Assembly (NCBI RefSeq): GCF_003150675.1
Contig: NZ_QGGB01000001.1
Location: 62,001 to 126,000, forward strand
DNA from: Rhodohalobacter mucosus
GTDB taxonomy: Bacteria; Bacteroidota; Rhodothermia; Balneolales; Balneolaceae
DNA: 64,000 bases
Direction: 5' to 3'
Part shown: piece after piece, positions 1 to 64,000 of the stretch
Numbering within the stretch: the first letter of the stretch is position 1
How the letters are laid out: each line of letters begins with the position of its first letter
Notes under the pieces: generated by a model
Databases searched by the model: none
The model's input: the letters and a program-made list of their open reading frames with translations, nothing else
What the model was told of the DNA's origin: nothing
Program-made: the position numbers and the translations under genes

Positions 1-613
1 CCATCTGTCGCTCCATGAGCAGCCGCCGGTGTTCCGCCATGTCGTCGTCCTTCAGGATCTCATCAATCTCCCGGGGTTTGGGAAGCTCATCCACCGCATT
101 GATCCCGAAATGCTTCAGAAAGTACGTTGTGGTTTTATACAGAAGTGGCTTTCCGGGCGAATCAGCGCGTCCCGAGACCTTCACAAGCATTTTTTCGAGC
201 AGCTGACGAAGGATATATCCTGAATCCACACCCCGAATCTGGTCCACTTCCGGTTTGGTGATCGGCTGCCGGTAAGCCACAATAGCAAGCGTTTCAATAG
301 CGGGCTGAGACAGCTTGCGATATGCGTTTTCGTGCTGAAAAATACTTAGCCAGGGATGGAAACGGGGCTGGGTTACGAAGGTAAAGCCACCTCCGGTCTC
401 TTCAATCCGGAACGAGAGGTCGTTCTCTTCGTACCGTCCGTTGAGCTGCTCCACAATCCTCTCAATTAAGGGCCGGTCAAGTTCCAGCTCTTCCTCACTT
501 TCTTTTACGATCTCCGAAAGCTTTTCCCAGGATATGGGTTCGGGACTTGCAAAAATAAGCGATTCAATCACGGATGTGAGTCGTGTGCCATCAACAAAAC
601 GGTAATCGAGCAT
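1..613 (-). CDS. scpB: Segregation and condensation protein B, N-terminal part (cut by window edge)
   Basis: The frame is open from an ATG at 613 to the left edge, giving about 204 residues without a stop. The translation starts MLDYRFVDGTRL and carries the ScpB winged-helix pattern: a first domain with IESLIFASPEPIS, then the highly typical LSQPAIETLAIVAYRQPITK stretch around residues 108-127, followed by an IRGVDS segment and FLKHFGI. ScpB works with ScpA and SMC in the chromosome-condensing complex in the cytoplasm. Full ScpB proteins are usually about 180-250 residues, so only the C-terminal tail should be missing. It lies 134 bp downstream of the deacylase gene in the same orientation. 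The identity is clear from the motif. Confidence 0.92.
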   Translation of the reverse strand, partial: MLDYRFVDGTRLTSVIESLIFASPEPISWEKLSEIVKESEEELELDRPLIERIVEQLNGRYEENDLSFRIEETGGGFTFVTQPRFHPWLSIFQHENAYRKLSQPAIETLAIVAYRQPITKPEVDQIRGVDSGYILRQLLEKMLVKVSGRADSPGKPLLYKTTTYFLKHFGINAVDELPKPREIDEILKDDDMAEHRRLLMERQM

Positions 614-747
614 TCAGATCGGATGTGGTGAATGAAAAGTGGGTTGGAAGATAGAGTGAAAAGGGAAAAGTAGAAAGCTTTTTGAGATTGCTGCTTCTCG
701 TGCAGAGAAGCTGGAAGTCGAACTGAGAGGAGGTCAGGGGTGAGTCC

Positions 748-1914
748 CTACCGTCGGTAGCAGATAAGCGTACTTCGGTCTTTTTCGGTGACTCTGTATC
801 CCAGAAGGTGAAAAATTTCTTTCACGAAAAAGAGTGCAATATCCAGGTTCACTATGAACTCCTGCTTATCTGAGCGGGTAACTCCGGGCAGATAGGCAAG
901 AAGACTGTGAATCGAGCTGTCCCGGAGCCAGGCTGAAAATGTGAGCCAGAACGGTGACACTTCACGAATAATCAAAAAACCATCATTTCCGCTTTTCTGA
1001 TAGAGTGGCATAAAGATTCGACCCTCTTCCGGCGCTTTAATTACCTCACCCTCATCTATAGCAAGCGGTTCACCTTTCTCAACGGTATCAAAGTTCCTGT
1101 ATCCAGGATACATGTTAAAGTTATTTATATCCTCAATGTAATGGTGGTATCTGATTTCGTAATAGGAATTGGGCATACCCGAATTGTCCACCATTTCGAT
1201 TTCGTACTGCTCCAGATCGGGATAGCCGGCTTTGACCAGGCCGATATGGTGCAGAAGGAGTCTGATAAACGCTTTGCTTCGCTCTATGGATTCGAACGAA
1301 CTGTGAGCACCCGCTTCAAAACCGATGGCGCGGCATCCCAGGTTGTTGATATAGCTAAGAAGTGTTCCGTGTATATTTTCCTCTATTCCCAAAATCTGAG
1401 GCACAGGAAATTTCTGTGCAAGCTCCCGATTGGCAAGGGTGTCGTTCAGCAAAATAAATGCGCAGCTTTCAGAAGAGGTGGTGTGGAGGTCGGCAAATAG
1501 GATATCCGGCCGGTCCTGTTCATGGGCATGCAGAATATTGTCAATCTCCGACTTGATTTCGAGACTCTCAAAGTATTCAGACGGCAGGGATTTCCCGGAT
1601 TCAGCCAGTTCGGTAAAATCCTGGTCAGTATTGAATTTTTCCCAAAGGCGGTTCAGGTCCGTATCGACATAGCGCACACCCCGTTCCAGTGCTTCCAGGT
1701 TACCTGTAATGACATATATTTTTCCATCAGGCTCAATTCCGGAATTCATATACTCCTCCAGAATATTCTGTATGGCAACCACCCCGGCACGTTCATTTCC
1801 ATGTATCCCGACAAAAAAAACAACAACGGGATATCCGGGCTTTCCTGCCCCGATACTTCGAACTCTTTTTGAAATAGTCGCTTGTGGTAAGTCTGTTTCA
1901 GAACTCTTAATCAT
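748..1914 (-). CDS. Succinylglutamate desuccinylase/aspartoacylase (AstE/AspA) family zinc deacylase
   Basis: The protein has 388 residues. It shows the carboxypeptidase-A-like fold signature of AstE/aspartoacylase enzymes: zinc ligands H38 and E41 in GIHGNE, a substrate-binding DTDLNR motif at 84-89, the third zinc ligand H144 in ADLHTT, and the catalytic glutamate E200 in IGFEAG. Family members hydrolyse N-acyl amino acids such as N-succinylglutamate or N-acetylaspartate; the substrate here is unknown. There is no arginine succinyltransferase operon around it. It is the last gene of a three-gene operon and its ATG overlaps the stop of the upstream GCS2-CBS gene by 8 bp, so translation is probably coupled. 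The family call is strong and the substrate is open. Confidence 0.85.
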   Translation of the reverse strand: MIKSSETDLPQATISKRVRSIGAGKPGYPVVVFFVGIHGNERAGVVAIQNILEEYMNSGIEPDGKIYVITGNLEALERGVRYVDTDLNRLWEKFNTDQDFTELAESGKSLPSEYFESLEIKSEIDNILHAHEQDRPDILFADLHTTSSESCAFILLNDTLANRELAQKFPVPQILGIEENIHGTLLSYINNLGCRAIGFEAGAHSSFESIERSKAFIRLLLHHIGLVKAGYPDLEQYEIEMVDNSGMPNSYYEIRYHHYIEDINNFNMYPGYRNFDTVEKGEPLAIDEGEVIKAPEEGRIFMPLYQKSGNDGFLIIREVSPFWLTFSAWLRDSSIHSLLAYLPGVTRSDKQEFIVNLDIALFFVKEIFHLLGYRVTEKDRSTLICYRR

Positions 1915-3799
1915 TCTGATGCTTCATTTTTTCCCAGATTTCACGGGTGTCATGATCTGTTATAATACCCACCAGCCGGTTATCTTCCACGACGGGGAGG
2001 CAGCTTACTTTTTTATCAAGAAGCAGCAGCATCGCATACTTGAGATCATCATCCGGGCTGATTACAGCCGGATTTTCTTCCATAATCTCTGATGCTACGA
2101 TATACGGATCGTTTGAATGTTTCTTAAGGTAATCATTCAGCCGCTTTTTTGTTATAATTCCTCTCAGTTCCCCTTTCGAACTCTCCACGGGCATGTGCCG
2201 TATATTTCGCCATTCCATAATTTTCTGGACCAATTCTGCAAGATCATTCTCCTGCACCGTCACCAGATCCGTGGTCATGACGCTGCTCACAATGTCATAA
2301 CGCACTTTTAAATAATCGGACTTCTTTTTTCCGGCAACGTCCCACTCATAAACCGGCTTGCCTGTTTTACGCATTTCATCCATCACCGCCGTTAGCGCAA
2401 CCGTTGCTTCTTCACGGTCAAAATGTTCCCGAAAATTCCGGTAGCTGGTCACAATCCATCGCGATCCGGTCATATGCGTTCTGGTTCTGCCCTCTATCAC
2501 AGACAAATAATTCTCAATTTCTTTATCATCAATCCCAAGCTTTTTTAGTCCACCTTCTGCAAGCGGCAGCATCTTGTCCAGAATGAGAGCTTTGGCCGAC
2601 ATAAGTTCTCCCTCCCATACCATTCCGCTCTGTATGCCCCACATAGCCGCTTTATAAAAATTCTCCTTTGCTTCATCAAATGAGTGCTTATCCCAGTTCC
2701 CCCTGTAATTTTCGGGCATGTTGCTCATAATACCGACCCAAAAGGCCAGGTTCGCAATTTCATCTTTTTCCGTGGGACCTGATGGCATATAACGATTTTC
2801 AATGCGAAGGTGAGGAACACCGCCGCCCACGCCATAACAGGGCCGGTTCCATTTATAAATGGTTCCGTTATGGAGCTGAAGTGCTTCAAGTTTTGGAATA
2901 CCGCCCGCTTTCAGGGTTTCAAGTGAATCGGTTTCAATTTTAGTGGAAAATAGCAGGGTATGTCTTGCAATGTCATTCTTGAAGACATCCCCCAGACCCT
3001 TAATCCACCTGTTTCCATAGGTAACCCGCTGCTCGCGTTCCCGAAAGTTGAACACTTTACCGCGTGTATCGATGCTTTGCTGAAATAACGGGATTCTGGT
3101 CTCTGCCCAAAGCTGCTTTCCCAACAGAAGCGGAGAGTTTGCAACGACAGACAGAACCGGTCCCGAAATCATTTGAGCCCAGTTGTACATATCGGCGAAC
3201 TCGTCAGGCTGCACCTGTAGATGGCATTGAAAGCTGGTGTTACAGGCTTCAAAAAGGATGTTATCGTGACGAAGAATCAGTTCATCCACCCCTGTAATAT
3301 TCATCTCAAACTCTTCACCCCGAAGTTCTGAGAGGATCTCCGCGAGCGCCCGATAGCGTATTTTGGGAGTAAGATAATCAAGCTGAACCGCCCTGAAATC
3401 AATCGAAGGCAGAATACCGGTCAGAATAATTTTTTCATCCAGCGAAGATGCCGCCTCTTCTGCAAGTCCTAGCATTTCAATAAGCTGCTTTTCAACCTTC
3501 GAAAAACAGTCGGAACAAACCTCACATGGGTCCAGGTTGATTTCCAGGTTATACCTGGCCAACTCCGACGTAAAGTGTTTATCGTCAATGATATGCAGAA
3601 CGGTGGATGCATTTTTTGACGGCTTGAAGTGCCTGTCGACCAGACAAAATTCCTGCTCTGCCCCGATTCGGGTAACACCGGTCTCGAACATACCGTCGCG
3701 GAGCATTTTTTCGATTGCCTCCACATCGTGAAGAAGGTGTTTCAGAAAATATTTTCTGCTTTCCGGATCTTTGGCAATTGCTAAATTTTGGTTTCCCAT
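1907..3799 (-). CDS. GCS2-family carboxylate-amine ligase fused to a CBS-domain pair (copy B)
   Basis: The protein has 630 residues. Residues about 25-480 form a glutamate-cysteine ligase type 2 (GCS2/YbdK-like) domain: the metal-binding RIGAEQEFCLVD motif near residues 45-56, a CHLQVQPDEF segment, and LRIENRYMPSGP. The last 120 residues form two CBS motifs (SSVMTTDLVTVQ, then ASEIMEENPAVIS with GIITDHDTREI). GCS2 enzymes use ATP to join glutamate or a similar acid to an amine. CBS pairs usually sense adenosine nucleotides. A GGAGGAG Shine-Dalgarno sequence lies about 8 bp before the ATG. It follows its paralogue by 25 bp and overlaps the AstE-like gene by 8 bp. The key motifs are intact, so an active enzyme is likely, but the substrate cannot be read from sequence. 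Confidence 0.85.
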   Translation of the reverse strand: MGNQNLAIAKDPESRKYFLKHLLHDVEAIEKMLRDGMFETGVTRIGAEQEFCLVDRHFKPSKNASTVLHIIDDKHFTSELARYNLEINLDPCEVCSDCFSKVEKQLIEMLGLAEEAASSLDEKIILTGILPSIDFRAVQLDYLTPKIRYRALAEILSELRGEEFEMNITGVDELILRHDNILFEACNTSFQCHLQVQPDEFADMYNWAQMISGPVLSVVANSPLLLGKQLWAETRIPLFQQSIDTRGKVFNFREREQRVTYGNRWIKGLGDVFKNDIARHTLLFSTKIETDSLETLKAGGIPKLEALQLHNGTIYKWNRPCYGVGGGVPHLRIENRYMPSGPTEKDEIANLAFWVGIMSNMPENYRGNWDKHSFDEAKENFYKAAMWGIQSGMVWEGELMSAKALILDKMLPLAEGGLKKLGIDDKEIENYLSVIEGRTRTHMTGSRWIVTSYRNFREHFDREEATVALTAVMDEMRKTGKPVYEWDVAGKKKSDYLKVRYDIVSSVMTTDLVTVQENDLAELVQKIMEWRNIRHMPVESSKGELRGIITKKRLNDYLKKHSNDPYIVASEIMEENPAVISPDDDLKYAMLLLLDKKVSCLPVVEDNRLVGIITDHDTREIWEKMKHQND

Positions 3800-3824
3800 T
3801 TTTTTCTGCTCCTCCTGATGCGGT

Positions 3825-5750
3825 TTATTTCTGCAATCTCTTTTTATCGAGCAATCGCAGCAGACGCTTTGTGATTGTCATATAGTTCTGCTCGGTAATG
3901 ATGCCCACCAACCGGTTATTTTTCACAACCGGTAGACACCCTATCTTCTGCTCGTCCATGATTTCAATCGCCTCAAGTATGGAAGCTTCAGGGTGAATGG
4001 TAATAGGATTCTTGATCATGATCTCATCAACCGATGTGCTTCCATCTGTTTTCTGATGTATGATATCATTGTACTCCCTGAATACCATTCGCATTGTTAC
4101 CAAACCCACAAGATGCTTGCTGTCGTCCTCCACGGGAACATACCGTATTCGGCGCCATTCAATGAGGTTCGCAACCAGTTCCAGAATATCATCCTTTTGA
4201 ACGGTAAAGAGATCCGTGGTCATGAACTCCTCAACCAGGAGAGTTGAAGGCTGCCAGGTTTCCATATCGTCCACTTTGGCGAGGCCCCACTTATGAATCG
4301 GTTCTCCTTTCTTCTGGTTTTTTACCATTGCATTCGTAAGGGCCGTAAGAGCCTGCTCCCTCGACACTTTTTTACTCAGAGAGTTATAAGACTTAATCAT
4401 CCAATAGCTTCCAGTGCGGCCGGCTTCCGTACGTTCACCGATTATATCAAGATAGCTGTCCGCATCGCCCTTGTCTACCCCTGCTTTTAAAAGGCCCTCC
4501 ACGGCAATCGGAAGCAGCTCTTCACAGATCAGATCCACAGCCGTATATCGTTTGTCATCGATCCAGCGGAACTTCGTTTCCAGTCCCAGTTTGGAGGCCG
4601 CAAAAAAGTTCATTTTAGCATCGTCAAAATCCATGGTGTCAGAGATATTCCCATATACATCTCCCATTCCATTGAGCAGGCCAAGCCAAAAAGCCGCATT
4701 CGCTATCTCATCCGTCACCGTGGGTCCGGAAGGGAACACCCTGTTTTCAATTCTAAGGTGAGGCTTTCCATTGCTCACACCATAGCAGGGCCGGTTCCAA
4801 CGATACACGGTACCGTTATGAATTTGCAATGCACGGAGCTCCGGAACCGTACCCTCTTCAATCATTGAATCAACGTCTTCATCAATATCGGAGCTTAAAA
4901 TGACACGGTAACGCGCAATATCTTCCTGATAAATTTCGAGGATACTCTCTTTGAGCCATTGGTTTCCGAATGTAACCCTCGGACTTGAGTCTCTCAGGTG
5001 ATCCCCCACCTTGCGGGTATCGACCGACTGGTGGAAAAGCGCAATTCTGGTCTCTGCCCAAAGCCGCTTGCCGAAGAGCAAGGGAGAATTGACAGCACAA
5101 GACAGTACAGGGCCCGCAATTGCCTGTGCAAGATTATATTTTTGAACGAACTCATCGGGACTCACCTGCAGGTGCACCTGAAACCCGGTGTTGCACGCTT
5201 CCAGAAGCGGTGTATTGAACCTCATTAGCAGTTCATCCGTGCCCTGTATCCGAAGATCATACTCTTCACCGCGAAGCTTATTGATCGCGTCACAGAGCGC
5301 GCGGTACCTCGGAAGCGGGGTCAGGTTGTCGATGCTCAAATCCGATTTCCGAATGGTTGGAAGCACTCCAACCAGGGTAATATCTCCATTCAGTTTATTA
5401 ATGGCATCGCGCACAGTATCCAGTTTCTGCAGAATCTGAGTCTCCATGCTCGAAAGGCATTTATCCTTAAAGAGAAGGGGGGTCAGGTTTGCTTCCAGGT
5501 TAAACTGTGCCAGTTCGGTAGTAAAGCTCTGGTTGTCAATGCTTTGCAACAGGTCCATTGCACGTGAAGCAGGCCTTGTATAGTTGTCAATAAGGCAAAG
5601 CTCCTGTTCCGCCCCGATACGGACATTATCAGTCTCAAACCAGCCGTCGTCCAGCATCTTGCGCATAGCACGTACATCCCTCAGCAGATACTTAAGAAAT
5701 TGCTGTGACTGCTCTTTCGACTCCGGTAATTTTACGCGTTCATCACCCAT
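3825..5750 (-). CDS. GCS2-family carboxylate-amine ligase fused to a CBS-domain pair (copy A)
   Basis: The protein has 641 residues and is colinear with the next gene: a GCS2 domain with RIGAEQELCLID near residue 46, VHLQVSPDEF and LRIENRVFPSGP, followed by two CBS motifs (EEFMTTDLFTVQ near 513, then DEIMIKNPITIH and GCLPVVKNNRLVGIITE). The two copies have clearly diverged over their whole length, so this is an old tandem duplication and not a recent one. It is the first gene of the operon GCS2-CBS, GCS2-CBS, AstE-like. The reaction class (ATP-dependent amide formation on glutamate or a related acid) is family knowledge. A redox role like glutathione synthesis is possible, but no glutathione synthetase gene is adjacent. 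A heterodimer of the two copies is also conceivable. Confidence 0.85.
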   Translation of the reverse strand: MGDERVKLPESKEQSQQFLKYLLRDVRAMRKMLDDGWFETDNVRIGAEQELCLIDNYTRPASRAMDLLQSIDNQSFTTELAQFNLEANLTPLLFKDKCLSSMETQILQKLDTVRDAINKLNGDITLVGVLPTIRKSDLSIDNLTPLPRYRALCDAINKLRGEEYDLRIQGTDELLMRFNTPLLEACNTGFQVHLQVSPDEFVQKYNLAQAIAGPVLSCAVNSPLLFGKRLWAETRIALFHQSVDTRKVGDHLRDSSPRVTFGNQWLKESILEIYQEDIARYRVILSSDIDEDVDSMIEEGTVPELRALQIHNGTVYRWNRPCYGVSNGKPHLRIENRVFPSGPTVTDEIANAAFWLGLLNGMGDVYGNISDTMDFDDAKMNFFAASKLGLETKFRWIDDKRYTAVDLICEELLPIAVEGLLKAGVDKGDADSYLDIIGERTEAGRTGSYWMIKSYNSLSKKVSREQALTALTNAMVKNQKKGEPIHKWGLAKVDDMETWQPSTLLVEEFMTTDLFTVQKDDILELVANLIEWRRIRYVPVEDDSKHLVGLVTMRMVFREYNDIIHQKTDGSTSVDEIMIKNPITIHPEASILEAIEIMDEQKIGCLPVVKNNRLVGIITEQNYMTITKRLLRLLDKKRLQK

Positions 5751-5831
5751 AAATACAGACTATAGATTCCATCGTCCTAATAATTGAATAATTCATTCAG
5801 AAAGCAAGTGGTTTTTAAGGGCATTAGTCAT

Positions 5832-5983
5832 GAGTCTTGAGTATGGAATCTCAGGTCTATCGCAGACATGGTATGCCTGTATTGTGCTGAGCCGTTGATC
5901 CGCGGCGGAAACCGGATTCGATCTTGAAACCAATATCCGGGTCGAACAGACATACCATGTCTTAATCCAGGTACTCAAGAGTC
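5832..5983. repeat. REP/MITE-like imperfect inverted-repeat element
   Basis: This lies in the 311-bp gap between the GCS2-CBS operon and hisS. The outer arms GAGTCTTGAGTA (5832-5843) and TACTCAAGAGTC (5972-5983) are inverted copies with one mismatch. Inside them, CAGACATGGTATGCCTG (5863-5879) and ACAGACATACCATGTCT (5946-5962) are also inverted copies of each other. Each inner copy is itself a hairpin with a 7- or 6-bp stem and a 3-nt loop. Nested arms of this kind resemble REP elements that form pairs (BIMEs) or small non-autonomous transposable elements. No second copy was recognised in this window, so the repeat nature is unproven. The remainder of the gap shows only the divergent upstream regions. 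Confidence 0.5.
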
Positions 5984-6061
5984 AATACGATTTCTCCCCT
6001 ATCACTCGTATCTTCTCTTCTCACTTAAAACCGTTAACCGATACACTGATTAACTGAACAC

Positions 6062-7345
6062 ATGGCTCAGCCTACCTATACAACACATGCCGGAATGGTG
6101 GATATTTTGCCGGACGATGTCCGCAAATGGCAATTTCTTGAGGAACTGATCCGTGAAGAGGCACACAGATTTAATTTTGAGGAGATTCGTACCCCCATCA
6201 TGGAGCAGACTGAGTTGATTGTAAGGGGCCTGGGCCAGCTTACCGATATCGTCTCAAAAGAGATTTTTGCATTCAGTCGCGGGGATGATAACTACGTACT
6301 TCGGCCGGAGCTGACGGCGCCGGTTGTGCGTGCATACATCGAGCATCATCTGGATCAGCGTGGCGGATCGCAGAAGCTTTACTACATCGGACCCATGTTT
6401 CGCGCAGAGAGGCCGCAGAAAGGACGTCAGCGCCAGTTTCACCAGTTCGGCGTAGAGATTATCGGCAGCAGCGATGCCGTTGCCGACGCAGAGGTCATCG
6501 CATTCATGATTCATATCTACAACAGGATCGGGATCAAAAATACAAGACTAAAACTGAATTCAATCGGTGATCCTGAAAGCCGTGAAGCCTATAAAAATGC
6601 GCTGAAAAGCCACCTGAAGCCTCATTTTGACAAACTGAGCGATGTTTCAAAAAAACGATTTGAAAAAAATCCGCTGCGAATACTCGATTCGAAAGAGGAA
6701 GAAGATCGTCCGTTCATTGAAAGCGCACCCCTCATTACCGACTATCTGAGTCAGGAGTCGAAAGCGCATTACGACCGGGTGAAGCAGTATCTTGGTGATT
6801 TGGACATCTCTTTTGAGGAAGATCCATACCTGGTTCGGGGAATGGACTATTATACACAAACTGCATTTGAGCTGATCAGTCCCGATCTGGGTGCTCAGGA
6901 TGCCCTGGCTGGTGGCGGACGCTATGATCTGCTCGTGGAGGAGATCGGCGGACAGCCTACGCCGGCCGTAGGTTTTGCTGCCGGTATGGAGCGGCTTATG
7001 ATCGCCTGTGAAGAGCTTGACATCCCCCTGGGTACGGAAAAGCATGTGGATCTCTATGTGGTAACACTGGGTGATCAGGCGCGCAGGTGGGGACTTTCCA
7101 GCCTGCGACAATTTAGGAACCGCGGAATATCCGCAACCATGGATTACATGGGGCGGTCGATGAAGGCCCAGATGAAGGACGCCAATCGGGAGAATGCACA
7201 CTATGCCCTCATTGTGGGTGATAATGAGCTCAGGGAGAACCGGTTTACTTTACGAAACATGAAGGAGAGTGACGAGCAGCAGCTATCGCTGGATGAGATT
7301 ATCGTGATTCTGAAAAATTCATTGACAGGGCAGAAAGAATCCTGA
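6062..7345 (+). CDS. hisS: Histidine-tRNA ligase (class II)
   Basis: The protein has 427 residues, the usual bacterial length. It charges tRNA-His in the cytoplasm. The class II motifs are present: the motif 1 region with TPIMEQTELIVRG, RPELTAPVVRA, motif 2 with FRAERPQKGRQRQFHQFG near residues 113-130, and the HisRS-specific LVRGMDYYTQTAFEL near 257-271, followed by GGGRYDLLV and the C-terminal anticodon-binding domain. The ATG at 6062 gives the standard N-terminus and has no obvious Shine-Dalgarno sequence. The gene stands alone, divergent from the GCS2-CBS operon and convergent with the DUF697 gene. Confidence 0.97.
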   Translation: MAQPTYTTHAGMVDILPDDVRKWQFLEELIREEAHRFNFEEIRTPIMEQTELIVRGLGQLTDIVSKEIFAFSRGDDNYVLRPELTAPVVRAYIEHHLDQRGGSQKLYYIGPMFRAERPQKGRQRQFHQFGVEIIGSSDAVADAEVIAFMIHIYNRIGIKNTRLKLNSIGDPESREAYKNALKSHLKPHFDKLSDVSKKRFEKNPLRILDSKEEEDRPFIESAPLITDYLSQESKAHYDRVKQYLGDLDISFEEDPYLVRGMDYYTQTAFELISPDLGAQDALAGGGRYDLLVEEIGGQPTPAVGFAAGMERLMIACEELDIPLGTEKHVDLYVVTLGDQARRWGLSSLRQFRNRGISATMDYMGRSMKAQMKDANRENAHYALIVGDNELRENRFTLRNMKESDEQQLSLDEIIVILKNSLTGQKES

Positions 7346-7455
7346 TTTATTGCTGATAGCACTCATGGGGTACCATCTACTTGTACAATCCAAATAGAAG
7401 GTTTCTGCCGGTCAGCTCATATTTACATTAAGAGGTACATCAGGTTAACGGGCAA

Positions 7456-8370
7456 CTACTCCGACCCTTTATCTTTTCTCATGAACGGGCGGGAGGCCAT
7501 TCGTATCGGAGCAGAGCCGAGGTGAGCCACCAGTTTTTTGGTTCCGTCATAAATAATACCTGCAAGCATTTTCGCTGCTTCCGTTGTTGCAGAATTTCGT
7601 ATGGTCTGTCGCTCTTTGCGAACCAGTGAGTTACAATACTTTTGAGCCACCTTCCCAACACGAAGAGTCAGAAACGCATTTGAGCTGCCCGTGATGGTTG
7701 AATTCACAATTAACGACGTTCCGGGAACCATGGAAATAACGGATCCAACACCCTGAGACATGGATGATTCCAGAATTTCAAAATATTCCGCTTCATCCAG
7801 GCTGCTTGCAATAAATGCGGTTACCATAACATTGGTGTACAGAAAACTCAGCTCCTTCAGATTGGGCCGCTGCGAATAGACCCGTGCAAGTTCCCAGATC
7901 AGACGAAACTGAAGACCCAGTATGAACAGGGCATCCAGTGCACCATTCTGTGAAATAGCTGTTGTTATGAATGCACGGTAGGCCGTCTTTTTAATGATAA
8001 GATCACTCTCTGCATCCAGTTCTTTGAGCGCCAGGTGTATCTCCTCTTCAGATACAACCTTCTCCAGGCTAACCTTTGGATTCGATGACAGGCGCACCGA
8101 CAGTTTATCCATGTATCGATCGTAGTCCGGCCCTTCCTCCGAATCAGGAGGTATCAATCGTGATGGAAGCCTGATGTAAAGATAGAGAGGTGCAAGAAGG
8201 GCTGTCAGAATCACCAGCACAAATAGAATGAGCGAAATCTGTCCCAACAGCGGATGAATGGTTGCCAGAACTCCGGAAAACTGTACAGCCTGATTGATGA
8301 TCACAATAATGAGCAAAATCGTTATGGCAAGAGCGGCAATCGCCGCCACTGTTTTCATCTGTTTTTTCAT
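7456..8370 (-). CDS. DUF697/YcjF-like membrane protein
   Basis: The protein has 304 residues. Two hydrophobic segments at about 8-28 and 42-70 anchor the N-terminus. A soluble stretch follows (71-145), and then a region typical of DUF697: NGALDALFILGLQFRLIWEL with an ARVYSQRP continuation, a hydrophobic SQGVGSVISMVPG part, and a glycine/serine-rich segment ending in TLRVGKVA. DUF697 proteins are inner-membrane proteins of unknown function, often coupled with GTPases (YcjX/YcjF); no GTPase gene is next to it here. A clear GGGGAGG Shine-Dalgarno sequence precedes the ATG at 8370. The family call is by pattern recall and is moderately sure. Confidence 0.65.
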   Translation of the reverse strand: MKKQMKTVAAIAALAITILLIIVIINQAVQFSGVLATIHPLLGQISLILFVLVILTALLAPLYLYIRLPSRLIPPDSEEGPDYDRYMDKLSVRLSSNPKVSLEKVVSEEEIHLALKELDAESDLIIKKTAYRAFITTAISQNGALDALFILGLQFRLIWELARVYSQRPNLKELSFLYTNVMVTAFIASSLDEAEYFEILESSMSQGVGSVISMVPGTSLIVNSTITGSSNAFLTLRVGKVAQKYCNSLVRKERQTIRNSATTEAAKMLAGIIYDGTKKLVAHLGSAPIRMASRPFMRKDKGSE

Positions 8371-8597
8371 CGTTTCCTCCCCGATATAGGATGTTAACCT
8401 GTTTTTGTGAGCCTGTTAACTCAATATAACACGATTCGGCGGGTTCATGCATCGATATTAAGAATCTGTTGCAACGGGGACCCTTTACAACTTCTGCATT
8501 TTTTAATGTTCATGACAGAACCCGGGCTTATATTCCGCATCGAATTGAAGCGTATCCCAAATGGATAACCTTCTTACATGTACCAGCATAATCTACC

Positions 8598-9101
8598 ATG
8601 ATCCGAATCCGGCAAGCAACACGTGAGGATGCATACGCAATCACGGCCATACTGAACCAGGCCGTTAAATCCGGCAGAGAAACTGCATTTACTGATCCTG
8701 TACCTGTTACAGACCGGGAAGAGTGGCTCGCGCACCATGATCAGACCGGATATCCTGTATTTGTGGCAGCAGAAACCAAAACAGACCAGGTGATGGGTTA
8801 CCTGTCGCTGAGCCCCTGGAGAGCCGGACGCGATGCATTAAGACATACGGCAGAGATCAGCTACTATGTGCATGAGGGTTTCCGGCGCCGGGGAGTTGCC
8901 GCTGCTCTGATGACGCATGCGATTGAAGAGTGTGCTCCACTGGAAATTGACCGTCTATTAGCCATTTTACTGGATATCAATGAACCCAGTATTTCACTTC
9001 TCGAGAAATTCGGCTTTGAGCGATGGGGACATTTTCCGGGTGTTGCAAGACTTAAAGATCTTCGTGCCGGTCAATACATTTACGGTCTCTCACTGCACTG
9101 A
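8598..9101 (+). CDS. GNAT-family N-acetyltransferase, phosphinothricin acetyltransferase-like
   Basis: The protein has 167 residues. The N-terminus MIRIRQATREDAYAITAILNQ and the ETAFTDPVPVT segment match the PAT/Bar-type GNAT subfamily. The acetyl-CoA site is visible as YVHEGFRRRGVAAALM near residues 92-107, followed by an LLAILLDINEPSISLLEKFGF block. Enzymes of this group acetylate small amines such as phosphinothricin or methionine sulfoximine, or amino-acid-like toxins. The exact substrate is unknown. It is a single gene, and its end overlaps the end of the convergent DUF885 gene by 12 bp. Confidence 0.85.
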   Translation: MIRIRQATREDAYAITAILNQAVKSGRETAFTDPVPVTDREEWLAHHDQTGYPVFVAAETKTDQVMGYLSLSPWRAGRDALRHTAEISYYVHEGFRRRGVAAALMTHAIEECAPLEIDRLLAILLDINEPSISLLEKFGFERWGHFPGVARLKDLRAGQYIYGLSLH

Positions 9102-10832
9102 TACGGATTCAATCCAATCGTTCACATTCTCATCAAGTACCTGTAAAGGCACGCTTCCGCTCAGCAGAATCACATCATGGAACTCCCGCAGGTCAAAATC
9201 CACACCCAGCTCACGTTCCGCATTTTCACGAAGTTCGCGGATTTTGATCTCTCCCATTTTATACGCCAGCGCCTGTCCCGGCCAAAAAATATATCTGTTC
9301 ACTTCGCTGCGAATATTGTGAAGCGATAATGCGGAGTTTTCGGCCATATACTGTACGGCTTCTTCCCGGCTCCACCCCATCGAATGGATTCCGGTGTCTA
9401 CCACCAGGCGAAGCGCTCGCCACATCTCGTAGCTGAGCCTGCCAAAGTTCTGGTAGGGATCATCATACATTCCCGTATCCAGCCCTAGCCGCTCCGAGTA
9501 AAGTGCCCAACCCTCGGTATAGGCCGTAAAACCTGAAACAGATCTGAACTTCGGCAGTCCCTCCAGCTCCTGATGAAGCGCAATTTGCAGATGATGTCCC
9601 GGAACGGCCTCATGCAATGAAAGGGCCGTTACTTCATAGAGCGGACGGCTTCTTAGATCGTAAGTATTCACCGCATAGTACCCGGCCCGGGTGCCGTCTG
9701 CGCTTCCGCGGCTGTAGTATGCCGTTGCCGTTCGGGGCGCCAGGTAATCGGGAACCGGCCGTATTCCATAAGGAAGCCTTGGCAGGGTCTTAAAAAGTTC
9801 GGGAAGCTTACCATCCATGGTCTTCAGAACCATTGCAGTTTTTTGAAGTAGCTCTTCCGGTGTTTCGGCATAAAACTGCGGATCGGTTCTTAAAAACTCT
9901 ATAAAGCCCTCAAAATCCTCACCAAATCCGGTTTCACGTACTATTTCCATCATCTCGCTGCGAATTCTGGAAACCTCATCCAGGCCTGTACGGTGCACCT
10001 CCACGGGCGTAATCTCCATTGTTGTATGCATCTGAACCAGCCAGGCATAGTACTCCTCACCTCCGGGGACTTCCGTAATTCCGGGTGATTCCGAGGCACC
10101 GGGTATATACTCATCCTCCAGAAAACGCAGGAGGCGCTCAAACTCAGGATTTACAACCTCTCCGATCACGTCCGCCGCATCAGCCGACAACCTCTGCCGC
10201 TCTTCTTCTGTAAAACTCTCAGGAAACGACTCAAACGGTTCGTAAAGCCGGCTCTCTTCAGGTACTTCCGGAATCAATGCTTCAATCGAAGCCATATAGT
10301 CTTCAAAGACCTCCTCCGGCCTAACAAAACCAAGTACCAATCCCGCCCGCATTCTTTCGATATAGCCTTCATTATACATCCTGAAGGCTCTCAACCGGCT
10401 CAGGTAGTTGTTATAATCCTCCACGGTATTGAGAGGCACCCTGCCGGCAAGGTCTGCAAAGGAAGCGTGATAGTCCCACCATCCGTTCAGCGGCAGCAGA
10501 TGGTCGTTGAGTTCATAGGCCCGAACTTCATTTTCAAGCTGGATTTTAAAAATGTCATAGTTCAGTTTCGATGCTTCGCTCAGATTCTCTCTCTGTATAT
10601 GGTCAAGCCGCACCAGAAACTCTTTGGCCTGCTCGTATCGCCGCTCCATTGATTCTATACTCGTTTCGGGCAGTTTGTCATTAAAACGGTGGTCGCCCTG
10701 GTTCGTGGCGAACAGGGGTTGATCGGTGAGTGAATATTCCCAGTGATCATCAAAAAGATTTTGAAGGCGCTCCTCACCGGATATGCACGATACCAGGATA
10801 AGAGACATAACAGGAAGCAGAAATCTGACCAT
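9090..10832 (-). CDS. DUF885 family lipoprotein, putative zinc metallopeptidase
   Basis: The protein has 580 residues. The N-terminus is a lipoprotein signal peptide with the lipobox LVSC (C16), so it should sit in the outer or inner membrane facing the periplasm. A HEAVPGHH motif at residues 407-414 is the hallmark of DUF885 (COG4805) and looks like the zinc site of a gluzincin peptidase. The usual DUF885 segments YYSRG, SGFTAYTEGWALYSE and QALAYKMGEIKI are all present. The family is generally taken as secreted metallopeptidases, without a firm substrate. It is transcribed alone; its upstream neighbour, the cryptochrome gene, ends 83 bp before its start. Confidence 0.88.
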   Translation of the reverse strand: MVRFLLPVMSLILVSCISGEERLQNLFDDHWEYSLTDQPLFATNQGDHRFNDKLPETSIESMERRYEQAKEFLVRLDHIQRENLSEASKLNYDIFKIQLENEVRAYELNDHLLPLNGWWDYHASFADLAGRVPLNTVEDYNNYLSRLRAFRMYNEGYIERMRAGLVLGFVRPEEVFEDYMASIEALIPEVPEESRLYEPFESFPESFTEEERQRLSADAADVIGEVVNPEFERLLRFLEDEYIPGASESPGITEVPGGEEYYAWLVQMHTTMEITPVEVHRTGLDEVSRIRSEMMEIVRETGFGEDFEGFIEFLRTDPQFYAETPEELLQKTAMVLKTMDGKLPELFKTLPRLPYGIRPVPDYLAPRTATAYYSRGSADGTRAGYYAVNTYDLRSRPLYEVTALSLHEAVPGHHLQIALHQELEGLPKFRSVSGFTAYTEGWALYSERLGLDTGMYDDPYQNFGRLSYEMWRALRLVVDTGIHSMGWSREEAVQYMAENSALSLHNIRSEVNRYIFWPGQALAYKMGEIKIRELRENAERELGVDFDLREFHDVILLSGSVPLQVLDENVNDWIESVSVQ

Positions 10833-10915
10833 TCTGAACAGGGATTTTGATTAATGGAAACGGCTTAGGTTACAATTGGCTGTATTACCATGCAAGCTGT
10901 TTAAAAAAATACCAC

Positions 10916-12337
10916 TCAGCCTTCCTGCCTGATTCTCTCATAGCTTTCTTCAAGATCCAGTATGGGTTCAGGGTAGTCTTTGGCAATGTTTACGCCAAAA
11001 AGTTTTTGCTGATCCGGACTCATCGTATGCAGCTTGTGTATGAATTCAGAAGGCACCTCACTAAGCTCCGGCAGCCAGGTACGGACATACTCCCCCTTCT
11101 TGTCGTACTTATCAGCCTGATTCAGAATGTTGAAGTACCGGTTTCTCGGATCGTGCCCTACCGTTGCATTGTAGGCCCAGTTCCCCCAGTTGCTGCATAC
11201 ATCATAATCGATCAGCATCGACTCGAACCAGGCGGCTCCCCAGCGCCAGTCCATATCCATATTCTGAGCCAGGAAGCTGGCAACGTTTTGCCGCCCGCGA
11301 TTGCTCATGTAGCCGGTCTGCCAAAGCTCCCTCATATTGGCATCTATGAATGGAATGCCGGTCATGCCATGCGCCCATTTTTTGAACCACTCCGGATCCG
11401 TTCGCTTTTCAAGATTTTTTCCCTGAATTCCTCCCAACCGGAAAATTTTATTTCCATGTTTCTCTGCTGAATAGCGGAAATAGTCGCGCCAGATCAATTC
11501 AAAAATAAGCCAGTAGGTGGATACATTCTTGTGAACCTCACGCTCATATTTTTTGACTTCCGCATGCACTGAACGTGCAGATATGCAGCCGAGAGCCAGC
11601 CACGGCGATAATTTTGAGGAGTAGTCGGCCCCGAGCAGCCCGTTTCGGGTGAACTTGTAGTTGCGCAAGCTGTCTGACTCAAAAAAATAATGATTCAATC
11701 TATTCCAGGCTTCTTCTTCCCCTCCTTTAAATTCCAGAACACTCCGTTCATCCCCGCCGGAAATATCCACGCCAAAGGACCCGAGCCCCGGTAAACTTCC
11801 CGGATCTCCGAGATCTGCAAAATTGATATTTTCAGGTTCCGGAAGCGGCTTTCTCACACTGCACTTTTTCTCAACCTTTTTCCTGAATTGAGTAAACACA
11901 ACGGGCAGCTCCCGGATTTCAAACGGCAGGTCGTTTGGGTGATAGAGAGCGTGTCCCCTGAACTTTACCAACGGCACTTGAATCAGGGATTGAACCCGCT
12001 CTTCCGCTTCGGTTTCTTCAGAGGTTACCTCACCATAGCAGAGAACCCTATCCGCTTGATAATGATCACAAATTTCATTCAGAACTTCAGCCGGATTTCC
12101 GGTTCTCACAATCAGATCTCCCCCCTTCTGCCGGTATGCATTCCTCAGCGCCTCCACACTCTCAATCAGAAACCTTTTGCGGTGAGAGCCTGTCTTGGGA
12201 AATCCATACATGGTTGATTCGAACAATGCCGGATCAAATATATAAACCGGTAATATCTGCCCATGTTTACAGGCAGTTACAAGCGGTTCATGGTCCTTTA
12301 TTCGAAGGTCGTTGCGATGCCAAATGATTGATTTCAT
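10916..12337 (-). CDS. DASH-family cryptochrome/photolyase
   Basis: The protein has 473 residues. An N-terminal photolyase alpha/beta domain (IIWHRNDLRIKDHEPL) binds the antenna cofactor. The C-terminal FAD domain has LSPWLALGCISARSVH, WELIWRDYFRY-type and GIPFIDANMREL segments, and ends with WAYNATVGHDPRNRYFNILNQ-type sequence. The segments GFPKTGSHRKRFLIES and GGDLIVRTGNP, and the MSNRGRQNVASFLAQ part, are characteristic of the cry-DASH subfamily. Cry-DASH proteins repair cyclobutane pyrimidine dimers in single-stranded or looped DNA and may act in light sensing. This fits life in lit surface water. The call is certain at family level; its in vivo role is not. Confidence 0.92.
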   Translation of the reverse strand: MKSIIWHRNDLRIKDHEPLVTACKHGQILPVYIFDPALFESTMYGFPKTGSHRKRFLIESVEALRNAYRQKGGDLIVRTGNPAEVLNEICDHYQADRVLCYGEVTSEETEAEERVQSLIQVPLVKFRGHALYHPNDLPFEIRELPVVFTQFRKKVEKKCSVRKPLPEPENINFADLGDPGSLPGLGSFGVDISGGDERSVLEFKGGEEEAWNRLNHYFFESDSLRNYKFTRNGLLGADYSSKLSPWLALGCISARSVHAEVKKYEREVHKNVSTYWLIFELIWRDYFRYSAEKHGNKIFRLGGIQGKNLEKRTDPEWFKKWAHGMTGIPFIDANMRELWQTGYMSNRGRQNVASFLAQNMDMDWRWGAAWFESMLIDYDVCSNWGNWAYNATVGHDPRNRYFNILNQADKYDKKGEYVRTWLPELSEVPSEFIHKLHTMSPDQQKLFGVNIAKDYPEPILDLEESYERIRQEG

Positions 12338-12482
12338 GAAACCTTAATTTCTTTATAGTTTATATACGCGGCCTAAAACGCCGTTACGACCCGTTTGCAT
12401 TCCATAAAAAATGGACGGAATGATTTCGGCATACGTTCTTTGTATGTGTAGAATCAAATGCTAACTAACTAAACACTTAACC

Positions 12483-13724
12483 ATGACAAGCCTGATAGAG
12501 AAATCTCTATGGCTGCTATGTGGGGTAAGTGCTCTCTTATTTACGGGGTTCTTGTTTACCGCAGAAGCGCAGTCTGACGAAGAGGAGGAGTCATCGCTGC
12601 ATGTTGGCGGTGCTCTACGATATAATTTCCTTCTCAGTAATTATGAAAGCGACATAGACGCAGGAAACTCCCAGTTTACCTGGGACACCTGGCGCATCAA
12701 CGTATTGTACGACAACCCGGGTGGAATCGGACTGAATTTTGAGTACCGTTTTTATCCCACTTTCGGCACTCATTTTATCAAGCAGGGATGGCTTGATTAC
12801 AGTGTTGACGAGAAAACTGAATTGCAGCTGGGAGTTACGCAGGTACCTTTTGGCAACATTCAGTACAACTCGAACAACTGGTGGTTCAGCCTGCCTTACT
12901 ACGTGGGTCTGGAAGATGATCACGACATGGGCATCAAGCTCATCAGGCAAACAGAAAATATGGAATGGCACGCAGCCTATTTCTTCCAGGCGGATCCGGA
13001 AGGCCCTGCATTTGGCCAGGCCAATTTCGGGGTCGGGGGTGCCGGACGGTACAGCTACGACGTGATTCCGGAGGGCAATGCATCACTCACCGAGCGCAAC
13101 CAGTTCAATATCAGAGGAGCCTATTTGCTTGATAACGGTGAGATTGGGGCATCCTTTCAATTCGGTCAGCTTTACAACACGGTGAACGACCTCTTCGACA
13201 GCCAGTACGCTTTTGCCATTCATGCCGACTATAACATTGGCAATTTCAATATCAAGCCGCAGCTCCTCTATTACGGCATGAATGCGGATGATGATGACGG
13301 CAATGAGCTGAGCACGGTATATATGGGTGCATATGGTATACCCTACGAGGTATCAACGGAAGCCTGGATCGCAACACTGGGGCTGGCTTACTCCTATGAT
13401 GTTGACTGGGGGCCCGTCACCAATATCAATTTCTACAATGATTTCAGCTATATGCAGAATACGGTTGGTGAAGGTACCACCATACGAGCCAATGACCAGT
13501 CGCTTACGCTGGATAACAATTTCCAGAGTACCATCCAGAACATCACAGGCTTCCTTGTTTCGGCAGGTCCTGTATTTACATACTTCGATATTGCACAGGG
13601 AGTGAATCAACCCTGGCTGACCGACGCTTTCGGTGTAGGAGTCGGTCCTGGGCATGAAGACCTGGGGCTGGGCGAATCGGAATACAACATCCGGTTCAAT
13701 ATCAATATCGGTTATTACTTCTGA
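12483..13724 (+). CDS. Outer-membrane beta-barrel protein (porin-like)
   Basis: The protein has 413 residues. A signal peptide (about 1-30, ending FTAEAQS) is followed by alternating aromatic/polar strands typical of a beta-barrel, and the C-terminus FNINIGYYF ends in the aromatic residue expected for outer-membrane insertion. The motifs WRINVLYDNPGGIGLNFEYRF and TELQLGVTQVPFG resemble porins of the phosphate-selective OprO/P type in general layout, but I cannot assign specificity. The gene lies 48 bp upstream of a BCCT transporter in the same direction, so it may supply betaine-like solutes across the outer membrane. The start is chosen at the ATG that opens the signal peptide. Confidence 0.75.
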   Translation: MTSLIEKSLWLLCGVSALLFTGFLFTAEAQSDEEEESSLHVGGALRYNFLLSNYESDIDAGNSQFTWDTWRINVLYDNPGGIGLNFEYRFYPTFGTHFIKQGWLDYSVDEKTELQLGVTQVPFGNIQYNSNNWWFSLPYYVGLEDDHDMGIKLIRQTENMEWHAAYFFQADPEGPAFGQANFGVGGAGRYSYDVIPEGNASLTERNQFNIRGAYLLDNGEIGASFQFGQLYNTVNDLFDSQYAFAIHADYNIGNFNIKPQLLYYGMNADDDDGNELSTVYMGAYGIPYEVSTEAWIATLGLAYSYDVDWGPVTNINFYNDFSYMQNTVGEGTTIRANDQSLTLDNNFQSTIQNITGFLVSAGPVFTYFDIAQGVNQPWLTDAFGVGVGPGHEDLGLGESEYNIRFNINIGYYF

Positions 13725-13772
13725 ACCTATCCGTTTCAGAAATTAACACACTAATATTCAAGGAGTACACCT

Positions 13773-15395
13773 ATGGCATTACGAGGACAAGATGACTCGC
13801 CGGAGTCAGAAAATTCCGGCAAGAACCGCCTGTTCGACATTCACAAGCCGGTTTTCTGGCCATCCGTTATACTGATCTTTTTGTTGATCGCAGGAACGCT
13901 CATTGCAGGCGAGGCGGCAGAAGAGGCTTTTGAGTCGGTACGGGTGGGCATTACGGAATGGGCCAGCTGGCTCTTTGTGGGAGCCGTCAACATTTTTATC
14001 GGTTTTGCACTCTATTTCGCTTTCAGCAAATACGGAAATATCCGGCTCGGCGGCGAAGATGCGGAACCTGATTTCAGCACAATGGCATGGTTTGCCATGC
14101 TCTTCAGTGCAGGGATGGGAATCGGTTTGATGTTTTTCTCGGTTGCGGAGCCGATGTGGCATCTGCTCTATCCGCCTCATTCAGAGGCCGGCACGACCGA
14201 AGCCATCCGTGACGCCATGGGTGTCACTTTCTTGCATTGGGGCCTTCACGCGTGGGCCGTCTACGCCATCGTAGCTCTCGCACTCGCTTTCTTTGCATTC
14301 AATCGCAAGTTGCCTCTCTCTTTCCGTTCGGTTTTTTATCCGATACTTGGCGACAGGATTGAAGGATGGATCGGAGACGTGATTGACATACTCGCCGTGC
14401 TGGCTACGTTATTCGGCCTTGCAACATCGCTTGGTCTGGGAGCCTCACAGGCCGGGGCGGGGATGCAGTATGTATTTGGACTTGAAAATACCGTAAATCT
14501 GCAGGTAATTATCATTATCGTAGTTACCTCCATTGCAGTGGTATCCGTTGTACTCGGTATCGATAAGGGAGTACGTGTGCTGAGTGAATTCAACATACGC
14601 ACTGCAGCTTTATTCCTGCTTTTCATACTGGTTGTGGGACCAACATTTTTCATACTCTCATCCTTTATTCAAAATATTGGCCACTATGCTCAAAACTTCC
14701 CGGCTTTTGCATTCTGGACGCAATCGTATGAAGAAGGATCATTTATGACAACATGGACTGTGTTTTACTGGGCCTGGTGGATCTCCTGGTCTCCATATGT
14801 AGGGATGTTTATAGCACGTATTTCACGCGGCAGAACGGTAAAACAGTTTGTGCTGGGCGTTCTGATCGTACCCACACTCATCACCTTTCTCTGGATGAGC
14901 GGATTCGGCGGCAGTGCCATTTTTCTTGAAACAAACGGAATAGCGGAAATTGCAGCTGCTGTTGAGCAAGACCAAACCACATCTCTCTTTATACTGCTGG
15001 ATCAGTTTCCCTGGGCTACCATCACATCATTTCTGGCCATTGTACTTGTGCTCAGTTTCTTTGTGACATCTTCCGACTCAGGGTCACTTGTCATTGATGG
15101 CCTTACCAGCGGCGGTAAACTGGATGCACCGGTCGGCCAGCGCATCTTCTGGGCGTCCATTGAGGGTGTAGTCGCTGCCATACTGCTGATTGGGGGCGGA
15201 TTGTCAGCGCTCCAGGCGGGTGCCATCAGTACGGGTCTGCCTTTTGTAATCGTGCTCCTTGTGATGTGTTACAGCCTCCAAAGAGGACTGCATCGTGAAC
15301 ACCACGATCTGATGAGAAAAGACCGCGATAAAGAGCGTGAATCGTATCGCGACCTGGTGATGAATGCAATTAAAAAACAAAAACAAGCGGAGTAA
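13773..15395 (+). CDS. BCCT-family betaine/carnitine/choline transporter
   Basis: The protein has 540 residues with about twelve membrane segments. The BCCT features are clear: FSAGMGIGLMFFSVAEPMWHL near residues 110-130 and the aromatic signature in WTVFYWAWWISWSPYVG-MFIARISRGR near 328-355, which contributes to the betaine site. BCCT carriers bring in glycine betaine, carnitine, choline or ectoine with sodium or protons and serve osmoprotection. An AAGGAG Shine-Dalgarno sequence lies about 8 bp before the ATG. The C-terminus is short and charged, as in osmosensing BetP-like carriers. It sits between the porin and a universal stress gene (8-bp gap), which suggests one salt-stress operon. Confidence 0.93.
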   Translation: MALRGQDDSPESENSGKNRLFDIHKPVFWPSVILIFLLIAGTLIAGEAAEEAFESVRVGITEWASWLFVGAVNIFIGFALYFAFSKYGNIRLGGEDAEPDFSTMAWFAMLFSAGMGIGLMFFSVAEPMWHLLYPPHSEAGTTEAIRDAMGVTFLHWGLHAWAVYAIVALALAFFAFNRKLPLSFRSVFYPILGDRIEGWIGDVIDILAVLATLFGLATSLGLGASQAGAGMQYVFGLENTVNLQVIIIIVVTSIAVVSVVLGIDKGVRVLSEFNIRTAALFLLFILVVGPTFFILSSFIQNIGHYAQNFPAFAFWTQSYEEGSFMTTWTVFYWAWWISWSPYVGMFIARISRGRTVKQFVLGVLIVPTLITFLWMSGFGGSAIFLETNGIAEIAAAVEQDQTTSLFILLDQFPWATITSFLAIVLVLSFFVTSSDSGSLVIDGLTSGGKLDAPVGQRIFWASIEGVVAAILLIGGGLSALQAGAISTGLPFVIVLLVMCYSLQRGLHREHHDLMRKDRDKERESYRDLVMNAIKKQKQAE

Positions 15396-15403
15396 TTCAC
15401 ACT

Positions 15404-16306
15404 ATGAAGAATTCAAAACACTGGATGGCATGTCTGGACCTTTCCAACATGGACGATATTCTGATTGGATACAGCGCATTTCTGACATCTGTCATCAAAC
15501 CTGAAACCATCACCTTCTTTCATGTTATAGAATCGGGGCCGACCGCTGTGGAGCTTGTCGATCAATTCCCGGAAATTGAAACGAAAGAGGAGTTTCTCAA
15601 TCTGATTCGTGAAGAGCTCAACGACAAGGTGAAGCAGCATTTCAGCGGGAATGAGATTGAGATCAGGATCGTCATCAAAGAGGGGAAACCCACCGACCAG
15701 ATAATAGATCTAGTCAATTCACTTGAGCCGGATCTTTTAATTATGGGTAAAAAAATCGGCTATGCGGGTGAAGGCGTGATTCCGATGCGAATCCTGGATT
15801 ATGTGCCGGTTTCGGTACTTTTTGTGCCTGAAAACAGCCGATACAGCCTCGATAAGATTCTGGTACCGGTTGATTTTTCTGAACAGTCTGCTACCGCGAT
15901 TAATACTGCTGCCTCCTTCACAAAGAGCAGCAACGTAACCGCACAGCACATCTACCAATACCGGGCTCAGTTTTTCCCCTATTCACTTTCAGATAAAGAG
16001 AAAAAAGAGGTGGACCGTAAAATTGAGAGCAAGAAAGAGAACTTCAGGGCAGAGTCTGACATTCCTGAAGACATTCACTTTGTTCTCTCCCTTCACAGAA
16101 AAGGCAAGATTGCGGATGTTGTCTATCATCAGGCCGTGCGCGATCAATCCGACCTTATAGTGGTGGCGTCCAAATCGAAGCGAATTGGGGCACTTGTGCG
16201 GCATGATTTTACGGACAAAATGGTGGAATATGCATTCGGCATCCCGCTATTGATCCTTAAAAACCGTGAACGCCATATGAAGTTTTTAAAGTCGCTTTTC
16301 GGCTGA
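15404..16306 (+). CDS. Tandem universal stress protein (two Usp domains)
   Basis: The protein has 300 residues. The first Usp domain (about 5-145) has HWMACLDLSNMDD and the later ADLLIMG-type segment LEPDLLIMGKKIG. The second (about 147-290) starts with DKILVPVDFSEQSATAINTA and ends with SDLIVVASKSKRI. Usp domains bind ATP or sense stress, depending on the type. The first domain lacks the standard nucleotide-loop glycines in the part I can see, and the second has only a partial match. It starts 8 bp after the BCCT stop. Many BCCT and other solute carriers carry Usp partners that modulate uptake, so a regulatory role in osmolyte transport is a reasonable inference. Confidence 0.88.
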   Translation: MKNSKHWMACLDLSNMDDILIGYSAFLTSVIKPETITFFHVIESGPTAVELVDQFPEIETKEEFLNLIREELNDKVKQHFSGNEIEIRIVIKEGKPTDQIIDLVNSLEPDLLIMGKKIGYAGEGVIPMRILDYVPVSVLFVPENSRYSLDKILVPVDFSEQSATAINTAASFTKSSNVTAQHIYQYRAQFFPYSLSDKEKKEVDRKIESKKENFRAESDIPEDIHFVLSLHRKGKIADVVYHQAVRDQSDLIVVASKSKRIGALVRHDFTDKMVEYAFGIPLLILKNRERHMKFLKSLFG

Positions 16307-16378
16307 TTGGAGATCTTTCGTCAGCCTGAGTTCGGCGTAAGGAATTACACACACGATACATTAAAACAGCAGGCAACG

Positions 16379-16407
16379 GGCCTTCCTGAATTCCTTTCGG
16401 GAAGGCC
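16379..16407 (+). terminator. Hairpin after the Usp gene, possible terminator
   Basis: GGCCTTCC (16379-16386) pairs with GGAAGGCC (16400-16407) as a perfect 8-bp GC-rich stem with a 13-nt loop. It lies 72 bp after the Usp stop in the gap between that gene and the convergent amidohydrolase. No T-run follows on either strand, so it is not a classic intrinsic terminator. It may stabilise the 3' end or act with another factor. Confidence 0.4.
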
Positions 16408-16484
16408 GCGTGCATGCTGCAAAGCAGATATGTGTGAGAGAGAAGCAGAGAAGAAATATGACTGCAGTCTCCCGTCTCCGTCCA

Positions 16485-17768
16485 TCACTCCTGTTTGTAA
16501 ACCATTCCCCCTTTCATAACAAATCGTACATCCTCAAGAATTGTGATATCCTCTAGCGGATTACCTCTCACCGCAATGATATCGGCGTGCTTCCCGGCTT
16601 CAATCGAACCGATTTCATCTTCAAGGCCCAGTACTTCCGGGGCGGTTTTTACTGAGCTCATAATTGCCTCAACCGGAGGCATGCCGGCTTCCACCATATA
16701 GCCGAATTCCTGACCATTTTCACCGTGAGGAAAAACGCCTGCATCGGTCCCAAACGCTATATTTACACCGTATCGGTAGGCTTGAGCAAATGTGCTTTGG
16801 ATCAACGGGCCTATCTCCCGTGCTTTGGGTTCCACCAGAGCCGGAAAGTATCCTTCCACCTCTGCTTTTTCGGCTACGAACTTTCCTGCAGAGATGGTTG
16901 GCACATAGTAGGTGCCTGCTTCTACCATAGCCTGCATCACCTCTTCGTCCATATAAGTACCGTGTTCGATGGTACGTACACCAGCGCGAACGGCACGCAG
17001 CATCCCCTCTTTACCGTGTGCGTGTGCCGCCACATGCATTTCGTAATCCCGCGCGGTTTCTACAACCGCCTGAAGCTCATCATCCATAAACTGGGGGTTC
17101 ATTCCCGATTTGGCTACACTAAGAACGCCTCCCGTAGCCGTAATCTTTATGTGATCCGCACCGTTTTTATATCGCTGCCGAACTGCCTCTCGGGCGTCCT
17201 CAACGCCATTAATAACGCCTGACTCCGGACCCGGGACCCCCATGAATTCACGCTTGTGGCCGTTGGTGGGATCCGCGTGTCCGCCTGTGGTTGCCAGTGA
17301 TTTCCCTACGCTGATTACCCTGGGCCCATCCACATAGCCTGCCCGGATGGCATCACGCAACGCCGTATTTACTCCGGATCCGCCAAGATCGCGAACTGTT
17401 GTAAAACCGGCATCCAGCGTACGGCGGGCAAACATGACCGATCGCAAGGCACGTTCTTCCGGATTCATGGTGTAGGTCTCTACATATCGGTTTGGGTTGG
17501 TTTCACCCTCAAGATGAACGTGCAGATCGATCAATCCGGGTAGAACAGTCATTTCGGAAAGGTCGATCAGTTCTGCTCCGGAAGCAGGGCTCTCGAAACC
17601 GTCCAGTACGGAAACAATGCGGCCGTCTTCAACAACAACGGTTTTATTTTGAGCGAGCTCACCGGTGATTCCGTCGAACAGATGTCCTGCGTGAATAAAT
17701 GTCTGCTGCCCCATCACCGGGAGAGTCAGCAATAGAAAGGTGAGAAGAGAGATAAAGATTTTCATCAT
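16485..17768 (-). CDS. Secreted amidohydrolase (imidazolonepropionase/prolidase-like)
   Basis: The product has about 427 residues. The open frame extends upstream to 17804, but the ATG at 17768 starts directly at a signal peptide ([20 protein letters not shown]), so this start is preferred. The metal-dependent amidohydrolase fold is shown by the [12 protein letters not shown] motif, a [14 protein letters not shown] segment, [22 protein letters not shown], and the late [14 protein letters not shown] with its catalytic aspartate. The C-terminus closes the beta-sandwich with [17 protein letters not shown]. Relatives include Xaa-Pro dipeptidases and other N-acyl amino acid or peptide hydrolases of the periplasm. 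The substrate is unknown. It lies 112 bp downstream of pgk. Confidence 0.85.
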
Positions 17769-17880
17769 GATCCGATTAGGATTTGGAGGTTCAAAAAATA
17801 CCATCCAAATATAACACAGATAACCAGAACTGAAAGCCCGCTTTATCTCTCTTTCTATTAAGTGTCAATACATGAAGTAT

Positions 17881-19074
17881 CTATTTATCAGTAAGCGAGC
17901 TAACCCCGGGCAGCTCTTTCCCTTCAAGATATTCCAGGCTGGCGCCTCCTCCCGTTGATACGTGAGATACCTCTTTTTCAAGGCCTGCCTTTTTAATGGC
18001 TGCAGATGAGTCGCCGCCGCCGATAATGGTGGTTGCACCCGACTTTGTTGCTTCGGCAAGCGCCTCGGCAACTGCAAATGTTCCATCTGCAAAGTTGGGC
18101 ATCTCAAAAACGCCCATAGGGCCATTCCAGACAACTGTTTCTGCACGCTTGATCTGGTTGCCGAACGCAATGATCGACTGCGGACCGATATCAACGGCCA
18201 TCCAGCCGGGTTCGATACCGTCTTCATCCACCACTTTGTGCTCTGCATCATTGCTGAACTCTCTGGCGACTACGGAGTCGAGGGGAAGCATAAATTTAAC
18301 CCCGGCCTCTTCCGCTTTCTTCATGAGTTCTCCTGCCAGCTCAACTTTATCCTCTTCAACGAGTGAATCACCGATTTCAAGCCCCTTGGCTTTGTAAAAT
18401 GTGTACGTCATCCCCCCACCGATAATGATGGTATCGACTTTGCTCAACAGGTTTTCTATAACGCCGATTTTATCGGACACTTTAGCACCGCCCAGAATCG
18501 CTACAAAGGGCCGTCTTGGATTGTTGACGCTTTCTTCCAGATAGCGAATCTCCTTTTCCAGCAAAAAACCGGAAACTGCAGGCTGCAAATATTCGGTAAC
18601 GCCTGCAACAGATGCATGAGCTCGGTGGCTGCTGCCGAATGCATCATTCACAAAAAGGTCTGCATGAGCAGCAAGCTTTTTTGCAAATTCAGGATCATTT
18701 TTCTTCTCTTCAGGATGAAAACGAACGTTTTCTAGCAGAACGATCTCACCGGTTTCAGCCTCACGGATAACACTGTCTGCCTTGTCGCCGATGCAGTCTT
18801 CCGCAAAGTGAACAGGCGCATCAACCAGTGTTTTGAGATGGTCTGCAACCGGCCTGAGGCTGAATGCTTCATCCGGTTTACCTGCCGGACGGCCCAGGTG
18901 ACTGGTAAGGATCAGTTTGGCTTCAGCATCCACCACGTACCGGATAGATTCGAGTGCCTGCACTATCCGGTTATCGTCCGTTATGGTTCCATTTTCGATC
19001 GGTACATTGAAATCAACCCTCATAAGTACCGTTTTTCCCTTCAGCTCTGCATCTTTTAGCGTTAATTTCGACAT
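17881..19074 (-). CDS. pgk: Phosphoglycerate kinase
   Basis: The protein has 397 residues, the normal bacterial length. It interconverts 1,3-bisphosphoglycerate plus ADP and 3-phosphoglycerate plus ATP in glycolysis. The signature [19 protein letters not shown] is at residues 20-38, followed by [39 protein letters not shown], and the C-terminal [20 protein letters not shown]-type glycine loop with [18 protein letters not shown]. It lies 36 bp downstream of the HAD phosphatase gene and may be read from the thr transcript as well as from its own promoter. Confidence 0.98.
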
Positions 19075-19110
19075 ATTCTTAAATATTACAGGTTCAGTTG
19101 ATAGTTATTT

Positions 19111-19812
19111 TTACACATCCAGCAGGTTCGTAAGAGTAGCGAAGTCACTGAATGTGACAGACGCTCTGTTTCTGTTGCCATTGGACATATCCGTTTCAAA
19201 CCCCGTATACCAGGCGGTGCTCCATCCCGCATTGGACCCACCTTCAATATCGGAGACGTACGAATCGCCCACATATAAAATTTTATTGCGTTCCACGCCT
19301 GCCATATCGCTGGCCTTGTCGAATACGGCAGGATGCGGTTTCATCTTTCCAACATCTTCCGAAATCAGGAATGTTTTGCAGTAGCGATTCAGCTCCATGA
19401 TTTCAAATTTTTTCTCCTGAGTCTCCTTGAAACCATTCGTGATAATGCCGGTTTTATACTTACGGCTCACCCTTTCCAGCGCTTCCTTAGCACCCTCTAC
19501 CCAAATCCAGTGATTCCGGTAATTTGTCATATACGCACTCCCGATCTCACTGCTGACCGATGTATCCATATTCAGCTCCTTCATGGTATCGTGAAAGCGT
19601 GAAAACTGAAGATGGTGACGGTCAATTTCGTTTCTCTGGTATCTGCTCCATAACATGTGATTATTGACCCGGTAGGCATTCAGCCACTCGTCAAGGGTTA
19701 CACGCTGAAGTTCAGGATACGACTCATAGGTTACACGCTGTGCATTGGTTTCTGCCGAGGAGTGATTCAGCAGCGTGTTGTCCAGATCAAAGTAAATAAA
19801 GTCAGGATTCAT
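19111..19812 (-). CDS. yjjG: HAD-family phosphatase, YjjG-type nucleotidase
   Basis: The product has about 233 residues. The frame could start at a GTG at 19827, but the ATG at 19812 gives MNPDFIYFDLDNTLLNHSSA, the usual start for this group. HAD motif I is DLDNTL, motif II is the ITNG segment in YKTGIITNGFKETQ, and motifs III/IV are the lysine in EDVGKMKPHPAVFDKA with GDSYVSDIEGGSNAGW. YjjG-type enzymes dephosphorylate non-canonical pyrimidine nucleotides such as dUMP and 5-substituted analogues. The cap domain is helical as in that group. It lies between thrC (71 bp) and pgk (36 bp) in the same orientation. The subfamily call is moderately sure. Confidence 0.8.
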   Translation of the reverse strand: MNPDFIYFDLDNTLLNHSSAETNAQRVTYESYPELQRVTLDEWLNAYRVNNHMLWSRYQRNEIDRHHLQFSRFHDTMKELNMDTSVSSEIGSAYMTNYRNHWIWVEGAKEALERVSRKYKTGIITNGFKETQEKKFEIMELNRYCKTFLISEDVGKMKPHPAVFDKASDMAGVERNKILYVGDSYVSDIEGGSNAGWSTAWYTGFETDMSNGNRNRASVTFSDFATLTNLLDV

Positions 19813-19883
19813 GAGTCGTTTTACCACAATTCTAAATGTTTAAATCAGCACGCAAAATACAAAAACACAGCCACTTTTTTGGA

Positions 19884-21197
19884 TCAAGCCTGCTTAAGAA
19901 GTGCCTTTTTAAAGTCTGGGAATTCAGGTTTTAGTTCCTTGGCCTGCTTTTCCCCTTCCAGGCATGACTGCAGCCTTTCAGGCACCTCCACAGGCTCACC
20001 CGTCACCGGTTCAATCACATCCCTGAATTTAACAGGGTGCGCTGTTCCAAGAACAACAACAGGTTTCTCGCTGCCATTCTTTTTCCTCCAGGCGGAAGCT
20101 GCAAGATAGCCGGTAGCCGTATGAGGGCACATCAGATAACCTGTACGGCGATGGAGCTCCAGAATTGCCTCTCGGGTATGATTGTCATCAAACCAGTATC
20201 CCTTCAGTGCAGATCTTATGGCACTATCTGAACCGCCAAACAGATAACGAATTCTGGAAAAGTTGCTCGGGTCACCCACGTCCATCGCATTCGAAATTGT
20301 GGGCACCGATTTGCGCGGCCTGTATTCACCGCCTGAAAGAAATTCAGGCACAACACTGTTTTGGTTTGTTGCTGCAATAAAGCCGGAGGTGGCCATGCCC
20401 ATTCGTTCGGCTACAAGACCCCCCGTCAGATTTCCGAAGTTACCGCTCGGTACTGAAAATACAGGTGCATCCATTTCCATCTTCATTCTTTGAAGCAATA
20501 GAGAGGCATAGGCATAGTAAAACGATTGCGGAATCAGGCGTGCAATGTTTATGGAATTGGCTGAGCTCAGCTGAATTTCTGACCTCAACGACTCATCCAT
20601 AATCGCTTGTTTCACCAACCGCTGACAGTCATCAAATACACCGGAAACCTCCATTGCTCGTATATTGCCGCCCAGCGTAGCCATCTGCATCTCCTGCAGC
20701 CGGCTTATTCTTCCTTTGGGATAGAGTATGCAAACCTCAACGCCCTCTACGTTGTAAAAACCGTTTGCAACGGCACTTCCGGTATCTCCTGAAGTTGCAA
20801 CCAGTATGGTAATCTTTTCTCCGGCTTTTGAGGCCTGCTCTGAAAAAAGCCTGGCCATGAAGCGGGCACCAAAATCCTTGAAAGCGAGCGTAGGACCGTG
20901 AAAAAGTTCGAGCACATAGAGATTCTGTCCTATCTCTTTGAGTTCCAGGGGAAAATTGAATGCATCCCGTGCAACACTTCTGATTCGCTCTTCACTAAGC
21001 TCTGTATCGAGATATGGTTGCGCCATGTCGGCTGCAAGTTCTGCAAAGTGAAGTTCTGAACCCGACAAGTGCTCAGAAAAATCAATTCCGGGAATGGATA
21101 CAGGCATATAAAGTCCGCCGTCAGGTGCAAGTCCCCTTCTCATTGCTTCAAAAAACCCGGCTTCCGGGCAGGTTCCTTTTGTGCTTTCGAACATCAT
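19884..21197 (-). CDS. thrC: Threonine synthase
   Basis: The protein has 437 residues. This is the PLP enzyme that converts O-phosphohomoserine into threonine. The PLP lysine is K107 in GPTLAFKDFGARFM, the classic ThrC motif. The phosphate-binding part is ATSGDTGSAVANGFY, and FSVPSGNFGNLTGG and HPVKFRDVIEP further confirm the family. Residue 2 is also Met and the ATG-ATG overlaps the thrB stop by 4 bp, so the two genes are translationally coupled. It is the last gene of the thrA-thrB-thrC order. Confidence 0.97.
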   Translation of the reverse strand: MMFESTKGTCPEAGFFEAMRRGLAPDGGLYMPVSIPGIDFSEHLSGSELHFAELAADMAQPYLDTELSEERIRSVARDAFNFPLELKEIGQNLYVLELFHGPTLAFKDFGARFMARLFSEQASKAGEKITILVATSGDTGSAVANGFYNVEGVEVCILYPKGRISRLQEMQMATLGGNIRAMEVSGVFDDCQRLVKQAIMDESLRSEIQLSSANSINIARLIPQSFYYAYASLLLQRMKMEMDAPVFSVPSGNFGNLTGGLVAERMGMATSGFIAATNQNSVVPEFLSGGEYRPRKSVPTISNAMDVGDPSNFSRIRYLFGGSDSAIRSALKGYWFDDNHTREAILELHRRTGYLMCPHTATGYLAASAWRKKNGSEKPVVVLGTAHPVKFRDVIEPVTGEPVEVPERLQSCLEGEKQAKELKPEFPDFKKALLKQA

Positions 21198-22159
21198 GAT
21201 GACGCCTTTTCTTCGACTGTGGTTGCACCTTGGGTGTTCACAGATGAGATAAGATCATTGTATTCAAGACCCAGCTTTTGCAACTCCGATCCCATAGCGG
21301 AGGCAGCCTTTCTGGCAGTCTCTTTGCCGCGCGAGAGGGCAAACAACGACGGGCCGGAACCTGAAATGGAGCATCCCAGGGCTCCGGCTTCTTCTGCAGC
21401 TAGCTTCATCCGGTCGAATCCCGGAATAAGAACGGAACGTACAGGCTCAATGATTTCATCATGAAGTGAACGGCCTATCAGGTCATAATCCTCTTTAAAA
21501 AGGGCCGCTACCAAACTTCCAACATTTGCCCATTGCGAAACCGCCTTTTCGAGCGCCACATCTTTTTTTAAAATTTGTCTGCTGTGCCGTGTTTGAATTT
21601 CAATTTTCGGGTGAATGATGGTACAGAACAGGTCAGGCGGTGTGGGAAGGGAGATCACATCGGGCGGAAGATGCGTTTTTACCAAAATAAATCCTCCAAA
21701 GAGTGCCGCTGCAGCATTATCGGCATGGGGGGTTCCGCTGGCTGCCATTTCGCCCTCCACGGTAAATGGGAGCAGTTCAGGAAGTGAAAATGGCTCCTCC
21801 AGGAGTTTGTTTACAGCATATGCGGCCGCCACAGAACTTGCAGCGCTTGAGCCCAGGCCGCTGCCGAGGGGCATCTTCTTTTCGATCACAAGGTCGATGC
21901 CAATATCATTCATTCCAAGCTCGTTCAGCAGCTTCAGAACCGAGAGTCCGGCGGTATTTTTCTCAGCATCCAGCGGCAGCATTCCGCCATCTCCGGTAAT
22001 GCGGGAAATACGTACACCGGGAGTATCCATCATCGTTGCGGTTACAAAATCCCCAAGCTTATGAAGTGCAAACCCAAGCACATCGAACCCGCAACCCACG
22101 TTTGCCACCGTGGCCGGTGCAAAAGCTTTAACGCTTTGTGGTTTTTCAGGATCCCGCAT
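21194..22159 (-). CDS. thrB: Homoserine kinase (GHMP family)
   Basis: The protein has 321 residues. It phosphorylates homoserine with ATP in threonine synthesis. The GHMP ATP loop is MPLGSGLGSSAAS at about residues 96-108. The N-terminus KAFAPATVANVGCGFDVLGFAL and the late GCSISGSGPSLFAL segment are typical for ThrB. It overlaps thrA by 14 bp at its start and thrC by 4 bp at its end, so all three are in one coupled operon. Confidence 0.97.
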   Translation of the reverse strand: MRDPEKPQSVKAFAPATVANVGCGFDVLGFALHKLGDFVTATMMDTPGVRISRITGDGGMLPLDAEKNTAGLSVLKLLNELGMNDIGIDLVIEKKMPLGSGLGSSAASSVAAAYAVNKLLEEPFSLPELLPFTVEGEMAASGTPHADNAAAALFGGFILVKTHLPPDVISLPTPPDLFCTIIHPKIEIQTRHSRQILKKDVALEKAVSQWANVGSLVAALFKEDYDLIGRSLHDEIIEPVRSVLIPGFDRMKLAAEEAGALGCSISGSGPSLFALSRGKETARKAASAMGSELQKLGLEYNDLISSVNTQGATTVEEKASS

Positions 22160-24623
22160 TATTGAATACCTTGGTGTTGGTTACCCGCAGGATATCAGCA
22201 ATAATCCCGCCGGCCGTAACATCCGCTCCTGCTCCCGGGCCCTGTATAACCATCGGATGCTCATTATAATGACGGGTATAGAGTGCAACAATATTGTCGC
22301 TGCCTGAAAGATTGTAGAATGGATGGTCCTTATCAATTTTTTCAAGAACAACCGTTGGTTTACCGCCATCAAACCGGGCGATGTAGCATAGTTTTTTATC
22401 TTTTTTTTCCGCTTCCAGCCTGAGGCTTTCAAATTCTGAATCGTATTTCTTCAGCGCTTCAAAAAAATCTTCCGTGCTTTCGGCCTCCATGGCACCTTCG
22501 GGTACCAGGTTCTCTATTTCTATATCCTCGAATTCGAGCTTGTACCCGGCAACCCTGGCCAGAATAAGCAGCTTTCTGCCAACATCATGTCCATTCAGGT
22601 CCTCACGCGGATCGGGCTCGGTGTAGCCTTTTTTGCGGGCTTCGCGCACGATATCGCTGAATGGCACAGACCCGTCAAAATTATTGAAAATATAGCTTAA
22701 CGTACCTGAAAGAACACCTTCAATCCTTTCCACATGATCTCCCGTCGTCACCAGTTCATGCATCGTGCCAATCAGCGGCAGGCCCGCACCCACATTGGTC
22801 TCATATCTGTAGGCGCAGTTATGCTGAAACGCCATTTTCTGAAGTTCGTCAAACAGCTCCTGATTTGAGGAATTAGCCAGTTTATTTGGCGTGACAACCG
22901 AGATGCTTTTCTTTAAAAATTCAGGATAAATGCGCTGAATATCCCCGCTTGCCGTACAGTCCACAAAGATCGAATTGGGGAGATTCAGCTTTTTTACCTC
23001 TAGTGCAAAACGCTCCAGTTTCATTCCATACCCCTCCTTTTCAAGCTCTCCCTGCCACATATCGAGAGGGATAGACTCTTCACGGACAAGCATCCTGTTG
23101 CTGTTCGCAATCCCTTTCAGGTTGATTTCAATCTGATAGTCGTCAAAAAGGTTTTTTGCCTGCTCCGCAAGCATCTCCAGCAAACGCCCGCCTATTAGAC
23201 CCAGACCAACCACAAACAAATTCACACTTTTGACTCCCGCCAGGAAAAATGCATCATGGAGCGTGTTCATGGCTTTGCGTTCATTCTCCTGATCAACAAC
23301 AAAAGAAATATTACGCTCTGATGAGCCCTGTGCAATCGCCACGATATTGATTCCGTTGCGTCCGAGTGCATTAAATACACGTCCTGCAATTCCCGGAATC
23401 TGGCGCATATTATCGCCTACAACCGCGATAACGGAGAGATCCGTTTCCACTTTAATCTCATCGATTGCATCCGATTCCACCTCACCCGCAAATTCATCCG
23501 CTATGGCCATTTTTGCTCTTCCGGCGTCAGCAGGCAGTACGGCGATGGTTACGGTGTGTTCGGAGGAGGATTGGGTAATCAGAATGATGTTAATCTTCTT
23601 TCGGGCAAGTGCATTGAAAATACGCGATGCCACACCGCTAACCCCGATCATCCCCGTTCCTTTTATTGAAATAAGCGCAATTTCATCAATTGAAGAGATG
23701 CCACGGATAATGCCTGATGTTTTCGTGGCCTGATCTGAAATGAGCGTTCCGGGATGTTCAGGCTTGAATGTATTTTTGATTGCAATCGGTATTCCGGATT
23801 TCAGTGCAGGCTGAATAGTGGGCGGATAAATCACTTTGGCGCCGAAATGCGACAGCTCCATTGCCTCTTCGTACGATGCTTTCGATACGGGAAACGCACG
23901 CTGCACCTTACCGGGATCAGCCGTCATGAGTCCATCCACGTCGGTCCAAATTTCCACCATCTCAGCGCTGAGCGCGGCGCCAAAAAGTGACGCTGTGTAG
24001 TCAGAACCGCCCCGGCCCAGTGTTGTGGACTCCTGTCGTTCAGTCGATGCAATAAAACCTGTAGCAACAATCACCGTTTCACTGTTTGTTTCAATATGTG
24101 AAGCGATATTGCGATAGGTGGGGGCAGTTAAAACGTTTGCCATACCAAAATGCTCATCGGTTTTTATAAGCTTTCGGGTATCGCTGTAGAGTGCGCTGAC
24201 ACCGCGTGTATTCAGCATGGAAGCTAAAATCAACGCACAAAAGCGTTCACCGAACCCTACTATAAAATCGAGGGTTTTGGCAGTGAGCTCACAGGTTAGC
24301 GCAACTCCCTGAAGTACGTCTTCAAGTTCGTTGAATGTAATCTTAAACCGTGTAATCACATCGGTTTGATGACTGGCGGGTACAAGTTTCCTTATAGCGG
24401 TCAGATGCCGCGCATCCATTTCCTCCAGGATGTCGCGATATCGCCTGTTACCGGCGGCTGCGAGATCCGCAATCTCAAATAGCTGATCGGTGACTCCCCT
24501 GAACGCCGATACCACAACAACCGGTGGTTTTCCGCTCTTCGCCTCCTTTGAGATAATGCTGAATACATTTTCAAGAGCTTCGGGGCTGCCGACCGAGCTG
24601 CCTCCGAACTTCAGTACTTTCAT
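22146..24623 (-). CDS. thrA: Bifunctional aspartate kinase/homoserine dehydrogenase I
   Basis: The protein has 825 residues, as in other ThrA proteins. The N-terminal aspartokinase starts with VLKFGGSSVGSPEAL and has the TTLGRGGSDYTASLFG motif. A central regulatory part with two ACT-like segments follows (ISIKGTGMIGVSGVASRIF, then IAVVGDNMRQIPGIAGRVF). The C-terminal homoserine dehydrogenase opens with the Rossmann motif VVGLGLIGGRL, and includes FVDCTASGDIQ and ANVGAGLPLIGTMHEL-type sequence. It makes aspartyl phosphate and later reduces aspartate semialdehyde to homoserine. The ACT part suggests feedback control by threonine. I found no threonine-rich leader peptide in the 165-bp gap upstream. 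Confidence 0.97.
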   Translation of the reverse strand: MKVLKFGGSSVGSPEALENVFSIISKEAKSGKPPVVVVSAFRGVTDQLFEIADLAAAGNRRYRDILEEMDARHLTAIRKLVPASHQTDVITRFKITFNELEDVLQGVALTCELTAKTLDFIVGFGERFCALILASMLNTRGVSALYSDTRKLIKTDEHFGMANVLTAPTYRNIASHIETNSETVIVATGFIASTERQESTTLGRGGSDYTASLFGAALSAEMVEIWTDVDGLMTADPGKVQRAFPVSKASYEEAMELSHFGAKVIYPPTIQPALKSGIPIAIKNTFKPEHPGTLISDQATKTSGIIRGISSIDEIALISIKGTGMIGVSGVASRIFNALARKKINIILITQSSSEHTVTIAVLPADAGRAKMAIADEFAGEVESDAIDEIKVETDLSVIAVVGDNMRQIPGIAGRVFNALGRNGINIVAIAQGSSERNISFVVDQENERKAMNTLHDAFFLAGVKSVNLFVVGLGLIGGRLLEMLAEQAKNLFDDYQIEINLKGIANSNRMLVREESIPLDMWQGELEKEGYGMKLERFALEVKKLNLPNSIFVDCTASGDIQRIYPEFLKKSISVVTPNKLANSSNQELFDELQKMAFQHNCAYRYETNVGAGLPLIGTMHELVTTGDHVERIEGVLSGTLSYIFNNFDGSVPFSDIVREARKKGYTEPDPREDLNGHDVGRKLLILARVAGYKLEFEDIEIENLVPEGAMEAESTEDFFEALKKYDSEFESLRLEAEKKDKKLCYIARFDGGKPTVVLEKIDKDHPFYNLSGSDNIVALYTRHYNEHPMVIQGPGAGADVTAGGIIADILRVTNTKVFNNAGS

Positions 24624-24788
24624 AAATTTGATTATTCATCGGATGATATTATTCCTGCATGTTACCTATTCAAATGTACCCGTTCAACAAATTATGTTCC
24701 TGAATCATAAAAAAAGTGAGAAGCGCTTTTCGGTATACTGTTCAATTATCCTCGCCCTTTTATCCTGCATGTCCCTTCTGTCATGCTG

Positions 24789-26075
24789 CTATTCTGCTGA
24801 GGCAAGCCGTGATTCTTGGTTTTCAGGGTCAGAGGCAACTGATTTTTGATACTTTATTGAACTCAATGCACGGTTCAGGTCTGCAATGATATCGGAAGCA
24901 TTTTCGATTCCCACGGAAAGCCTCACCAGGCCGTCCGTAATACCCGCCTCTCCGCGGATTACGGGGTCAACAACAGAGTGTGTCATACTTGCCGGGTGCT
25001 GAATCAGTGAATCCACCGTTCCCAAACTTACGGCAAGCGTACACAGTTCAACCCGGTTCATAAGCTGTATACCGGCGTCCAGACCCCCTTTGAGCTCAAA
25101 AGCAATCATTGCACCGTACCCGTTAACCATAAGCTTTTCGATAATTTCCCCGTCGGGATGTGTTTCGAGTCCGGTATGCCAGATACGGCTGACGGCCGGA
25201 TGGCGGTCCAGATAGTCAGCCACCGCCTTACCATTCAGGTTATGCTGCTTCATTCTGAGCGGAAATGTTTTAATCCCCATTAGCGTGAGCCATGCGTCAA
25301 AAGGTCCTGAAATACCACCCAGGTTCTTGCGGTATACAGGAATTCCATGTTTCTCAAAAAATCCTTTTCTGGCCGCCAGTGCTCCGCCAACGACGGTTCC
25401 GTGGCCATTCAGATATTTTGTGGTAGAATGAGCCACCAGATCGGCACCCCAGCTCATGGGACGAATATGATAGGGAGTGGCAAAGGTGTTATCCACCATA
25501 ACCAACGCTCCGTGTTCATGGGCAATCTCTGAAATCAATTCCAGGTTGCAAACCCTCATTGTGGGATTGGCTATGCTCTCCAGATAAACCAGACCAATAT
25601 CCTTATACTTTTTAAAAGCCTGTATGATGTCGTCAGGTGTATTAGGGTCCACATTTTGAACCCGGATATTCATTTTCCCGGCCTGCTCCTGAAGAAACTG
25701 TGATGTACAGCCATACAGTGCCTTCTGGGCCAGAATTCGTTTTCCTGATGCAAGGGCCAGGAAAGCTGTGGTAATGGCAGCCATTCCGGAACCGAACAGC
25801 ATTCCTTCTGTTCGTTCTTCCAGATCCAATCCCTCCAGGTCTGCGATCACCTGCTCGGCTTTCTCAACGGTTGGATTGCCAAGCCGCGAATAACTGTGTG
25901 TAGCGCCACCGGGCTCATGTGCAAAAAACTTTCTGCCCGACTCTGCATCCTTGAATGCAAAAGTTGATGTCTGGTAGAGAGGCATGGCATGTGAACCATA
26001 CGGGTCTTTATCGGGATGATCTGCTTGCGCACAAATCGTTTCAATCGCCCTGTACTCTGTTTTTTTACTTTCCAT
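24789..26075 (-). CDS. Methionine gamma-lyase (Cys/Met metabolism PLP enzyme)
   Basis: The protein has 428 residues. It belongs to the trans-sulfuration PLP family: the PLP lysine is K220 in HSTTKYLNGH. Several features point to methionine gamma-lyase and not to cystathionine synthase: Y-G-C-T with a cysteine at C123, the position where known methionine gamma-lyases carry their active-site cysteine, and an SLIQHPASMTHS segment. Such an enzyme splits methionine into methanethiol, ammonia and 2-oxobutyrate. The gene overlaps the upstream Lrp-type regulator by 11 bp, which fits amino-acid-controlled catabolism. O-acetylhomoserine sulfhydrylase or cystathionine gamma-lyase remain possible. The C-terminal 15 residues are a polar tail. 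Confidence 0.82.
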   Translation of the reverse strand: MESKKTEYRAIETICAQADHPDKDPYGSHAMPLYQTSTFAFKDAESGRKFFAHEPGGATHSYSRLGNPTVEKAEQVIADLEGLDLEERTEGMLFGSGMAAITTAFLALASGKRILAQKALYGCTSQFLQEQAGKMNIRVQNVDPNTPDDIIQAFKKYKDIGLVYLESIANPTMRVCNLELISEIAHEHGALVMVDNTFATPYHIRPMSWGADLVAHSTTKYLNGHGTVVGGALAARKGFFEKHGIPVYRKNLGGISGPFDAWLTLMGIKTFPLRMKQHNLNGKAVADYLDRHPAVSRIWHTGLETHPDGEIIEKLMVNGYGAMIAFELKGGLDAGIQLMNRVELCTLAVSLGTVDSLIQHPASMTHSVVDPVIRGEAGITDGLVRLSVGIENASDIIADLNRALSSIKYQKSVASDPENQESRLASAE

Positions 26076-26544
26076 CTTTCATCACCGTTATTTTCGATTG
26101 CTCTTTAGTCACAGACAATACAATACCTGTGTGTATCCTTTCCACACCGGGAATTCGGGTCAGGCTTGTTCTCAGAAAACGCTCATACTCTCCGGTATCC
26201 TTTACCACCACGTGCAGCAGGTAATCATATTCACCCGTTATGTTATAACAAGCCAGGATTTCCGGGATGCTGTGAATGTGTTTCGAAAACTCCTCCATCT
26301 TTCCCAGTTGATGTACAGACAATTTGATGGAGCAGAATACAGTCAGGCCTTTTCCAATCGATTCCTTGTCGATCCAGGCCGTATACCCCCTGATCACCCC
26401 TTCTCGTTCAAGCCGTTTTACCCGTTCAAGCGTAGGTGTGGTTGTAAGCCCAATGCGCTTTGCCAGCTCATTATTCGGCATTCTGCCGTTCTCTTGCAGC
26501 AGATCGAGTATCTGCTTATCCGTTTCATCCAATTTAACAGGCAT
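26065..26544 (-). CDS. Lrp/AsnC-family transcription regulator
   Basis: The protein has 159 residues. The N-terminal helix-turn-helix reads LDETDKQILDLLQENGRMPN with LAKRIGLTTTPTLERVKRLE, and the C-terminal ligand-binding RAM domain has YDYLLHVVVKDTGEYERFL and PGVERIHTGIVL. Lrp-type proteins bind amino acids and control amino-acid catabolic or transport genes. The regulator overlaps the methionine gamma-lyase start by 11 bp, so it most likely controls that gene and itself. A sigma-70-like promoter with inverted repeats lies directly upstream. Confidence 0.93.
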   Translation of the reverse strand: MPVKLDETDKQILDLLQENGRMPNNELAKRIGLTTTPTLERVKRLEREGVIRGYTAWIDKESIGKGLTVFCSIKLSVHQLGKMEEFSKHIHSIPEILACYNITGEYDYLLHVVVKDTGEYERFLRTSLTRIPGVERIHTGIVLSVTKEQSKITVMKDGK

Positions 26545-26555
26545 ATGAAGAACTT

Positions 26556-26597
26556 TATTCTATATTATACTATAAAATTAAGAATATCATTCTTCAA
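26556..26597 (-). promoter_or_regulatory. Promoter and possible Lrp-type operator before the lrp-MGL operon
   Basis: On the minus strand TTGAAG (26592-26597) is followed after 17 bp by TATAGT (26569-26574), a good sigma-70-like pair about 25 bp from the ATG. AGAAT-atc-ATTCT (26581-26593) is a perfect inverted repeat lying between the two boxes and into the -35 box. A second pair, TATTCT (26556-26561) and AGAATA (26581-26586), flanks the -10 box. A/T-rich repeats over the promoter suit autoregulation by the Lrp protein. This is inferred from sequence only. Confidence 0.5.
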
Positions 26598-26769
26598 TAG
26601 AAACCGATAAGAGATTTATAACCTGAATTCTTTTCAGTTAAACTGTGCTTTTCTCCTTTACTTTTTGTTTTTATAGTTCTATTACCGTAGATACAGTGCA
26701 CGTACGTTCAGAACTCACAATTAGATAGATTCTCTCTGTCTGATTTAACGAAAACAATCCAGATCCAAA

Positions 26770-27579
26770 ATGGGAAGCAATCAAAACACAATGGCTATTC
26801 TCGGCGCAGGGAATATCGGCTGCGCAATTGCTGATGGCCTTGCCAGATCAGGCGAATTTAGCCCCTCCGCCATCACGCTCACAAGGAGAAGAACAGATAA
26901 ACTTGAATCATTTGAAAATCAGGGTTTTCGGGTTACATCCGACAACCTGCTTGCTGTAAATGCATCGAAAATTCTGATACTGTGTGTAGAACCGCATCAG
27001 CTAAATGATCTTCTGAGCGAAATTTCATCAGCCCTGGATCCGGGCAGGCATCTGATTATATCCGTTGTATCCGGAGCTTCAATTCAATCCATACAGCAGC
27101 AAATACCGGATGGGTTGCCGGTCACAAGAGCCATGCCCAATACGGCAATTGCGATCCGTGAATCGATGACCTGTATCTGCGGCAGCGAAAACGACCAAAA
27201 ATCGCTTGAAGCAACCCTTCAAATTTTTGACACCGTTGGAGTAACGAGGGTAATCAGGGAAGATCAGATGACCTCCGCAACGGCTCTTTGTGCATGTGGT
27301 ATTGCCTTTTTTCTGCGTGCCATCCGCGCAGCGTCGCAGGGTGGAATTGAAATCGGGTTTGATTCCACTGAAGCCATCACCATGGCAACACAAACGGCCC
27401 TTGGAGCAGCTGGACTACTGAAAGCGATGAAAAATCACCCCGAATTTGAAATTGACAGAGTTACCACACCTAAAGGCTGTACCATCTCCGGGTTGAATCA
27501 AATGGAGCATGGAGGGTTCAGCTCTGCGATGATTCGCGGGATCGTCACATCATCAGAAAAAGCAGAAAAACTCTACTGA
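26770..27579 (+). CDS. proC: Pyrroline-5-carboxylate reductase
   Basis: The protein has 269 residues, the normal length. It makes proline from 1-pyrroline-5-carboxylate using NAD(P)H. The Rossmann loop AILGAGNIGCAIADGLA is at residues 10-26, followed by VVSGASIQSIQQQ with the RAMPNTAIAIRESM motif, and the C-terminal dimerisation domain ending in VTTPKGCTISGLNQMEHGG. Proline can also serve as a compatible solute, but a biosynthetic role is the default. The gene stands alone, divergent from the lrp gene. Confidence 0.95.
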   Translation: MGSNQNTMAILGAGNIGCAIADGLARSGEFSPSAITLTRRRTDKLESFENQGFRVTSDNLLAVNASKILILCVEPHQLNDLLSEISSALDPGRHLIISVVSGASIQSIQQQIPDGLPVTRAMPNTAIAIRESMTCICGSENDQKSLEATLQIFDTVGVTRVIREDQMTSATALCACGIAFFLRAIRAASQGGIEIGFDSTEAITMATQTALGAAGLLKAMKNHPEFEIDRVTTPKGCTISGLNQMEHGGFSSAMIRGIVTSSEKAEKLY

Positions 27580-27696
27580 ATAGACAGGTTAAATGTTTTT
27601 TTGACAAAAATCTGAGTTTGACGGCAGGATTTGAATCGCCCGCAGCTAACTTGCAGCAGGCACCCTCACCTCAAAGTGAGCACCAATCATACACTC

Positions 27697-27723
27697 CATT
27701 CAATCCTTCTTTTGGATTGAATG
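27697..27723. repeat. Perfect 10-bp inverted repeat in the proC/AAA-ATPase gap
   Basis: CATTCAATCC (27697-27706) and GGATTGAATG (27714-27723) form a perfect 10-bp stem with a 7-nt loop. The hairpin lies in the 198-bp gap between the convergent proC and AAA-ATPase genes. Neither strand has a T-run after the stem. It may protect 3' ends of one or both transcripts. A nearby GGATTTGAATC string (27629-27639) recalls a T-loop, but I could not fold a tRNA around it. Confidence 0.45.
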
Positions 27724-27777
27724 AATATACAAACCCGGGAAAACATGGGCTGTTTCAGGCACTCACTTTAAATCCTG

Positions 27778-29265
27778 TCAAATCTCGAAATCTCCTTCTT
27801 CAAAATCACCCATGCCTCCAAGCATGCTGCCGAGCATATCGGTATAAGAACGTGAGTCGTCCAGGTCGTCTTTGCCCAGTTTGGAAAACTGGTGAAGGCC
27901 GTCAATCACAAAATCCATTACCGCATAGAGGTCTTTCTTGTCCGGAGATGCATAGTTTTTAACCAGCTTTTGCAGGCCATTCACCTTATCCAGCTTCTTG
28001 CGGTACGACTTTTCGCTCTCAAGATCCGGGATTTCAAGGCTGTTACCCGCTTCAAACCAATTGAGTATATCTTTGTACGTAGTATCCGATTCATCTCCGG
28101 CTTTCTTATTTGGGTCGGGAAAAAGGGTTTTGAATGTAGCACTTACAGCCTTACCGATAATATGCTTGGCCACGTTCACAGCTCCCTCCTGTTCTCCTTC
28201 ATACACCAGCTCAAGCTTACCGGTCAGTGCAGGCACCATAAAGTAGAGATCCGTCATTCGGAGAGTAGCCTCTTTCTCCTTATTGTGCACCGCCCTTCGT
28301 TCGGCTGCAGAGATCGCCTGCTCCATAGCCGTAATGGTCATCCGTGTGGATACGCCGCTTTTCTGGTCTATATACTCACTGTTCCGCGCTTCAAATGCCA
28401 CATACTCCAGGATGGTTCTGTACAGATCCGGAATATGGATGGTCACAGCACCATTTCGTTCGCTCCATGACTCCTGTCTGGTAATTTCGCGGGCTACCGA
28501 CAATTCACGCGGATAGTGCGTAATAATCTGTGAATCGATGCGGTCTTTCAGCGGGGTTATTATGTTTCCGCGGTTTGTGTAGTCTTCAGGATTGGCGGAA
28601 AACGCCATGGACACATCAAGGGGTATACGAATGTTAAAGCCGCGAATCTGTATATCCCGCTCCTGCATAATGTTCAGCAGCGCAACCTGAATGCGGGGCT
28701 GCAAGTCGGGGAGTTCATTGATTACAAAAATTCCCCGGTTGGTCCGCGGTATCAAACCATAATTGATAACCTCTTCGTCAGCAAGCGAAAGTTTTTTTGA
28801 TGCGGCTTTTATCGGGTCAATATCTCCGATCAGGTCGGCTACGGTCGTATCCGGTGTTGCAAGTTTTTCGCCATACCGTTCATGCCTCGACACCCAATTT
28901 ACAGGGGCATCATCCCCCATCTCGTCAATAATTCTGAGAGCATACCTCGAAACGGGGTTGTAGGGGTCATCGTTTATCTCGGAACCGACAATAACGGGCA
29001 TCTTCTCGTCCAGAAACCGAACTAGCATGCGCAGAATCCTGGTTTTGGCCTGTCCGCGAAGCCCCAGCAGAATCATGTCGTGTTGCGCCAGTATGGCATT
29101 CTGAATCTGCGGTATTACCGTTTTTTCATATCCCAGAATACCGGGAAATAGTACCTCGCCTTTCTGCATGGCTTGCAGCATATTGCCCCGAAGTTCGTCT
29201 TTCACGCTTCTCGACTGCCAACCGCTTTCTTTTAGCTTGCCCAGAGTATCAATCTTATTGCTCAT
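27778..29265 (-). CDS. MoxR/ChlI-type AAA+ ATPase
   Basis: The protein has 495 residues. It resembles the magnesium-chelatase subunit I branch of AAA+ ATPases: GYEKTVIPQIQNAILAQHD, a Walker A-like loop GLRGQAKTR (68-76), a GIFVINELPDLQPRIQ segment in the Walker B/sensor position, and FSANPEDYTNRG. MoxR and ChlI proteins act as chaperone-like motors together with a von Willebrand factor A protein. No VWA gene is adjacent, and no chlorophyll gene is nearby, so a true Mg-chelatase is unlikely. A C-terminal acidic tail of about 60 residues (DDLDDSRSYTDML, GDFEEGDFEI) is unusual. The exact role is unknown. Confidence 0.8.
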   Translation of the reverse strand: MSNKIDTLGKLKESGWQSRSVKDELRGNMLQAMQKGEVLFPGILGYEKTVIPQIQNAILAQHDMILLGLRGQAKTRILRMLVRFLDEKMPVIVGSEINDDPYNPVSRYALRIIDEMGDDAPVNWVSRHERYGEKLATPDTTVADLIGDIDPIKAASKKLSLADEEVINYGLIPRTNRGIFVINELPDLQPRIQVALLNIMQERDIQIRGFNIRIPLDVSMAFSANPEDYTNRGNIITPLKDRIDSQIITHYPRELSVAREITRQESWSERNGAVTIHIPDLYRTILEYVAFEARNSEYIDQKSGVSTRMTITAMEQAISAAERRAVHNKEKEATLRMTDLYFMVPALTGKLELVYEGEQEGAVNVAKHIIGKAVSATFKTLFPDPNKKAGDESDTTYKDILNWFEAGNSLEIPDLESEKSYRKKLDKVNGLQKLVKNYASPDKKDLYAVMDFVIDGLHQFSKLGKDDLDDSRSYTDMLGSMLGGMGDFEEGDFEI

Positions 29266-29335
29266 ATATATTCTTTCAATTCATCTATTGCAGTTCAATC
29301 ATAGCCCAGATATCTCTGACGCTCTGCTCTATAAC

Positions 29336-30649
29336 TCATTTACTCTCCACTTCATTTCGCGCAGCACCCCTTTTTGAAAGCGCCTCCGTAAGCACCCGCG
29401 CTTTAATCAATGTTTCTTTCCACTCATCCAAAGGGTCCGAGTCTCCCGTAATGGCACCCCCTACCGGATATACAAGCCTGCCCTTTCGGATCACAGCCGT
29501 TCTTATAACCACATTAAAATCAAAATCACCCTCCTGATCGATATAGCCAATGGCACCGGAATAAATACCTCTTTTATAAACTTCCAGCTCCTCTATGGCT
29601 TTCATGACAGCAATTTTAGGCGCACCGGTCATGGAACCCATTGGAAAACAAGCTTCCAGGATGTCTACCGGATCCGCCCCATCATCCGCTTCTGCCCTAA
29701 CCGTTGAAATAAGCTGATGCACCGTACCAAATGACTGAATATCGTATAGACGAGATACCTCAACGCTGCCCGTTTTGGCAATCTGTGAAAGGTCATGCCT
29801 CACCAGATCAACGATCATCAGGTTCTCTGCCCTGTTCTTTTCATTTAGTAAACTTTCTTTCTGGAGCGTATCGGCAGCCGGGTCCCTGTGTCGCGCTGCA
29901 GTCCCCTTTATAGGTTCCGAAACAATCTCATTCCCGGCTTTTTTCAAATACCTTTCGGGTGAAGAGCAGCAAACATGAAGATCTTCGCACCGTATAAAAG
30001 CACCGAAAGGCACCGGATTTATAGCTCTCATCCTTTCATACAGATCGAGCGGATCACCGCTGAATGTACTGGTGAAGGGGTAGGAGTAGTTGAGCTCGTA
30101 AAAATCACCTTCGTGAATTCTGCGTTTTATCTCCTCTACGTTTCTGATGTACTCATCAACTGTAATGCCCGGCTCCAGACCTGGTGCCTGCGCAATTTCA
30201 GGTTCAATTCCTTTTTCCTTTAAATAGTCGCTGACGGACTGGCCATGTGAGCTGCTGATCCCAAACTCATTGAAGTGCACCAGAGTGCCGGGTTCCATAA
30301 AATACATCTCCGAGGCCTCAATCAACTCCGGATTGTCGGATGCAAGCGGTGGCTTCACTGAAAAGTTTTTGAGGTCATAGCCCAGATAGCCAAAAATCGG
30401 TGCCTTGCACTCCTTTCTGAATTCACGCAGCGCTTGCCAGGGGTTCCCGTGGAATCGATGCTCTTTCCCCTTCTCTTCCCATATCAACTTACCGCCTTTG
30501 CTTCTGAGTGTGCGAACGGGATGCGCGGCTAACAGGCTGATCACCGATGAAGGGTGGTCTCTGCTCTGTGATTCAAGCAAAATACAGTCGCCCGGGCCGG
30601 AATCGTATACGGCCTTTCGGATAAATTTTTTACTGTCGAAATCGGTCAT
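29336..30649 (-). CDS. pabB: Aminodeoxychorismate synthase component I
   Basis: The product has about 437 residues. The open frame reaches 30700, but the ATG at 30649 leaves 92 bp to the divergent pyrD start and is preferred. It belongs to the chorismate-binding family. The signature PIKGTAARHRDPAAD contains the PIKGT motif typical of PabB, and the GSMTGAPKIAVMKAIEELE motif is present, with DLVRHDLSQIAKTGSV before it. PabB makes 4-amino-4-deoxychorismate for folate synthesis together with the glutaminase PabA. No pabA or pabC is in the window. Anthranilate or isochorismate synthase are less likely. Confidence 0.88.
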   Translation of the reverse strand: MTDFDSKKFIRKAVYDSGPGDCILLESQSRDHPSSVISLLAAHPVRTLRSKGGKLIWEEKGKEHRFHGNPWQALREFRKECKAPIFGYLGYDLKNFSVKPPLASDNPELIEASEMYFMEPGTLVHFNEFGISSSHGQSVSDYLKEKGIEPEIAQAPGLEPGITVDEYIRNVEEIKRRIHEGDFYELNYSYPFTSTFSGDPLDLYERMRAINPVPFGAFIRCEDLHVCCSSPERYLKKAGNEIVSEPIKGTAARHRDPAADTLQKESLLNEKNRAENLMIVDLVRHDLSQIAKTGSVEVSRLYDIQSFGTVHQLISTVRAEADDGADPVDILEACFPMGSMTGAPKIAVMKAIEELEVYKRGIYSGAIGYIDQEGDFDFNVVIRTAVIRKGRLVYPVGGAITGDSDPLDEWKETLIKARVLTEALSKRGAARNEVESK

Positions 30650-30741
30650 GCTCAATGATAAGGTAAATCGTGCAGCTTTATTACATGTTTCAATCCACAT
30701 ACAACCTCTTTACCTTACCCGAAACTCACGAATTCACTCTC

Positions 30742-31851
30742 ATGTATAAAATTCTGGCCAGGCCCTTGTTATTCAGGCTAAATTCAGATGCAGCCCACGA
30801 TCTGGCGATATCAACTGCTGGCTCGGTCAGCAAAAAAGACTGGGCTCTGAGCATTGCACGCTCTGTTTATACTTACAAAGATCCATCGCTGAAACAGAAA
30901 ATCTTCGGTCTGGAATTTGAAAATCCCATTGGGCTGGCGGCCGGGTTTGACAAAAACGGTTCTGCGGCTCCACTGATGGAGGCCCTGGGGTTCGGTTTTG
31001 TTGAGATCGGGAGTGTCACAGCAGACCCCTCCACCGGCAACCCCAAACCGCGATCTTTCCGGCTTCCAAAAGATGAATCCCTAATCAATCGCCTTGGACT
31101 TAACAATGACGGAGCCCGGACTATCTCACGCCGCGTTGGGAAGCTGAACCTGAATATTCCCCTTGGGATCAATATTGCAAAAACCCATAATCCTGCCATC
31201 ATGGGAGATGCTGCCCTGGAGGATTATAAAATCAGCTTCGATCTGGTTAAGGATATTGCCGATTACATAACAATCAACATCTCCTGCCCCAATACCGAGG
31301 AGGGAAAAACATTTGAGGACCCTGAAACCCTTAACAGTTTGCTGAAAAAGCTGAGCATACGCGATGATTCAAGCCTTCCTCCGGTTCTCGTTAAGTTTTC
31401 TGTTGATTTGGGCGAAACCATGTTAAAAGAGCTTATTGAGGTGTGCGAAAGCCATTCTGTTGGCGGATACGTGGCTACCAACACCTCCTCAGAAAGGGAT
31501 AACCTGAAAACATCAGAGTCCAGACTTTCCAGAATTGGAAGGGGCGGACTAAGCGGGCAAGCCATACGCAACAAGAGCACGGCCATGATTGAAAAAATCT
31601 CTGACTACACGAACAGGGAAAAGCCCATCATTGGCGTCGGGGGAGTAAATTCGGCAGAGCACGCCATTGAAAAACTGAAAGCCGGTGCTGACCTTCTGCA
31701 GATTTACACGGGGCTCGTATATGAAGGACCGGGCCTTGTCAAAAGAATCAACAAAGGATTGTCGGGTTATCTGAAGAAAGAAGGCCTCGACAACATCTAT
31801 CAGATCAGAAGCTCATCCAAAAAATCCGCTACAGGTCAATTGGAAACCTGA
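30742..31851 (+). CDS. pyrD: Dihydroorotate dehydrogenase (quinone), class 2
   Basis: The product has about 369 residues. The frame is open from 30670 upstream, but the ATG at 30742 gives the standard class 2 N-terminus MYKILARPLLFRLNSDAAHD with its membrane-contact helix. It oxidises dihydroorotate to orotate and feeds electrons to quinone at the cytoplasmic membrane. FMN-site motifs NPIGLAAGFDKNG, GFGFVEIGSVTADPSTGNPKPRSFRL-type sequence and NRLGLNNDGA are present, and the catalytic NISCPNTEEGK segment follows. The end overlaps the end of the convergent TPR lipoprotein gene by 23 bp. Confidence 0.96.
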   Translation: MYKILARPLLFRLNSDAAHDLAISTAGSVSKKDWALSIARSVYTYKDPSLKQKIFGLEFENPIGLAAGFDKNGSAAPLMEALGFGFVEIGSVTADPSTGNPKPRSFRLPKDESLINRLGLNNDGARTISRRVGKLNLNIPLGINIAKTHNPAIMGDAALEDYKISFDLVKDIADYITINISCPNTEEGKTFEDPETLNSLLKKLSIRDDSSLPPVLVKFSVDLGETMLKELIEVCESHSVGGYVATNTSSERDNLKTSESRLSRIGRGGLSGQAIRNKSTAMIEKISDYTNREKPIIGVGGVNSAEHAIEKLKAGADLLQIYTGLVYEGPGLVKRINKGLSGYLKKEGLDNIYQIRSSSKKSATGQLET

Positions 31852-34525
31852 GTTCACAGCTGTAGGAGTCAATTCCGGTAAGAGGCTTGAATTCCAGCTC
31901 TTCCTCTATCGATGCCTCCACAGCTTCCGGTATTCCTGAACGGCTAATCTCTGAAATCTGCTCATACTCAACTACGTTACCCTCTGCGTTCACGGTTAAA
32001 CGGTAGGTGATCTCCGTTTTAAGTCCGGACCCGTATGCCCAGTCAGGAAACCGTACCCTGCTCATAAAACCGGTCATTCCGCCTTCGACATTCAGTTCAA
32101 GTCCTGCCTCCAGACAGTTGTTCATATCCGGGCCGGGGTCGGTTGGGTACCGGTCGGGCGGAAATGCCATGGTTCTGACTGTATCTTCGGCAGCTGGACC
32201 GGGTTTCTGCAGCACTTCGAAAAGCGCGTCCGCTTCTGTGGCGATTCGCCCGGTTTGATTCAAGGATAATACTTTCTCCAGCATACTTCTCGTACTGTCC
32301 CAATAGGCACCTTCAAAAGGGTACTCATCCTGGTTGACAGTTGATGTAGGTGAATCTGCGGCCACGGAATCTGCCTGTGCATCCTGCAGACCGGATACGT
32401 CGGCGCCCCTGCCTGATGAATCGGCCAGCCAGGATGATATGGCCTCCTTGTCTTCACTCATTCGTACTGCCTCTTCAAGATAGATTCGGGCCGATTCGTA
32501 GAATAGCAGCTCTTTTTGATTTGCATCATCACTTGTCTCGCCCAGTTGCCGGAACAAATCAGCTTTTTCGATCGGACTCATGAGCGTATCGGTGCGCTCC
32601 ATTTCAAGCAGCTGTGCTGCCAGTGTATACTTATCACTCTTAGCGGGGGCGTCTGATAACTCTTCCCCGCCCGGATACCCAAGCCTCTCTCTTACTTCCT
32701 CTGTAAACGGTGAGTCGGGGAAGTTTTCAATTATTCTGCCTGCTTTTTCCCTAGCAGCACGTTCATTGCCCTCCTGCAGATCCAGATCAATGAGGCTGAA
32801 GAGCGACCTGGGCGAAACCGAACTGTTCAGTCCGCTCCTGAGTTGATCTTCGTAGTAAAAGCGTGCACTGTCGGGCATGTTAAGAGAGAGAAGAAACAGA
32901 TTTGCAAGCCTGTATGTAAGCTCCTCCATCTCTAATTTCATCTCAACCTGAGCATCTTCTTCAAAAGGAATAGCCGACAGGTCGGGTGCAAATTGTGCCA
33001 TAAGCATATTTTGTGAAACAGGGTTTTCACCCTGATCACTCAATGCAGGGCTTTCAGCTCTGTCAAAACGGCTCCCGGTAACGGCATCTCTTCTTCTCCA
33101 GTTATCTTCCAGAGGCCTGTCGCCCCATACAGCCTGAAACTGCAGGCTGGCCTCTCTCAGCCGGTCCCGGTTCATATGATTCAGAAAGCCAAATTCAGCG
33201 CTGCCGGCCGCTTCGGGTGCCTGGCCCGCATCTGTGAGCGCAATTGTATTTGGCTGTGTAATACGCTCACGATCCTGTTGCGCTTCCTCTTCCAGCTCCT
33301 GGCGGATGTCAGCGAGTACCGAATCAAGCTCTGCCGGATTCAGGCTCGCCAGCTTCAGGAGGCTGTCCCGCATTGCCAGTTCCTGTTTCAGGAATGCATA
33401 GTCACTGAAAGACTCGGCAAGCTCAGACGCATCAAATTCGAGTGAAATCCGTTCATCAGCAACATTTACGGAAGCTGCTGAATCGAAATATGCAGCCGCC
33501 ATCGTAAAATTATCCTGCTCGTCCCGAAAAAGCTCTCCCAACCCAAAATAGGTACGTGCCAGGGTTACATTATCTGCCACATCGAAAGGGTGGTTTAATA
33601 TTGAGCTATACTGGTTAAAAGCCAGATCGGCATCGCCCATAATCTGATGAGTCCGGGCAATTTCATAGCGCATTCTCACTCTTTGATCGGAAAACTTGTC
33701 GTCACGCTCAAGCCTTCTGTAGAGGGAAAGTGCGTCATCGTAATCCCCTATTCTGCGCGAAATATCAGCCTGCTTCTTCATGGCATGGAATTCGACGTCA
33801 TAGTCGGACTTTATCTCTGCGGCAAACCCGAAGGCAGCCCGTGCCTGTACCAGGTTTTCCAGGTTTTCCAGCACCTGACCATGCAAGAAATAGACTCTAG
33901 CCAGCATCGCCTGGCTTTCCATAAGCTCCTCGGCCCGCAGCAAACTCAGAGATGCCCGTTCCCAGTCTTGCTGAGCCGCATGCAACTGACCATTAATAGC
34001 ATACAATTCACCACGTTGATCGAGATCCCATTGATCAGCACTGTTCAGCGCCTGCGAGGTTACCAGCAGTCCTCCTTCAATGTTATTCATCTCGTAAAGC
34101 ACCCGCGCCTCCCAAACAACAGATTCAGCATATTCACGGTTTTCAGCAATAGTACCGGCTTCCCTGAACTTCTCAAGTGCCGAAAAAAACTCCGACTTGT
34201 AGAAGTACGACTTTCCGATCATGAGTATTGAGGGAATCACATATTGCGACTGCTCGTGTTTTCTGAGTATCGATGCGGCTCTTGAAATTGCCTCATCAAA
34301 CTGTTCGGCCCCCGCATCAGACGGGCCCGGAAAAACCTGTATAAGCTCCTGCGGATTAATCAGGGCTGCCTGGCTCCGGTTTAACTCTTCGCCTTCCGAA
34401 AAATAGGATTTGGCGTTGTAAAACGTATTGTAGTAAGCGGTAAAATTGTTCCAGCTCTGTTTTATGGGCCCGGCACATCCTGCCAGAAACATTACCGGTA
34501 AGAGTATTTGAAAAAGTTTTCTCAC
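31829..34525 (-). CDS. Large TPR lipoprotein with TonB-like C-terminus (SprE/PorW-like)
   Basis: The protein has 898 residues. It begins with a lipoprotein signal and a lipobox LAGC (about C17). An early YYNTFYNAKSYFSEGEE segment and then many tetratricopeptide-like helical repeats fill residues 40-380. A long linker follows, then further helical repeats at about 520-680. The last 100 residues (LNVEGGMTGFMSRVRFPDW, YRLTVNAEGNVVEYEQI, ASIEEELEFKPLTG) match the TonB C-terminal fold. TPR lipoproteins with the YN-x-x-YN start resemble SprE/PorW proteins linked to type IX secretion and gliding in Bacteroidota; this link is an inference. It is 39 bp downstream of pyk in the same direction. Confidence 0.7.
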   Translation of the reverse strand: MRKLFQILLPVMFLAGCAGPIKQSWNNFTAYYNTFYNAKSYFSEGEELNRSQAALINPQELIQVFPGPSDAGAEQFDEAISRAASILRKHEQSQYVIPSILMIGKSYFYKSEFFSALEKFREAGTIAENREYAESVVWEARVLYEMNNIEGGLLVTSQALNSADQWDLDQRGELYAINGQLHAAQQDWERASLSLLRAEELMESQAMLARVYFLHGQVLENLENLVQARAAFGFAAEIKSDYDVEFHAMKKQADISRRIGDYDDALSLYRRLERDDKFSDQRVRMRYEIARTHQIMGDADLAFNQYSSILNHPFDVADNVTLARTYFGLGELFRDEQDNFTMAAAYFDSAASVNVADERISLEFDASELAESFSDYAFLKQELAMRDSLLKLASLNPAELDSVLADIRQELEEEAQQDRERITQPNTIALTDAGQAPEAAGSAEFGFLNHMNRDRLREASLQFQAVWGDRPLEDNWRRRDAVTGSRFDRAESPALSDQGENPVSQNMLMAQFAPDLSAIPFEEDAQVEMKLEMEELTYRLANLFLLSLNMPDSARFYYEDQLRSGLNSSVSPRSLFSLIDLDLQEGNERAAREKAGRIIENFPDSPFTEEVRERLGYPGGEELSDAPAKSDKYTLAAQLLEMERTDTLMSPIEKADLFRQLGETSDDANQKELLFYESARIYLEEAVRMSEDKEAISSWLADSSGRGADVSGLQDAQADSVAADSPTSTVNQDEYPFEGAYWDSTRSMLEKVLSLNQTGRIATEADALFEVLQKPGPAAEDTVRTMAFPPDRYPTDPGPDMNNCLEAGLELNVEGGMTGFMSRVRFPDWAYGSGLKTEITYRLTVNAEGNVVEYEQISEISRSGIPEAVEASIEEELEFKPLTGIDSYSCELRFPIDL

Positions 34526-34564
34526 AAAACTAATAACGGTGCACGTTTGGATAGCGTGTGCAAA

Positions 34565-36001
34565 CTATTTTTCAATGGTACTTACTTTTACCATGTTGGT
34601 ACGGCCTCTTTTCGCCAGAGGCATTCCCGTTGCAATAATGACCCGGTCGTCCACATTTACCAGTCCGTGGTCTCTCAGGTAATCCTCCATCAGCTTCACG
34701 CTTATGTCTGTGTCGAAAAGTTCTTCGAGCCGAACAGACTCCACACCCCAAACAAGATTCAGCTGGCGTCTTACAATTTTGCTTTCTGTAAAAGCAACAA
34801 TGGGTACAGCGGGCCTGAATTTGGCAATACGCCTTGCGGTATTTCCTGAGTGTGTAATCGTTGCAATAGCCCTTGCATCCACATTTTCAGCGATTGTGAC
34901 GCATGAATAGGCCAGTGATTCAATAATCTGCTTCTCTTTCCAGTCCGGTTTGCGATACTTAAGGCTGTAGTAGAGGCCCGGTGTATTCTCTTCCACAGAC
35001 CGGATAATTTTTGCCATCGTCCTGACTGCCTCAACCGGATATTTTCCTGCTGCTGTTTCGCCCGATAGCATAACGGCATCGGTTCCGTCAAGAACAGCAT
35101 TCGCAACATCCGAGCTCTCAGCCCGTGTGGCCCGGGGGTTACCGATCATGGAATCGAGCATCTGTGTGGCGGTAATAACGGGTTTACCTGCCAGACGGCA
35201 TCGCTCGATAATATTTTTCTGAATAAGGGGAACCCGTTCGCTGGGTATCTCGATTCCAAGGTCGCCTCTGGCCACCATGATCCCGTCTGCCTCCTCGATA
35301 ATTTCATCGATCACCTCAATAGCTTCCGGTTTCTCAATTTTTGCAATCACCGCAGCATTGCTTCCCGCCGCCCGTATTCTGGATATAACATCCTGTATAT
35401 CCCTGGCCGAGCGCACAAAAGACATAGCAACAAAATCGACTCCCACCTTTAATCCAAATTCAAGGTCATTCAGATCTTTTTCAGTCAGGGACGACATGGA
35501 GATTTTCACGTCGGGCAGATTCACTCCTTTTCTGGATTTCAGCTCGCCCCCTACTACCACTTTGGCGATAATATCTTCACCATCCTTCTTGATAATTTTA
35601 AGCTCAAGAAGTCCATCATCAATCAAAATCTGGTTCCCTTCACGGGCGTCCTCCGCCAGGCCACTGTAATCAATAGGAATAAGGCCGGAATCACCTTCTA
35701 CCGATTTGGTGGTAATTTTAACCAGCGCCCCCTTTTTTATGACCTGCATTCCATCTTTCATCTGACCCACCCTGATTTTGGGCCCCTGCAAATCCATAAG
35801 TACAGGTATCGAGTACTCATGTTTTTTTGCAACCTTGCGGACAAGGCCAATGGTTTTTTTGTGACCTTCGTGGCTGCCGTGCGAAAAATTTATACGCACC
35901 ACGTTCATTCCGGCACGGTAGAGGTTTTCAATCTGTTCCAAAGTGTTGCTGCTGGGTCCCAGTGTGCAAACAATCTTGGTTCTGCGGGTGCCGCTTAGCA
36001 T
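34565..36001 (-). CDS. pyk: Pyruvate kinase
   Basis: The protein has 478 residues. It makes pyruvate and ATP from phosphoenolpyruvate, the last step of glycolysis. The N-terminus RTKIVCTLGPSSNTLEQIENLY is standard. Further motifs are VRINFSHGSHEGH, the active-site block AAVIAKIEKPEAIEVIDEI, and ATQMLDSMIGNPRATRAE-type sequence. The C-terminal regulatory domain ends with TNMVKVSTIEK. Two genes for glycolytic ATP formation (pgk and pyk) fall in this window. It is divergent from the GWxTD gene. Confidence 0.97.
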   Translation of the reverse strand: MLSGTRRTKIVCTLGPSSNTLEQIENLYRAGMNVVRINFSHGSHEGHKKTIGLVRKVAKKHEYSIPVLMDLQGPKIRVGQMKDGMQVIKKGALVKITTKSVEGDSGLIPIDYSGLAEDAREGNQILIDDGLLELKIIKKDGEDIIAKVVVGGELKSRKGVNLPDVKISMSSLTEKDLNDLEFGLKVGVDFVAMSFVRSARDIQDVISRIRAAGSNAAVIAKIEKPEAIEVIDEIIEEADGIMVARGDLGIEIPSERVPLIQKNIIERCRLAGKPVITATQMLDSMIGNPRATRAESSDVANAVLDGTDAVMLSGETAAGKYPVEAVRTMAKIIRSVEENTPGLYYSLKYRKPDWKEKQIIESLAYSCVTIAENVDARAIATITHSGNTARRIAKFRPAVPIVAFTESKIVRRQLNLVWGVESVRLEELFDTDISVKLMEDYLRDHGLVNVDDRVIIATGMPLAKRGRTNMVKVSTIEK

Positions 36002-36149
36002 AAATAAGTGATTGTAAATGAAGTTTTTTTTAAATAGATACTGAAATGCTCAGGAATGTAAACAATTATCGACCGAGATAGATGTTATATTTAAAGTCGA
36101 TCAAGAATGATACAGCCCAATTTTTTATTGTGATGTTAAAGATAAGTTT

Positions 36150-37586
36150 ATGATGGCATATGTGAAAAATTTACTATTCCCGGCGTTCATAATCAGCATG
36201 TTCTTGCTGAGCAGCTGCGCCAGAACTGCCAATCCCGACGTTGAAAGAGGGTCTCTTTTTCAGTACAGGGATGGTTTTCCTGAACTGAGAACGTCATCCA
36301 TCGGGATACTGAGTCCGGATGATCAGGCTCAGATCAACGTAACGTCAGATATCGTACTGGGCAGCCTTATTTACACATCTCCCGACGATAATGAAAACAC
36401 GCGTATTGCCCGAATCTCCCTGGAGATCCGCATTCTGCAGCAGAATGGCGATTTTTCTGAAACCGTTCAGAAAAGCTTCAGGGTGGAAGAGTCATTCGAC
36501 GGTTCATATACCTCACAGGAAGTATTTACTCACGAAGAAGTCATCGATGTAGTGCCAGGAACATTCGACGTTCAAGTAACGGTTCTTGACCAGACCTCGG
36601 GCAAAGCCTCCAGCCGGGAATCAACTGCCACGATACCTGATCCGGAAGATCCGCAAATTGGTATTACCACGGTCAGGTTACTTGGAAAAAATATTAATGA
36701 GGAGAGCTCAACGGAATTTTTTCCTATTACTACCTATACGGTCCCCTCCAGACTCGACAGCCTTAATTTTCAGTTTCAGGTAACCAACAACGACCTGGAA
36801 GACCCGCTTACCGTCGAAACCCGACTCCTTAAGTATCCGGCCGACAAATCTCCAGCGCGTCCAATGAACTTTAACAACTACAGCCCATCTTCACTCCCTT
36901 ATATCGGGGTCGACATGAGGCGTCCGGATGTGGTAGATGACAATATCCGCCGGCTTGATGAGCCCGGAAGCGTGCTCATCGACTTTAAATACGATCTGCT
37001 CGACATCGGCACCTATCGTTTTGAAGTTGAAACCGAGGATGAAAATGGAGAACGAATCTACAGGGCCCGCGATTTTTCCGTTCTGAGTGAAAACTATCCC
37101 AACATTCAGACTCCCAGGGAACTTGCAGAACCTCTCATCTACCTGATGGACAGGCGCGATCATGAAGAAATGATGCAGATACAGGACCCCGACTCGCTGA
37201 AAGAGGCTGTCGACCGGTTCTGGCTTTCCAATATTGGCAACGTGAACCAGGCACGCTCGGTGATAGAGCTCTACTATGAACGCGTGGAACAGGCCAACAA
37301 ACAGTTTACAAATTTCAAGGCCGGCTGGAAAACCGACCTGGGAATGATCTACATTTTGTTTGGCCCCCCATGGTATATCGACCGCTATCTTAATACCATG
37401 CAGTGGTCATATGCATACGACAGAAACGATCCGCGTTATAACTATACATTTGAGCGGCCAAATCTCAAAAATGAATACTTCCCGTTTAATAACTACCTTC
37501 TTCAGCGCAGTCAGGGGTATTTCAATATACAGTATCGCCAGATACAGCTTTGGCTGACGGGCGCAATACTCACATCCAGAATTTGA
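36150..37586 (+). CDS. GWxTD-domain lipoprotein
   Basis: The protein has 478 residues. It has a lipoprotein signal peptide with LLSSC (C23), so it is anchored to a membrane outside the cytoplasm. A beta-rich central region is followed by the name-giving motif GWKTD at residues 392-396 in FKAGWKTDLGMIYILFGPP. The motif region is typical of the GWxTD domain found in Bacteroidota and neighbouring phyla, whose function is unknown. It has a beta-sandwich-like part before the domain (residues 30-330). The gene stands alone, 179 bp before a response regulator gene. Confidence 0.82.
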   Translation: MMAYVKNLLFPAFIISMFLLSSCARTANPDVERGSLFQYRDGFPELRTSSIGILSPDDQAQINVTSDIVLGSLIYTSPDDNENTRIARISLEIRILQQNGDFSETVQKSFRVEESFDGSYTSQEVFTHEEVIDVVPGTFDVQVTVLDQTSGKASSRESTATIPDPEDPQIGITTVRLLGKNINEESSTEFFPITTYTVPSRLDSLNFQFQVTNNDLEDPLTVETRLLKYPADKSPARPMNFNNYSPSSLPYIGVDMRRPDVVDDNIRRLDEPGSVLIDFKYDLLDIGTYRFEVETEDENGERIYRARDFSVLSENYPNIQTPRELAEPLIYLMDRRDHEEMMQIQDPDSLKEAVDRFWLSNIGNVNQARSVIELYYERVEQANKQFTNFKAGWKTDLGMIYILFGPPWYIDRYLNTMQWSYAYDRNDPRYNYTFERPNLKNEYFPFNNYLLQRSQGYFNIQYRQIQLWLTGAILTSRI

Positions 37587-37765
37587 TTTAAGAGCGGTGC
37601 AAACTATCTTTACACTTTACATCCTGACATACGGATGCAAAATTTATTCGTATGTTTGTGATCTTTAAAGCGGCTCCGGTGCAGGAAATCCTCAACGGAT
37701 GTTAGCGATCACGCAAAATTATGTTAGATTAACCTGGCTTACTTACAGAAACGTAATATTCGGTC

Positions 37766-38146
37766 ATGTCGAAGACGAAAAAGGTACTGATAGTTGAAGA
37801 TGATCTCATTCTGAATCTTCTCTACGAAAGCTACATGGAGAAACTCGGTTTTGAGACGGAGGGAGAACTCGTTTATGGTAAAACCGCTATTGAAATGGCA
37901 AAAAAGGTTGCGCCCGACCTGATCCTGATGGACATCTCACTTGAGGGAGATATGGATGGAATCGAAGCTATGCTTGAAATCCGTAAATTTTCAGACGTAC
38001 CGGTTATCTACATAACAGGCAATTCCGATAAGGCACATCAGGTGAGAGCTGAAGAAACCCAGTATACCGATTACCTGATTAAACCCATCGAATTCAATGA
38101 GCTGAAAGACAGCCTTGTCCAAGCCGGGATTGTAGAGTCTGATTAA
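37766..38146 (+). CDS. Single-domain response regulator (CheY-like receiver)
   Basis: The protein has 126 residues and consists of one receiver domain only. The acidic pocket is in the VLIVEDDLIL start, the phospho-acceptor is D56 in DLILMDISLEGDMDG, the conserved threonine is in VIYITGNSD and the lysine is in YLIKPIEF. The DGIEAM/SLEGDMDGIEA sequence matches receivers usually found downstream of PAS-type histidine kinases in Bacteroidota. There is no adjacent kinase, so it likely works in a phosphorelay with a distant partner or as a diffusible output protein. Confidence 0.9.
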   Translation: MSKTKKVLIVEDDLILNLLYESYMEKLGFETEGELVYGKTAIEMAKKVAPDLILMDISLEGDMDGIEAMLEIRKFSDVPVIYITGNSDKAHQVRAEETQYTDYLIKPIEFNELKDSLVQAGIVESD

Positions 38147-38273
38147 GTCTGAGCCGGTATTTTATTGTTCACTCCTGCAGGTATTTTTCTACTGTTCTGT
38201 TTAGGAATCTACAGCCTTGAATAGCCTTCGTTCCAGACCTAACCCATTCGCATTATTTGTTAACTTTTTATCC

Positions 38274-40310
38274 ATGATGTTTAAAAAACCCCCCTTCTAT
38301 TTTATCTACGCCCTGATACTGATCACAGCATGTACCTCCTGGTCATGCAGCACAAGCAGCAGAGTTGCCGATGAACCCGCTGAAGCTGTTGAAGCTGCGA
38401 TAATTGAATTTTCGGAGTTAGACAGGCCGGTACCGAATCCGATTGAAATACCGGATGCCTTCAGGCTTGCAATTGAGAATGAGACTAGAACATCGAACGG
38501 TTATCCGGGACCTGCGTATTGGCAGAATACTGCACACTACACGATGCATGCAGAGATTGATCCATCTACGCATACTCTTTCTGGTTCATCTTCAGTCACT
38601 TATTACAATAATTCACCCGATGATCTTGAAGTGATTATCATGGAACTGGCCCAAAATCTTCATAAGGCGGGCACGCCCAAAAAGGATTTGACGGAGATTA
38701 CCGGGGGCACGTCACTGGAAAAAGTGATTGTTAATGGCTCCGAGGTCCCTGAAATTTCATGGCCTGAATGGTGGACCCAAAGAAGCAGCGGGTACATTGT
38801 CGAAGGCACCCGGATGTATGTTTTTCCCGACGACCCTGTCATTTCAAGCTCCTCCGCCGATTTTGAATTTGAATGGTCGTTCACAATTCCGCAAGACGGG
38901 GCATCGGGCAGGATGGGAAGAAGCCGCGACAATCTCTACTTCATCGCCTATTGGTATCCTCAGATTAACGTATATGACGACGTGTACGGTTGGATGTCTG
39001 ATGATTTTCTGGGAAATGCTGAATTTTACCATCCTTTTGCTGATTACCAACTGGAAATTACTATGCCGCAGGACTGGATTGTGATGGCAACAGGTGAATT
39101 CCTGAACCCCGGAGAGACCCTTGCACCGGAAACCCTTTCGCGCTACCTGGAAGCAGGCAACAGTGACGAGCCGGTCACCATCGTTTCATTTGCCGACACA
39201 TCCCGTGCTACGGCAGCAAGCGAAAATGGTACACTTACATGGAAGTTCAGCGCAGAACGGATACGGGACGTGGCTTTCAGTGCAACAAAAGCTTCACAAT
39301 GGGATGGCGCACGAACTCCGGTCGGCGATCCCGACAATGATGGCGTGACAGATTACACCCGGATCAATTCATTTTATCGTGAATCAGCCCCCCTTTGGAC
39401 GGCTCAGGCGTCGTACGCCAGGCATGCCATCACCTTTTTTTCGGAGTACACCGATCTTGAGTATCCCTGGTACCACATGACGTCGGTAGAGGGTGCGGGG
39501 ATTATAGGCGGGGGAATGGAGTTCCCGATGATGACCGTTATCGGGGATTACAACAGCGCCGGTGCAACGAGGCTCTATGGCGTTACCGCGCATGAACTGG
39601 CACACATGTGGTTTCCCATGATCATCAATACCAATGAACGACGCTATGCGTGGATTGATGAGGGGCACACTACATTTCATACCAACGAAGCCAATAAGGA
39701 TTTTTTCGGGGATCAATTTACCCACGATGACGTATTCAGCGGATACCTGCAGATTGCGGGTACAGATATGGAAGGTGAAATCATGCGGTGGTCCGACTAT
39801 CACTATCCCGGCCCGGCATACGGTGTGGCCTCCTATCCCAAACCGGCTTCTGTATTGATCGCCCTGCGGGGTGTGCTGGGCGAAGAGGTTTTTAATGAAG
39901 CGCACCGTGAGGTTGTTCGCCGATGGAACTACAGGCACGCATACCCCTGGGACATAATGAATACCTTTGAAGATGTTTCGGGACGCGACCTCTCCTGGTT
40001 CTGGAGGCCCTGGTACTATGAAACCTGGACGCTCAACCATACAATTTCAGATGTTCTGGAGGACGGCGGTAATACGATAATCAGAGTTCAAGATTTAGGG
40101 AATGTACCTATGCCCCTTACCGCTGAAATCACACTTCGTGACGGATCTGTCGTCAGAGAAAGCGTAGAAGTGGAGCACTGGCTTCATGGCCACACTTCTG
40201 CGGCTATTACACTTGAAGGGATTACCGGTATTCAGAAAGTGGTTATCGACCCCGGGAACCATTTCCCCTATCATTATGCCTCTGAATTGACCTGGGAAAG
40301 AAACTCCTGA
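38274..40310 (+). CDS. M1-family zinc metallopeptidase, lipoprotein
   Basis: The product has about 678 residues. The frame begins at 38217 upstream, but the ATG-ATG at 38274/38277 directly precedes a signal peptide with a cysteine in the lipobox position (LITACTSWSC), so this start is preferred. The zinc site is HELAH (residues 440-444 from this start) with the third ligand in WIDEGHTTF. The exopeptidase motif normally written GAMEN is GGGMEF here, so aminopeptidase specificity may differ. The protein is probably periplasmic or on the surface and degrades peptides for nutrition. It precedes a histidine kinase by 93 bp. Confidence 0.88.
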   Translation: MMFKKPPFYFIYALILITACTSWSCSTSSRVADEPAEAVEAAIIEFSELDRPVPNPIEIPDAFRLAIENETRTSNGYPGPAYWQNTAHYTMHAEIDPSTHTLSGSSSVTYYNNSPDDLEVIIMELAQNLHKAGTPKKDLTEITGGTSLEKVIVNGSEVPEISWPEWWTQRSSGYIVEGTRMYVFPDDPVISSSSADFEFEWSFTIPQDGASGRMGRSRDNLYFIAYWYPQINVYDDVYGWMSDDFLGNAEFYHPFADYQLEITMPQDWIVMATGEFLNPGETLAPETLSRYLEAGNSDEPVTIVSFADTSRATAASENGTLTWKFSAERIRDVAFSATKASQWDGARTPVGDPDNDGVTDYTRINSFYRESAPLWTAQASYARHAITFFSEYTDLEYPWYHMTSVEGAGIIGGGMEFPMMTVIGDYNSAGATRLYGVTAHELAHMWFPMIINTNERRYAWIDEGHTTFHTNEANKDFFGDQFTHDDVFSGYLQIAGTDMEGEIMRWSDYHYPGPAYGVASYPKPASVLIALRGVLGEEVFNEAHREVVRRWNYRHAYPWDIMNTFEDVSGRDLSWFWRPWYYETWTLNHTISDVLEDGGNTIIRVQDLGNVPMPLTAEITLRDGSVVRESVEVEHWLHGHTSAAITLEGITGIQKVVIDPGNHFPYHYASELTWERNS

Positions 40311-40403
40311 CTTATACGTTTGTAAAAAGCTATTACGGTATCTGAATTTCTTTACAGTTACTACATTTTTCTCGATCATTATAGAATGTAAAATCGCATT
40401 CTT

Positions 40404-42128
40404 ATGGAATTCTTAAAATCATATCACAGACAGAACAGACTCAGGTGGATCTTCTTGGGCATTGGTATTGTCGCTGTTCTGGCCTTAACCACATTGAACG
40501 TCTATTCACTATATGCCCTGCGCCAATCTACCATCGATTCGGCCAAAGACAATAAAAAGAATCAGCTGGAAGAGTTTACCGATCAGGTCCGAAACCGGTT
40601 CAGCAGTCCTTTTATGAATCTGGTAAAGCTGAACACGGAACAGCTGCAGAATACATGGAATGCCAGCAGCAATTTCCCGAGACGCTATAACAAGGTTCTC
40701 AGCGAAGCCTTATCCGACTCACTGTTTACAAGTATCCATTTTATCCCGCAAAATATAAATGCTTGTCATGACGACTCCGCTCCGGTTTATAAATTCGACT
40801 CGGAGTCTGAAGTATTTCTTCCTGAAAATGAGAATAATATTCCCCAAATCGTATGCGATGGGTTCAGCCTGGCAGTGAGCCGTACCCAGGTTGCGCTGAA
40901 TGAATATAAATGGAACAACCGTGTGACCTTCGATGCACACCGCAGCATGACGGTTTCCCTTATCAATCTGAAAGAGAAGTCTGTTGTGGGCCATATCAAC
41001 CTGGTTATTGACCGGGACTACATGGTAAACGACTATTTTGAAAGAGAACTCCGGAAACAGTTCGGTACCGCAGATGAGTCGGGCGTCGTGGTTTGGCTGC
41101 GGGACTGGATGCAGGATGAAATCCTTACCAGCAGCGATCACCGCTACGTCTACAACCGTGACGTTTATGAAATTGACTTCAGGCAGGGCTTTCCGAACCT
41201 GCTCGACAATTGGGTACTCCATGCTACGTTTCTGGAATCACCCACGGTAGCTGCTTCCAACGCCTCACTTACCCGAAATCTGATTGTGCTTGGTTTTGCA
41301 GTCTTTGCACTCTTCGGAGCGTTGGTATTCATGTTCATCAATGCACAGCGCGAGCGTGAACTTGCACAGCGTCAGGCGGGCTTTCTGGCCAACATCACCC
41401 ACGAGCTTAAAACGCCTCTCGCAGTAATGCAGGCTGCAGGGGAAAATATTTCAGACGGACGCGTAACAGATGGAAACAGGCTCAGAACATACGGCGACCA
41501 CATCTATGAAGAGGCGATCCGGCTGCGCAAAATGATTGAAAAACTACTGGATGTGGCCAGGGTGGATGCGGGTCAGAATGTGGTTGAACTGGCACCATTT
41601 CAACTTGATGAAATCGCAGAAAATGTATACCGGTCGTCAAAGGATTTTGTAGAGTCGAAAGGCTTTCGGTTTGAAATCAACACCGGCGGTAAGGTACCGT
41701 TTGTGATGGTAGATGCGGATCACGTTGAAACCATTCTTAAAAACCTGATCGAGAATGCGGTCAAATATAGCTCCGATGAAAAATATATTCTCATCGATGT
41801 ACGGAACCTTAACGGCTCTGTTGCAGTATCAGTAACCGATAAAGGAGACGGGATTCCCAAAAAATCCCAGAAACTGATCTTCGAAAAGTTCTATCGTGTG
41901 GAAGGCGACTTAACGGTTAAAACCAAAGGTCACGGCCTCGGACTGGCAATTGTAAAAAATCTCGTAGAGATGAACGGAGGCAATATTTCACTTGAAAGTA
42001 CGCCGGTCAAAGGATCCACGTTTACTATCACATTCCCTGTGCTTGTTCAGGAAATGGGATCTTCAGAAGCCGCCAAACGTACGGGGGCTGCTGAAAAATT
42101 GAATAGGGAAGAAGAATATGTCGGATAA
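40404..42128 (+). CDS. Sensor histidine kinase
   Basis: The protein has 574 residues. One membrane segment at about 15-36 and a second at about 293-313 enclose a periplasmic sensor of roughly 255 residues that I do not recognise. The cytoplasmic part has a HisKA domain with H333 in FLANITHELKTPLAVM, and an HATPase domain with the N box NLIENAVKYS, G1 DKGDGIPKK and G2 KGHGLGLAIV. It overlaps the response regulator start by 11 bp, so the pair is translated together. The signal is unknown. The C-terminal tail (about 25 residues) is polar. Confidence 0.94.
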   Translation: MEFLKSYHRQNRLRWIFLGIGIVAVLALTTLNVYSLYALRQSTIDSAKDNKKNQLEEFTDQVRNRFSSPFMNLVKLNTEQLQNTWNASSNFPRRYNKVLSEALSDSLFTSIHFIPQNINACHDDSAPVYKFDSESEVFLPENENNIPQIVCDGFSLAVSRTQVALNEYKWNNRVTFDAHRSMTVSLINLKEKSVVGHINLVIDRDYMVNDYFERELRKQFGTADESGVVVWLRDWMQDEILTSSDHRYVYNRDVYEIDFRQGFPNLLDNWVLHATFLESPTVAASNASLTRNLIVLGFAVFALFGALVFMFINAQRERELAQRQAGFLANITHELKTPLAVMQAAGENISDGRVTDGNRLRTYGDHIYEEAIRLRKMIEKLLDVARVDAGQNVVELAPFQLDEIAENVYRSSKDFVESKGFRFEINTGGKVPFVMVDADHVETILKNLIENAVKYSSDEKYILIDVRNLNGSVAVSVTDKGDGIPKKSQKLIFEKFYRVEGDLTVKTKGHGLGLAIVKNLVEMNGGNISLESTPVKGSTFTITFPVLVQEMGSSEAAKRTGAAEKLNREEEYVG

Positions 42129-42822
42129 GCAAAAGAAGATTTTAATTGTAGAAGACGAACCCAGTCTTGTATTTACCCTTCAGGACACACTCGAATCCGA
42201 GGGATATGCCGTTACGGTGGTTACTGATGGCTCACATGCCATTGACAAGGTAAAGGAGATAGAACCTGACCTGATGATACTTGACCTGATGCTGCCCGGC
42301 AAAAGCGGATACGATATCTGTAAGGAGATACGCGATCTAAAATATACCTTCCCGATTATAATGCTCACTGCAAGGGATCAGGAAATAGATAAGGTTGCCG
42401 GCCTGAACATCGGCGCTGACGATTACATGACAAAACCGTTTGGCGTGAAAGAGCTATTGGCCCGCATTAAAGCCCGTCTCAGGCGAGCAAGTGCCTATTC
42501 GAAATCCGGTCCTGTTGAAATGCTGAAGCTTGGCGATGTTAAGATTGACCTGAAAGAGTCTGTTGTAAACAAGCCTGACGGAACGGTTCATGAACTCTCA
42601 ACACGGGAAGTGGAGCTGATTCAATATCTTGTATCCAAGGCCAATCAGCCCATATCAAGAGACGACCTGCTGGAACATGTATGGCGTTATGAATACAGCA
42701 CCAACACGCGGACGGTCGATGTCCACATATCCAAGCTGCGTGCCAAAATCGAAATGCAGCCTGATGATCCCCGCTACTTGGTCACACTCCATGGCGTGGG
42801 GTACATGCTGAGGCTCAACTGA
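42118..42822 (+). CDS. OmpR/PhoB-family response regulator
   Basis: The protein has 234 residues. The receiver domain has LIVEDEPSLVFTLQD, phospho-acceptor D56 in LMILDLMLPGKSGYD, and the switch lysine in DDYMTKPFGVKELLARI. The C-terminal winged helix ends with VDVHISKLRAKIE and the LVTLHGVGYMLRLN motif typical of OmpR/PhoB proteins. It is the partner of the histidine kinase whose gene overlaps it. Its end overlaps the end of the convergent FMN reductase gene by 8 bp. Confidence 0.96.
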   Translation: MSDKQKKILIVEDEPSLVFTLQDTLESEGYAVTVVTDGSHAIDKVKEIEPDLMILDLMLPGKSGYDICKEIRDLKYTFPIIMLTARDQEIDKVAGLNIGADDYMTKPFGVKELLARIKARLRRASAYSKSGPVEMLKLGDVKIDLKESVVNKPDGTVHELSTREVELIQYLVSKANQPISRDDLLEHVWRYEYSTNTRTVDVHISKLRAKIEMQPDDPRYLVTLHGVGYMLRLN

Positions 42823-43381
42823 CAGCCTTTTCTTTCTTCCTCTCTGCGATCTGATCCACAAAATCCGGGAAATTTCTTAGCTGGCTCTCCAACAGATCCT
42901 GCAACAGATCACTGCTTAGCCCTTTTTCAGGGTCAAAGGAGTCGTTCACTCTTTGAATAAACATCCGCTCAGGGTAGACATATGCTTTCCTGTATTTAAG
43001 CAGTTGTTCAAACTGTTCAACCGGCCGCAGAGCCCCAAAAGCACCCGCAGCCTCTCCGATTGTACTCACAGGAACCATTTCCATAGCTTTTGGAAACGGC
43101 AGATAATCAAAAAACACCTTTAGTATGCCTGGAAAACCTCCATTGTATTCTGGGATTACAAAAAGAAAACCATCTGCTTCCAGAAAACTCTCATTAAATT
43201 CTTTTACCGAATCCGGTGTACTGCCGTATTTACCCCCATGAACATCGGCAAGAGGAAAATCCATGAGGCTGAAAATGCGGCACTCCGCATTCTCTGCTAT
43301 CAGGTTACTGGCATACTCGGATACCTTCAGGGCGTTGGATCCCGGCCGGTCGGTGGATGATAAAATATGTATCAGGCTCAT
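42815..43381 (-). CDS. NADPH-dependent FMN reductase family protein
   Basis: The protein has 188 residues. It has the flavodoxin-like fold of the NAD(P)H-dependent FMN reductase family: an N-terminal phosphate loop region STDRPGSNALKVSEY, and the flavin-site motif VIPEYNGGFPGILKVFFDYL. Members reduce FMN, quinones or azo dyes with NAD(P)H. The protein is longer than the minimal 175-residue form. The gene stands alone; upstream of it lies a 349-bp gap that holds the candidate small RNA. Confidence 0.85.
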   Translation of the reverse strand: MSLIHILSSTDRPGSNALKVSEYASNLIAENAECRIFSLMDFPLADVHGGKYGSTPDSVKEFNESFLEADGFLFVIPEYNGGFPGILKVFFDYLPFPKAMEMVPVSTIGEAAGAFGALRPVEQFEQLLKYRKAYVYPERMFIQRVNDSFDPEKGLSSDLLQDLLESQLRNFPDFVDQIAERKKEKAVS

Positions 43382-43541
43382 TTATCTTATAAAATGGTTA
43401 CTTATTTACGTCGATGCCCTCAACAGCTTATCAATGAAGATCATTCAATAAATCGCATAGCCCTGCCCTGGAGAATAAATTTTTTTCTTTAAAAAAAGCG
43501 CTTTTTTAGGCGCCAAGCCTTAATTAAAGTTACTCTTTATC

Positions 43542-43569
43542 TTGATTCCTTAATTTTATTTGATATAAA
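43542..43569 (+). promoter_or_regulatory. Sigma-70-like promoter of the candidate small RNA
   Basis: TTGATT (43542-43547) and TATAAA (43564-43569) are separated by 16 bp. They lie about 135 bp upstream of a strong terminator on the same strand with no coding gene between. The predicted transcript start is near 43576. A fully symmetric AAAAAAGCGCTTTTTT (43492-43507) lies 35 bp upstream of the -35 box and may be an operator or an upstream transcription end. Confidence 0.45.
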
Positions 43570-43575
43570 TGTGAA

Positions 43576-43706
43576 TCGCCCCTATCATTCGGCTGAAATT
43601 AAGGGTTCAAAATTGAACCGCACGAGCTCATGTTATGGTAGACATCGAGCAATAGCTCCAATACTTCGCTTGCCCGGAATGGACAATTCCGGGCAAGTCT
43701 TTTTTT
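43576..43706 (+). ncRNA. Candidate small noncoding RNA, about 130 nt
   Basis: The 349-bp gap between the FMN reductase and rarA genes contains a promoter-like pair, a structured core and a strong terminator, but no convincing open reading frame. Visible pairings are GGTTCAA/TTGAACC (43604-43619), a GCTC...ATGT with ACAT...GAGC stem around 43626-43650, and the terminator stem-loop at 43669-43697. I could not match it to tmRNA, SRP RNA or RNase P, which have distinct cores. A 6S-like RNA or a family-specific regulator are open options. The start is predicted from the promoter only. Confidence 0.45.
43669..43706 (+). terminator. Strong intrinsic terminator
   Basis: CTTGCCCGGAAT (43669-43680) pairs perfectly over 12 bp with ATTCCGGGCAAG (43686-43697) around a 5-nt loop. 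It is followed by a T-rich tract (TCTTTTTTT, 43698-43706) on the plus strand. No coding gene on the plus strand ends nearby, so it must end a noncoding transcript. The T-run is absent on the minus strand, so it does not serve rarA. Confidence 0.9.
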
Positions 43707-43730
43707 AGTTCCATGTACCACGCATCCTAC

Positions 43731-45080
43731 TTAATCACCTTCTTTAATTTTTTGAAGGCGCTGCCAAAGGGAGGGCTCTCTTCCCTGATTACCGGGCTTA
43801 TACCATCCGGCCGATTTCAAATGATCCGGAAGATATTGCTGGTCTACCCAATGACCGCTATAATTATGCGGATAGAGGTATTCGTCCGAAGCATTTTCGA
43901 TATCCAGATACCTGGAAGCTAATTTATTCGCGGTCTTATCCTTCAGGTGGGCAGGCACTTCCTCCACTCCGCTTTTCGTAATCTGTTCACGAACTTCAAA
44001 TACAGCTTTTGTGCTATTGCTTTTAGGGCATAGGGAGAGAAAGATGACTGCATGTGCCAGAAAATAGAACCCCTCCGGCATACCCGTTTTAAGAAAAGCC
44101 TCGTGTGTACTGTTGATAACCGTAATTGCATAGGGATCCGCCATTCCAACATCCTCGGATGCAAATATCAGAAGTCTCCTGAAAATGAATCCAGGGTCTT
44201 CCCCACCCTCCAGCATTGCATTTAGCCAGTAAAGTGCCGCGTCTGCATCCGACCCTCTCATAGATTTGATAAAGGCTGACGCAAAATGATAATGCTCATC
44301 TCCCGAGCGATCGAATCGCACGCTTCGCTTCTGAATTGACTCTTTCGCAATTTCAAGGGTTATTTTCACGGAGCCGTCTTCTGATCTGGGTGTGGAAAGC
44401 GCTGCTACTTCAAGGGCGTTCAGTGCGTTGCGCACGTCACCCCCTGCATACTCCGCCAGATACTCCTTTGCTTCGTCGTAAAGCACAATATCCATAAAAC
44501 CGAGCCCCTTGTTCGAATCCGCAAGAGCCCGGTCAATCATCAGCTTTACGTTCTCTTTGGTAAGCGGGTAGAGCTCAAACAGCTGACATCGTGAGAGCAG
44601 CGGATTCACAAGAGAGTAAAAAGGATTTTCCGTTGTTGCACCTACCAGCGTAATCACGCCCGATTCAAGATGTGGAAGCAGGGCATCCTGCTGGGCTTTG
44701 TTCCACCTGTGGATTTCATCCACAAATAGTATGGTCTTCCTGCCATTGGCTTTTTTTTGCTGTTTTGCTTTTGCAACAACCTTTCTGAGCTCCTTCACCC
44801 CATCCAATACCGCATTTATGACCTCAAACCGGGCGTCTATCTCTTTCGATATCACATTTGCCAGCGTTGTTTTGCCTGAACTTGGGGGTCCGTAAAAAAT
44901 CATTGACCCGATAACGCCGCTCTCGATCATGCGCCTAAGCATTTTGCCCTCCCCAACCAGGTGATGCTGACCCGTAAATTCATCAAGTGAATCAGGCCTC
45001 ATCCTGGTAGCCAGCGGCCCAGACGACCGCGATTCGTCCATTTCCATGTCATTGTTCTGTTCTTCATTAAACAGATCCAT
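43731..45080 (-). CDS. rarA: Replication-associated recombination protein A (MgsA/RarA)
   Basis: The protein has 449 residues. This is a AAA+ ATPase of the clamp-loader group that acts at stalled replication forks in the cytoplasm. The N-terminus LATRMRPDSLDEFTGQHHLVG is diagnostic. Walker A is GPPSSGKTT, Walker B is in LFVDEIHRWNKAQQDALL, and an EDGSVKITLEIAKESIQ segment and the C-terminal tetramerisation part with PEGFYFLAHAVIFLSLCPKSN follow. It is transcribed alone. The ATG at 45080 is the accepted start. Confidence 0.95.
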   Translation of the reverse strand: MDLFNEEQNNDMEMDESRSSGPLATRMRPDSLDEFTGQHHLVGEGKMLRRMIESGVIGSMIFYGPPSSGKTTLANVISKEIDARFEVINAVLDGVKELRKVVAKAKQQKKANGRKTILFVDEIHRWNKAQQDALLPHLESGVITLVGATTENPFYSLVNPLLSRCQLFELYPLTKENVKLMIDRALADSNKGLGFMDIVLYDEAKEYLAEYAGGDVRNALNALEVAALSTPRSEDGSVKITLEIAKESIQKRSVRFDRSGDEHYHFASAFIKSMRGSDADAALYWLNAMLEGGEDPGFIFRRLLIFASEDVGMADPYAITVINSTHEAFLKTGMPEGFYFLAHAVIFLSLCPKSNSTKAVFEVREQITKSGVEEVPAHLKDKTANKLASRYLDIENASDEYLYPHNYSGHWVDQQYLPDHLKSAGWYKPGNQGREPSLWQRLQKIKEGD

Positions 45081-45177
45081 GATATCGCCTCATACTTATT
45101 AAATGTTGTGCAACCGCATCGATACGTTTGCAAAAAGCAAAATTTCTTATTAAAAAGATGTATACAATAAATAAACA

Positions 45178-45185
45178 GGGAGGAG
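45178..45185 (+). promoter_or_regulatory. Ribosome binding site that decides the CBS-protein start
   Basis: GGGAGGAG lies two bases before the ATG at 45188, with a GGGAGG core four bases from it. This is stronger than any site near the earlier in-frame start at 45128, so the shorter product is preferred. Confidence 0.65.
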
Positions 45186-45187
45186 CC

Positions 45188-45625
45188 ATGACCGTTAAAG
45201 ATATCCTAAATCGAAAAGGTAATCAGGTTTATTCCATTCATCCGCACGAATCGGTGTACGATGCCATCAAAAAGATGACTGACCTTGAAATCGGGGCCCT
45301 CGTTGTCGCGGAGCAGGATACCATTTATGGGATGATTTCCGAACGTGATTACACAAGCAAAATTATTTTAAAGGGTCGTTCATCGGCTTCCACACCGGTA
45401 AAGGATATTATGTCGAAGCAGGTTTTTTGTGTAAGCACATCCGACAATGTTCATACATGCATGAAAATCATGACCGATAAAAAAATACGTCATCTCCCTG
45501 TACTTGAAAAAGGAAGCCTTGCCGGCCTGATCTCAATCGGAGATGTTGTAAAATCAGTTATCGATCAACAAAAAGTAGAGATCCATACACTCAGAGAGTA
45601 TATAGCGGGCAGCTATCCCGGCTGA
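45188..45625 (+). CDS. CBS-domain pair protein
   Basis: The product has 145 residues. The frame could start upstream at 45128, but GGGAGGAG (45178-45185) lies just before the ATG at 45188, which gives MTVKDILNRKGNQVYSI, the typical start. Two CBS motifs cover the whole length: YDAIKKMTDLEIGALVV with MISERDYTSKII, and VKDIMSKQVFCVS with MKIMTDKKIRHLPVLE. CBS pairs bind adenosine nucleotides and control a partner protein. No partner is adjacent. Related free-standing CBS proteins occur widely. Confidence 0.88.
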   Translation: MTVKDILNRKGNQVYSIHPHESVYDAIKKMTDLEIGALVVAEQDTIYGMISERDYTSKIILKGRSSASTPVKDIMSKQVFCVSTSDNVHTCMKIMTDKKIRHLPVLEKGSLAGLISIGDVVKSVIDQQKVEIHTLREYIAGSYPG

Positions 45626-45674
45626 CCAAAAAAAACGGCTTCCGTTTTGCCCGCCACAATCAACGGCTCTAATT

Positions 45675-45732
45675 TAAGGTGACTACGGGACAAAGATTTG
45701 AAAACCCTGTTGTCGCCGGGTATCACCTTTAA
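45675..45732. other. Nested inverted-repeat structure in the CBS/carboxylase gap
   Basis: The 185-bp gap between the convergent CBS gene and carboxylase gene holds a nested pairing. The outer stem is AAGGTGA (45676-45682) with TCACCTT (45723-45729), and the inner stem is GACAA (45689-45693) with TTGTC (45710-45714). The loop is A-rich. No T-run follows, and an AAGGAGGG at 45730-45737 is not followed by a start codon at useful distance. It could be a small structured RNA or a 3' UTR structure. Confidence 0.35.
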
Positions 45733-45810
45733 GGAGGGTACTTACATCACGAGCCTGCATTCGATTTACATCGAACTCAGATTCCTTATTGTATTATAGC
45801 ACCGAAAAGA

Positions 45811-47361
45811 CTAGAGCGGCAGGTTGTCGTGCTTTTTACGCGGAACACTCTCCGCCTTGTTCTGACATACCTCAAACGCATGGATCAATTTTTCCCTTGT
45901 TTCGGAGGGCATGATCACATCATCTATAAACCCACGGGCGGCGGCTTTATACGGGTGCGCAAACTCTTCGTTATATTGGTCTTCCAGTTCTTTCTGTTTT
46001 GCTTCGGGATCGTCAGCCGCAGCGATTTCCCTTCTGAAAATAATTTCAACTGCTCCTTTTGTCCCCATTACTGCAATTTCCGCTGTTGGCCAGGCCACGT
46101 TGTAATCGGCGCGGATATGCTTTGAATTCATCACATCATAGGCGCCGCCATAGGCTTTACGCGTGATCACCGTCATTTTGGGCACTGTTGCTTCACAGAA
46201 AGCATAGAGGAGCTTGGCTCCGTGTTTGATGATTCCCCCCCACTCCTGGTCGGTTCCCGGCAGAAAGCCCGGCACATCCTCGAATACCACAAGCGGGATA
46301 TTGAATGCATCGCAGAATCGGACAAATCGCGCTCCCTTGAGGGATGCATCAATATCCAGAACTCCTGCAAGCGAGAGCGGTTGATTGGCAACGACACCTA
46401 CAGACCTGCCGTCGAGCCGTGCAAAACCGATCACAATATTGTCCGCATAGTTTTCCTGAACTTCATAGAACGACCCTTTATCCATCACCCCTTCAATCAC
46501 TTCTTTAATATCGTACGGCTTGTTCGGATTGAGGGGTACGATATCATCAAGTTTCGCCGCCTTCGAAGAATCCGCTGCAAGGGGCTGCTGTTTCGGAGTT
46601 TTCTCCTCACAGTTTTGCGGTAAATAACTCAGAAGCTTTCTGATGTCATTGAGGCAGATTGCATCATTTTCAACGGTAAAATGTGCTACACCCGACTTCG
46701 TTCCGTGGGCTGATGCACCTCCCAGATCTTCTGATGTTACCTCTTCATGGGTTACTGTTTTAACCACATTGGGGCCGGTTACGAACATGTAGCTCGTATT
46801 TTTTACCATGTAGACAAAATCGGTAAGGGCAGGACTGTATACCGCTCCACCGGCGCAGGGTCCCATGACGGCTGAAATCTGTGGGACCACGCCCGAGGCC
46901 ATTGAATTTCTCCAGAACACTTCCGCATAACCTCCAAGAGAACTCACTCCCTCCTGGATGCGCGCTCCGCCCGAGTCGTTCAACCCTATGACCGGCACAC
47001 CGTTTTTCATTGCCAGATCCATAATCTTACATATTTTTTCCGCATGGGTCTCGGAAAGGGACCCGCCAAAAACCGTAAAATCCTGACTGAAAAGATATAC
47101 CGGCCGGCCGTCAATCTTTGCAAAGCCGGTCACTACGCCATCGCCCAGTACACGCTGCCCCTCAAGCCCAAAAGCAGAACTGCGATGGGTTACAAATGCA
47201 TCGATCTCCTGAAAGCTCCCTTTATCGGCCAGGAGGTCGATTCGTTCTCTTGCTGTCAGCTTTCCCTTTTTATGCTGTTTTTTTATCCGATTTTCACCGC
47301 CTCCCTTTTTAGAATCTTCGCGTAACTTTTTCAGGCGCTCTTCTTTTGCGTTTGTACTCAT
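45811..47361 (-). CDS. pccB: Acyl-CoA carboxylase carboxyltransferase (propionyl-CoA carboxylase beta) subunit
   Basis: The protein has 516 residues. The biotin-dependent carboxyltransferase fold is clear: [80 protein letters not shown], and in the second half [20 protein letters not shown] and [11 protein letters not shown]. Such subunits carry carboxyl groups to propionyl-CoA or acetyl-CoA. Neither the biotin carboxylase nor the biotin carrier gene is adjacent. The methylmalonyl-CoA decarboxylase alpha subunit is a related alternative. The gene starts 15 bp after an acidic unknown protein, so the two are probably co-transcribed. Confidence 0.9.
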
Positions 47362-47376
47362 CTTTAAATGATTTAT

Positions 47377-49062
47377 TTATCCTTTCCTTTTCGTGTAATA
47401 GCTTTGCAGCCTGTCCGTAAAACCAACAGCTGCTTCATCCAACAGGTTAATGTTATTTTTCTTAAAGACTTCCTTTTCAAGATAGCCTGCCGCTGATTTC
47501 CAATCCTTTTTGGAGGATAATCCGGAAATTGCTGCTTCATATTCATTTTTTGAACCGCCAAAGATTTCATCAATAATACGCTTTCGTTCCGGTTCCAGCC
47601 ATTTGTCCAGGTCTGAATAAGCAGCATTTTCAGCATAAAAACGTTCTGCGGGCTGCGATTCCTGCAATGTTTCCTCTTCTTCCTCTTCCTCTTCCCTTAT
47701 TTTACTCAAATCTTCCCGCTCCAGAAACGCTCTCCACATGGGTACGTCTTCCTCGTCGTCCGTTTCATTGTATAGCTCAATGGAGGCTACAGGCTCATCA
47801 TCATCATCGGGTTTGTCTGTCTCTTCCAGTATAGGTTCATCCTCCTCTTCGCTAAGTCCTCCAATTGTTTTCCATTTTCGAAGAAGTTCCGGGTCGAATT
47901 GCGGAATAGATGATTGCCGGGGCTCATCCAAATCGTCATGTTCACTGCTCTCTTTTTTGAAATTCATCTCATCGTAAATAGTCTCCGGCTCTTCAGTATC
48001 ACGGGGCGGTGTTTCATCAGCCGCTTCCTCATCAAATACAAACCGTTCATGGAGAGGTTTTGACTCAGAATCCTCGATTTCATCAGACGGAGCATCACCA
48101 TAGTCAGAAGATGAGGGTTGGGATTCAGTTTCCTTTTCAAAATCCTCTGCCTGTTCACCCTCACCCCGGCGCATTTGAAATGAGCCCAATATACTGTCGT
48201 CAGGTATGTAGAGTTCTCCGGATTGTCCTTTTCTTTTTTTCGGCAGATCTGAAGCGGCCTTCTCTGAATCTTTTGCCTTTTTCCCCTCGGGAGATTTGGC
48301 TTCGGAGTCTGTAACTTCACCCGCTTGCTGTTCTTCTTTTTCAACAGGGTCCGGTGCTGAAAGCACTTCGATAAACTCTGTCCTGTTCACCGGTTGATCA
48401 ATCCTGTCAAATTTATCAGCCAGTTTTGGCAGCCCTTTGTCCTGAAAGTAAATTCTCAGAAATTCCGTATCCACTTTGGGTCCCGCCAACAGAAAAAGAG
48501 GTTCCGTCTCTTTGGCCCAATCCAGTGAGTTGTGCCCTTTAATAAGCTTTTCGTCTACCTTCGTTACGATTTCACGACACTCGTTTAGCGAAATTGCACT
48601 TTTGTTTTTCTTCTCCATGTACCGAACCAATGCTGCGGCGAGTTGCCGTCCAACCGTAATGTATCGAATCCGTTTTTTTACCTGACTTATTGTGAGTTCC
48701 GTATCAGCGCCAAAAAGAGAATCCGGGATTGCCCGTCTGGGCCTGAGGGCCAGATCCATCGTATCGGCTACAGCAGCTTCAAAAATGGATTTACTGTATG
48801 AAGCAGGCATCATAACTTCTGCCTTAATAGCCTCAATAAAGTTTTTCCACGCAAACTGTACCGCAGGGCTGTCCATATTAGCCCATTCGGTATCGGGCGG
48901 TACCAGGGATTCATTCAGGTTTTGGTTCATCTCTATAACGACTCTCTCCGTTACGAATTCAGGAATATCAAGAACCTGAAGATCTTCAGGAGTGTAAAAC
49001 TCTCTGTCTTCAGGTAACCTGCCTGTAAGCCGCATCGTTATGTCTCGTATCATCTGCTCCAT
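47377..49062 (-). CDS. Unrecognised acidic protein co-transcribed with the acyl-CoA carboxylase
   Basis: The protein has 561 residues and I do not recognise it. There is no signal peptide or membrane segment. Residues about 1-245 look helical and soluble (for example LAAALVRYMEKKNKSAISLNEC). Residues 245-470 are low-complexity and very acidic, with many E, D, S and P and short runs such as EEEEEEEE near 470. The last 90 residues are again helical (YSDLDKWLEPERKRIIDEIFGG, KKDWKSAAGYLEKEVFKK). The pattern resembles a two-module protein with a disordered bridge, as in scaffolds. It ends 15 bp before the carboxylase subunit in the same direction, which suggests a functional link. Confidence 0.6.
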   Translation of the reverse strand: MEQMIRDITMRLTGRLPEDREFYTPEDLQVLDIPEFVTERVVIEMNQNLNESLVPPDTEWANMDSPAVQFAWKNFIEAIKAEVMMPASYSKSIFEAAVADTMDLALRPRRAIPDSLFGADTELTISQVKKRIRYITVGRQLAAALVRYMEKKNKSAISLNECREIVTKVDEKLIKGHNSLDWAKETEPLFLLAGPKVDTEFLRIYFQDKGLPKLADKFDRIDQPVNRTEFIEVLSAPDPVEKEEQQAGEVTDSEAKSPEGKKAKDSEKAASDLPKKRKGQSGELYIPDDSILGSFQMRRGEGEQAEDFEKETESQPSSSDYGDAPSDEIEDSESKPLHERFVFDEEAADETPPRDTEEPETIYDEMNFKKESSEHDDLDEPRQSSIPQFDPELLRKWKTIGGLSEEEDEPILEETDKPDDDDEPVASIELYNETDDEEDVPMWRAFLEREDLSKIREEEEEEEETLQESQPAERFYAENAAYSDLDKWLEPERKRIIDEIFGGSKNEYEAAISGLSSKKDWKSAAGYLEKEVFKKNNINLLDEAAVGFTDRLQSYYTKRKG

Positions 49063-49200
49063 AGCAGCAGGGTTATGATGATTTTATTAGGGGTTCTGTA
49101 ATATACAACTTCAACTTTAGATCAGTCATATCATTGTAAATTTCTTTACTTTTTTGCCTTTCGCTCTTTAATGCGTCAGATTATATTCAAAACTAATAAA

Positions 49201-49815
49201 ATGATTCAGCTGCAGGCCGACTCACTTACCAAGCGATATGGAAAGAAATCCGTTCTAAACGGAATTAGTTTCTCATATGAGGGTACAATACTGGGTATTG
49301 CAGGAGCAAACGGGTCTGGCAAGACAACGTTATTAAAATGCCTCACAGGATTACTGAAACCCTCTTCAGGATCCGTTACCTGGCAAATCGAGGGGATAAT
49401 TATAAACCAGGCTGATTTAAAATCTCATCTTGGCTATGCTGCTCCATACATCCAGCTATATGAAGAACTTACCGTTGCCGAGAATTTACAGTTTTTATCG
49501 GATCTTGGAAACCATGCAAGACAGAGCGACCTGACTGGACTTCTTAAAACGTATGATTCGGCTGAATTTTCTGATTCACTTTACGGTAATTTGTCAACAG
49601 GTCAGCAGCAGCGAGTCAAACTTGCTGCGTCTGCCGTCAAGGATCCGTCCATTTTAATACTCGATGAACCCGGCTCAAATCTGGATGCAAAAGGTAAAAA
49701 GCTGGTTGAAGATATGGTTCACGACTATTCCAGCCGGGGCAAAATGACCATCATTGCTTCAAACCAGCTGGATGAGCTGAAATTATGCGATAAAATTATT
49801 GATCTGAACAAATAA
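49201..49815 (+). CDS. ABC transporter ATP-binding protein, CcmA-like, without adjacent permease
   Basis: The product has about 204 residues. The ATG at 49201 starts MIQLQADSLTKRYGKKSVLNG, the normal N-terminus; the open frame extends 30 bp upstream. The motifs are Walker A GANGSGKTT, the signature LSTGQQQRVKLA, and Walker B ILILDEPGSNLD. The small size and lack of fusion resemble CcmA-like or lipoprotein-type exporter ATPases. No membrane permease gene is adjacent, so its partner is elsewhere in the genome. It precedes the M29 aminopeptidase by 11 bp. Confidence 0.85.
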   Translation: MIQLQADSLTKRYGKKSVLNGISFSYEGTILGIAGANGSGKTTLLKCLTGLLKPSSGSVTWQIEGIIINQADLKSHLGYAAPYIQLYEELTVAENLQFLSDLGNHARQSDLTGLLKTYDSAEFSDSLYGNLSTGQQQRVKLAASAVKDPSILILDEPGSNLDAKGKKLVEDMVHDYSSRGKMTIIASNQLDELKLCDKIIDLNK

Positions 49816-49826
49816 ATCATTTATCC

Positions 49827-50933
49827 ATGTACACACCTGACGACCTCAAGCTTGCAAAAAAATTACTTGAACACAGCATTGAACTTAAGGAGGGAGAAAA
49901 TGTAATGCTGCAGCTCATCGGGCTGAACGGAATCGGACTGATCCGCGCCCTTGCTGAGGAAACCAGGAACAGAAATGCCCATCCTTTTATAAAATTAGAG
50001 GATCCTGAAACCAACAGAATTCTGCTTGAAAACGGAGACGACGCTTTCTGGCAGAATCAGGCCATCACAGACCAGCTGCCGCTGATGAAACAGATGAATG
50101 CCTTTATCGGTATTCGGGGGGCAGAAAATATCTACGAGAATTCGAATGTAAGCAGTGAAGCGAATAAAGCCTACAGTGACAAATTTCTGAATCCAGTACA
50201 TTTTGAGGAGCGTGTAAACAACACCAAATGGGCAGTTTTGCGCTACCCATCCGCTGCTTTCGCCATGAACGCGAAAATGCCGACCGAACGCTTCCGGACA
50301 TTTTATTATGATGCCTGCCTGTTCGACTACAACAGGCTCCATGAAGCCATGAAGCCCCTGGAAGAACGGCTCCGGAAAACAGGCATCATCCGCCTGGAGG
50401 GAGTAGGTACGGATATTGAGTTTTCCGTAGAAGGCCAAAACTGGATTCCGTGCTATGGAAAACGCAATATCCCGGATGGTGAACTCTTTTCATCACCCAT
50501 TCTGGACTCCGTGAACGGCCAGATTACCTATGCCCCGTCGGTGTACCAGGGGAAACCGTTCGAATATGTGAAACTGATTGTGAAAAACGGAGTAGTTATC
50601 GATTTCGATTCCTCCAATAATCAGGCACTTGAAGAAATTCTGAATACCGATGAGGGTGCCAGAAGGTTTGGAGAGTTTAGTTTCGGACTCAACCCCATCA
50701 TCAGGGAGCCGATGTATGACATACTTTTTGATGAGAAAATATACGGTTCAAATCATCTCACACTGGGTAAGGATTATGAGATCGCGCCAAACGGCAATTC
50801 GAGCAGTATCCATTGGGACCTGGTTTGTATCGGCGCGAATGTATACTTCGACGGCAAACTTGTTCGGGAGGGCCGTAATTTTATTGCCGATGACCTTCTG
50901 GGGTTGAATATTGACAAGCTTACAGCACCATAA
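49827..50933 (+). CDS. M29-family aminopeptidase
   Basis: The protein has 368 residues. The family (thermophilic aminopeptidase, AmpS/PepS) is shown by the N-terminus LKLAKKLLEHSIELKEGENVML, the central RLEGVGTDIEFSVEGQNW segment, NIPDGELFSSPILDSVNG, and the C-terminal EFSFGLNP with metal-ligand histidine/glutamate residues in GSNHLTLG and the later SIHWDLV. M29 enzymes remove N-terminal amino acids in the cytoplasm with cobalt, zinc or magnesium. It may be translated from the same transcript as the ABC ATPase. Confidence 0.92.
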   Translation: MYTPDDLKLAKKLLEHSIELKEGENVMLQLIGLNGIGLIRALAEETRNRNAHPFIKLEDPETNRILLENGDDAFWQNQAITDQLPLMKQMNAFIGIRGAENIYENSNVSSEANKAYSDKFLNPVHFEERVNNTKWAVLRYPSAAFAMNAKMPTERFRTFYYDACLFDYNRLHEAMKPLEERLRKTGIIRLEGVGTDIEFSVEGQNWIPCYGKRNIPDGELFSSPILDSVNGQITYAPSVYQGKPFEYVKLIVKNGVVIDFDSSNNQALEEILNTDEGARRFGEFSFGLNPIIREPMYDILFDEKIYGSNHLTLGKDYEIAPNGNSSSIHWDLVCIGANVYFDGKLVREGRNFIADDLLGLNIDKLTAP

Positions 50934-50997
50934 TTTGATTTTGGGCCAATAACCCCACTTATTATAGTGTACGTATAACTCATTGCGGGAGTATTAC

Positions 50998-52758
50998 ATG
51001 CACAATTCTGTCATCACAATAATAACCATTCTTTTTATTGTGTGGCAGGTGCAAGAGGCTGAAGTTTCCACCCGAGAGGCTCTGCAAGCTGCAGCCTCCG
51101 ATTCTTTACTCATTCATTCGCTTATCGACTCCAGTTACGAGAACGCCTTTTCCAATCCGGACCGTGCCCTTATGTTTGCAGACAGCGCTCTTCGCCTGTC
51201 AAAAGAGAACTCCTACAAAAAAGGAATTGCCGGTGCCCATGGCGAACTGGGGTATGCTTACAGCGTGAAAGGAGATTTTCGCAAGGCAATTGATCATTTA
51301 AATCATGGAATCGCAATAAGCCGCGCTATCGGGGACAGCCTGGGATGGGTTTCTAAGATTAACGACCTGGGCTCTATTTATAAATCCAGAAATGAATACG
51401 AATCGGCCATTGAACTCTACTTTGAAGCCCTGCGTCTTTGTCGGGAACTTGACCTTCAGCGTGGAGTGGCGGTAACGCTGGGTAATATTGGTCTCTCCTA
51501 CTTTGAAATGGATCGGAATGACCGTGCTCTTGAATATTATACACAGGCACTTGAACTAAATGAAACGCTTGGAGATGAGAGCTCTCTGGCCAAAACATAT
51601 AACAACATCGGCCTGTTACACGGTGACGAGGGAAGGTATAAGCAGGCACAAAATTACCACGAAAAGGCACTTAAACTCCGCAAAGAACTGGGTTATACAA
51701 TTGAAATTGCAAACAGCCTGAACAATATCGGCCGGCTGCTCATGCAACAGGGCGAAAACGTGAGGGCCATCGACTCGTTGCATACGGCCATGCAGATAAA
51801 CCAGGACAGCGATCCGGAGCTTTCCAGTATCATTCACGAAAACCTTGCCCGATCATATGAATCGGCGGGTATGCTTGATTCTGCACTGGTTCATGCACGT
51901 AAAACCAGGACGCTTTCGGAAGAGTATGGTACGATGCTTGGTGTACAGGTTGGATATGAGCTGATGGCCGGAATTTACGGCAAAATGGGCAGGTTCGAAG
52001 AGGCTTACGAATCCCAGCGGAGTATGACATCCATAAAAGATTCTATTCTGAATATAGAAATGTCGCGTCAAATCAACGAACTTCAGACGAAGTACGAAAC
52101 AGCCCAAAAGGAGAAGGAGATTGCCCTTCTTGAGGAAGAGAGACAGCGGGAAGCCATGCTTCGAAATGTATTTCTATCGGGCCTCATTCTGGTTGCGATC
52201 ATTGGTCTTCTGATCTATAATCGTCAAAAGCTGAAAATTGAGAAAAACCGTACCGAGCTTGAAAACAAGAAGCTGAAAGAAGATCAGCTCTCAAAAGATC
52301 TTGCCCATAAAAAAAGAGAACTGACAAATCAGTCACTCCATCTTGTTCAGAAGAATGAGATGATGAAAGAGTTGAAAGAGACAATCAAAGAAATTCGCCT
52401 TAAAAGTGAAGTTAACGGCAGGGAGTTGCAAAGCCTCGAGAATATTGTTGACTACAGTTTCAATCTGGATGATGACTGGGAACAGTTCCGACACTATTTC
52501 AAAGCTGTTCACTCTGGGTTTTTCGATTCCCTTAAGTCTGCCTGCCCGGATCTTACGCCCAATGAATTAAGGCTTGCCGCATTGGCAAAATTGCGTCTCT
52601 CCGTCAAAGAAACAGCCACTATTTTGGGCATTACACCCGCCAGCGTAAAAACTGCAAGGTATCGTCTTCGTAAAAAACTGGGGCTGAATACTAAAGACAG
52701 TCTGTCCGGGTTCCTGGCCGATTTTGAAAAAAAGAATTTAAAATCCTCCATCAGATAG
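50998..52758 (+). CDS. TPR membrane regulator with C-terminal LuxR-like HTH
   Basis: The product has about 586 residues; the ATG at 50998 is preferred over 50983. Residues 1-17 are a hydrophobic N-terminus with signal-peptide character. About seven tetratricopeptide repeats follow (AALTLGNIGLSYF-type repeats, IANSLNNIGRLLMQQGENVRA), then a coiled coil, one membrane segment near MLRNVFLSGLILVAIIGLLIY, and a second coiled coil. The C-terminal 60 residues form a helix-turn-helix with LTPNELRLAALAKLRLS and VKETATILGITPASVKTARYRL. This layout, with a periplasmic TPR sensor and an intracellular DNA-binding domain, is typical of Bacteroidota. Its target is unknown. Confidence 0.85.
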   Translation: MHNSVITIITILFIVWQVQEAEVSTREALQAAASDSLLIHSLIDSSYENAFSNPDRALMFADSALRLSKENSYKKGIAGAHGELGYAYSVKGDFRKAIDHLNHGIAISRAIGDSLGWVSKINDLGSIYKSRNEYESAIELYFEALRLCRELDLQRGVAVTLGNIGLSYFEMDRNDRALEYYTQALELNETLGDESSLAKTYNNIGLLHGDEGRYKQAQNYHEKALKLRKELGYTIEIANSLNNIGRLLMQQGENVRAIDSLHTAMQINQDSDPELSSIIHENLARSYESAGMLDSALVHARKTRTLSEEYGTMLGVQVGYELMAGIYGKMGRFEEAYESQRSMTSIKDSILNIEMSRQINELQTKYETAQKEKEIALLEEERQREAMLRNVFLSGLILVAIIGLLIYNRQKLKIEKNRTELENKKLKEDQLSKDLAHKKRELTNQSLHLVQKNEMMKELKETIKEIRLKSEVNGRELQSLENIVDYSFNLDDDWEQFRHYFKAVHSGFFDSLKSACPDLTPNELRLAALAKLRLSVKETATILGITPASVKTARYRLRKKLGLNTKDSLSGFLADFEKKNLKSSIR

Positions 52759-52943
52759 CCGTACGTCACGGTTCACCCTTTTTGTTTACCGATTGTTGAC
52801 CCGCTGAAAGTTGCCCTTCTGACTCACAGCGCATAGGTTTTTGCAGACCCATTTCCGGGAACCCGGATGGTTTCCGCAACCGGGTCATGCACATGGTAAT
52901 CCATTTCACTTTCAATCAATAAAATTAAGCAATCAGGAGCTAC

Positions 52944-53411
52944 ATGAACATGAAGGCACAACTCACAACTTCGATACTTTTCATTTTTGCCCTTTTCTTG
53001 CTGGGTCACCAGCCTTTATCCGCACAGGATCAAGTGATGTCGTTTACACACACCGCTGATGATGACAAACTGGAGTGGGGCAGCTGTCCTGCATTCATGA
53101 CTGAAAGTTGCAGAATTGCAGTTCTGCACGGCAACCCGGCCAATCCCAATGCAGACGTTTTTTTCAAAATGCAGGGCAATACCACTGTACCCGCCCACTG
53201 GCATAACTCAGCAGAAAGAATGGTATTGGTTTCCGGAGAGATGGAAGTCAAATACGAGGGGCAAGAAGCCGAAATAATCACGACCGGTTCCTACGCATAC
53301 GGTCCCCCTGAAAAACCGCATCGTGCTTCCTGCCTGTCGGATGAGCCGTGTGTGCTTTTCATCGCGTTTAATAAGCCGGTGGATGCCTATCCGGTTGAGG
53401 GTACCCTGTAA
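52944..53411 (+). CDS. Secreted cupin-domain protein
   Basis: The protein has 155 residues. A signal peptide (about 1-27, ending PLSAQ) is followed by a single cupin domain with the metal motif HWHNSAERMVLVSGEMEV (two histidines, and a third histidine in PPEKPHRASC). Four cysteines occur in the mature part (CPAF, SCRI, ASC, PCV), which is high for a cupin and may form disulfides in the periplasm. Cupins of this kind include small dioxygenases or sugar- and metal-binding proteins. The function is unknown. It lies 185 bp after the TPR regulator and 56 bp before the OsmC gene. Confidence 0.8.
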   Translation: MNMKAQLTTSILFIFALFLLGHQPLSAQDQVMSFTHTADDDKLEWGSCPAFMTESCRIAVLHGNPANPNADVFFKMQGNTTVPAHWHNSAERMVLVSGEMEVKYEGQEAEIITTGSYAYGPPEKPHRASCLSDEPCVLFIAFNKPVDAYPVEGTL

Positions 53412-53467
53412 TCAGCATCCCCGATGAGAAGAATTCGCATTGCGTGTGAATAATCCTAAATCGAATT

Positions 53468-54004
53468 ATGTCTGACACAAATACAATCAGAAGGGTGTTT
53501 GAACGAAACGTTGAAGCACTTGAAAAGCGCCCCTCAATCGGACAGTCTACCGGATCTACAACTGTTCGTCTGCGAAACGGCACCACCTGTGTCATAACAA
53601 ACGGTTCCAAAGAACTTGTATGCGATGTTGGCCGGGAACAGGGAGGCAATGATGAGGGACCGGGACCCGGTGTTCTCGAAAGAGGAGCCCTGGGCAGCTG
53701 TCTTGCAATGGGCTACTCAATGTGGGCAGCATATCTGGATATTCCGGTAGACCATATTGAGGTCCACGTTGAAAGTGATTTCGACGCGCGTGCCATGTTC
53801 GGGGTGGGAAAAAATCCTCCCGGGTTTAAGGAAATTCGCTATGACGTAATGATCGAAAGCGAGGCTGATGAAGAGACCTTGCAGGAACTGATAGAAAAAG
53901 CAGACGCCCACAGTCCGGTACTCGACGACTTCACGCGGCCTGTACCCGTAAAACGGAGGGTGCATATCCAGCCCTCACGGGGTCTGCATACAGCGGGAGA
54001 ATAA
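53468..54004 (+). CDS. OsmC-like protein lacking the second cysteine
   Basis: The protein has 178 residues. OsmC/Ohr fold segments are visible: LERGALGSCLAMGYSMWAAYL with C78, a VHVESDFDARAMFG part, and the late KADAHSPVLDDFTRP. In active OsmC/Ohr peroxidases a second cysteine sits in the CPV-type position; here that site reads H-S-P-V (S149). So one of the two catalytic cysteines is missing, and a thiol peroxidase role is uncertain. It is in a row with the cupin and a small membrane gene. Confidence 0.85.
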   Translation: MSDTNTIRRVFERNVEALEKRPSIGQSTGSTTVRLRNGTTCVITNGSKELVCDVGREQGGNDEGPGPGVLERGALGSCLAMGYSMWAAYLDIPVDHIEVHVESDFDARAMFGVGKNPPGFKEIRYDVMIESEADEETLQELIEKADAHSPVLDDFTRPVPVKRRVHIQPSRGLHTAGE

Positions 54005-54121
54005 GAGAATGATCGCGATCCTGAATTCAGTCTGTACACTATTTATCAGTGCTTCGTAGCTGAATTTCAGCTCCGTACTGACAATTAAAAAACGTATTTG
54101 AACACACAGAGACAGAATCGA

Positions 54122-54523
54122 ATGGACATTGCACCCCAAATACTTATTGTTGCAGGCCTGATTGTTCTGATGTATGGTTTTTTGCTCGGAATTCCAATGG
54201 CCCGTGCGCGAAAAAAAGCATCAAGAGCTCCGAGATATTTGATTGCAGCGCACCTTGCGGCTCTTATTCAAGGCAGCATACTGCTGGCTTTAACCGTTGC
54301 ATTTGATTTTTCAATGCTTGCCTCGTGGATTGAAACGCTAATCGCTTCCCTGTTCACAGGAGGTGTCTTGTTATTCGATCTTGGCCTCACGATCAATTGG
54401 CTTCAAGGCTCTGAAGATGCTTTCGCAGAGAGATCTTTGGGATACAAAGTTTCATCGTCCGGCACCCCTCTTATTCTGGTCAGTGCCGGTATCCTTGTGT
54501 ACGGTGTACTTATGGCTCTCTAA
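54122..54523 (+). CDS. Small integral membrane protein, unrecognised
   Basis: The product has about 133 residues. The open frame begins at a TTG at 54098, but the ATG at 54122 starts MDIAPQILIVAGLIVLMYG and is preferred. Four hydrophobic segments are apparent (about 5-22, 43-63, 68-92 and 113-132), with basic RARKKASRAPRY between the first two. No known motif is seen. It lies between the OsmC-like gene and a methyltransferase gene, in the same direction as both. Confidence 0.7.
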   Translation: MDIAPQILIVAGLIVLMYGFLLGIPMARARKKASRAPRYLIAAHLAALIQGSILLALTVAFDFSMLASWIETLIASLFTGGVLLFDLGLTINWLQGSEDAFAERSLGYKVSSSGTPLILVSAGILVYGVLMAL

Positions 54524-54555
54524 CCGGAATCTATTAAACCTTATATGTATAAGTT

Positions 54556-55368
54556 ATGAAACCCAATCTGCAACGTCGCATTCAACGATACGGATGGGAC
54601 AAAGCCGCACCCTATTACGACTCCGGCTGGCAAAGACAGCTTAAGCCGGCCCAGTTAAAACTTTTGAATAAAGCGGGCCTCAAACCCGGTGAGAGCGTTT
54701 TAGACGTTTCCTGCGGTACCGGTCTGATCACACAGAAGGTTACTGAAGCCGTGGGTTCTGAAGGAAGTGTAACCGGTATTGATTTGTCGGAACAGATGAT
54801 TGAAAAAGCCCGAACTCGCCTGAATGGTTCCTACAGCAACTGCTCTTTCCGGCGTATGGATGCGGAAGATCTCATATTTGAGGACATAACATTCGATGCT
54901 GCTATCTGCTCGCTTGGACTGATGTATTTCCCCAGACCCGAGAGGGCCATTGATGAGATGTTTAGGGTTGTAAAGCCTGGCGGCAGGGTTTCAGCACTGG
55001 TATGGGGTGCAAGGCAGCAATGCGGTTGGGCGTCCATTTTCCCCATTACAGACCGTCGTGTGAAATCGGACGTCTGCCCGCTCTTTTTCCGGCTCGGTAT
55101 CGGTGATGCACTTGAACAAGCTTTTATGAATGCCGGCTTCACACATACCGATTCGTGCCGATTTTCGAAAAGGCTTGAATTCAGGGATGATGAAGAGGCG
55201 TGCGTTGCTGCATTTCTGGGCGGCGCTGTGGCACTGGCCTATCAAAAATTTGACAATCAAACCCGCGAGGAGGTTCATGCGGAGTACCTGGACTCAATAC
55301 GTCAGTACAAACAAGCCGCCGGATACTCCATACCCGGAGAGTTCGTGATTGTAACAGGAACCAGATAA
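54556..55368 (+). CDS. Class I SAM-dependent methyltransferase (UbiE-like)
   Basis: The protein has 270 residues. SAM-binding motif I is VLDVSCGTGLITQKV near residues 50-64, followed by GIDLSEQMIEKAR, DAAICSLGLMYFPRPERAIDEM and the VKPGGRVSALVWGAR post-motif. It is similar to UbiE/COQ5-type methyltransferases in the core, but the ubiE-specific C-terminus is not evident. The substrate is not known. It lies 38 bp before the methanethiol methyltransferase-like gene in the same orientation, so the two may share an operon. Confidence 0.87.
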   Translation: MKPNLQRRIQRYGWDKAAPYYDSGWQRQLKPAQLKLLNKAGLKPGESVLDVSCGTGLITQKVTEAVGSEGSVTGIDLSEQMIEKARTRLNGSYSNCSFRRMDAEDLIFEDITFDAAICSLGLMYFPRPERAIDEMFRVVKPGGRVSALVWGARQQCGWASIFPITDRRVKSDVCPLFFRLGIGDALEQAFMNAGFTHTDSCRFSKRLEFRDDEEACVAAFLGGAVALAYQKFDNQTREEVHAEYLDSIRQYKQAAGYSIPGEFVIVTGTR

Positions 55369-55406
55369 TTATCAATTCAAACAACCCTTAAATTATTCAG
55401 AGCACC

Positions 55407-56144
55407 ATGAAACGTATTAGCGCTTTCATCTATTCCGTAATCAGCTATTTTACTTTCATCGGCACTTTTCTCTATTTGGTTTTTTTTCTGGGCGATATGC
55501 TGGTACCCAAAACCGTTAATTCAGGTGATGGAGCTGCAGCTCTTACAGCTGTTCTCATCAATCTGGGCTTGATTGGCCTGTTTGGTGTTCAGCATACGGT
55601 AATGGCCAGGAAATCTTTTAAGGACCGCTGGACACAAATTATTCCAAATCCGATAGAACGAAGCACCTATGTCCTTTTTTCAAGCCTTGCAGTGATCATC
55701 CTGATGCTGTTCTGGCAGCCCCTTCCGGGTGTGATCTGGGATGTTGAAACAGGCTGGGCATCCATGTTGCTGGAGTGGGGATTCTGGCTTGGATGGACGA
55801 TCGTTTTTCTATCCACATGGATGATCGACCATTTCAATCTGTTCGGGTTGAAACAAACCTGGAACTACATGAAGCATCACGAAATGGATCATCCCGGTTT
55901 TATGGAGCCCGGTTTCTATAAATATGTCCGTCATCCACTCATGACAGGTTTTTTAATTGCCTTCTGGTCAACCCCCGAAATGAGCACCGGACATCTGATT
56001 TTTTCAGCCGGAATGACCCTATATATATTGGTTGGCGTTTACTTTGAAGAGAAGGCCATGATGAAACGGTTCGGCGACAAATACGGCGACTACAGGGAGA
56101 GAGTTCCAAAATTCTTTCCTTTCTTCAGGAAAAGTGAAGCTTAA
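55407..56144 (+). CDS. mddA: Methanethiol S-methyltransferase (MddA-like), NnrU/ICMT-type membrane protein
   Basis: The protein has 245 residues with about six membrane segments. Segments matching the MddA family are GLFGVQHTVMARKSFKDRW, NPIERSTYVLFSSLAV, DHFNLFGLKQTW, YKYVRHPLMTGFLIAFWSTP and LYILVGVYFEEKAMMKRFG. The last two correspond to the SAM-binding C-terminal part of isoprenylcysteine methyltransferase-like proteins. MddA methylates methanethiol to dimethyl sulfide in the inner membrane. A methionine gamma-lyase that would supply methanethiol is encoded 30 kb away in this window. NnrU-like or other members of the superfamily are alternatives. Confidence 0.75.
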   Translation: MKRISAFIYSVISYFTFIGTFLYLVFFLGDMLVPKTVNSGDGAAALTAVLINLGLIGLFGVQHTVMARKSFKDRWTQIIPNPIERSTYVLFSSLAVIILMLFWQPLPGVIWDVETGWASMLLEWGFWLGWTIVFLSTWMIDHFNLFGLKQTWNYMKHHEMDHPGFMEPGFYKYVRHPLMTGFLIAFWSTPEMSTGHLIFSAGMTLYILVGVYFEEKAMMKRFGDKYGDYRERVPKFFPFFRKSEA

Positions 56145-56149
56145 AAGGA

Positions 56150-56186
56150 AAAAGACAGCCGGTTTAAGTCCCGGCTGCCTCTTTTA
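56150..56186. terminator. Bidirectional intrinsic terminator between mddA and clpB
   Basis: CAGCCGG (56156-56162) pairs with CCGGCTG (56171-56177) around an 8-nt loop. CCTCTTTT follows on the plus strand, and TCTTTTTCC follows on the minus strand. It lies just after the mddA stop and before the clpB stop, so it can end both convergent transcripts. Confidence 0.8.
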
Positions 56187-56214
56187 TGAGTATTTTCAGT
56201 GATCTTTACATTGA

Positions 56215-58851
56215 TTAATCTGCCCAGGCTTCGGCATCGCTGTACACTTCCGCAAACTCCAGGCGTTGACCGTCCTTACTGACCGTCGCCTCAAATTCAA
56301 TGCCCCTGGAATCGTCATCACGCTGAATAAGCTGTCTGGCAAGCTGATTAACGATCTGGGTTTGAATCACCCGCTTAAGAGGTCTGGCGCCGTATACCGG
56401 GTCATACCCCCTAACTGCAAGCCAGTCTTTCACGTTGTCTGATACGGAAAGAAGCACATTATTTTTGGCGAGCATTTTATCTACCCGCTGCAGCTGAATA
56501 TCCACTATCTGACGGATATGCCGCTGATCAAGCGGATGGAAGATGACCACATCATCAATGCGGTTCAGAAATTCAGGGCGAATGGTTCTCCTGAGCTGTT
56601 CAAGAAGCTGATTCTGCAGTTCAGTGTAGGTGCTTTCATCCATTTCCCCGCCGCTTTTCTCAATCTGCTCTGAGATGAGATGTGAACCGATGTTGCTGGT
56701 CATAATCACAATTGTATTGGTGAAGTCTACGGTAACCCCTTTGTTATCGGTCAGCCTTCCATCATCCAGAACCTGAAGCAGGATATTGAAGGCATCGGGA
56801 TGGGCTTTTTCGATCTCGTCAAGCAATACAACGGAATAGGGTTTTCTGCGTACGGCTTCCGTAAGCTGCCCGCCCTCCTCATAGCCAACGTAACCGGGAG
56901 GCGCCCCGATCAACCGGCTTACACTGTGTTTTTCCATGTACTCACTCATGTCGATCCGGATCATGGCATCCTCATCATTGAAAAGGAAATCGGCCAGTGA
57001 CCGTGCCAGTTCTGTTTTACCTACACCGGTTGATCCCAGAAACATGAACGACCCAATCGGGCGCTGTTCGTCCTGCAAACCGGCTCTTGCGCGCCTTACC
57101 GCGTCGGATACAGCTGCAATGGCCTGATCCTGCCCGATTACGCGTTTGTGCAGCTCTTCTTCGAGATGCAACAGTTTCTGCCTTTCACTTGAGAGCATTT
57201 TACTAACCGGAATTCCCGTCCATCTGGATACAATATCCGCGATTTCTTCCGCTTCAACCTGTTCTTTAAGAAGCGATCGCCCTTCCTGCACCTCGTTCAG
57301 CTTTTTCTTGGTCTCTTCAAGGTCTTTCTCAAGCTGTGTAATGGTTCCATAGCGAAGCTCGGCCACTTTCTCGTACTGACCCTGCCTCTCGGCCTTGTCG
57401 GCCTGATTACGGGCTGTTTCAATTGCCTGTTTCAGTTCACGCGTTTTCTGAATCAGCCCCTTTTCAAGGTCCCATTGTGCGCGCATAGATTTGCGCTTCT
57501 CTTCCAGGTCGGCCAGCTCCTTTTCATTGCTCTTCAGTTTGGCTTCGTCCTTTTCACGTTTCAGTGCCTCACGCTCGATTTCAAGCTGGCGTATTTGCCG
57601 TTCGATGCTATCCAGTTCTTCCGGCATAGAGTCGATCTGCAGACGTAATCGTGAAGCCGCTTCATCAATAAGGTCTATTGCCTTATCGGGCAGAAACCTG
57701 TCGGAGATGTAGCGGTGCGACAGCTCTGCGGCGGCAACAATTGCAGCATCGGTTATGCGGACACCGTGGTGCACCTCATATCGCTCCTGGAGGCCTCTCA
57801 AAATGGATACGGTGTCTTCAACCGAGGGTTCACCCACGTACACCGTCTGTAGCCTTCTTTCGAGCGCCTTATCTTTCTCGATATATTTTCGATATTCGGT
57901 GAGCGTAGTAGCACCAATGGCATGCAGTTCGCCCCGGGCCAGTGACGGCTTCAGGATGTTAGCAGCATCCATCGATCCTTCTGTGGCTCCTGCGCCTACC
58001 AGCGTATGAATTTCGTCGATAAACAGGATAAGTTCACCGTCCGATTCCATTACCTCTTTCACGACGGCTTTCAGCCGCTCTTCAAACTCTCCGCGGAACT
58101 TTGTGCCTGCTACAAGAGCACCCATATCCAGCGCAACTATCTGTTTGGTCTTGAGCCCTTCCGGCACGTCTCCCCGAACAATTCTGAGAGCAAGTCCTTC
58201 AGCAATAGCCGTTTTACCCACGCCCGGTTCACCAATCAGTACAGGGTTATTTTTGGTCCGCCGTGACAAAATCTGCATAACCCTGCGTATCTCCTGATCG
58301 CGTCCAATTACGGGATCCAGCTTATTTTTTTCAGCCAGCTCATTCAGATTGCGCGCATACTTCTTAAGCGCCTGATACCGGCTTTCGGCATTGGGATCAT
58401 CCACAGTTTGTGTCCCGCGTATTCCTTTCAGCACATTCAGTATCTGATCCCTGGTAACACCCTCTTTTTTCATTAGGGTTGAAGCTTCAGAGGAAGCAGT
58501 GAGAACGCCCAAAAGAATATGCTCTGAGCTGATATACTCATCACCAAGCTCAGCAGCTTCTTTTTGTGCGTTATCAAATACAGCCTTGGAGTTGTTCGAC
58601 AGATACTGGCCGGACACCGATGCACCCTTTACTATCGGAAAAGACGCAATGGCAGCATCCAGTTTTTCGATAAACGATGGTACATTGATACCTACTTTCT
58701 TCAAAACCTGCACTGTAACATTTTCTGAATCACTTAGCAGAGCCTTCAGAACATGTGCGGGTTCTACAGCCTGATGATTCTCATTCTGTGCAAGATCGAT
58801 GGCCGCCTGTACGGCTTCCTGAGCTTTAATGGTAAACTTGTTGAAATTCAT
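56215..58851 (-). CDS. clpB: ATP-dependent chaperone ClpB
   Basis: The protein has 878 residues, a typical ClpB length. The order is: two N-terminal Clp repeat segments ([17 protein letters not shown]), first AAA+ domain with Walker A GEPGVGKT at 207-214, the coiled-coil middle domain with many charged heptads ([19 protein letters not shown]), and the second AAA+ domain with Walker A GSTGVGKT near residue 608. It unfolds aggregates together with DnaK, DnaJ and GrpE. The Leu/Ile-Gly-Phe loop of protease-coupled ClpA/X was not seen, in line with ClpB. A weak CCGACA...TATGAT promoter and hairpins lie upstream. Confidence 0.97.
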
Positions 58852-58958
58852 GGATTCTGACTCTGATTATTTGTTTCACTTTATTCAAAGCCAAAATCAT
58901 ACCCTGTAGGCTGAAAGCTGTCGGAATTGCAGAAGTTTAGCTGCTACAGAGCTATTGG

Positions 58959-59014
58959 GGTGAATAATCTCACCTGCATGTCAGTGTACTGACAGATCAT
59001 GTGAGTTCATCACA
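58959..59014. repeat. Three consecutive inverted repeats upstream of clpB
   Basis: In the 262-bp gap between clpB and the small secreted gene, three short inverted repeats follow each other: GGTGA-6 nt-TCACC (58959-58974), TGTCAGT-gt-ACTGACA (58979-58994, perfect), and TGTGA-5 nt-TCACA (59000-59014). The middle one is a good protein-binding site. They lie about 75-130 bp upstream of a possible clpB start of transcription. No CIRCE-type heat-shock element was seen. Confidence 0.4.
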
Positions 59015-59026
59015 CGAAATGGCATA

Positions 59027-59075
59027 AAAAAATAAAAAAAGCCACAGTGTATCCCGAAACGGGTACGCTGTGGCT
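59027..59075 (-). terminator. Intrinsic terminator of the small secreted protein gene
   Basis: Read on the minus strand, AGCCACAG near the loop side pairs with CTGTGGCT across a short GTTTCG loop region, giving a stem of about 15 bp with two mismatches. It is followed by a T-run (CTTTTTTTATTTTTTT). It lies 39 bp after the stop at 59114, so it ends that minus-strand gene. Confidence 0.85.
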
Positions 59076-59113
59076 CTGAATTGTATAAGAAGGGTTGTTT
59101 TAAACTACCCGTT

Positions 59114-59584
59114 CTAATTGTTTGATACGGTGACGCTGGATTCCTGAACCTCATTCTGAAGGTAGTAGAAAACCCTGTTTTGATCAGTCAGATCGATATA
59201 GCCCGTCAGAGCCACCGGCTCCTTGAATTCATCCTGGTTTTGGTAATATTCAAGTGCAAGATAGGCTTTGAATCTGATTGAGTGTGACGGGCCTTCCAGC
59301 GCAATTTTGCTGAGACGGCCAAGTACCCTGTTCGACCTGAAGTCCGGATACACAATCTTGTAGCTTACAGCGTTGAAAAGCGCTGATTCAACTACTCCAT
59401 GCACATCAGATTGCAGGCCGAAAAGAATCGTGTCTTCCAAATTTCTGAAATGACTATCCTTGTCGACTTCGTTTAGTTGATCTGTTTTAGTGATCTGAGA
59501 CGTTGCAGATTGTGCCGAAACCAGGTTAATTGAACCTGAGAGAGCAATCGCAAATGAGATGATTACGTACTTTATTTTATTCAT
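59114..59584 (-). CDS. Small secreted protein of unknown function, possibly HEAT-like
   Basis: The protein has 156 residues and I do not recognise it. A signal peptide (about 1-24, SGSINLVSAQS) precedes a helical mature part. Two helix pairs such as LFGLQSDVHGVVESALFNAV and LSKIALEGPSHSIRFKAYLALEYY suggest short HEAT-like repeats. The tail ends in VQESSVTVSNN. The gene has its own strong terminator and an upstream region rich in AAGCSCTT motifs, so it is probably well expressed and regulated. Confidence 0.75.
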   Translation of the reverse strand: MNKIKYVIISFAIALSGSINLVSAQSATSQITKTDQLNEVDKDSHFRNLEDTILFGLQSDVHGVVESALFNAVSYKIVYPDFRSNRVLGRLSKIALEGPSHSIRFKAYLALEYYQNQDEFKEPVALTGYIDLTDQNRVFYYLQNEVQESSVTVSNN

Positions 59585-59732
59585 ATCTCTTATATGTTAT
59601 TGAGTCCTTGTCTGTCGAGATCGATACTTTATCGATTCGCCATAAAGATAGAGCTGCATTCAATCCTCAATCAAGAGGGGTGTCAATATAATTTTCCTAT
59701 TCAAATCCATATACCGTGTCATTTTTTCATGA

Positions 59733-59923
59733 AAGCCCTTCTATTTATATTTCCGTTAACATTCAGTTAATAATACATCTGACAGTCAAAATTATTTTCT
59801 TTGTCTGTTTTGCAGAAAAGCCCTTACAATTTCATATAATCCAAAAAGCGCTTACATAAAACTTCTTATTTGTACTGACAAAAAAACATCTAAAAAGGGC
59901 TTTAAAGACACAGGGAAGCGCTT
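59733..59923. promoter_or_regulatory. Cluster of AAGCSCTT palindrome-like motifs
   Basis: The 488-bp gap between the small secreted gene and the macro-domain gene holds five copies of AAGC(C/G)CTT or its reverse: 59733-59740, 59818-59825, 59846-59853 (AAGCGCTT, palindromic), 59895-59902 (AAGGGCTT) and 59916-59923 (in GAAGCGCTTC). The two perfect palindromes are 70 bp apart. TGTAAGCGCTTTTTG on the minus strand resembles LacI/GalR-type operators in general. The regulator is unknown and no LacI-family gene is in the window. Confidence 0.4.
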
Positions 59924-59998
59924 CATTCTGCCTGCCAAAGACATTCTTTCAGTACGATATCCATGAAACCTGAGAGTAAATGTTGTGAATACCGATTT

Positions 59999-60044
59999 TG
60001 TGTTGACAACACATTTCTATAGGTTACATTCTGATATGTATATC
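59999..60044 (+). promoter_or_regulatory. Macro-domain gene promoter with palindromes
   Basis: TTGACA (60003-60008) and TACATT (60025-60030) are separated by 16 bp and fit a sigma-70-like promoter. The -35 box lies within TGTGTTG-a-CAACACA (59999-60013), a perfect 7+7 inverted repeat. GATAT-gt-ATATC (60033-60044) lies just after the -10 box. A repressor on the first palindrome would block the -35 box directly. Function is inferred. Confidence 0.5.
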
Positions 60045-60072
60045 AAAATGATCTAAATACAGACAGTACAAT

Positions 60073-60603
60073 ATGAGAAGTGTGCGATTCGACCGTCTAA
60101 CCGTTGAAATTACAAATGGCGACATTGTTGAGCAGAACGACTGCGACGCTATTGTAAATGCAGCGAATGCTCAGCTCCGAACGGGCGGGGGCGTTGCAGG
60201 TGCCATTCACTCTGCAGGTGACCCTGAACTTGAAGAGCTTACAAAACCTCTCGCCCCTATTGAGCCGGGCGAAGCTGTTATTACGGAGGCTCCCAATATG
60301 CCGTTTAAATACGTGATTCACTGTCTGGGACCCGTATACGGAAAGGATACTCCCTCTGATGAACTTCTTACCAACTGTTACTCGAATGCTTTAAAACTCG
60401 CTGACGAACACCAGGTTGAATCCATCGCCTTTCCATCCATCTCTACCGGTGCATTTGGTTACCCAATGAAGGAAGCAGCCACAGTGGCGTTCGAAACCAT
60501 CAAAAAGTCAGCACCAAATCTTCGGTCTGTTTCCTATGTGCGGTTTGTTCTTTGGAGTCCGGCTGACTACAATCTGCACTGGGATGTATTGAAGGAGATG
60601 TAA
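60073..60603 (+). CDS. Macro-domain protein, O-acetyl-ADP-ribose deacetylase-like
   Basis: The protein has 176 residues and is a single macro domain. The ADP-ribose site is shown by DAIVNAANAQLRTGGGVAGAIHSAG near residues 26-50, VIHCLGPVYG, and the late IAFPSISTGAFGYPMKEAA. Domains of this kind remove ADP-ribose or acetyl groups from ADP-ribosyl targets. The Asn/Asp positions of the active hydrolases of the YmdB group (NAAN) are present. It stands alone behind a regulated-looking promoter. Confidence 0.93.
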   Translation: MRSVRFDRLTVEITNGDIVEQNDCDAIVNAANAQLRTGGGVAGAIHSAGDPELEELTKPLAPIEPGEAVITEAPNMPFKYVIHCLGPVYGKDTPSDELLTNCYSNALKLADEHQVESIAFPSISTGAFGYPMKEAATVAFETIKKSAPNLRSVSYVRFVLWSPADYNLHWDVLKEM

Positions 60604-60652
60604 TTATCCTGGCGCCTGCCGGATGAATTTGTGCTATGCAGTACCGTTCTCA

Positions 60653-61441
60653 TTATCTATCCCCATAAATTTCGTTAAGAACACCGGCCATACGGATTCC
60701 GGCCTGAAGTAAACGCCTGAAGGCGATGTCCAGATTTTCGTATCTGTAGGGATAACTTAATCGCATATTGTCCGGCAGGTCATAGATCCTGTCTCTGTAG
60801 GTCATCGACTCATACGCCCAGTCACGGACGGAGGAATTCTGCCACTCTTCGATCTGCAGAGCTGTCGCAGTATCCAGCTCCCTGGCAAGCTCGCTATAGC
60901 TCATTTGAAGTGAATTGATGATATCGCTGTCCCAAACCCTATGCAGGTTGGAGTTCTCTCCCATCCACTGCAGTCGAACATCATTTCCACCCCTGTCTTC
61001 TCCCGTGCCAACATGCATCGGCTGATGAATATCTCCAATCATATGCATTACAAGCATCAGTTTCTCACGCTCCTCCGCAACGCTGAGCTCTCCGCTTTTC
61101 AATTCTGCAATTAATGTCTCCAGAGCCCAGATAATATCACCGGCCTCTTCCTGCTCGGCCTGCTCATAGGTAAGGCCATCAGGGATGGTTGCCCAGTGCC
61201 ATGTTGCCGTATAGTCGTAGCTGCTGTCCGAACGAATGTCGTCCATCCAAACAGTAGCACGCGCCATGGTCATATCACCCAGTAAAGAGTTTACTTTTTC
61301 CCTGGCTTGTTCCGTAAGATGGCGTTCGGCAATTTCACCGGTCACATAGTGCCCGATCTGCCCCCATTTGCCTGAATTATCCGTGCTGCTGCCAACGAGA
61401 AGAAGAGAGACCATCAGGAGTAGTATGTGCTGTTGTATCAT
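60653..61441 (-). CDS. S1/P1 nuclease family protein
   Basis: The protein has 262 residues. After a signal peptide (about 1-19) the mature protein starts around W26 in WGQIGHYVTGEIAERHL, as in S1/P1 nucleases where the N-terminal Trp and the early His bind the zinc cluster. Further zinc ligands are in WMDDIRSD, ATWHWATIP, VMHMIGDIHQPMHVG and GGNDVRLQW. These enzymes cut single-stranded DNA and RNA and remove 3' phosphates outside the cytoplasm, often to gain phosphate and nucleosides. It is transcribed alone. Confidence 0.9.
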   Translation of the reverse strand: MIQQHILLLMVSLLLVGSSTDNSGKWGQIGHYVTGEIAERHLTEQAREKVNSLLGDMTMARATVWMDDIRSDSSYDYTATWHWATIPDGLTYEQAEQEEAGDIIWALETLIAELKSGELSVAEEREKLMLVMHMIGDIHQPMHVGTGEDRGGNDVRLQWMGENSNLHRVWDSDIINSLQMSYSELARELDTATALQIEEWQNSSVRDWAYESMTYRDRIYDLPDNMRLSYPYRYENLDIAFRRLLQAGIRMAGVLNEIYGDR

Positions 61442-61537
61442 GATATTTAATTTATTTTGACTGAATGCTTGAACTTTTCAAGAAGAATACGGTTTTCGCA
61501 ACTTCTCCTGTAGTAACGACATATAGAAGCCAATAGC

Positions 61538-62500
61538 TTACTTCTTACGAAGTTCGGCCAGCTCTTTAAACAACTGCTTCTCTTTCATTGTCAAATTCTT
61601 GGGCAGAGAAACCTCCATCACTATGAAATAATTTCCTCTTTTCCCGTTTTTTGACATTTCGGGCAGGCCTCTTTCCGGAAGGCGAAATGTTTTGCCATTG
61701 GATGATTCAGGAGGTATGGCCAGCTTCACCTTTCCATCGAGCGTCTGGATTGTAGTTTCACCACCCAAAAGAGCCGTATACAGGTCTACGGGAACCGTTT
61801 GGTACACATCCTTTCCCCTGCGTTCGTAGCCTGGGGGGATATTAACATTAATTTTCAGGTAGAGATCGCCTTTGGGCATACCGCTGGCTGTGCGGCCCCT
61901 GCCCTTCAGCTTCAGTCGTTTGCCGTCTTCTATGCCAGCCGGGATCCTTACTTTAACTTTATCACCATTGATTCTCAGATATTTTTCCACACCGTGGAAA
62001 AGATCCGCGAGCTCAACCGTAATGGCTGCTTCCGTATCCGGTGCTTTACGGGGTGCCCTTGAGCGGGTTCGCTGGCCCCCAGTCCTGTACGTGCCCCCAT
62101 TTCCATATTGACCTCCACCGAACAACGTCTCAAAAAAACTTGAAAAAGGGCTGCCGCCGCCTTGTCGGGTATCACCGAATATGTCATCAAAATTTACATT
62201 TACCCGTTGTCCCTGTCCGCGGCCGGCGTACTGCGACCAGTTAAAATCGTCAGGATCGGCCCCGGCCTGCTGATACCGTTTCCAATCGGATCCTACCTTG
62301 TCATACAGTTTCCTCTTCTCAGGATCCTTCAGAACCTCATATGCCTCACCAATCTCTTTAAATTTAGCTTCGGCCCTCTCATTACCCGGATTTTTATCCG
62401 GATGGAATTTGGCCGCCATCTTCCTGTATTTCTTCTTGATCTCTTCCTGGGAAGCATCTCTTGATACCCCCAACACCTTGTAATAATCTTTATAATCCAT
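61538..62500 (-). CDS. DnaJ/CbpA-type co-chaperone
   Basis: The protein has 320 residues. The J domain (1-70) has HPD at residues 33-35. A Gly/Phe-rich linker (about 88-135) and the C-terminal substrate-binding domain follow, with [18 protein letters not shown] and [22 protein letters not shown]. The zinc-finger CXXCXGXG repeats of classical DnaJ are missing, so this is a CbpA-type member. An AGGTGA Shine-Dalgarno sequence precedes the ATG. It lies downstream of dnaK but is separated by a terminator and has its own promoter. Confidence 0.93.
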
Positions 62501-62503
62501 AGT

Positions 62504-62511
62504 ATCACCTC
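62504..62511 (-). promoter_or_regulatory. Ribosome binding site of the DnaJ-like gene
   Basis: On the minus strand GAGGTGAT (62504-62511) ends a few bases before the ATG at 62500. This is a good Shine-Dalgarno match and supports the annotated start. Confidence 0.65.
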
Positions 62512-62597
62512 ATCGTCAATATACGCAGCAAACTGTATGCCGTCAGCTATAATCTTGAGATTTTGGCAGTTTCGCGCATACTCAGCTCCAAATAGGG

Positions 62598-62625
62598 ATC
62601 ATACCGCCTATAAATTTCACTGTAA
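62598..62625 (-). promoter_or_regulatory. Sigma-70-like promoter of the DnaJ-like gene
   Basis: On the minus strand TTACAG (62620-62625) and TATGAT (62598-62603) are separated by 16 bp, about 100 bp upstream of the ATG at 62500. They lie beyond the dnaK terminator, so the gene is transcribed on its own. No heat-shock-specific element such as CIRCE was seen. Confidence 0.5.
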
Positions 62626-62641
62626 CAGGACAACACGGCAT

Positions 62642-62688
62642 AAAAAAGCCTCCAGACCTTTTATGGCCGGGAGGCTTTTACTTTTTTT
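62642..62688. terminator. Bidirectional terminator after dnaK
   Basis: AAAAGCCTCC (62644-62653) pairs with GGAGGCTTTT (62670-62679) around a 16-nt loop that may pair further. T-runs follow on both strands (CTTTTTTT at 62681-62688; TTTTTT on the minus strand). It ends dnaK, which stops at 62703, and separates it from the DnaJ-like gene. Confidence 0.85.
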
Positions 62689-62702
62689 ATTCTGAAGCAG
62701 GA

Positions 62703-64000
62703 TTATTTTTTGTCATCCTCTTCTTCATCTACAACTTCAAAGTCCGCATCAACGGCATCGTCTCCTTCTTCTTCAGAAGCTTCCGCTTCTGCGGCACCTT
62801 CAGCTGAAGGTTCTCCCGCAGCTTCAGAGGCCTGATAGATTTCCTGGGAAGCGGCCGCCCAAACCTGATTCAGTTCTTCGATGGCGCCTTCGATCTCATC
62901 CACATTTTCATTTTTGTGGAGTTCCTCGAGCTTGCTCACTGCTTCTTCAATTTTGGTGCGGTTATCTTCGGAAATCTTATCCTTATGCTCGTCGAGCTGT
63001 TTTTTGGTTGTAAAGATGAGGGAGTCGGCCTTATTCAGCGTCTCAATTTTCTCCCGTACTTTTTTATCCTCTTCGGCATGCTCTTCGGCAGCTGTCTTCA
63101 TCTTCTCGATCTCCTCTTCACTCAGGCCTGAGGATGATTCGATCCGGATGCTTTGTTCCTTACCGGTGCCTTTATCTTTCGCGCTCACATTCAATACGCC
63201 GTTGGCGTCGATGTCGAACGTTACTTCGATCTGCGGCACACCGCGGGGTGCAGGTGGAATTCCGTCAAGGTGGAAGCGTCCCAGTGTTCTGTTGTCCTGG
63301 GCTTTGGCCCTTTCACCCTGCAAAATGTGGATCTCCACGCTTGTCTGACTGTCAGCAGCGGTTGAGAAGACCTCTTTCTTGCTTGTCGGTATGGTTGTAT
63401 TGGATTCTATCAGCTTGGTCATCACGCCACCCAGTGTTTCGATACCGAGTGTAAGCGGTGTTACATCAAGCAGAACAACATCGTCTACGTCGCCCGACAT
63501 CACACCACCCTGAATTGCTGCACCAATGGCAACAACCTCATCCGGGTTAACGCCTTTGCTTGGATCTTTGCCAAAGAACTCTTTCACCACTTCCTGGATT
63601 TTCGGAATTCTGGTAGAACCGCCCACCAGGATTACCTGATCAATTTCATTCTTACTGATCCCGGCATCCTTGATCGCTTTTTCGCATGGCTTGATGGTTC
63701 TCTTCACCAGATCATCCACCAGCTGCTCAAATTTGGCTCTTGTCAGGTCAATATTCAGGTGCTTGGGACCCGAGTCGGTAGCCGTTATAAACGGAAGGTT
63801 CACATTGGTTTTCTGAGAGCTGGAAAGTTCAATCTTTGCCTTTTCTGCTGCATCCTTCAGACGCTGCATGGCCATTGGATCTTTTCTGAGGTCGATTCCT
63901 TCATCCTTTTTGAATTCATCGGCCAGAAAATTAATAACCCTCTGGTCAAAGTCGTCACCACCAAGGTGCGTGTCACCGCTGGTAGATTTCACTTCAAAAA
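62703..64000 (-). CDS. dnaK: Chaperone DnaK, C-terminal part (cut by window edge)
   Basis: The frame is open from the right edge to the stop at 62703, about 432 residues. It covers the second part of the nucleotide-binding domain ([52 protein letters not shown]) and the whole substrate-binding domain with [20 protein letters not shown]-type and [21 protein letters not shown]-type sequence, then a helical lid and a highly acidic tail. The N-terminal part of about 200 residues lies outside the window. It is followed by a bidirectional terminator and a DnaJ-like gene. Confidence 0.97.

Follow-up and report, generated by a model that had tools for sequence, protein, structure and literature searches.

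Acyl groups are removed from N-acylated amino acids by AstE, DoeB, and aspartoacylase. The GCS2 ligase fold is common to PafA and Dop, and its GhExE signature is reported to belong to the Mg/ATP site and to be absolutely conserved in GCS2 and PafA (PMC2588565). In the breakdown of cyanophycin, the polymer of an ATP-dependent amide ligase, the beta-Asp-Arg dipeptide is hydrolyzed by CphZ (PMC12661447). The name glutamate-cysteine ligase is often given to GCS2-fold ligases in genomes without glutathione synthesis and is therefore misleading. No paper was found on proteins that combine a GCS2 ligase with a pair of CBS domains (GCS2-CBS), and an earlier in silico mention is possible, for example in the 2009 amidoligase survey of Iyer and colleagues, where gene pairs of a related kind may be described.

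The window analyzed in this study, a stretch of 64,000 nucleotides from Rhodohalobacter mucosus, carries three minus-strand genes at positions 748-5750, transcribed in the order A, B, C. Gene A (3825..5750, 641 aa) and gene B (1907..3799, 630 aa) each encode a predicted GCS2-CBS ligase, and gene C (748..1914, 388 aa) encodes a predicted zinc enzyme of the AstE/aspartoacylase fold. The genes were delimited by their ORFs and assigned through Pfam, with additional support from trees for A and B and from fold searches for A and C. A and B are separated by 25 nt and share an identity of 44-45%, while B and C have 8 nt in common. The ORF coordinates and Pfam matches agree with an earlier note on this DNA, which had described three minus-strand genes encoding two GCS2-CBS proteins and an AstE-like enzyme, with an 8-bp overlap. 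The locus is flanked by ScpB, 134 nt past C, and by a divergent hisS upstream of A. A promoter and terminator scan gave no signal above shuffled sequences. Between hisS and gene A, a long imperfect inverted repeat was observed at 5825-5985 of the window, which as RNA has a folding energy of -68 kcal/mol (z -4.3 versus shuffles); its core, GACATGGTATG, was present in none of the loci examined from other genomes. A further GCS2-CBS and AstE pair, containing the third GCS2-CBS copy of the genome, lies approximately 105 kb away on the same contig. This third ligase is 41% identical to A, yet it has no Pfam GCS2 match.

The GCS2 domain (PF04107) was recognized in A and B with 23.0 and 24.8 bits, respectively, against a gathering cut-off of 21 bits. 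When the GCS2 part by itself was compared with PDB sequences, only chance matches were returned, so a fold search was needed to place it. The AlphaFold2 model of gene A, built from an alignment of 10 sequences, had a mean pLDDT of 69.9 and two low-confidence stretches. The GCS2-fold part of this predicted model (residues 1-490, 4281..5750, minus strand) matched YbdK with a Z score of 29 over about 340 residues and the plant glutamate-cysteine ligase with a Z score of 24, and weaker matches were obtained for PafA and Dop (Z of about 17). It contains the motifs GAEQE, NLEAN, HLQ, and RIENR, where GAEQE corresponds to the GhExE metal/ATP motif. Both glutamates of this motif were kept in all 88 aligned ligase relatives, an alignment that takes in CBS-less proteins of family f23 and of actinobacteria, as well as one distant archaeal protein. 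Residues E48, E50, E79, N84, E86, R148, Q191, H193, E233, and R235 were invariant in 88 of 88, and R333, E335, and R337 were kept in 87, with an internally deleted gene as the one exception. The GCS2-CBS proteins are probable ATP-driven enzymes that form amide bonds.

Two CBS domains each were identified in A and B (Pfam scores of 87.8 and 84.6 bits; cut-off 24 bits). The pair spans approximately residues 504-624 of A (3879..4241, minus strand; Pfam and fold) and 503-621 of B (1937..2293, minus strand; Pfam), and in the predicted model of A it matched AcuB in complex with AMP/ADP with a Z score of 16. The second CBS motif, compared here with the T/S-x-x-D ribose-contact motif, reads GIITDHD in B, with the usual aspartate, and GIITEQN in A, with an asparagine. 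Neither form clearly predominates among 73 relatives, of which 32 had T/S..D and 38 had T/S..N. By these motifs, B is predicted to bind adenosine nucleotides, whereas A may lack this ability. As CBS-less relatives exist in f23 and in actinobacteria, the CBS pair constitutes an addition to the ligase that lies outside catalysis. Judged from its family, the pair is likely to sense nucleotides.

Gene C matched the AstE_AspA_cat domain (PF24827) with 56.9 bits (cut-off 25 bits) over a catalytic domain of residues 31-218 (1261..1824, minus strand), which includes the motifs HGNE, DLNR, DLH, and FEAG. It scored 42.4 bits with the AstE equivalog model, for which the cut-off is 305.65, and 51.1 bits with the aspartoacylase equivalog model, for which it is 180. 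The predicted structure (pLDDT 79.9) matched AstE (Z 23.6), DoeB, aspartoacylase (Z 19), and CphZ (Z 18), and it also matched M14 carboxypeptidases and Csd4. A C-terminal extension comprises residues 321-388 (751..954, minus strand) and was found in 18 of the 49 AstE relatives, all of which belong to a clade of long enzymes; most of it, residues 336-388, fell outside these fold matches. Residues H38, E41, R81, D86, N88, R89, H144, and E200 were invariant among all 49 relatives, and these include the predicted zinc ligands H38, E41, and H144 as well as the catalytic glutamate E200. The roles of single residues in both the ligase and the AstE-type enzyme, whether in metal or in substrate binding, are taken here from family knowledge and are presumed to apply. 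The zinc enzyme probably cuts amide bonds, and since the catalytic residues are invariant among their relatives, both it and the ligase look active.

The arrangement was surveyed in a sample of 296 genomes of the phylum Bacteroidota, where counts ignore kinship and family labels (f1 and so forth) were assigned by the survey tool. The ligase was found in 88 genomes and an AstE of the type of gene C in 49, with 50 matches. The ligase was also present in 47 of these 49 genomes, and in 43 of the 50 matches the AstE gene directly follows a GCS2-CBS gene in the same orientation, with its start no more than 400 nt further downstream. Hence, the two genes are paired far beyond chance, and the possibility raised in the earlier note, that the arrangement might occur in this genome only, is removed. 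The pairing was found in every one of the 36 genomes of the window's family (f1), in members of f26 and f34, and in a Fulvivirga. In f29 the two genes are unlinked, yet they co-occur in all five genomes with the ligase, and in f23 a CBS-less GCS2 gene is followed by a divergent AstE-family gene in five of the five loci read. Many genomes of f2 and of other families of the window's class carry the ligase without a C-type AstE, so AstE is not needed wherever the ligase occurs, and the ligase has a role without it. The commonest unit consists of one ligase and one AstE. In this respect the earlier note, which had described two ligases and an AstE, has to be corrected: the pairing itself holds widely, but two ligases in one locus were observed only in the genus of the window and in near relatives of that genus.

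The neighbors of the ligase-AstE loci were mostly housekeeping genes, such as PriA, ScpB, and RluB, and neither a dedicated transporter nor a third pathway enzyme was seen in these neighborhoods. An origin from mobile elements was considered and rejected: no relatives were found in viral contigs, and the relatives on plasmids were only CBS-less actinobacterial or archaeal proteins, with no AstE among their annotated neighbors. A fusion of ligase and AstE was rejected as well, as the long frames in two genomes (G103 and G134) proved to be adjacent genes with a stop between them.

We favor the reading, with a probability of roughly 55%, that the locus is a maker and breaker module for one small amide, made by the GCS2-CBS ligase and hydrolyzed by the AstE-like enzyme. 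With ATP, the ligase would turn a carboxylate into an acyl phosphate, which would then be joined to an amine; the gamma-carboxylate of glutamate is the most likely candidate. The AstE-like zinc enzyme would hydrolyze the same amide or a close derivative, such that the two enzymes together would set the level of one metabolite, and the C-terminal CBS pair may adjust ligase activity to the state of the adenine nucleotides. The module is supported by the folds, the intact catalytic residues, and the conserved pairing, as well as by two observations described below: beside the ligase, one AstE clade took the place of another, and AstE was also paired with ATP-grasp ligases. Beyond this, we infer a common substrate, a chemistry of glutamyl type, control by nucleotides, and opposite directions of the two enzymes. 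The reading is weakened by the many ligases that occur without a C-type AstE, by neighborhoods that offer neither a dedicated transporter nor a third pathway enzyme, and by the missing aspartate in the CBS motif of A. In outline, the interpretation of the earlier note is plausible, and it is supported in part.

Phylogenies of the ligase and of AstE gave further insight into the three-gene form. In the ligase tree, A grouped with the single-copy ligases of its family as the vertically inherited copy, and B fell into a separate clade with sequences of f2, f34, and f26. The AstE tree divided short enzymes of about 310-330 aa from the clade of long ones, which have an extension of 68-96 residues. 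Every f1 genome had one AstE after its ligase or ligases, which was short in 23 genomes and long in 13. Gene B was found in seven f1 genomes, beside a long AstE in all seven, and in six others A directly precedes a long AstE without B. The simplest account is that B and the long AstE arrived as a module that took over the position of the short AstE, and that B was later lost in one branch. Alternatively, AstE may have been exchanged first and B inserted later. One AstE clade was in any case replaced by another beside ligase A, and the AstE slot was thus kept filled. In one genome (G171, L076:8672-10135), residues 271-433 of gene A, including RIENR, are deleted in frame, and B is whole. The deletion may have arisen naturally or may be an error of the assembly; if the assembly is correct, it suggests that the function of A can be taken over by B.

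The exchange of AstE also bears on the direction of the two reactions. The AstE-like enzyme could act upstream of the ligase and release its amine or acid. In a supply route of this kind, it would deacylate an N-acylated amino acid or amine, and the freed product would then be conjugated by the ligase, so that both enzymes would work in the same direction. The fold of gene C is consistent with this route, as AstE, DoeB, and aspartoacylase are all deacylases of N-acyl amino acids, and the direction is not derivable from gene order alone. However, AstE was exchanged in place while the ligase stayed, and ligases without AstE occur; both observations fit an optional breaker at least equally well. 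We regard the supply route as quite unlikely and retain the maker and breaker module as the preferred reading.

Several named pathways were examined across the genome of R. mucosus. The glutathione pathway was rejected because no synthetase exceeded its cut-off anywhere in the genome: the best match to TIGR01380, which was RimK, reached 75.2 bits against 299.05. The AST pathway of arginine was likewise rejected, as AstA, the arginine succinyltransferase, had no match. The view of the earlier note that known pathways are not obvious, which had been drawn from the adjacent genes, therefore extends to the whole genome. BshA of bacillithiol synthesis is present, and a correlation with bacillithiol was tried and rejected; BshA occurs in nearly all sampled genomes of the phylum and is thus uninformative on the locus. 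The genome also encodes three gamma-glutamyltranspeptidases, which are compatible with gamma-glutamyl metabolism, without specificity. In three related genomes, a gamma-glutamyltranspeptidase gene was additionally observed a short distance upstream of A and in the same orientation (L003:4700-6256; L077; L078).

The main named rival is a side branch of ergothioneine synthesis, where the GCS2-CBS ligase would be EgtA, providing gamma-glutamylcysteine for EgtB, and the AstE-like enzyme would remove the glutamate at a later step in place of the EgtC amidohydrolase. It holds this rank because of the adjacency of Egt genes to the locus and a positive, incomplete co-occurrence. EgtB and EgtD, both over curated cut-offs, are adjacent to each other in the genome of R. 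mucosus. In a genome of the same genus (G108, L077:8431-12804), EgtB and EgtD immediately precede A-B-C in the same orientation, and in the genome G227 the gene order is EgtD-PriA-A-AstE. These two cases of adjacency among 30 f1 genomes compare with 0.04 expected, in a post hoc comparison. Over the 296 genomes, both GCS2 and EgtD were present in 51, GCS2 only in 37, EgtD only in 41, and neither in 167, which corresponds to an odds ratio of 5.6, or 2.8 outside the window's family, with kinship ignored in both values. Nevertheless, EgtD was missing from 37 of the 88 GCS2 genomes, including six f1 genomes that keep the locus, and together with the 41 EgtD genomes that lack GCS2 this indicates that neither needs the other. 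The Egt and ligase loci are also apart in most f1 genomes, as they are in R. mucosus itself. An assignment of the locus to ergothioneine synthesis was therefore considered unlikely.

Enzymes of the AstE fold were also found beside amide ligases of another class. In two genomes that lack GCS2-CBS (G053 and G273), a C-type AstE adjoins a MATCAP/QEGLA gene and an ATP-grasp ligase that resembles glutathione synthetase (L093:3379-7286 and L094:2490-6358). These AstE proteins grouped with the long clade, without its extension. In R. mucosus, contig C3 has RimK in one operon with a RimB-family protein (PF05618) and an AstE-family protein (L096:6265-8587). Similar clusters of MATCAP and ATP-grasp genes without AstE were observed in other genomes (L097-L109), at least one of which (L100) includes a gene of the N-formylglutamate amidohydrolase family.

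Such neighbors are also what would be expected if the locus edited the tails of peptides or proteins, with the ligase adding glutamate or another amino acid and the AstE-like enzyme trimming it like a carboxypeptidase, comparable to RimK/RimB and to tubulin glutamylation. The matches of gene C to M14 carboxypeptidases and Csd4, the AstE-family members that adjoin RimK in the window's own genome and the ATP-grasp and MATCAP-like genes in G053 and G273, and the GCS2 fold common to PafA and Dop (PMC2588565) are all in line with this explanation. However, neither a conserved small ORF nor a peptide substrate was seen beside the locus among ORFs of at least 90 aa, and the closest folds to the GCS2 part are the small-molecule ligases YbdK and glutamate-cysteine ligase (Z 29 and 24), compared with 17 for PafA/Dop. 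Tail editing is accordingly judged improbable, and a small amide remains the preferred product of the module.

A hydrolase that tracks a ligase across genomes, can be swapped, and pairs with a second ligase class offers a two-enzyme handle on the product. If the CBS pair gates the ligase, it would provide a new tie between amide metabolism and the energy of the cell. More tentatively, the locus may represent a previously undescribed metabolite cycle of Bacteroidota: a GCS2 ligase gated by nucleotides would produce a small amide of glutamyl type, and a dedicated breaker of the AstE fold would cleave it and be able to serve either a GCS2 or an ATP-grasp ligase; we consider this broader proposal possible, if doubtful.

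Compared with known systems, A and B share with the YbdK/GCS2 family (PF04107; PDB 1r8g, 1tt4) the fold, the GhExE metal motif, and a probable ATP-dependent ligase activity of gamma-glutamyl type, whereas their ligase part is more than 100 residues longer and only 13-14% identical to YbdK, and they add the C-terminal CBS pair and the AstE partner. The plant glutamate-cysteine ligase (PDB 2gwc) has the fold of gene A without its CBS pair. Gene C shares the fold, the HxxE...H zinc motif, DLNR, and the catalytic glutamate with AstE, aspartoacylase, and DoeB (PF24827), but it falls far under the equivalog cut-offs of AstE and aspartoacylase, and its long clade carries the C-terminal extension of 68-96 residues. 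CphZ (PDB 8ein, 8eip) belongs to the same fold class as C and cuts an iso-dipeptide from the polymer of an ATP-dependent amide ligase; that ligase is CphA and not a GCS2 enzyme, and CphZ is about 15% identical to C. The RimK-RimB system with its AstE-family neighbor likewise places an amide ligase beside an AstE-family enzyme, although its ligase has the ATP-grasp fold, a RimB-family protein (PF05618) is added, and CBS domains are absent. The pairing in G053 and G273, the RimB-RimK-AstE operon of R. mucosus, and CphZ together make an amide ligase with a hydrolase of the AstE fold a recurring combination, which supports a bond shared by the two enzymes of the locus.

Follow-up and report, generated by a model that had tools for sequence, protein, structure and literature searches.

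The nitrogen-stress-induced small RNA (sRNA) NsiR4 of cyanobacteria is controlled by NtcA and has its target in the 5' UTR of pirA, according to the available part of PMC9196836, while the enterobacterial GlnZ is cut from the 3' UTR of the glnA mRNA and depends on Hfq (PMC9731577, in excerpt). 6S RNA adjoins rarA in B. subtilis and almost all lactic acid bacteria, and roughly one in three of the lactic acid species has a cre box at the 6S promoter (PMC8414754, in excerpt). The strong consensus of the cre box, the carbon-control site of CcpA in B. subtilis, is given as TGAAAGCGCTTTCA in the available part of PMC3463425.

By analyzing a stretch of 64,000 nucleotides from Rhodohalobacter mucosus (contig NZ_QGGB01000001.1, positions 62,001 to 126,000; hereafter the window) together with related genomes, we found what, judged from sequence conservation, is a genuine and hitherto uncatalogued small RNA gene of halophilic Balneolaceae. 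Like NsiR4 it is a free-standing sRNA gene, which would share its regulator with genes of nitrogen assimilation; the NsiR4 of the excerpt differs in its control by NtcA, its cyanobacterial hosts and its known target, and the Balneolaceae gene has a different operator and no known sequence relation to it (PMC9196836). With GlnZ it would share a conserved seed and a tie to glutamine synthetase expression, but GlnZ, as excerpted, is processed from the glnA mRNA (PMC9731577), whereas the Balneolaceae RNA has its own promoter elsewhere. No study of small RNAs or nitrogen control in Balneolota was found in the open literature searched, where both subjects appear to be unstudied.

The RNA gene and its structure

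The gene is located in a gap (43382-43730) of 349 bp, the length given in the initial annotation, between the divergent NADPH-dependent FMN reductase gene fmn (42815-43381, minus strand, PF03358) and the convergent gene rarA/mgsA (43731-45080, minus strand, PF12002). The only plus-strand frame to enter the gap is an unsupported one of 62 aa (43263-43451), and no coding gene on that strand ends here, as had been stated from the outset, or overlaps the RNA. The RNA is predicted to cover 43595-43706 on the plus strand, with the start placed 7 nt past the -10 box and the end at the T-run. An RNA of ~130 nt had originally been proposed; its 3' end stands, while the length is corrected to ~112 nt and the start to ~43595.

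The promoter was identified by aligning 29 distinct loci carrying the RNA of the window (type 1) with 12 loci carrying a second RNA (type 2, see below). The boxes originally taken for the promoter, TTGATT (43542-43547) and TATAAA (43564-43569) with a spacer of 16, are present but do not form the conserved promoter, and we reject them as the main one. The conserved promoter is found at 43553-43588 on the plus strand, with TTGATA (43560-43565) in the -35 region, a spacer of 17 and the -10 box TATCAT (43583-43588), a sigma-70-like arrangement with 10/12 matching positions. Among the type-1 loci the -10 box is mostly TATCAT-like, and it lies 23-58 nt from the conserved core of the RNA.

At the other end, the annotated terminator hairpin is confirmed (43668-43706, plus strand), with 13 pairs (43668-43698), the 5-nt loop GGACA and a T-run to 43706. 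Terminator-like sites are not rare per se, as a scan of 41000-46000 yielded 14 against 5.2 expected, and among these 14 the hairpin ranks highest in both pair count and G-C pairs. It was ruled out as a terminator of rarA, since no T-run follows the stem on the minus strand. The fold of a 131-nt RNA (z = -4.29) was better than those of all 200 shuffled sequences; without the terminator z dropped to -1.91, with 8 of 200 shuffles as good, and folding by itself is therefore no proof of an RNA gene.

Stronger evidence comes from the alignment of the 29 type-1 sequences (A1), in which 97.8% of the structure is paired, compared to 86.5% in shuffled alignments, none of 500 of which reached the former value. 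In the terminator stem 97.2% of cells are paired, with two-sided changes at 11 of the 13 pairs, and on account of this covariation the terminator can be considered proven as a structure. For the core hairpins, which are plausible, one compensatory pair was found. Core hairpin 1 (CUCAUGU-UAUGGUAG-ACAUcGAG, 43627-43649, plus strand) has four invariant pairs and a variable one, A43630-U43645, which occurs as A-U, G-U and G-C, although both outer pairs are broken in one row (L057). Core hairpin 2 (GAGC-AAUA-GCUC, 43647-43658, plus strand) can form instead of the lower part of hairpin 1; of its four pairs three are invariant, and one row (L073) has lost the fourth. RNAalifold favors two small hairpins in A1 (columns 10-14/21-25 and 27-30/35-38). 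Core positions are near 100% identical and CATGTTATGGTAGACATCGAGCAATAGCTCCAAT is near-invariant, the changes being confined to the A/G-U/C pair (L072-L075), a bulge (L061), C30 (L073) and A40 (L074). A near-invariant and partly unpaired stretch, in which CUCCAA is the putative pairing seed, leads up to the terminator (43652-43666, plus strand). Furthermore, a pseudoknot can be drawn between the loop UAUGG and the tail CCAAUA (GUUGG/CCAAC in type 2), among bases that hardly vary. Both inner stems of the initial annotation exist, i.e. GGTTCA..TGAACC (43604-43619) and GAGC-AATA-GCTC (43647-43658), the latter being core hairpin 2. The former is not conserved but private to the species, and it is situated in a variable 5' leader (43595-43620, plus strand).

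The gene thus has its own promoter and its own intrinsic terminator, as expected of a trans-encoded sRNA, and what is conserved is the RNA, whose structure is kept by compensatory changes, rather than a protein. None of the 4227 Rfam families matched the window at gathering scores, and 43380-43740 gave just sub-threshold eukaryotic and viral noise at E<=10; neither did seven of 20 stretches (140 kb) of the R. mucosus genome match a family of any kind. ARAGORN found nothing. The RNA is absent from Rfam 15 and, as already in the initial annotation, was not recognized as a tmRNA, SRP or RNase P RNA, nor was it as a tRNA. Taken as a whole, the initial observation holds for the small RNA and the terminator, but its promoter, its start site and one inner stem had to be corrected, and the link to a regulon (see below) is an addition to it. 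Its reading as a plus-strand small RNA gene ending at the terminator at 43706 is strongly supported, because the gene is conserved with compensatory changes.

Distribution of the two RNA types

Across Rhodohalobacter hardly a letter changes in the core of ~40 nt (43627-43666), which is also found in three further genera, while the rarA proteins are 69-79% identical to that of the window. With 43618-43706 as query, 25 of the 28 genus genomes matched at E<=0.001, including all 18 that are at least 90% complete; the others were G016, in which the promoter lies at the very end of a contig, G001 (81% complete) and G012 (88% complete). A 31-nt core pattern, allowing up to three mismatches, was present in 29 of 92 genomes of the family, in four of 21 genera, but since the species are related, these and all other locus and genome counts are not independent. 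In a set of 24 stretches, the core was found in records of Rhodohalobacter sulfatireducens and R. halophilus, i.e. of the same genus as the window, and the remaining core-bearing records were MAGs labelled Balneolaceae or Bacteroidetes and one labelled Chitinophagaceae. As L001 and L049 are one place, the distinct type-1 loci number 29, with weaker model matches (E 0.002-1) left out of the counts; fmn and rarA were each found at 27 of them.

In four genera (g4, g6, g22 and g24) the DNA adjoining fmn carries a different RNA. This type 2 consists of GCCTAATAC, a long hairpin with the invariant loop GGTTGGTTAGG, GTATTAGTGACTCCAACAACAA and a terminator GGCGAAG..CTTCGCC. It occurs in 12 of 128 genomes of the order (4/39 genera), with fmn at 11 of the 12 loci and rarA likewise at 11. 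In alignment A2 (L152-L163) its three helices are paired in 100, 86 and 100% of cells, and in the outer two 5/8 and 9/11 pairs are invariant. An Rfam search of six related loci at E<=1 gave one sub-threshold match of miRNA type and otherwise none. The type-2 RNAs may form alternative pairings, as a GCCTAA near the 5' end can pair either with the loop TTAGGC or, as CTAATAC, with GTATTAG, and a two-state switch is possible.

Upstream of type 2 the promoter is the same as that of type 1. The bodies of the two RNAs cannot be aligned, and what they have in common is CTCCAA right before the terminator. A model of the type-1 RNA (R1) matched none of the 12 type-2 loci L152-L163, nor L132, a locus of genus g8. 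It did match L131 of genome G077 in genus g4 (E 0.0018) and L105 of G112 (E 2.7e-6), and these two matches hint at a common descent of the types but do not prove it.

L105 (198-286; genus g32) contains a strongly diverged RNA resembling type 1. It has AAAAGCGCTTTT upstream and has kept TAGCTCCAATAC and a terminator with CTCCAA just before it, while most of the core hairpin is lost. Neither rarA nor fmn was found in this locus.

An upstream element shared with amt and glnA

Upstream of the promoter lies the palindrome AAAAGCGCTTTT (43494-43505), a putative regulator-binding site whose center is ~95 nt from the start site. AAGCGCTT is found at all 29 distinct type-1 loci and at 10 of the 12 type-2 loci, the other two having AAGCGATT (L155) and AAGTTCTT (L156). 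The distance from this operator to the -10 box is 84-89 nt (sd 0.8) in all 28 loci measured out of the 29 (searched offsets 84-97), and that to the TTTG of the -35 region is 59-65 nt at 29/29 RNA promoters (searched offsets 57-70). The start of fmn, on the other hand, lies anywhere from 96 to 369 nt from it (sd 63.8, n=27). Because the phase to the RNA promoter is fixed and the distance to fmn is free to drift, we assign the element to the RNA and reject a main role as operator of fmn.

The palindrome occurs five times in the R. mucosus genome, compared to three times for a reversed-pattern control. Apart from the RNA, the sites are ahead of a TonB/SusC-like gene (identified by eye), at the start of a paaA-like gene (PF05138), ahead of a glycosidase (PF02836) and ahead of the ammonium transporter gene amt (PF00909). 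Orthologs of amt were identified in 21 of the 28 genus genomes, 20 of them with upstream DNA, and in 17 of these 20 AAGCGCTT is found within 450 nt upstream (L238 counted from a corrected start); the amt promoters of G004, G015 and G011 carry AAGCGGTT instead. GSII-type glnA is present in 14 of the 28 genomes, all 14 with AAGCGCTT within the same distance (L248 and L254 included). The 450 nt were counted from where the protein match begins, a point that falls within the gene when the match is partial. R. mucosus itself has no GSII glutamine synthetase at E<=1e-60. As background, AAGCGCTT was found at none of 82 genes in 24 named genus loci (the 22 genes adjoining the RNA excluded), at four of 285 genes over 400 kb of the R. 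mucosus genome, and at four of 49 genes in the window, one of these being fmn at the RNA's own site.

In all 17 amt promoters the -35 sequence (ATTG or TTTG) is 60-62 nt from AAGCGCTT, near the spacing at the RNA promoter, while the geometry at glnA differs from both. From the RNA promoters and the R. mucosus amt promoter, once these were known, we also composed a search pattern (AAAGCGCTTT-N30..52-CYTWA-N5..9-TTG). It occurred at 32 places, 24 of them RNA loci, in 26 of the 28 genus genomes. Of the other eight, two were at amt (G000 and G020), and one each at a glutamine synthetase gene (G011), at fumC (G014), on the side of fmn (G026) and at an AraC-type regulator gene (G002); two had no clear gene. 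In R. mucosus only the RNA and amt have it.

An operator in common with nitrogen-assimilation genes is what a nitrogen-regulated sRNA would be expected to have. As the element is common to amt and glnA and near-absent from background genes, the RNA is most likely a member of a regulon for nitrogen assimilation, and a promoter switch shared with these genes suggests that it helps manage the nitrogen supply. The element also precedes genes that are not obviously nitrogen-related, namely the paaA-like, glycosidase, TonB/SusC-like and AraC-type regulator genes and an aspartokinase-homoserine dehydrogenase gene.

The latter gene, a fused aspartokinase/homoserine dehydrogenase (22149-24623, minus strand), has AAGCGCTT ~98 nt upstream (24721-24728) and is a possible further regulon member. 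This is one of four AAGCGCTT sites in the window, compared to 1.14 expected, with that of the RNA at 43496-43503. The remaining two (59846-59853 and 59916-59923) are 70 bp apart within one intergenic region, flanked by an ORF without Pfam domain (59117-59584, minus strand) and a Macro-domain gene (60073-60600, plus strand); a Macro-like frame similar to the latter follows the type-2 RNA in L141. Elsewhere in the R. mucosus genome (L277-L278, contig C2, ~379358-381986), AAGCGCTT is situated between two divergent genes, one of which resembles the AraC-type regulator that the element precedes in G002 (L221). An amt-like gene, identified by eye, adjoins fmn in place of the sRNA and rarA in three other genera of Balneolaceae (L132, L143 and L146 of G034, G069 and G089). 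At L132 (genus g8) AAAAGCGCTTTT and a similar promoter precede this gene, and no RNA was found at this place; at L143 and L146 (genera g7 and g23) no AAGCGCTT was seen in the upstream DNA inspected.

Proposed function and alternative explanations

What the comparison of loci demonstrates is an independent gene whose promoter, operator, core and terminator are conserved, a fixed spacing between operator and promoter, and a motif in common with amt and glnA. The response to nitrogen, the sign of the regulation, the expression, the base-pairing and the targets are what we infer from it. On balance we favor a stand-alone regulatory sRNA of Balneolaceae that would be part of a nitrogen-assimilation regulon, controlled through AAAAGCGCTTTT and acting by base-pairing in trans. 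A regulator would bind AAAAGCGCTTTT at about -95, an activator-like position, with the arrangement found at amt, and would activate the sigma-70-type promoter, repression being less likely. The RNA of ~112 nt would end at its own terminator and pair with mRNAs through the near-invariant core, most likely by CUCCAA, chosen as seed because this stretch is common to types 1 and 2, and perhaps by the UAUGGUAG loop. Such pairing would adjust metabolism when the nitrogen supply changes.

Searches for targets gave little. Duplexes of the core with the starts of amt (17 species) and glnA (14 species) were mostly no better than those of shuffled cores, and for the best ones 2, 4, 5 and 6 of 100 shuffles were as good. 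Pairing with these starts is thus unsupported, including a recurring CAUCGAGC match to early glnA codons, which does no better than shuffles and falls within conserved protein-coding sequence. At least nine contiguous bases complementary to the core were found at one of 285 R. mucosus gene starts (about a tenth of those in the genome), within the shuffled range of 0-9, and a perfect complement of ATAGCTCCAATA was not found elsewhere in this genome. An anti-Shine-Dalgarno action of CUCC is a weak candidate, with Shine-Dalgarno-like motifs at just 45 of the 285 starts, compared to 22.75 at random places (nine of 49 starts in the window), and TTGGAG was not enriched at gene starts (two found, 3.21 expected).

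These negative target searches would also be expected of an sRNA that titrates a protein instead of pairing with mRNAs, and a near-invariant hairpin loop and tail would suit a protein-binding site too. No known binding motif was recognized, however, and the partly unpaired CUCCAA fits pairing equally well; we regard such a sponge as improbable. A tiny gene within the core, ATG GTA GAC ATC GAG CAA TAG (MVDIEQ), keeps its frame across the genus, and the one change in G021 (ATC to ATA) is silent. Further changes alter residues (I to T in G100, Q to K in G099), the G100 change forms a Watson-Crick pair with a changed partner, and the conservation runs beyond the stop codon into CTCCAATACTT. On account of the residue changes and the compensatory pair we reject this coding reading, to which we give almost no credence.

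6S RNA is a long rod of ~180-200 nt with a closing stem and a central bubble, represented in Rfam by RF00013 and RF01685. A divergent or reduced 6S RNA, which would bind RNA polymerase and not mRNAs, might be suspected here, since this gene likewise adjoins rarA and stands under a cre-like box, as is described for 6S in the available part of PMC8414754. Yet no Rfam 6S match was obtained at E<=10, nor in six related loci at E<=1. The RNA is shorter (~112 nt) and of another architecture; neither the rod and bubble nor a long stem closing the 5' and 3' ends was found, it has a 3' hairpin terminator of its own, and its most conserved stretch is partly unpaired. We consider this identity improbable, on a par with the protein sponge. 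Somewhat better placed, though still unlikely, is carbon-catabolite-type control of the sRNA by a regulator of the LacI/GalR family, with the link to amt and glnA reflecting carbon/nitrogen balance and not nitrogen sensing. The element matches the core of the cre consensus TGAAAGCGCTTTCA, as excerpted, through AAGCGCTT (PMC3463425), and in R. mucosus a glycosidase gene and a SusC-like gene have copies of it nearby. It is this resemblance that makes a LacI/GalR-type regulator a fair guess and keeps carbon control a live rival. Against it, the operator-promoter geometry is fixed at the RNA and amt genes, while the copies at the sugar genes are without the composite promoter. The cre box of the excerpt is described for CcpA of B. 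subtilis (PMC3463425); the gene set of the Balneolaceae element includes amt and glnA.

Returning to the nitrogen-regulated, base-pairing sRNA, its types 1 and 2 would together make up an sRNA slot under nitrogen control, with fixed address and promoter, an exchangeable body and a retained CUCCAA, and with AAAAGCGCTTTT marking the nitrogen regulon of Balneolota; we put this forward tentatively, with slightly more doubt than belief. What seems to be new is the operator common to the RNA, amt and glnA, and the exchange of an RNA body beneath a constant promoter, which would be unusual. The gene supplies a concrete, testable RNA, its promoter, and an operator common to amt and glnA, and owing to this shared operator the nitrogen regulator of these halophiles becomes findable by an ordinary DNA pull-down. 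The exchange of RNA bodies under a constant promoter may serve as a natural experiment, showing which parts of a regulatory RNA are indispensable. If the proposal is true, the slot conserves its regulation and its seed, and AAAAGCGCTTTT would be the mark of a nitrogen regulon of Balneolota that otherwise has no name.
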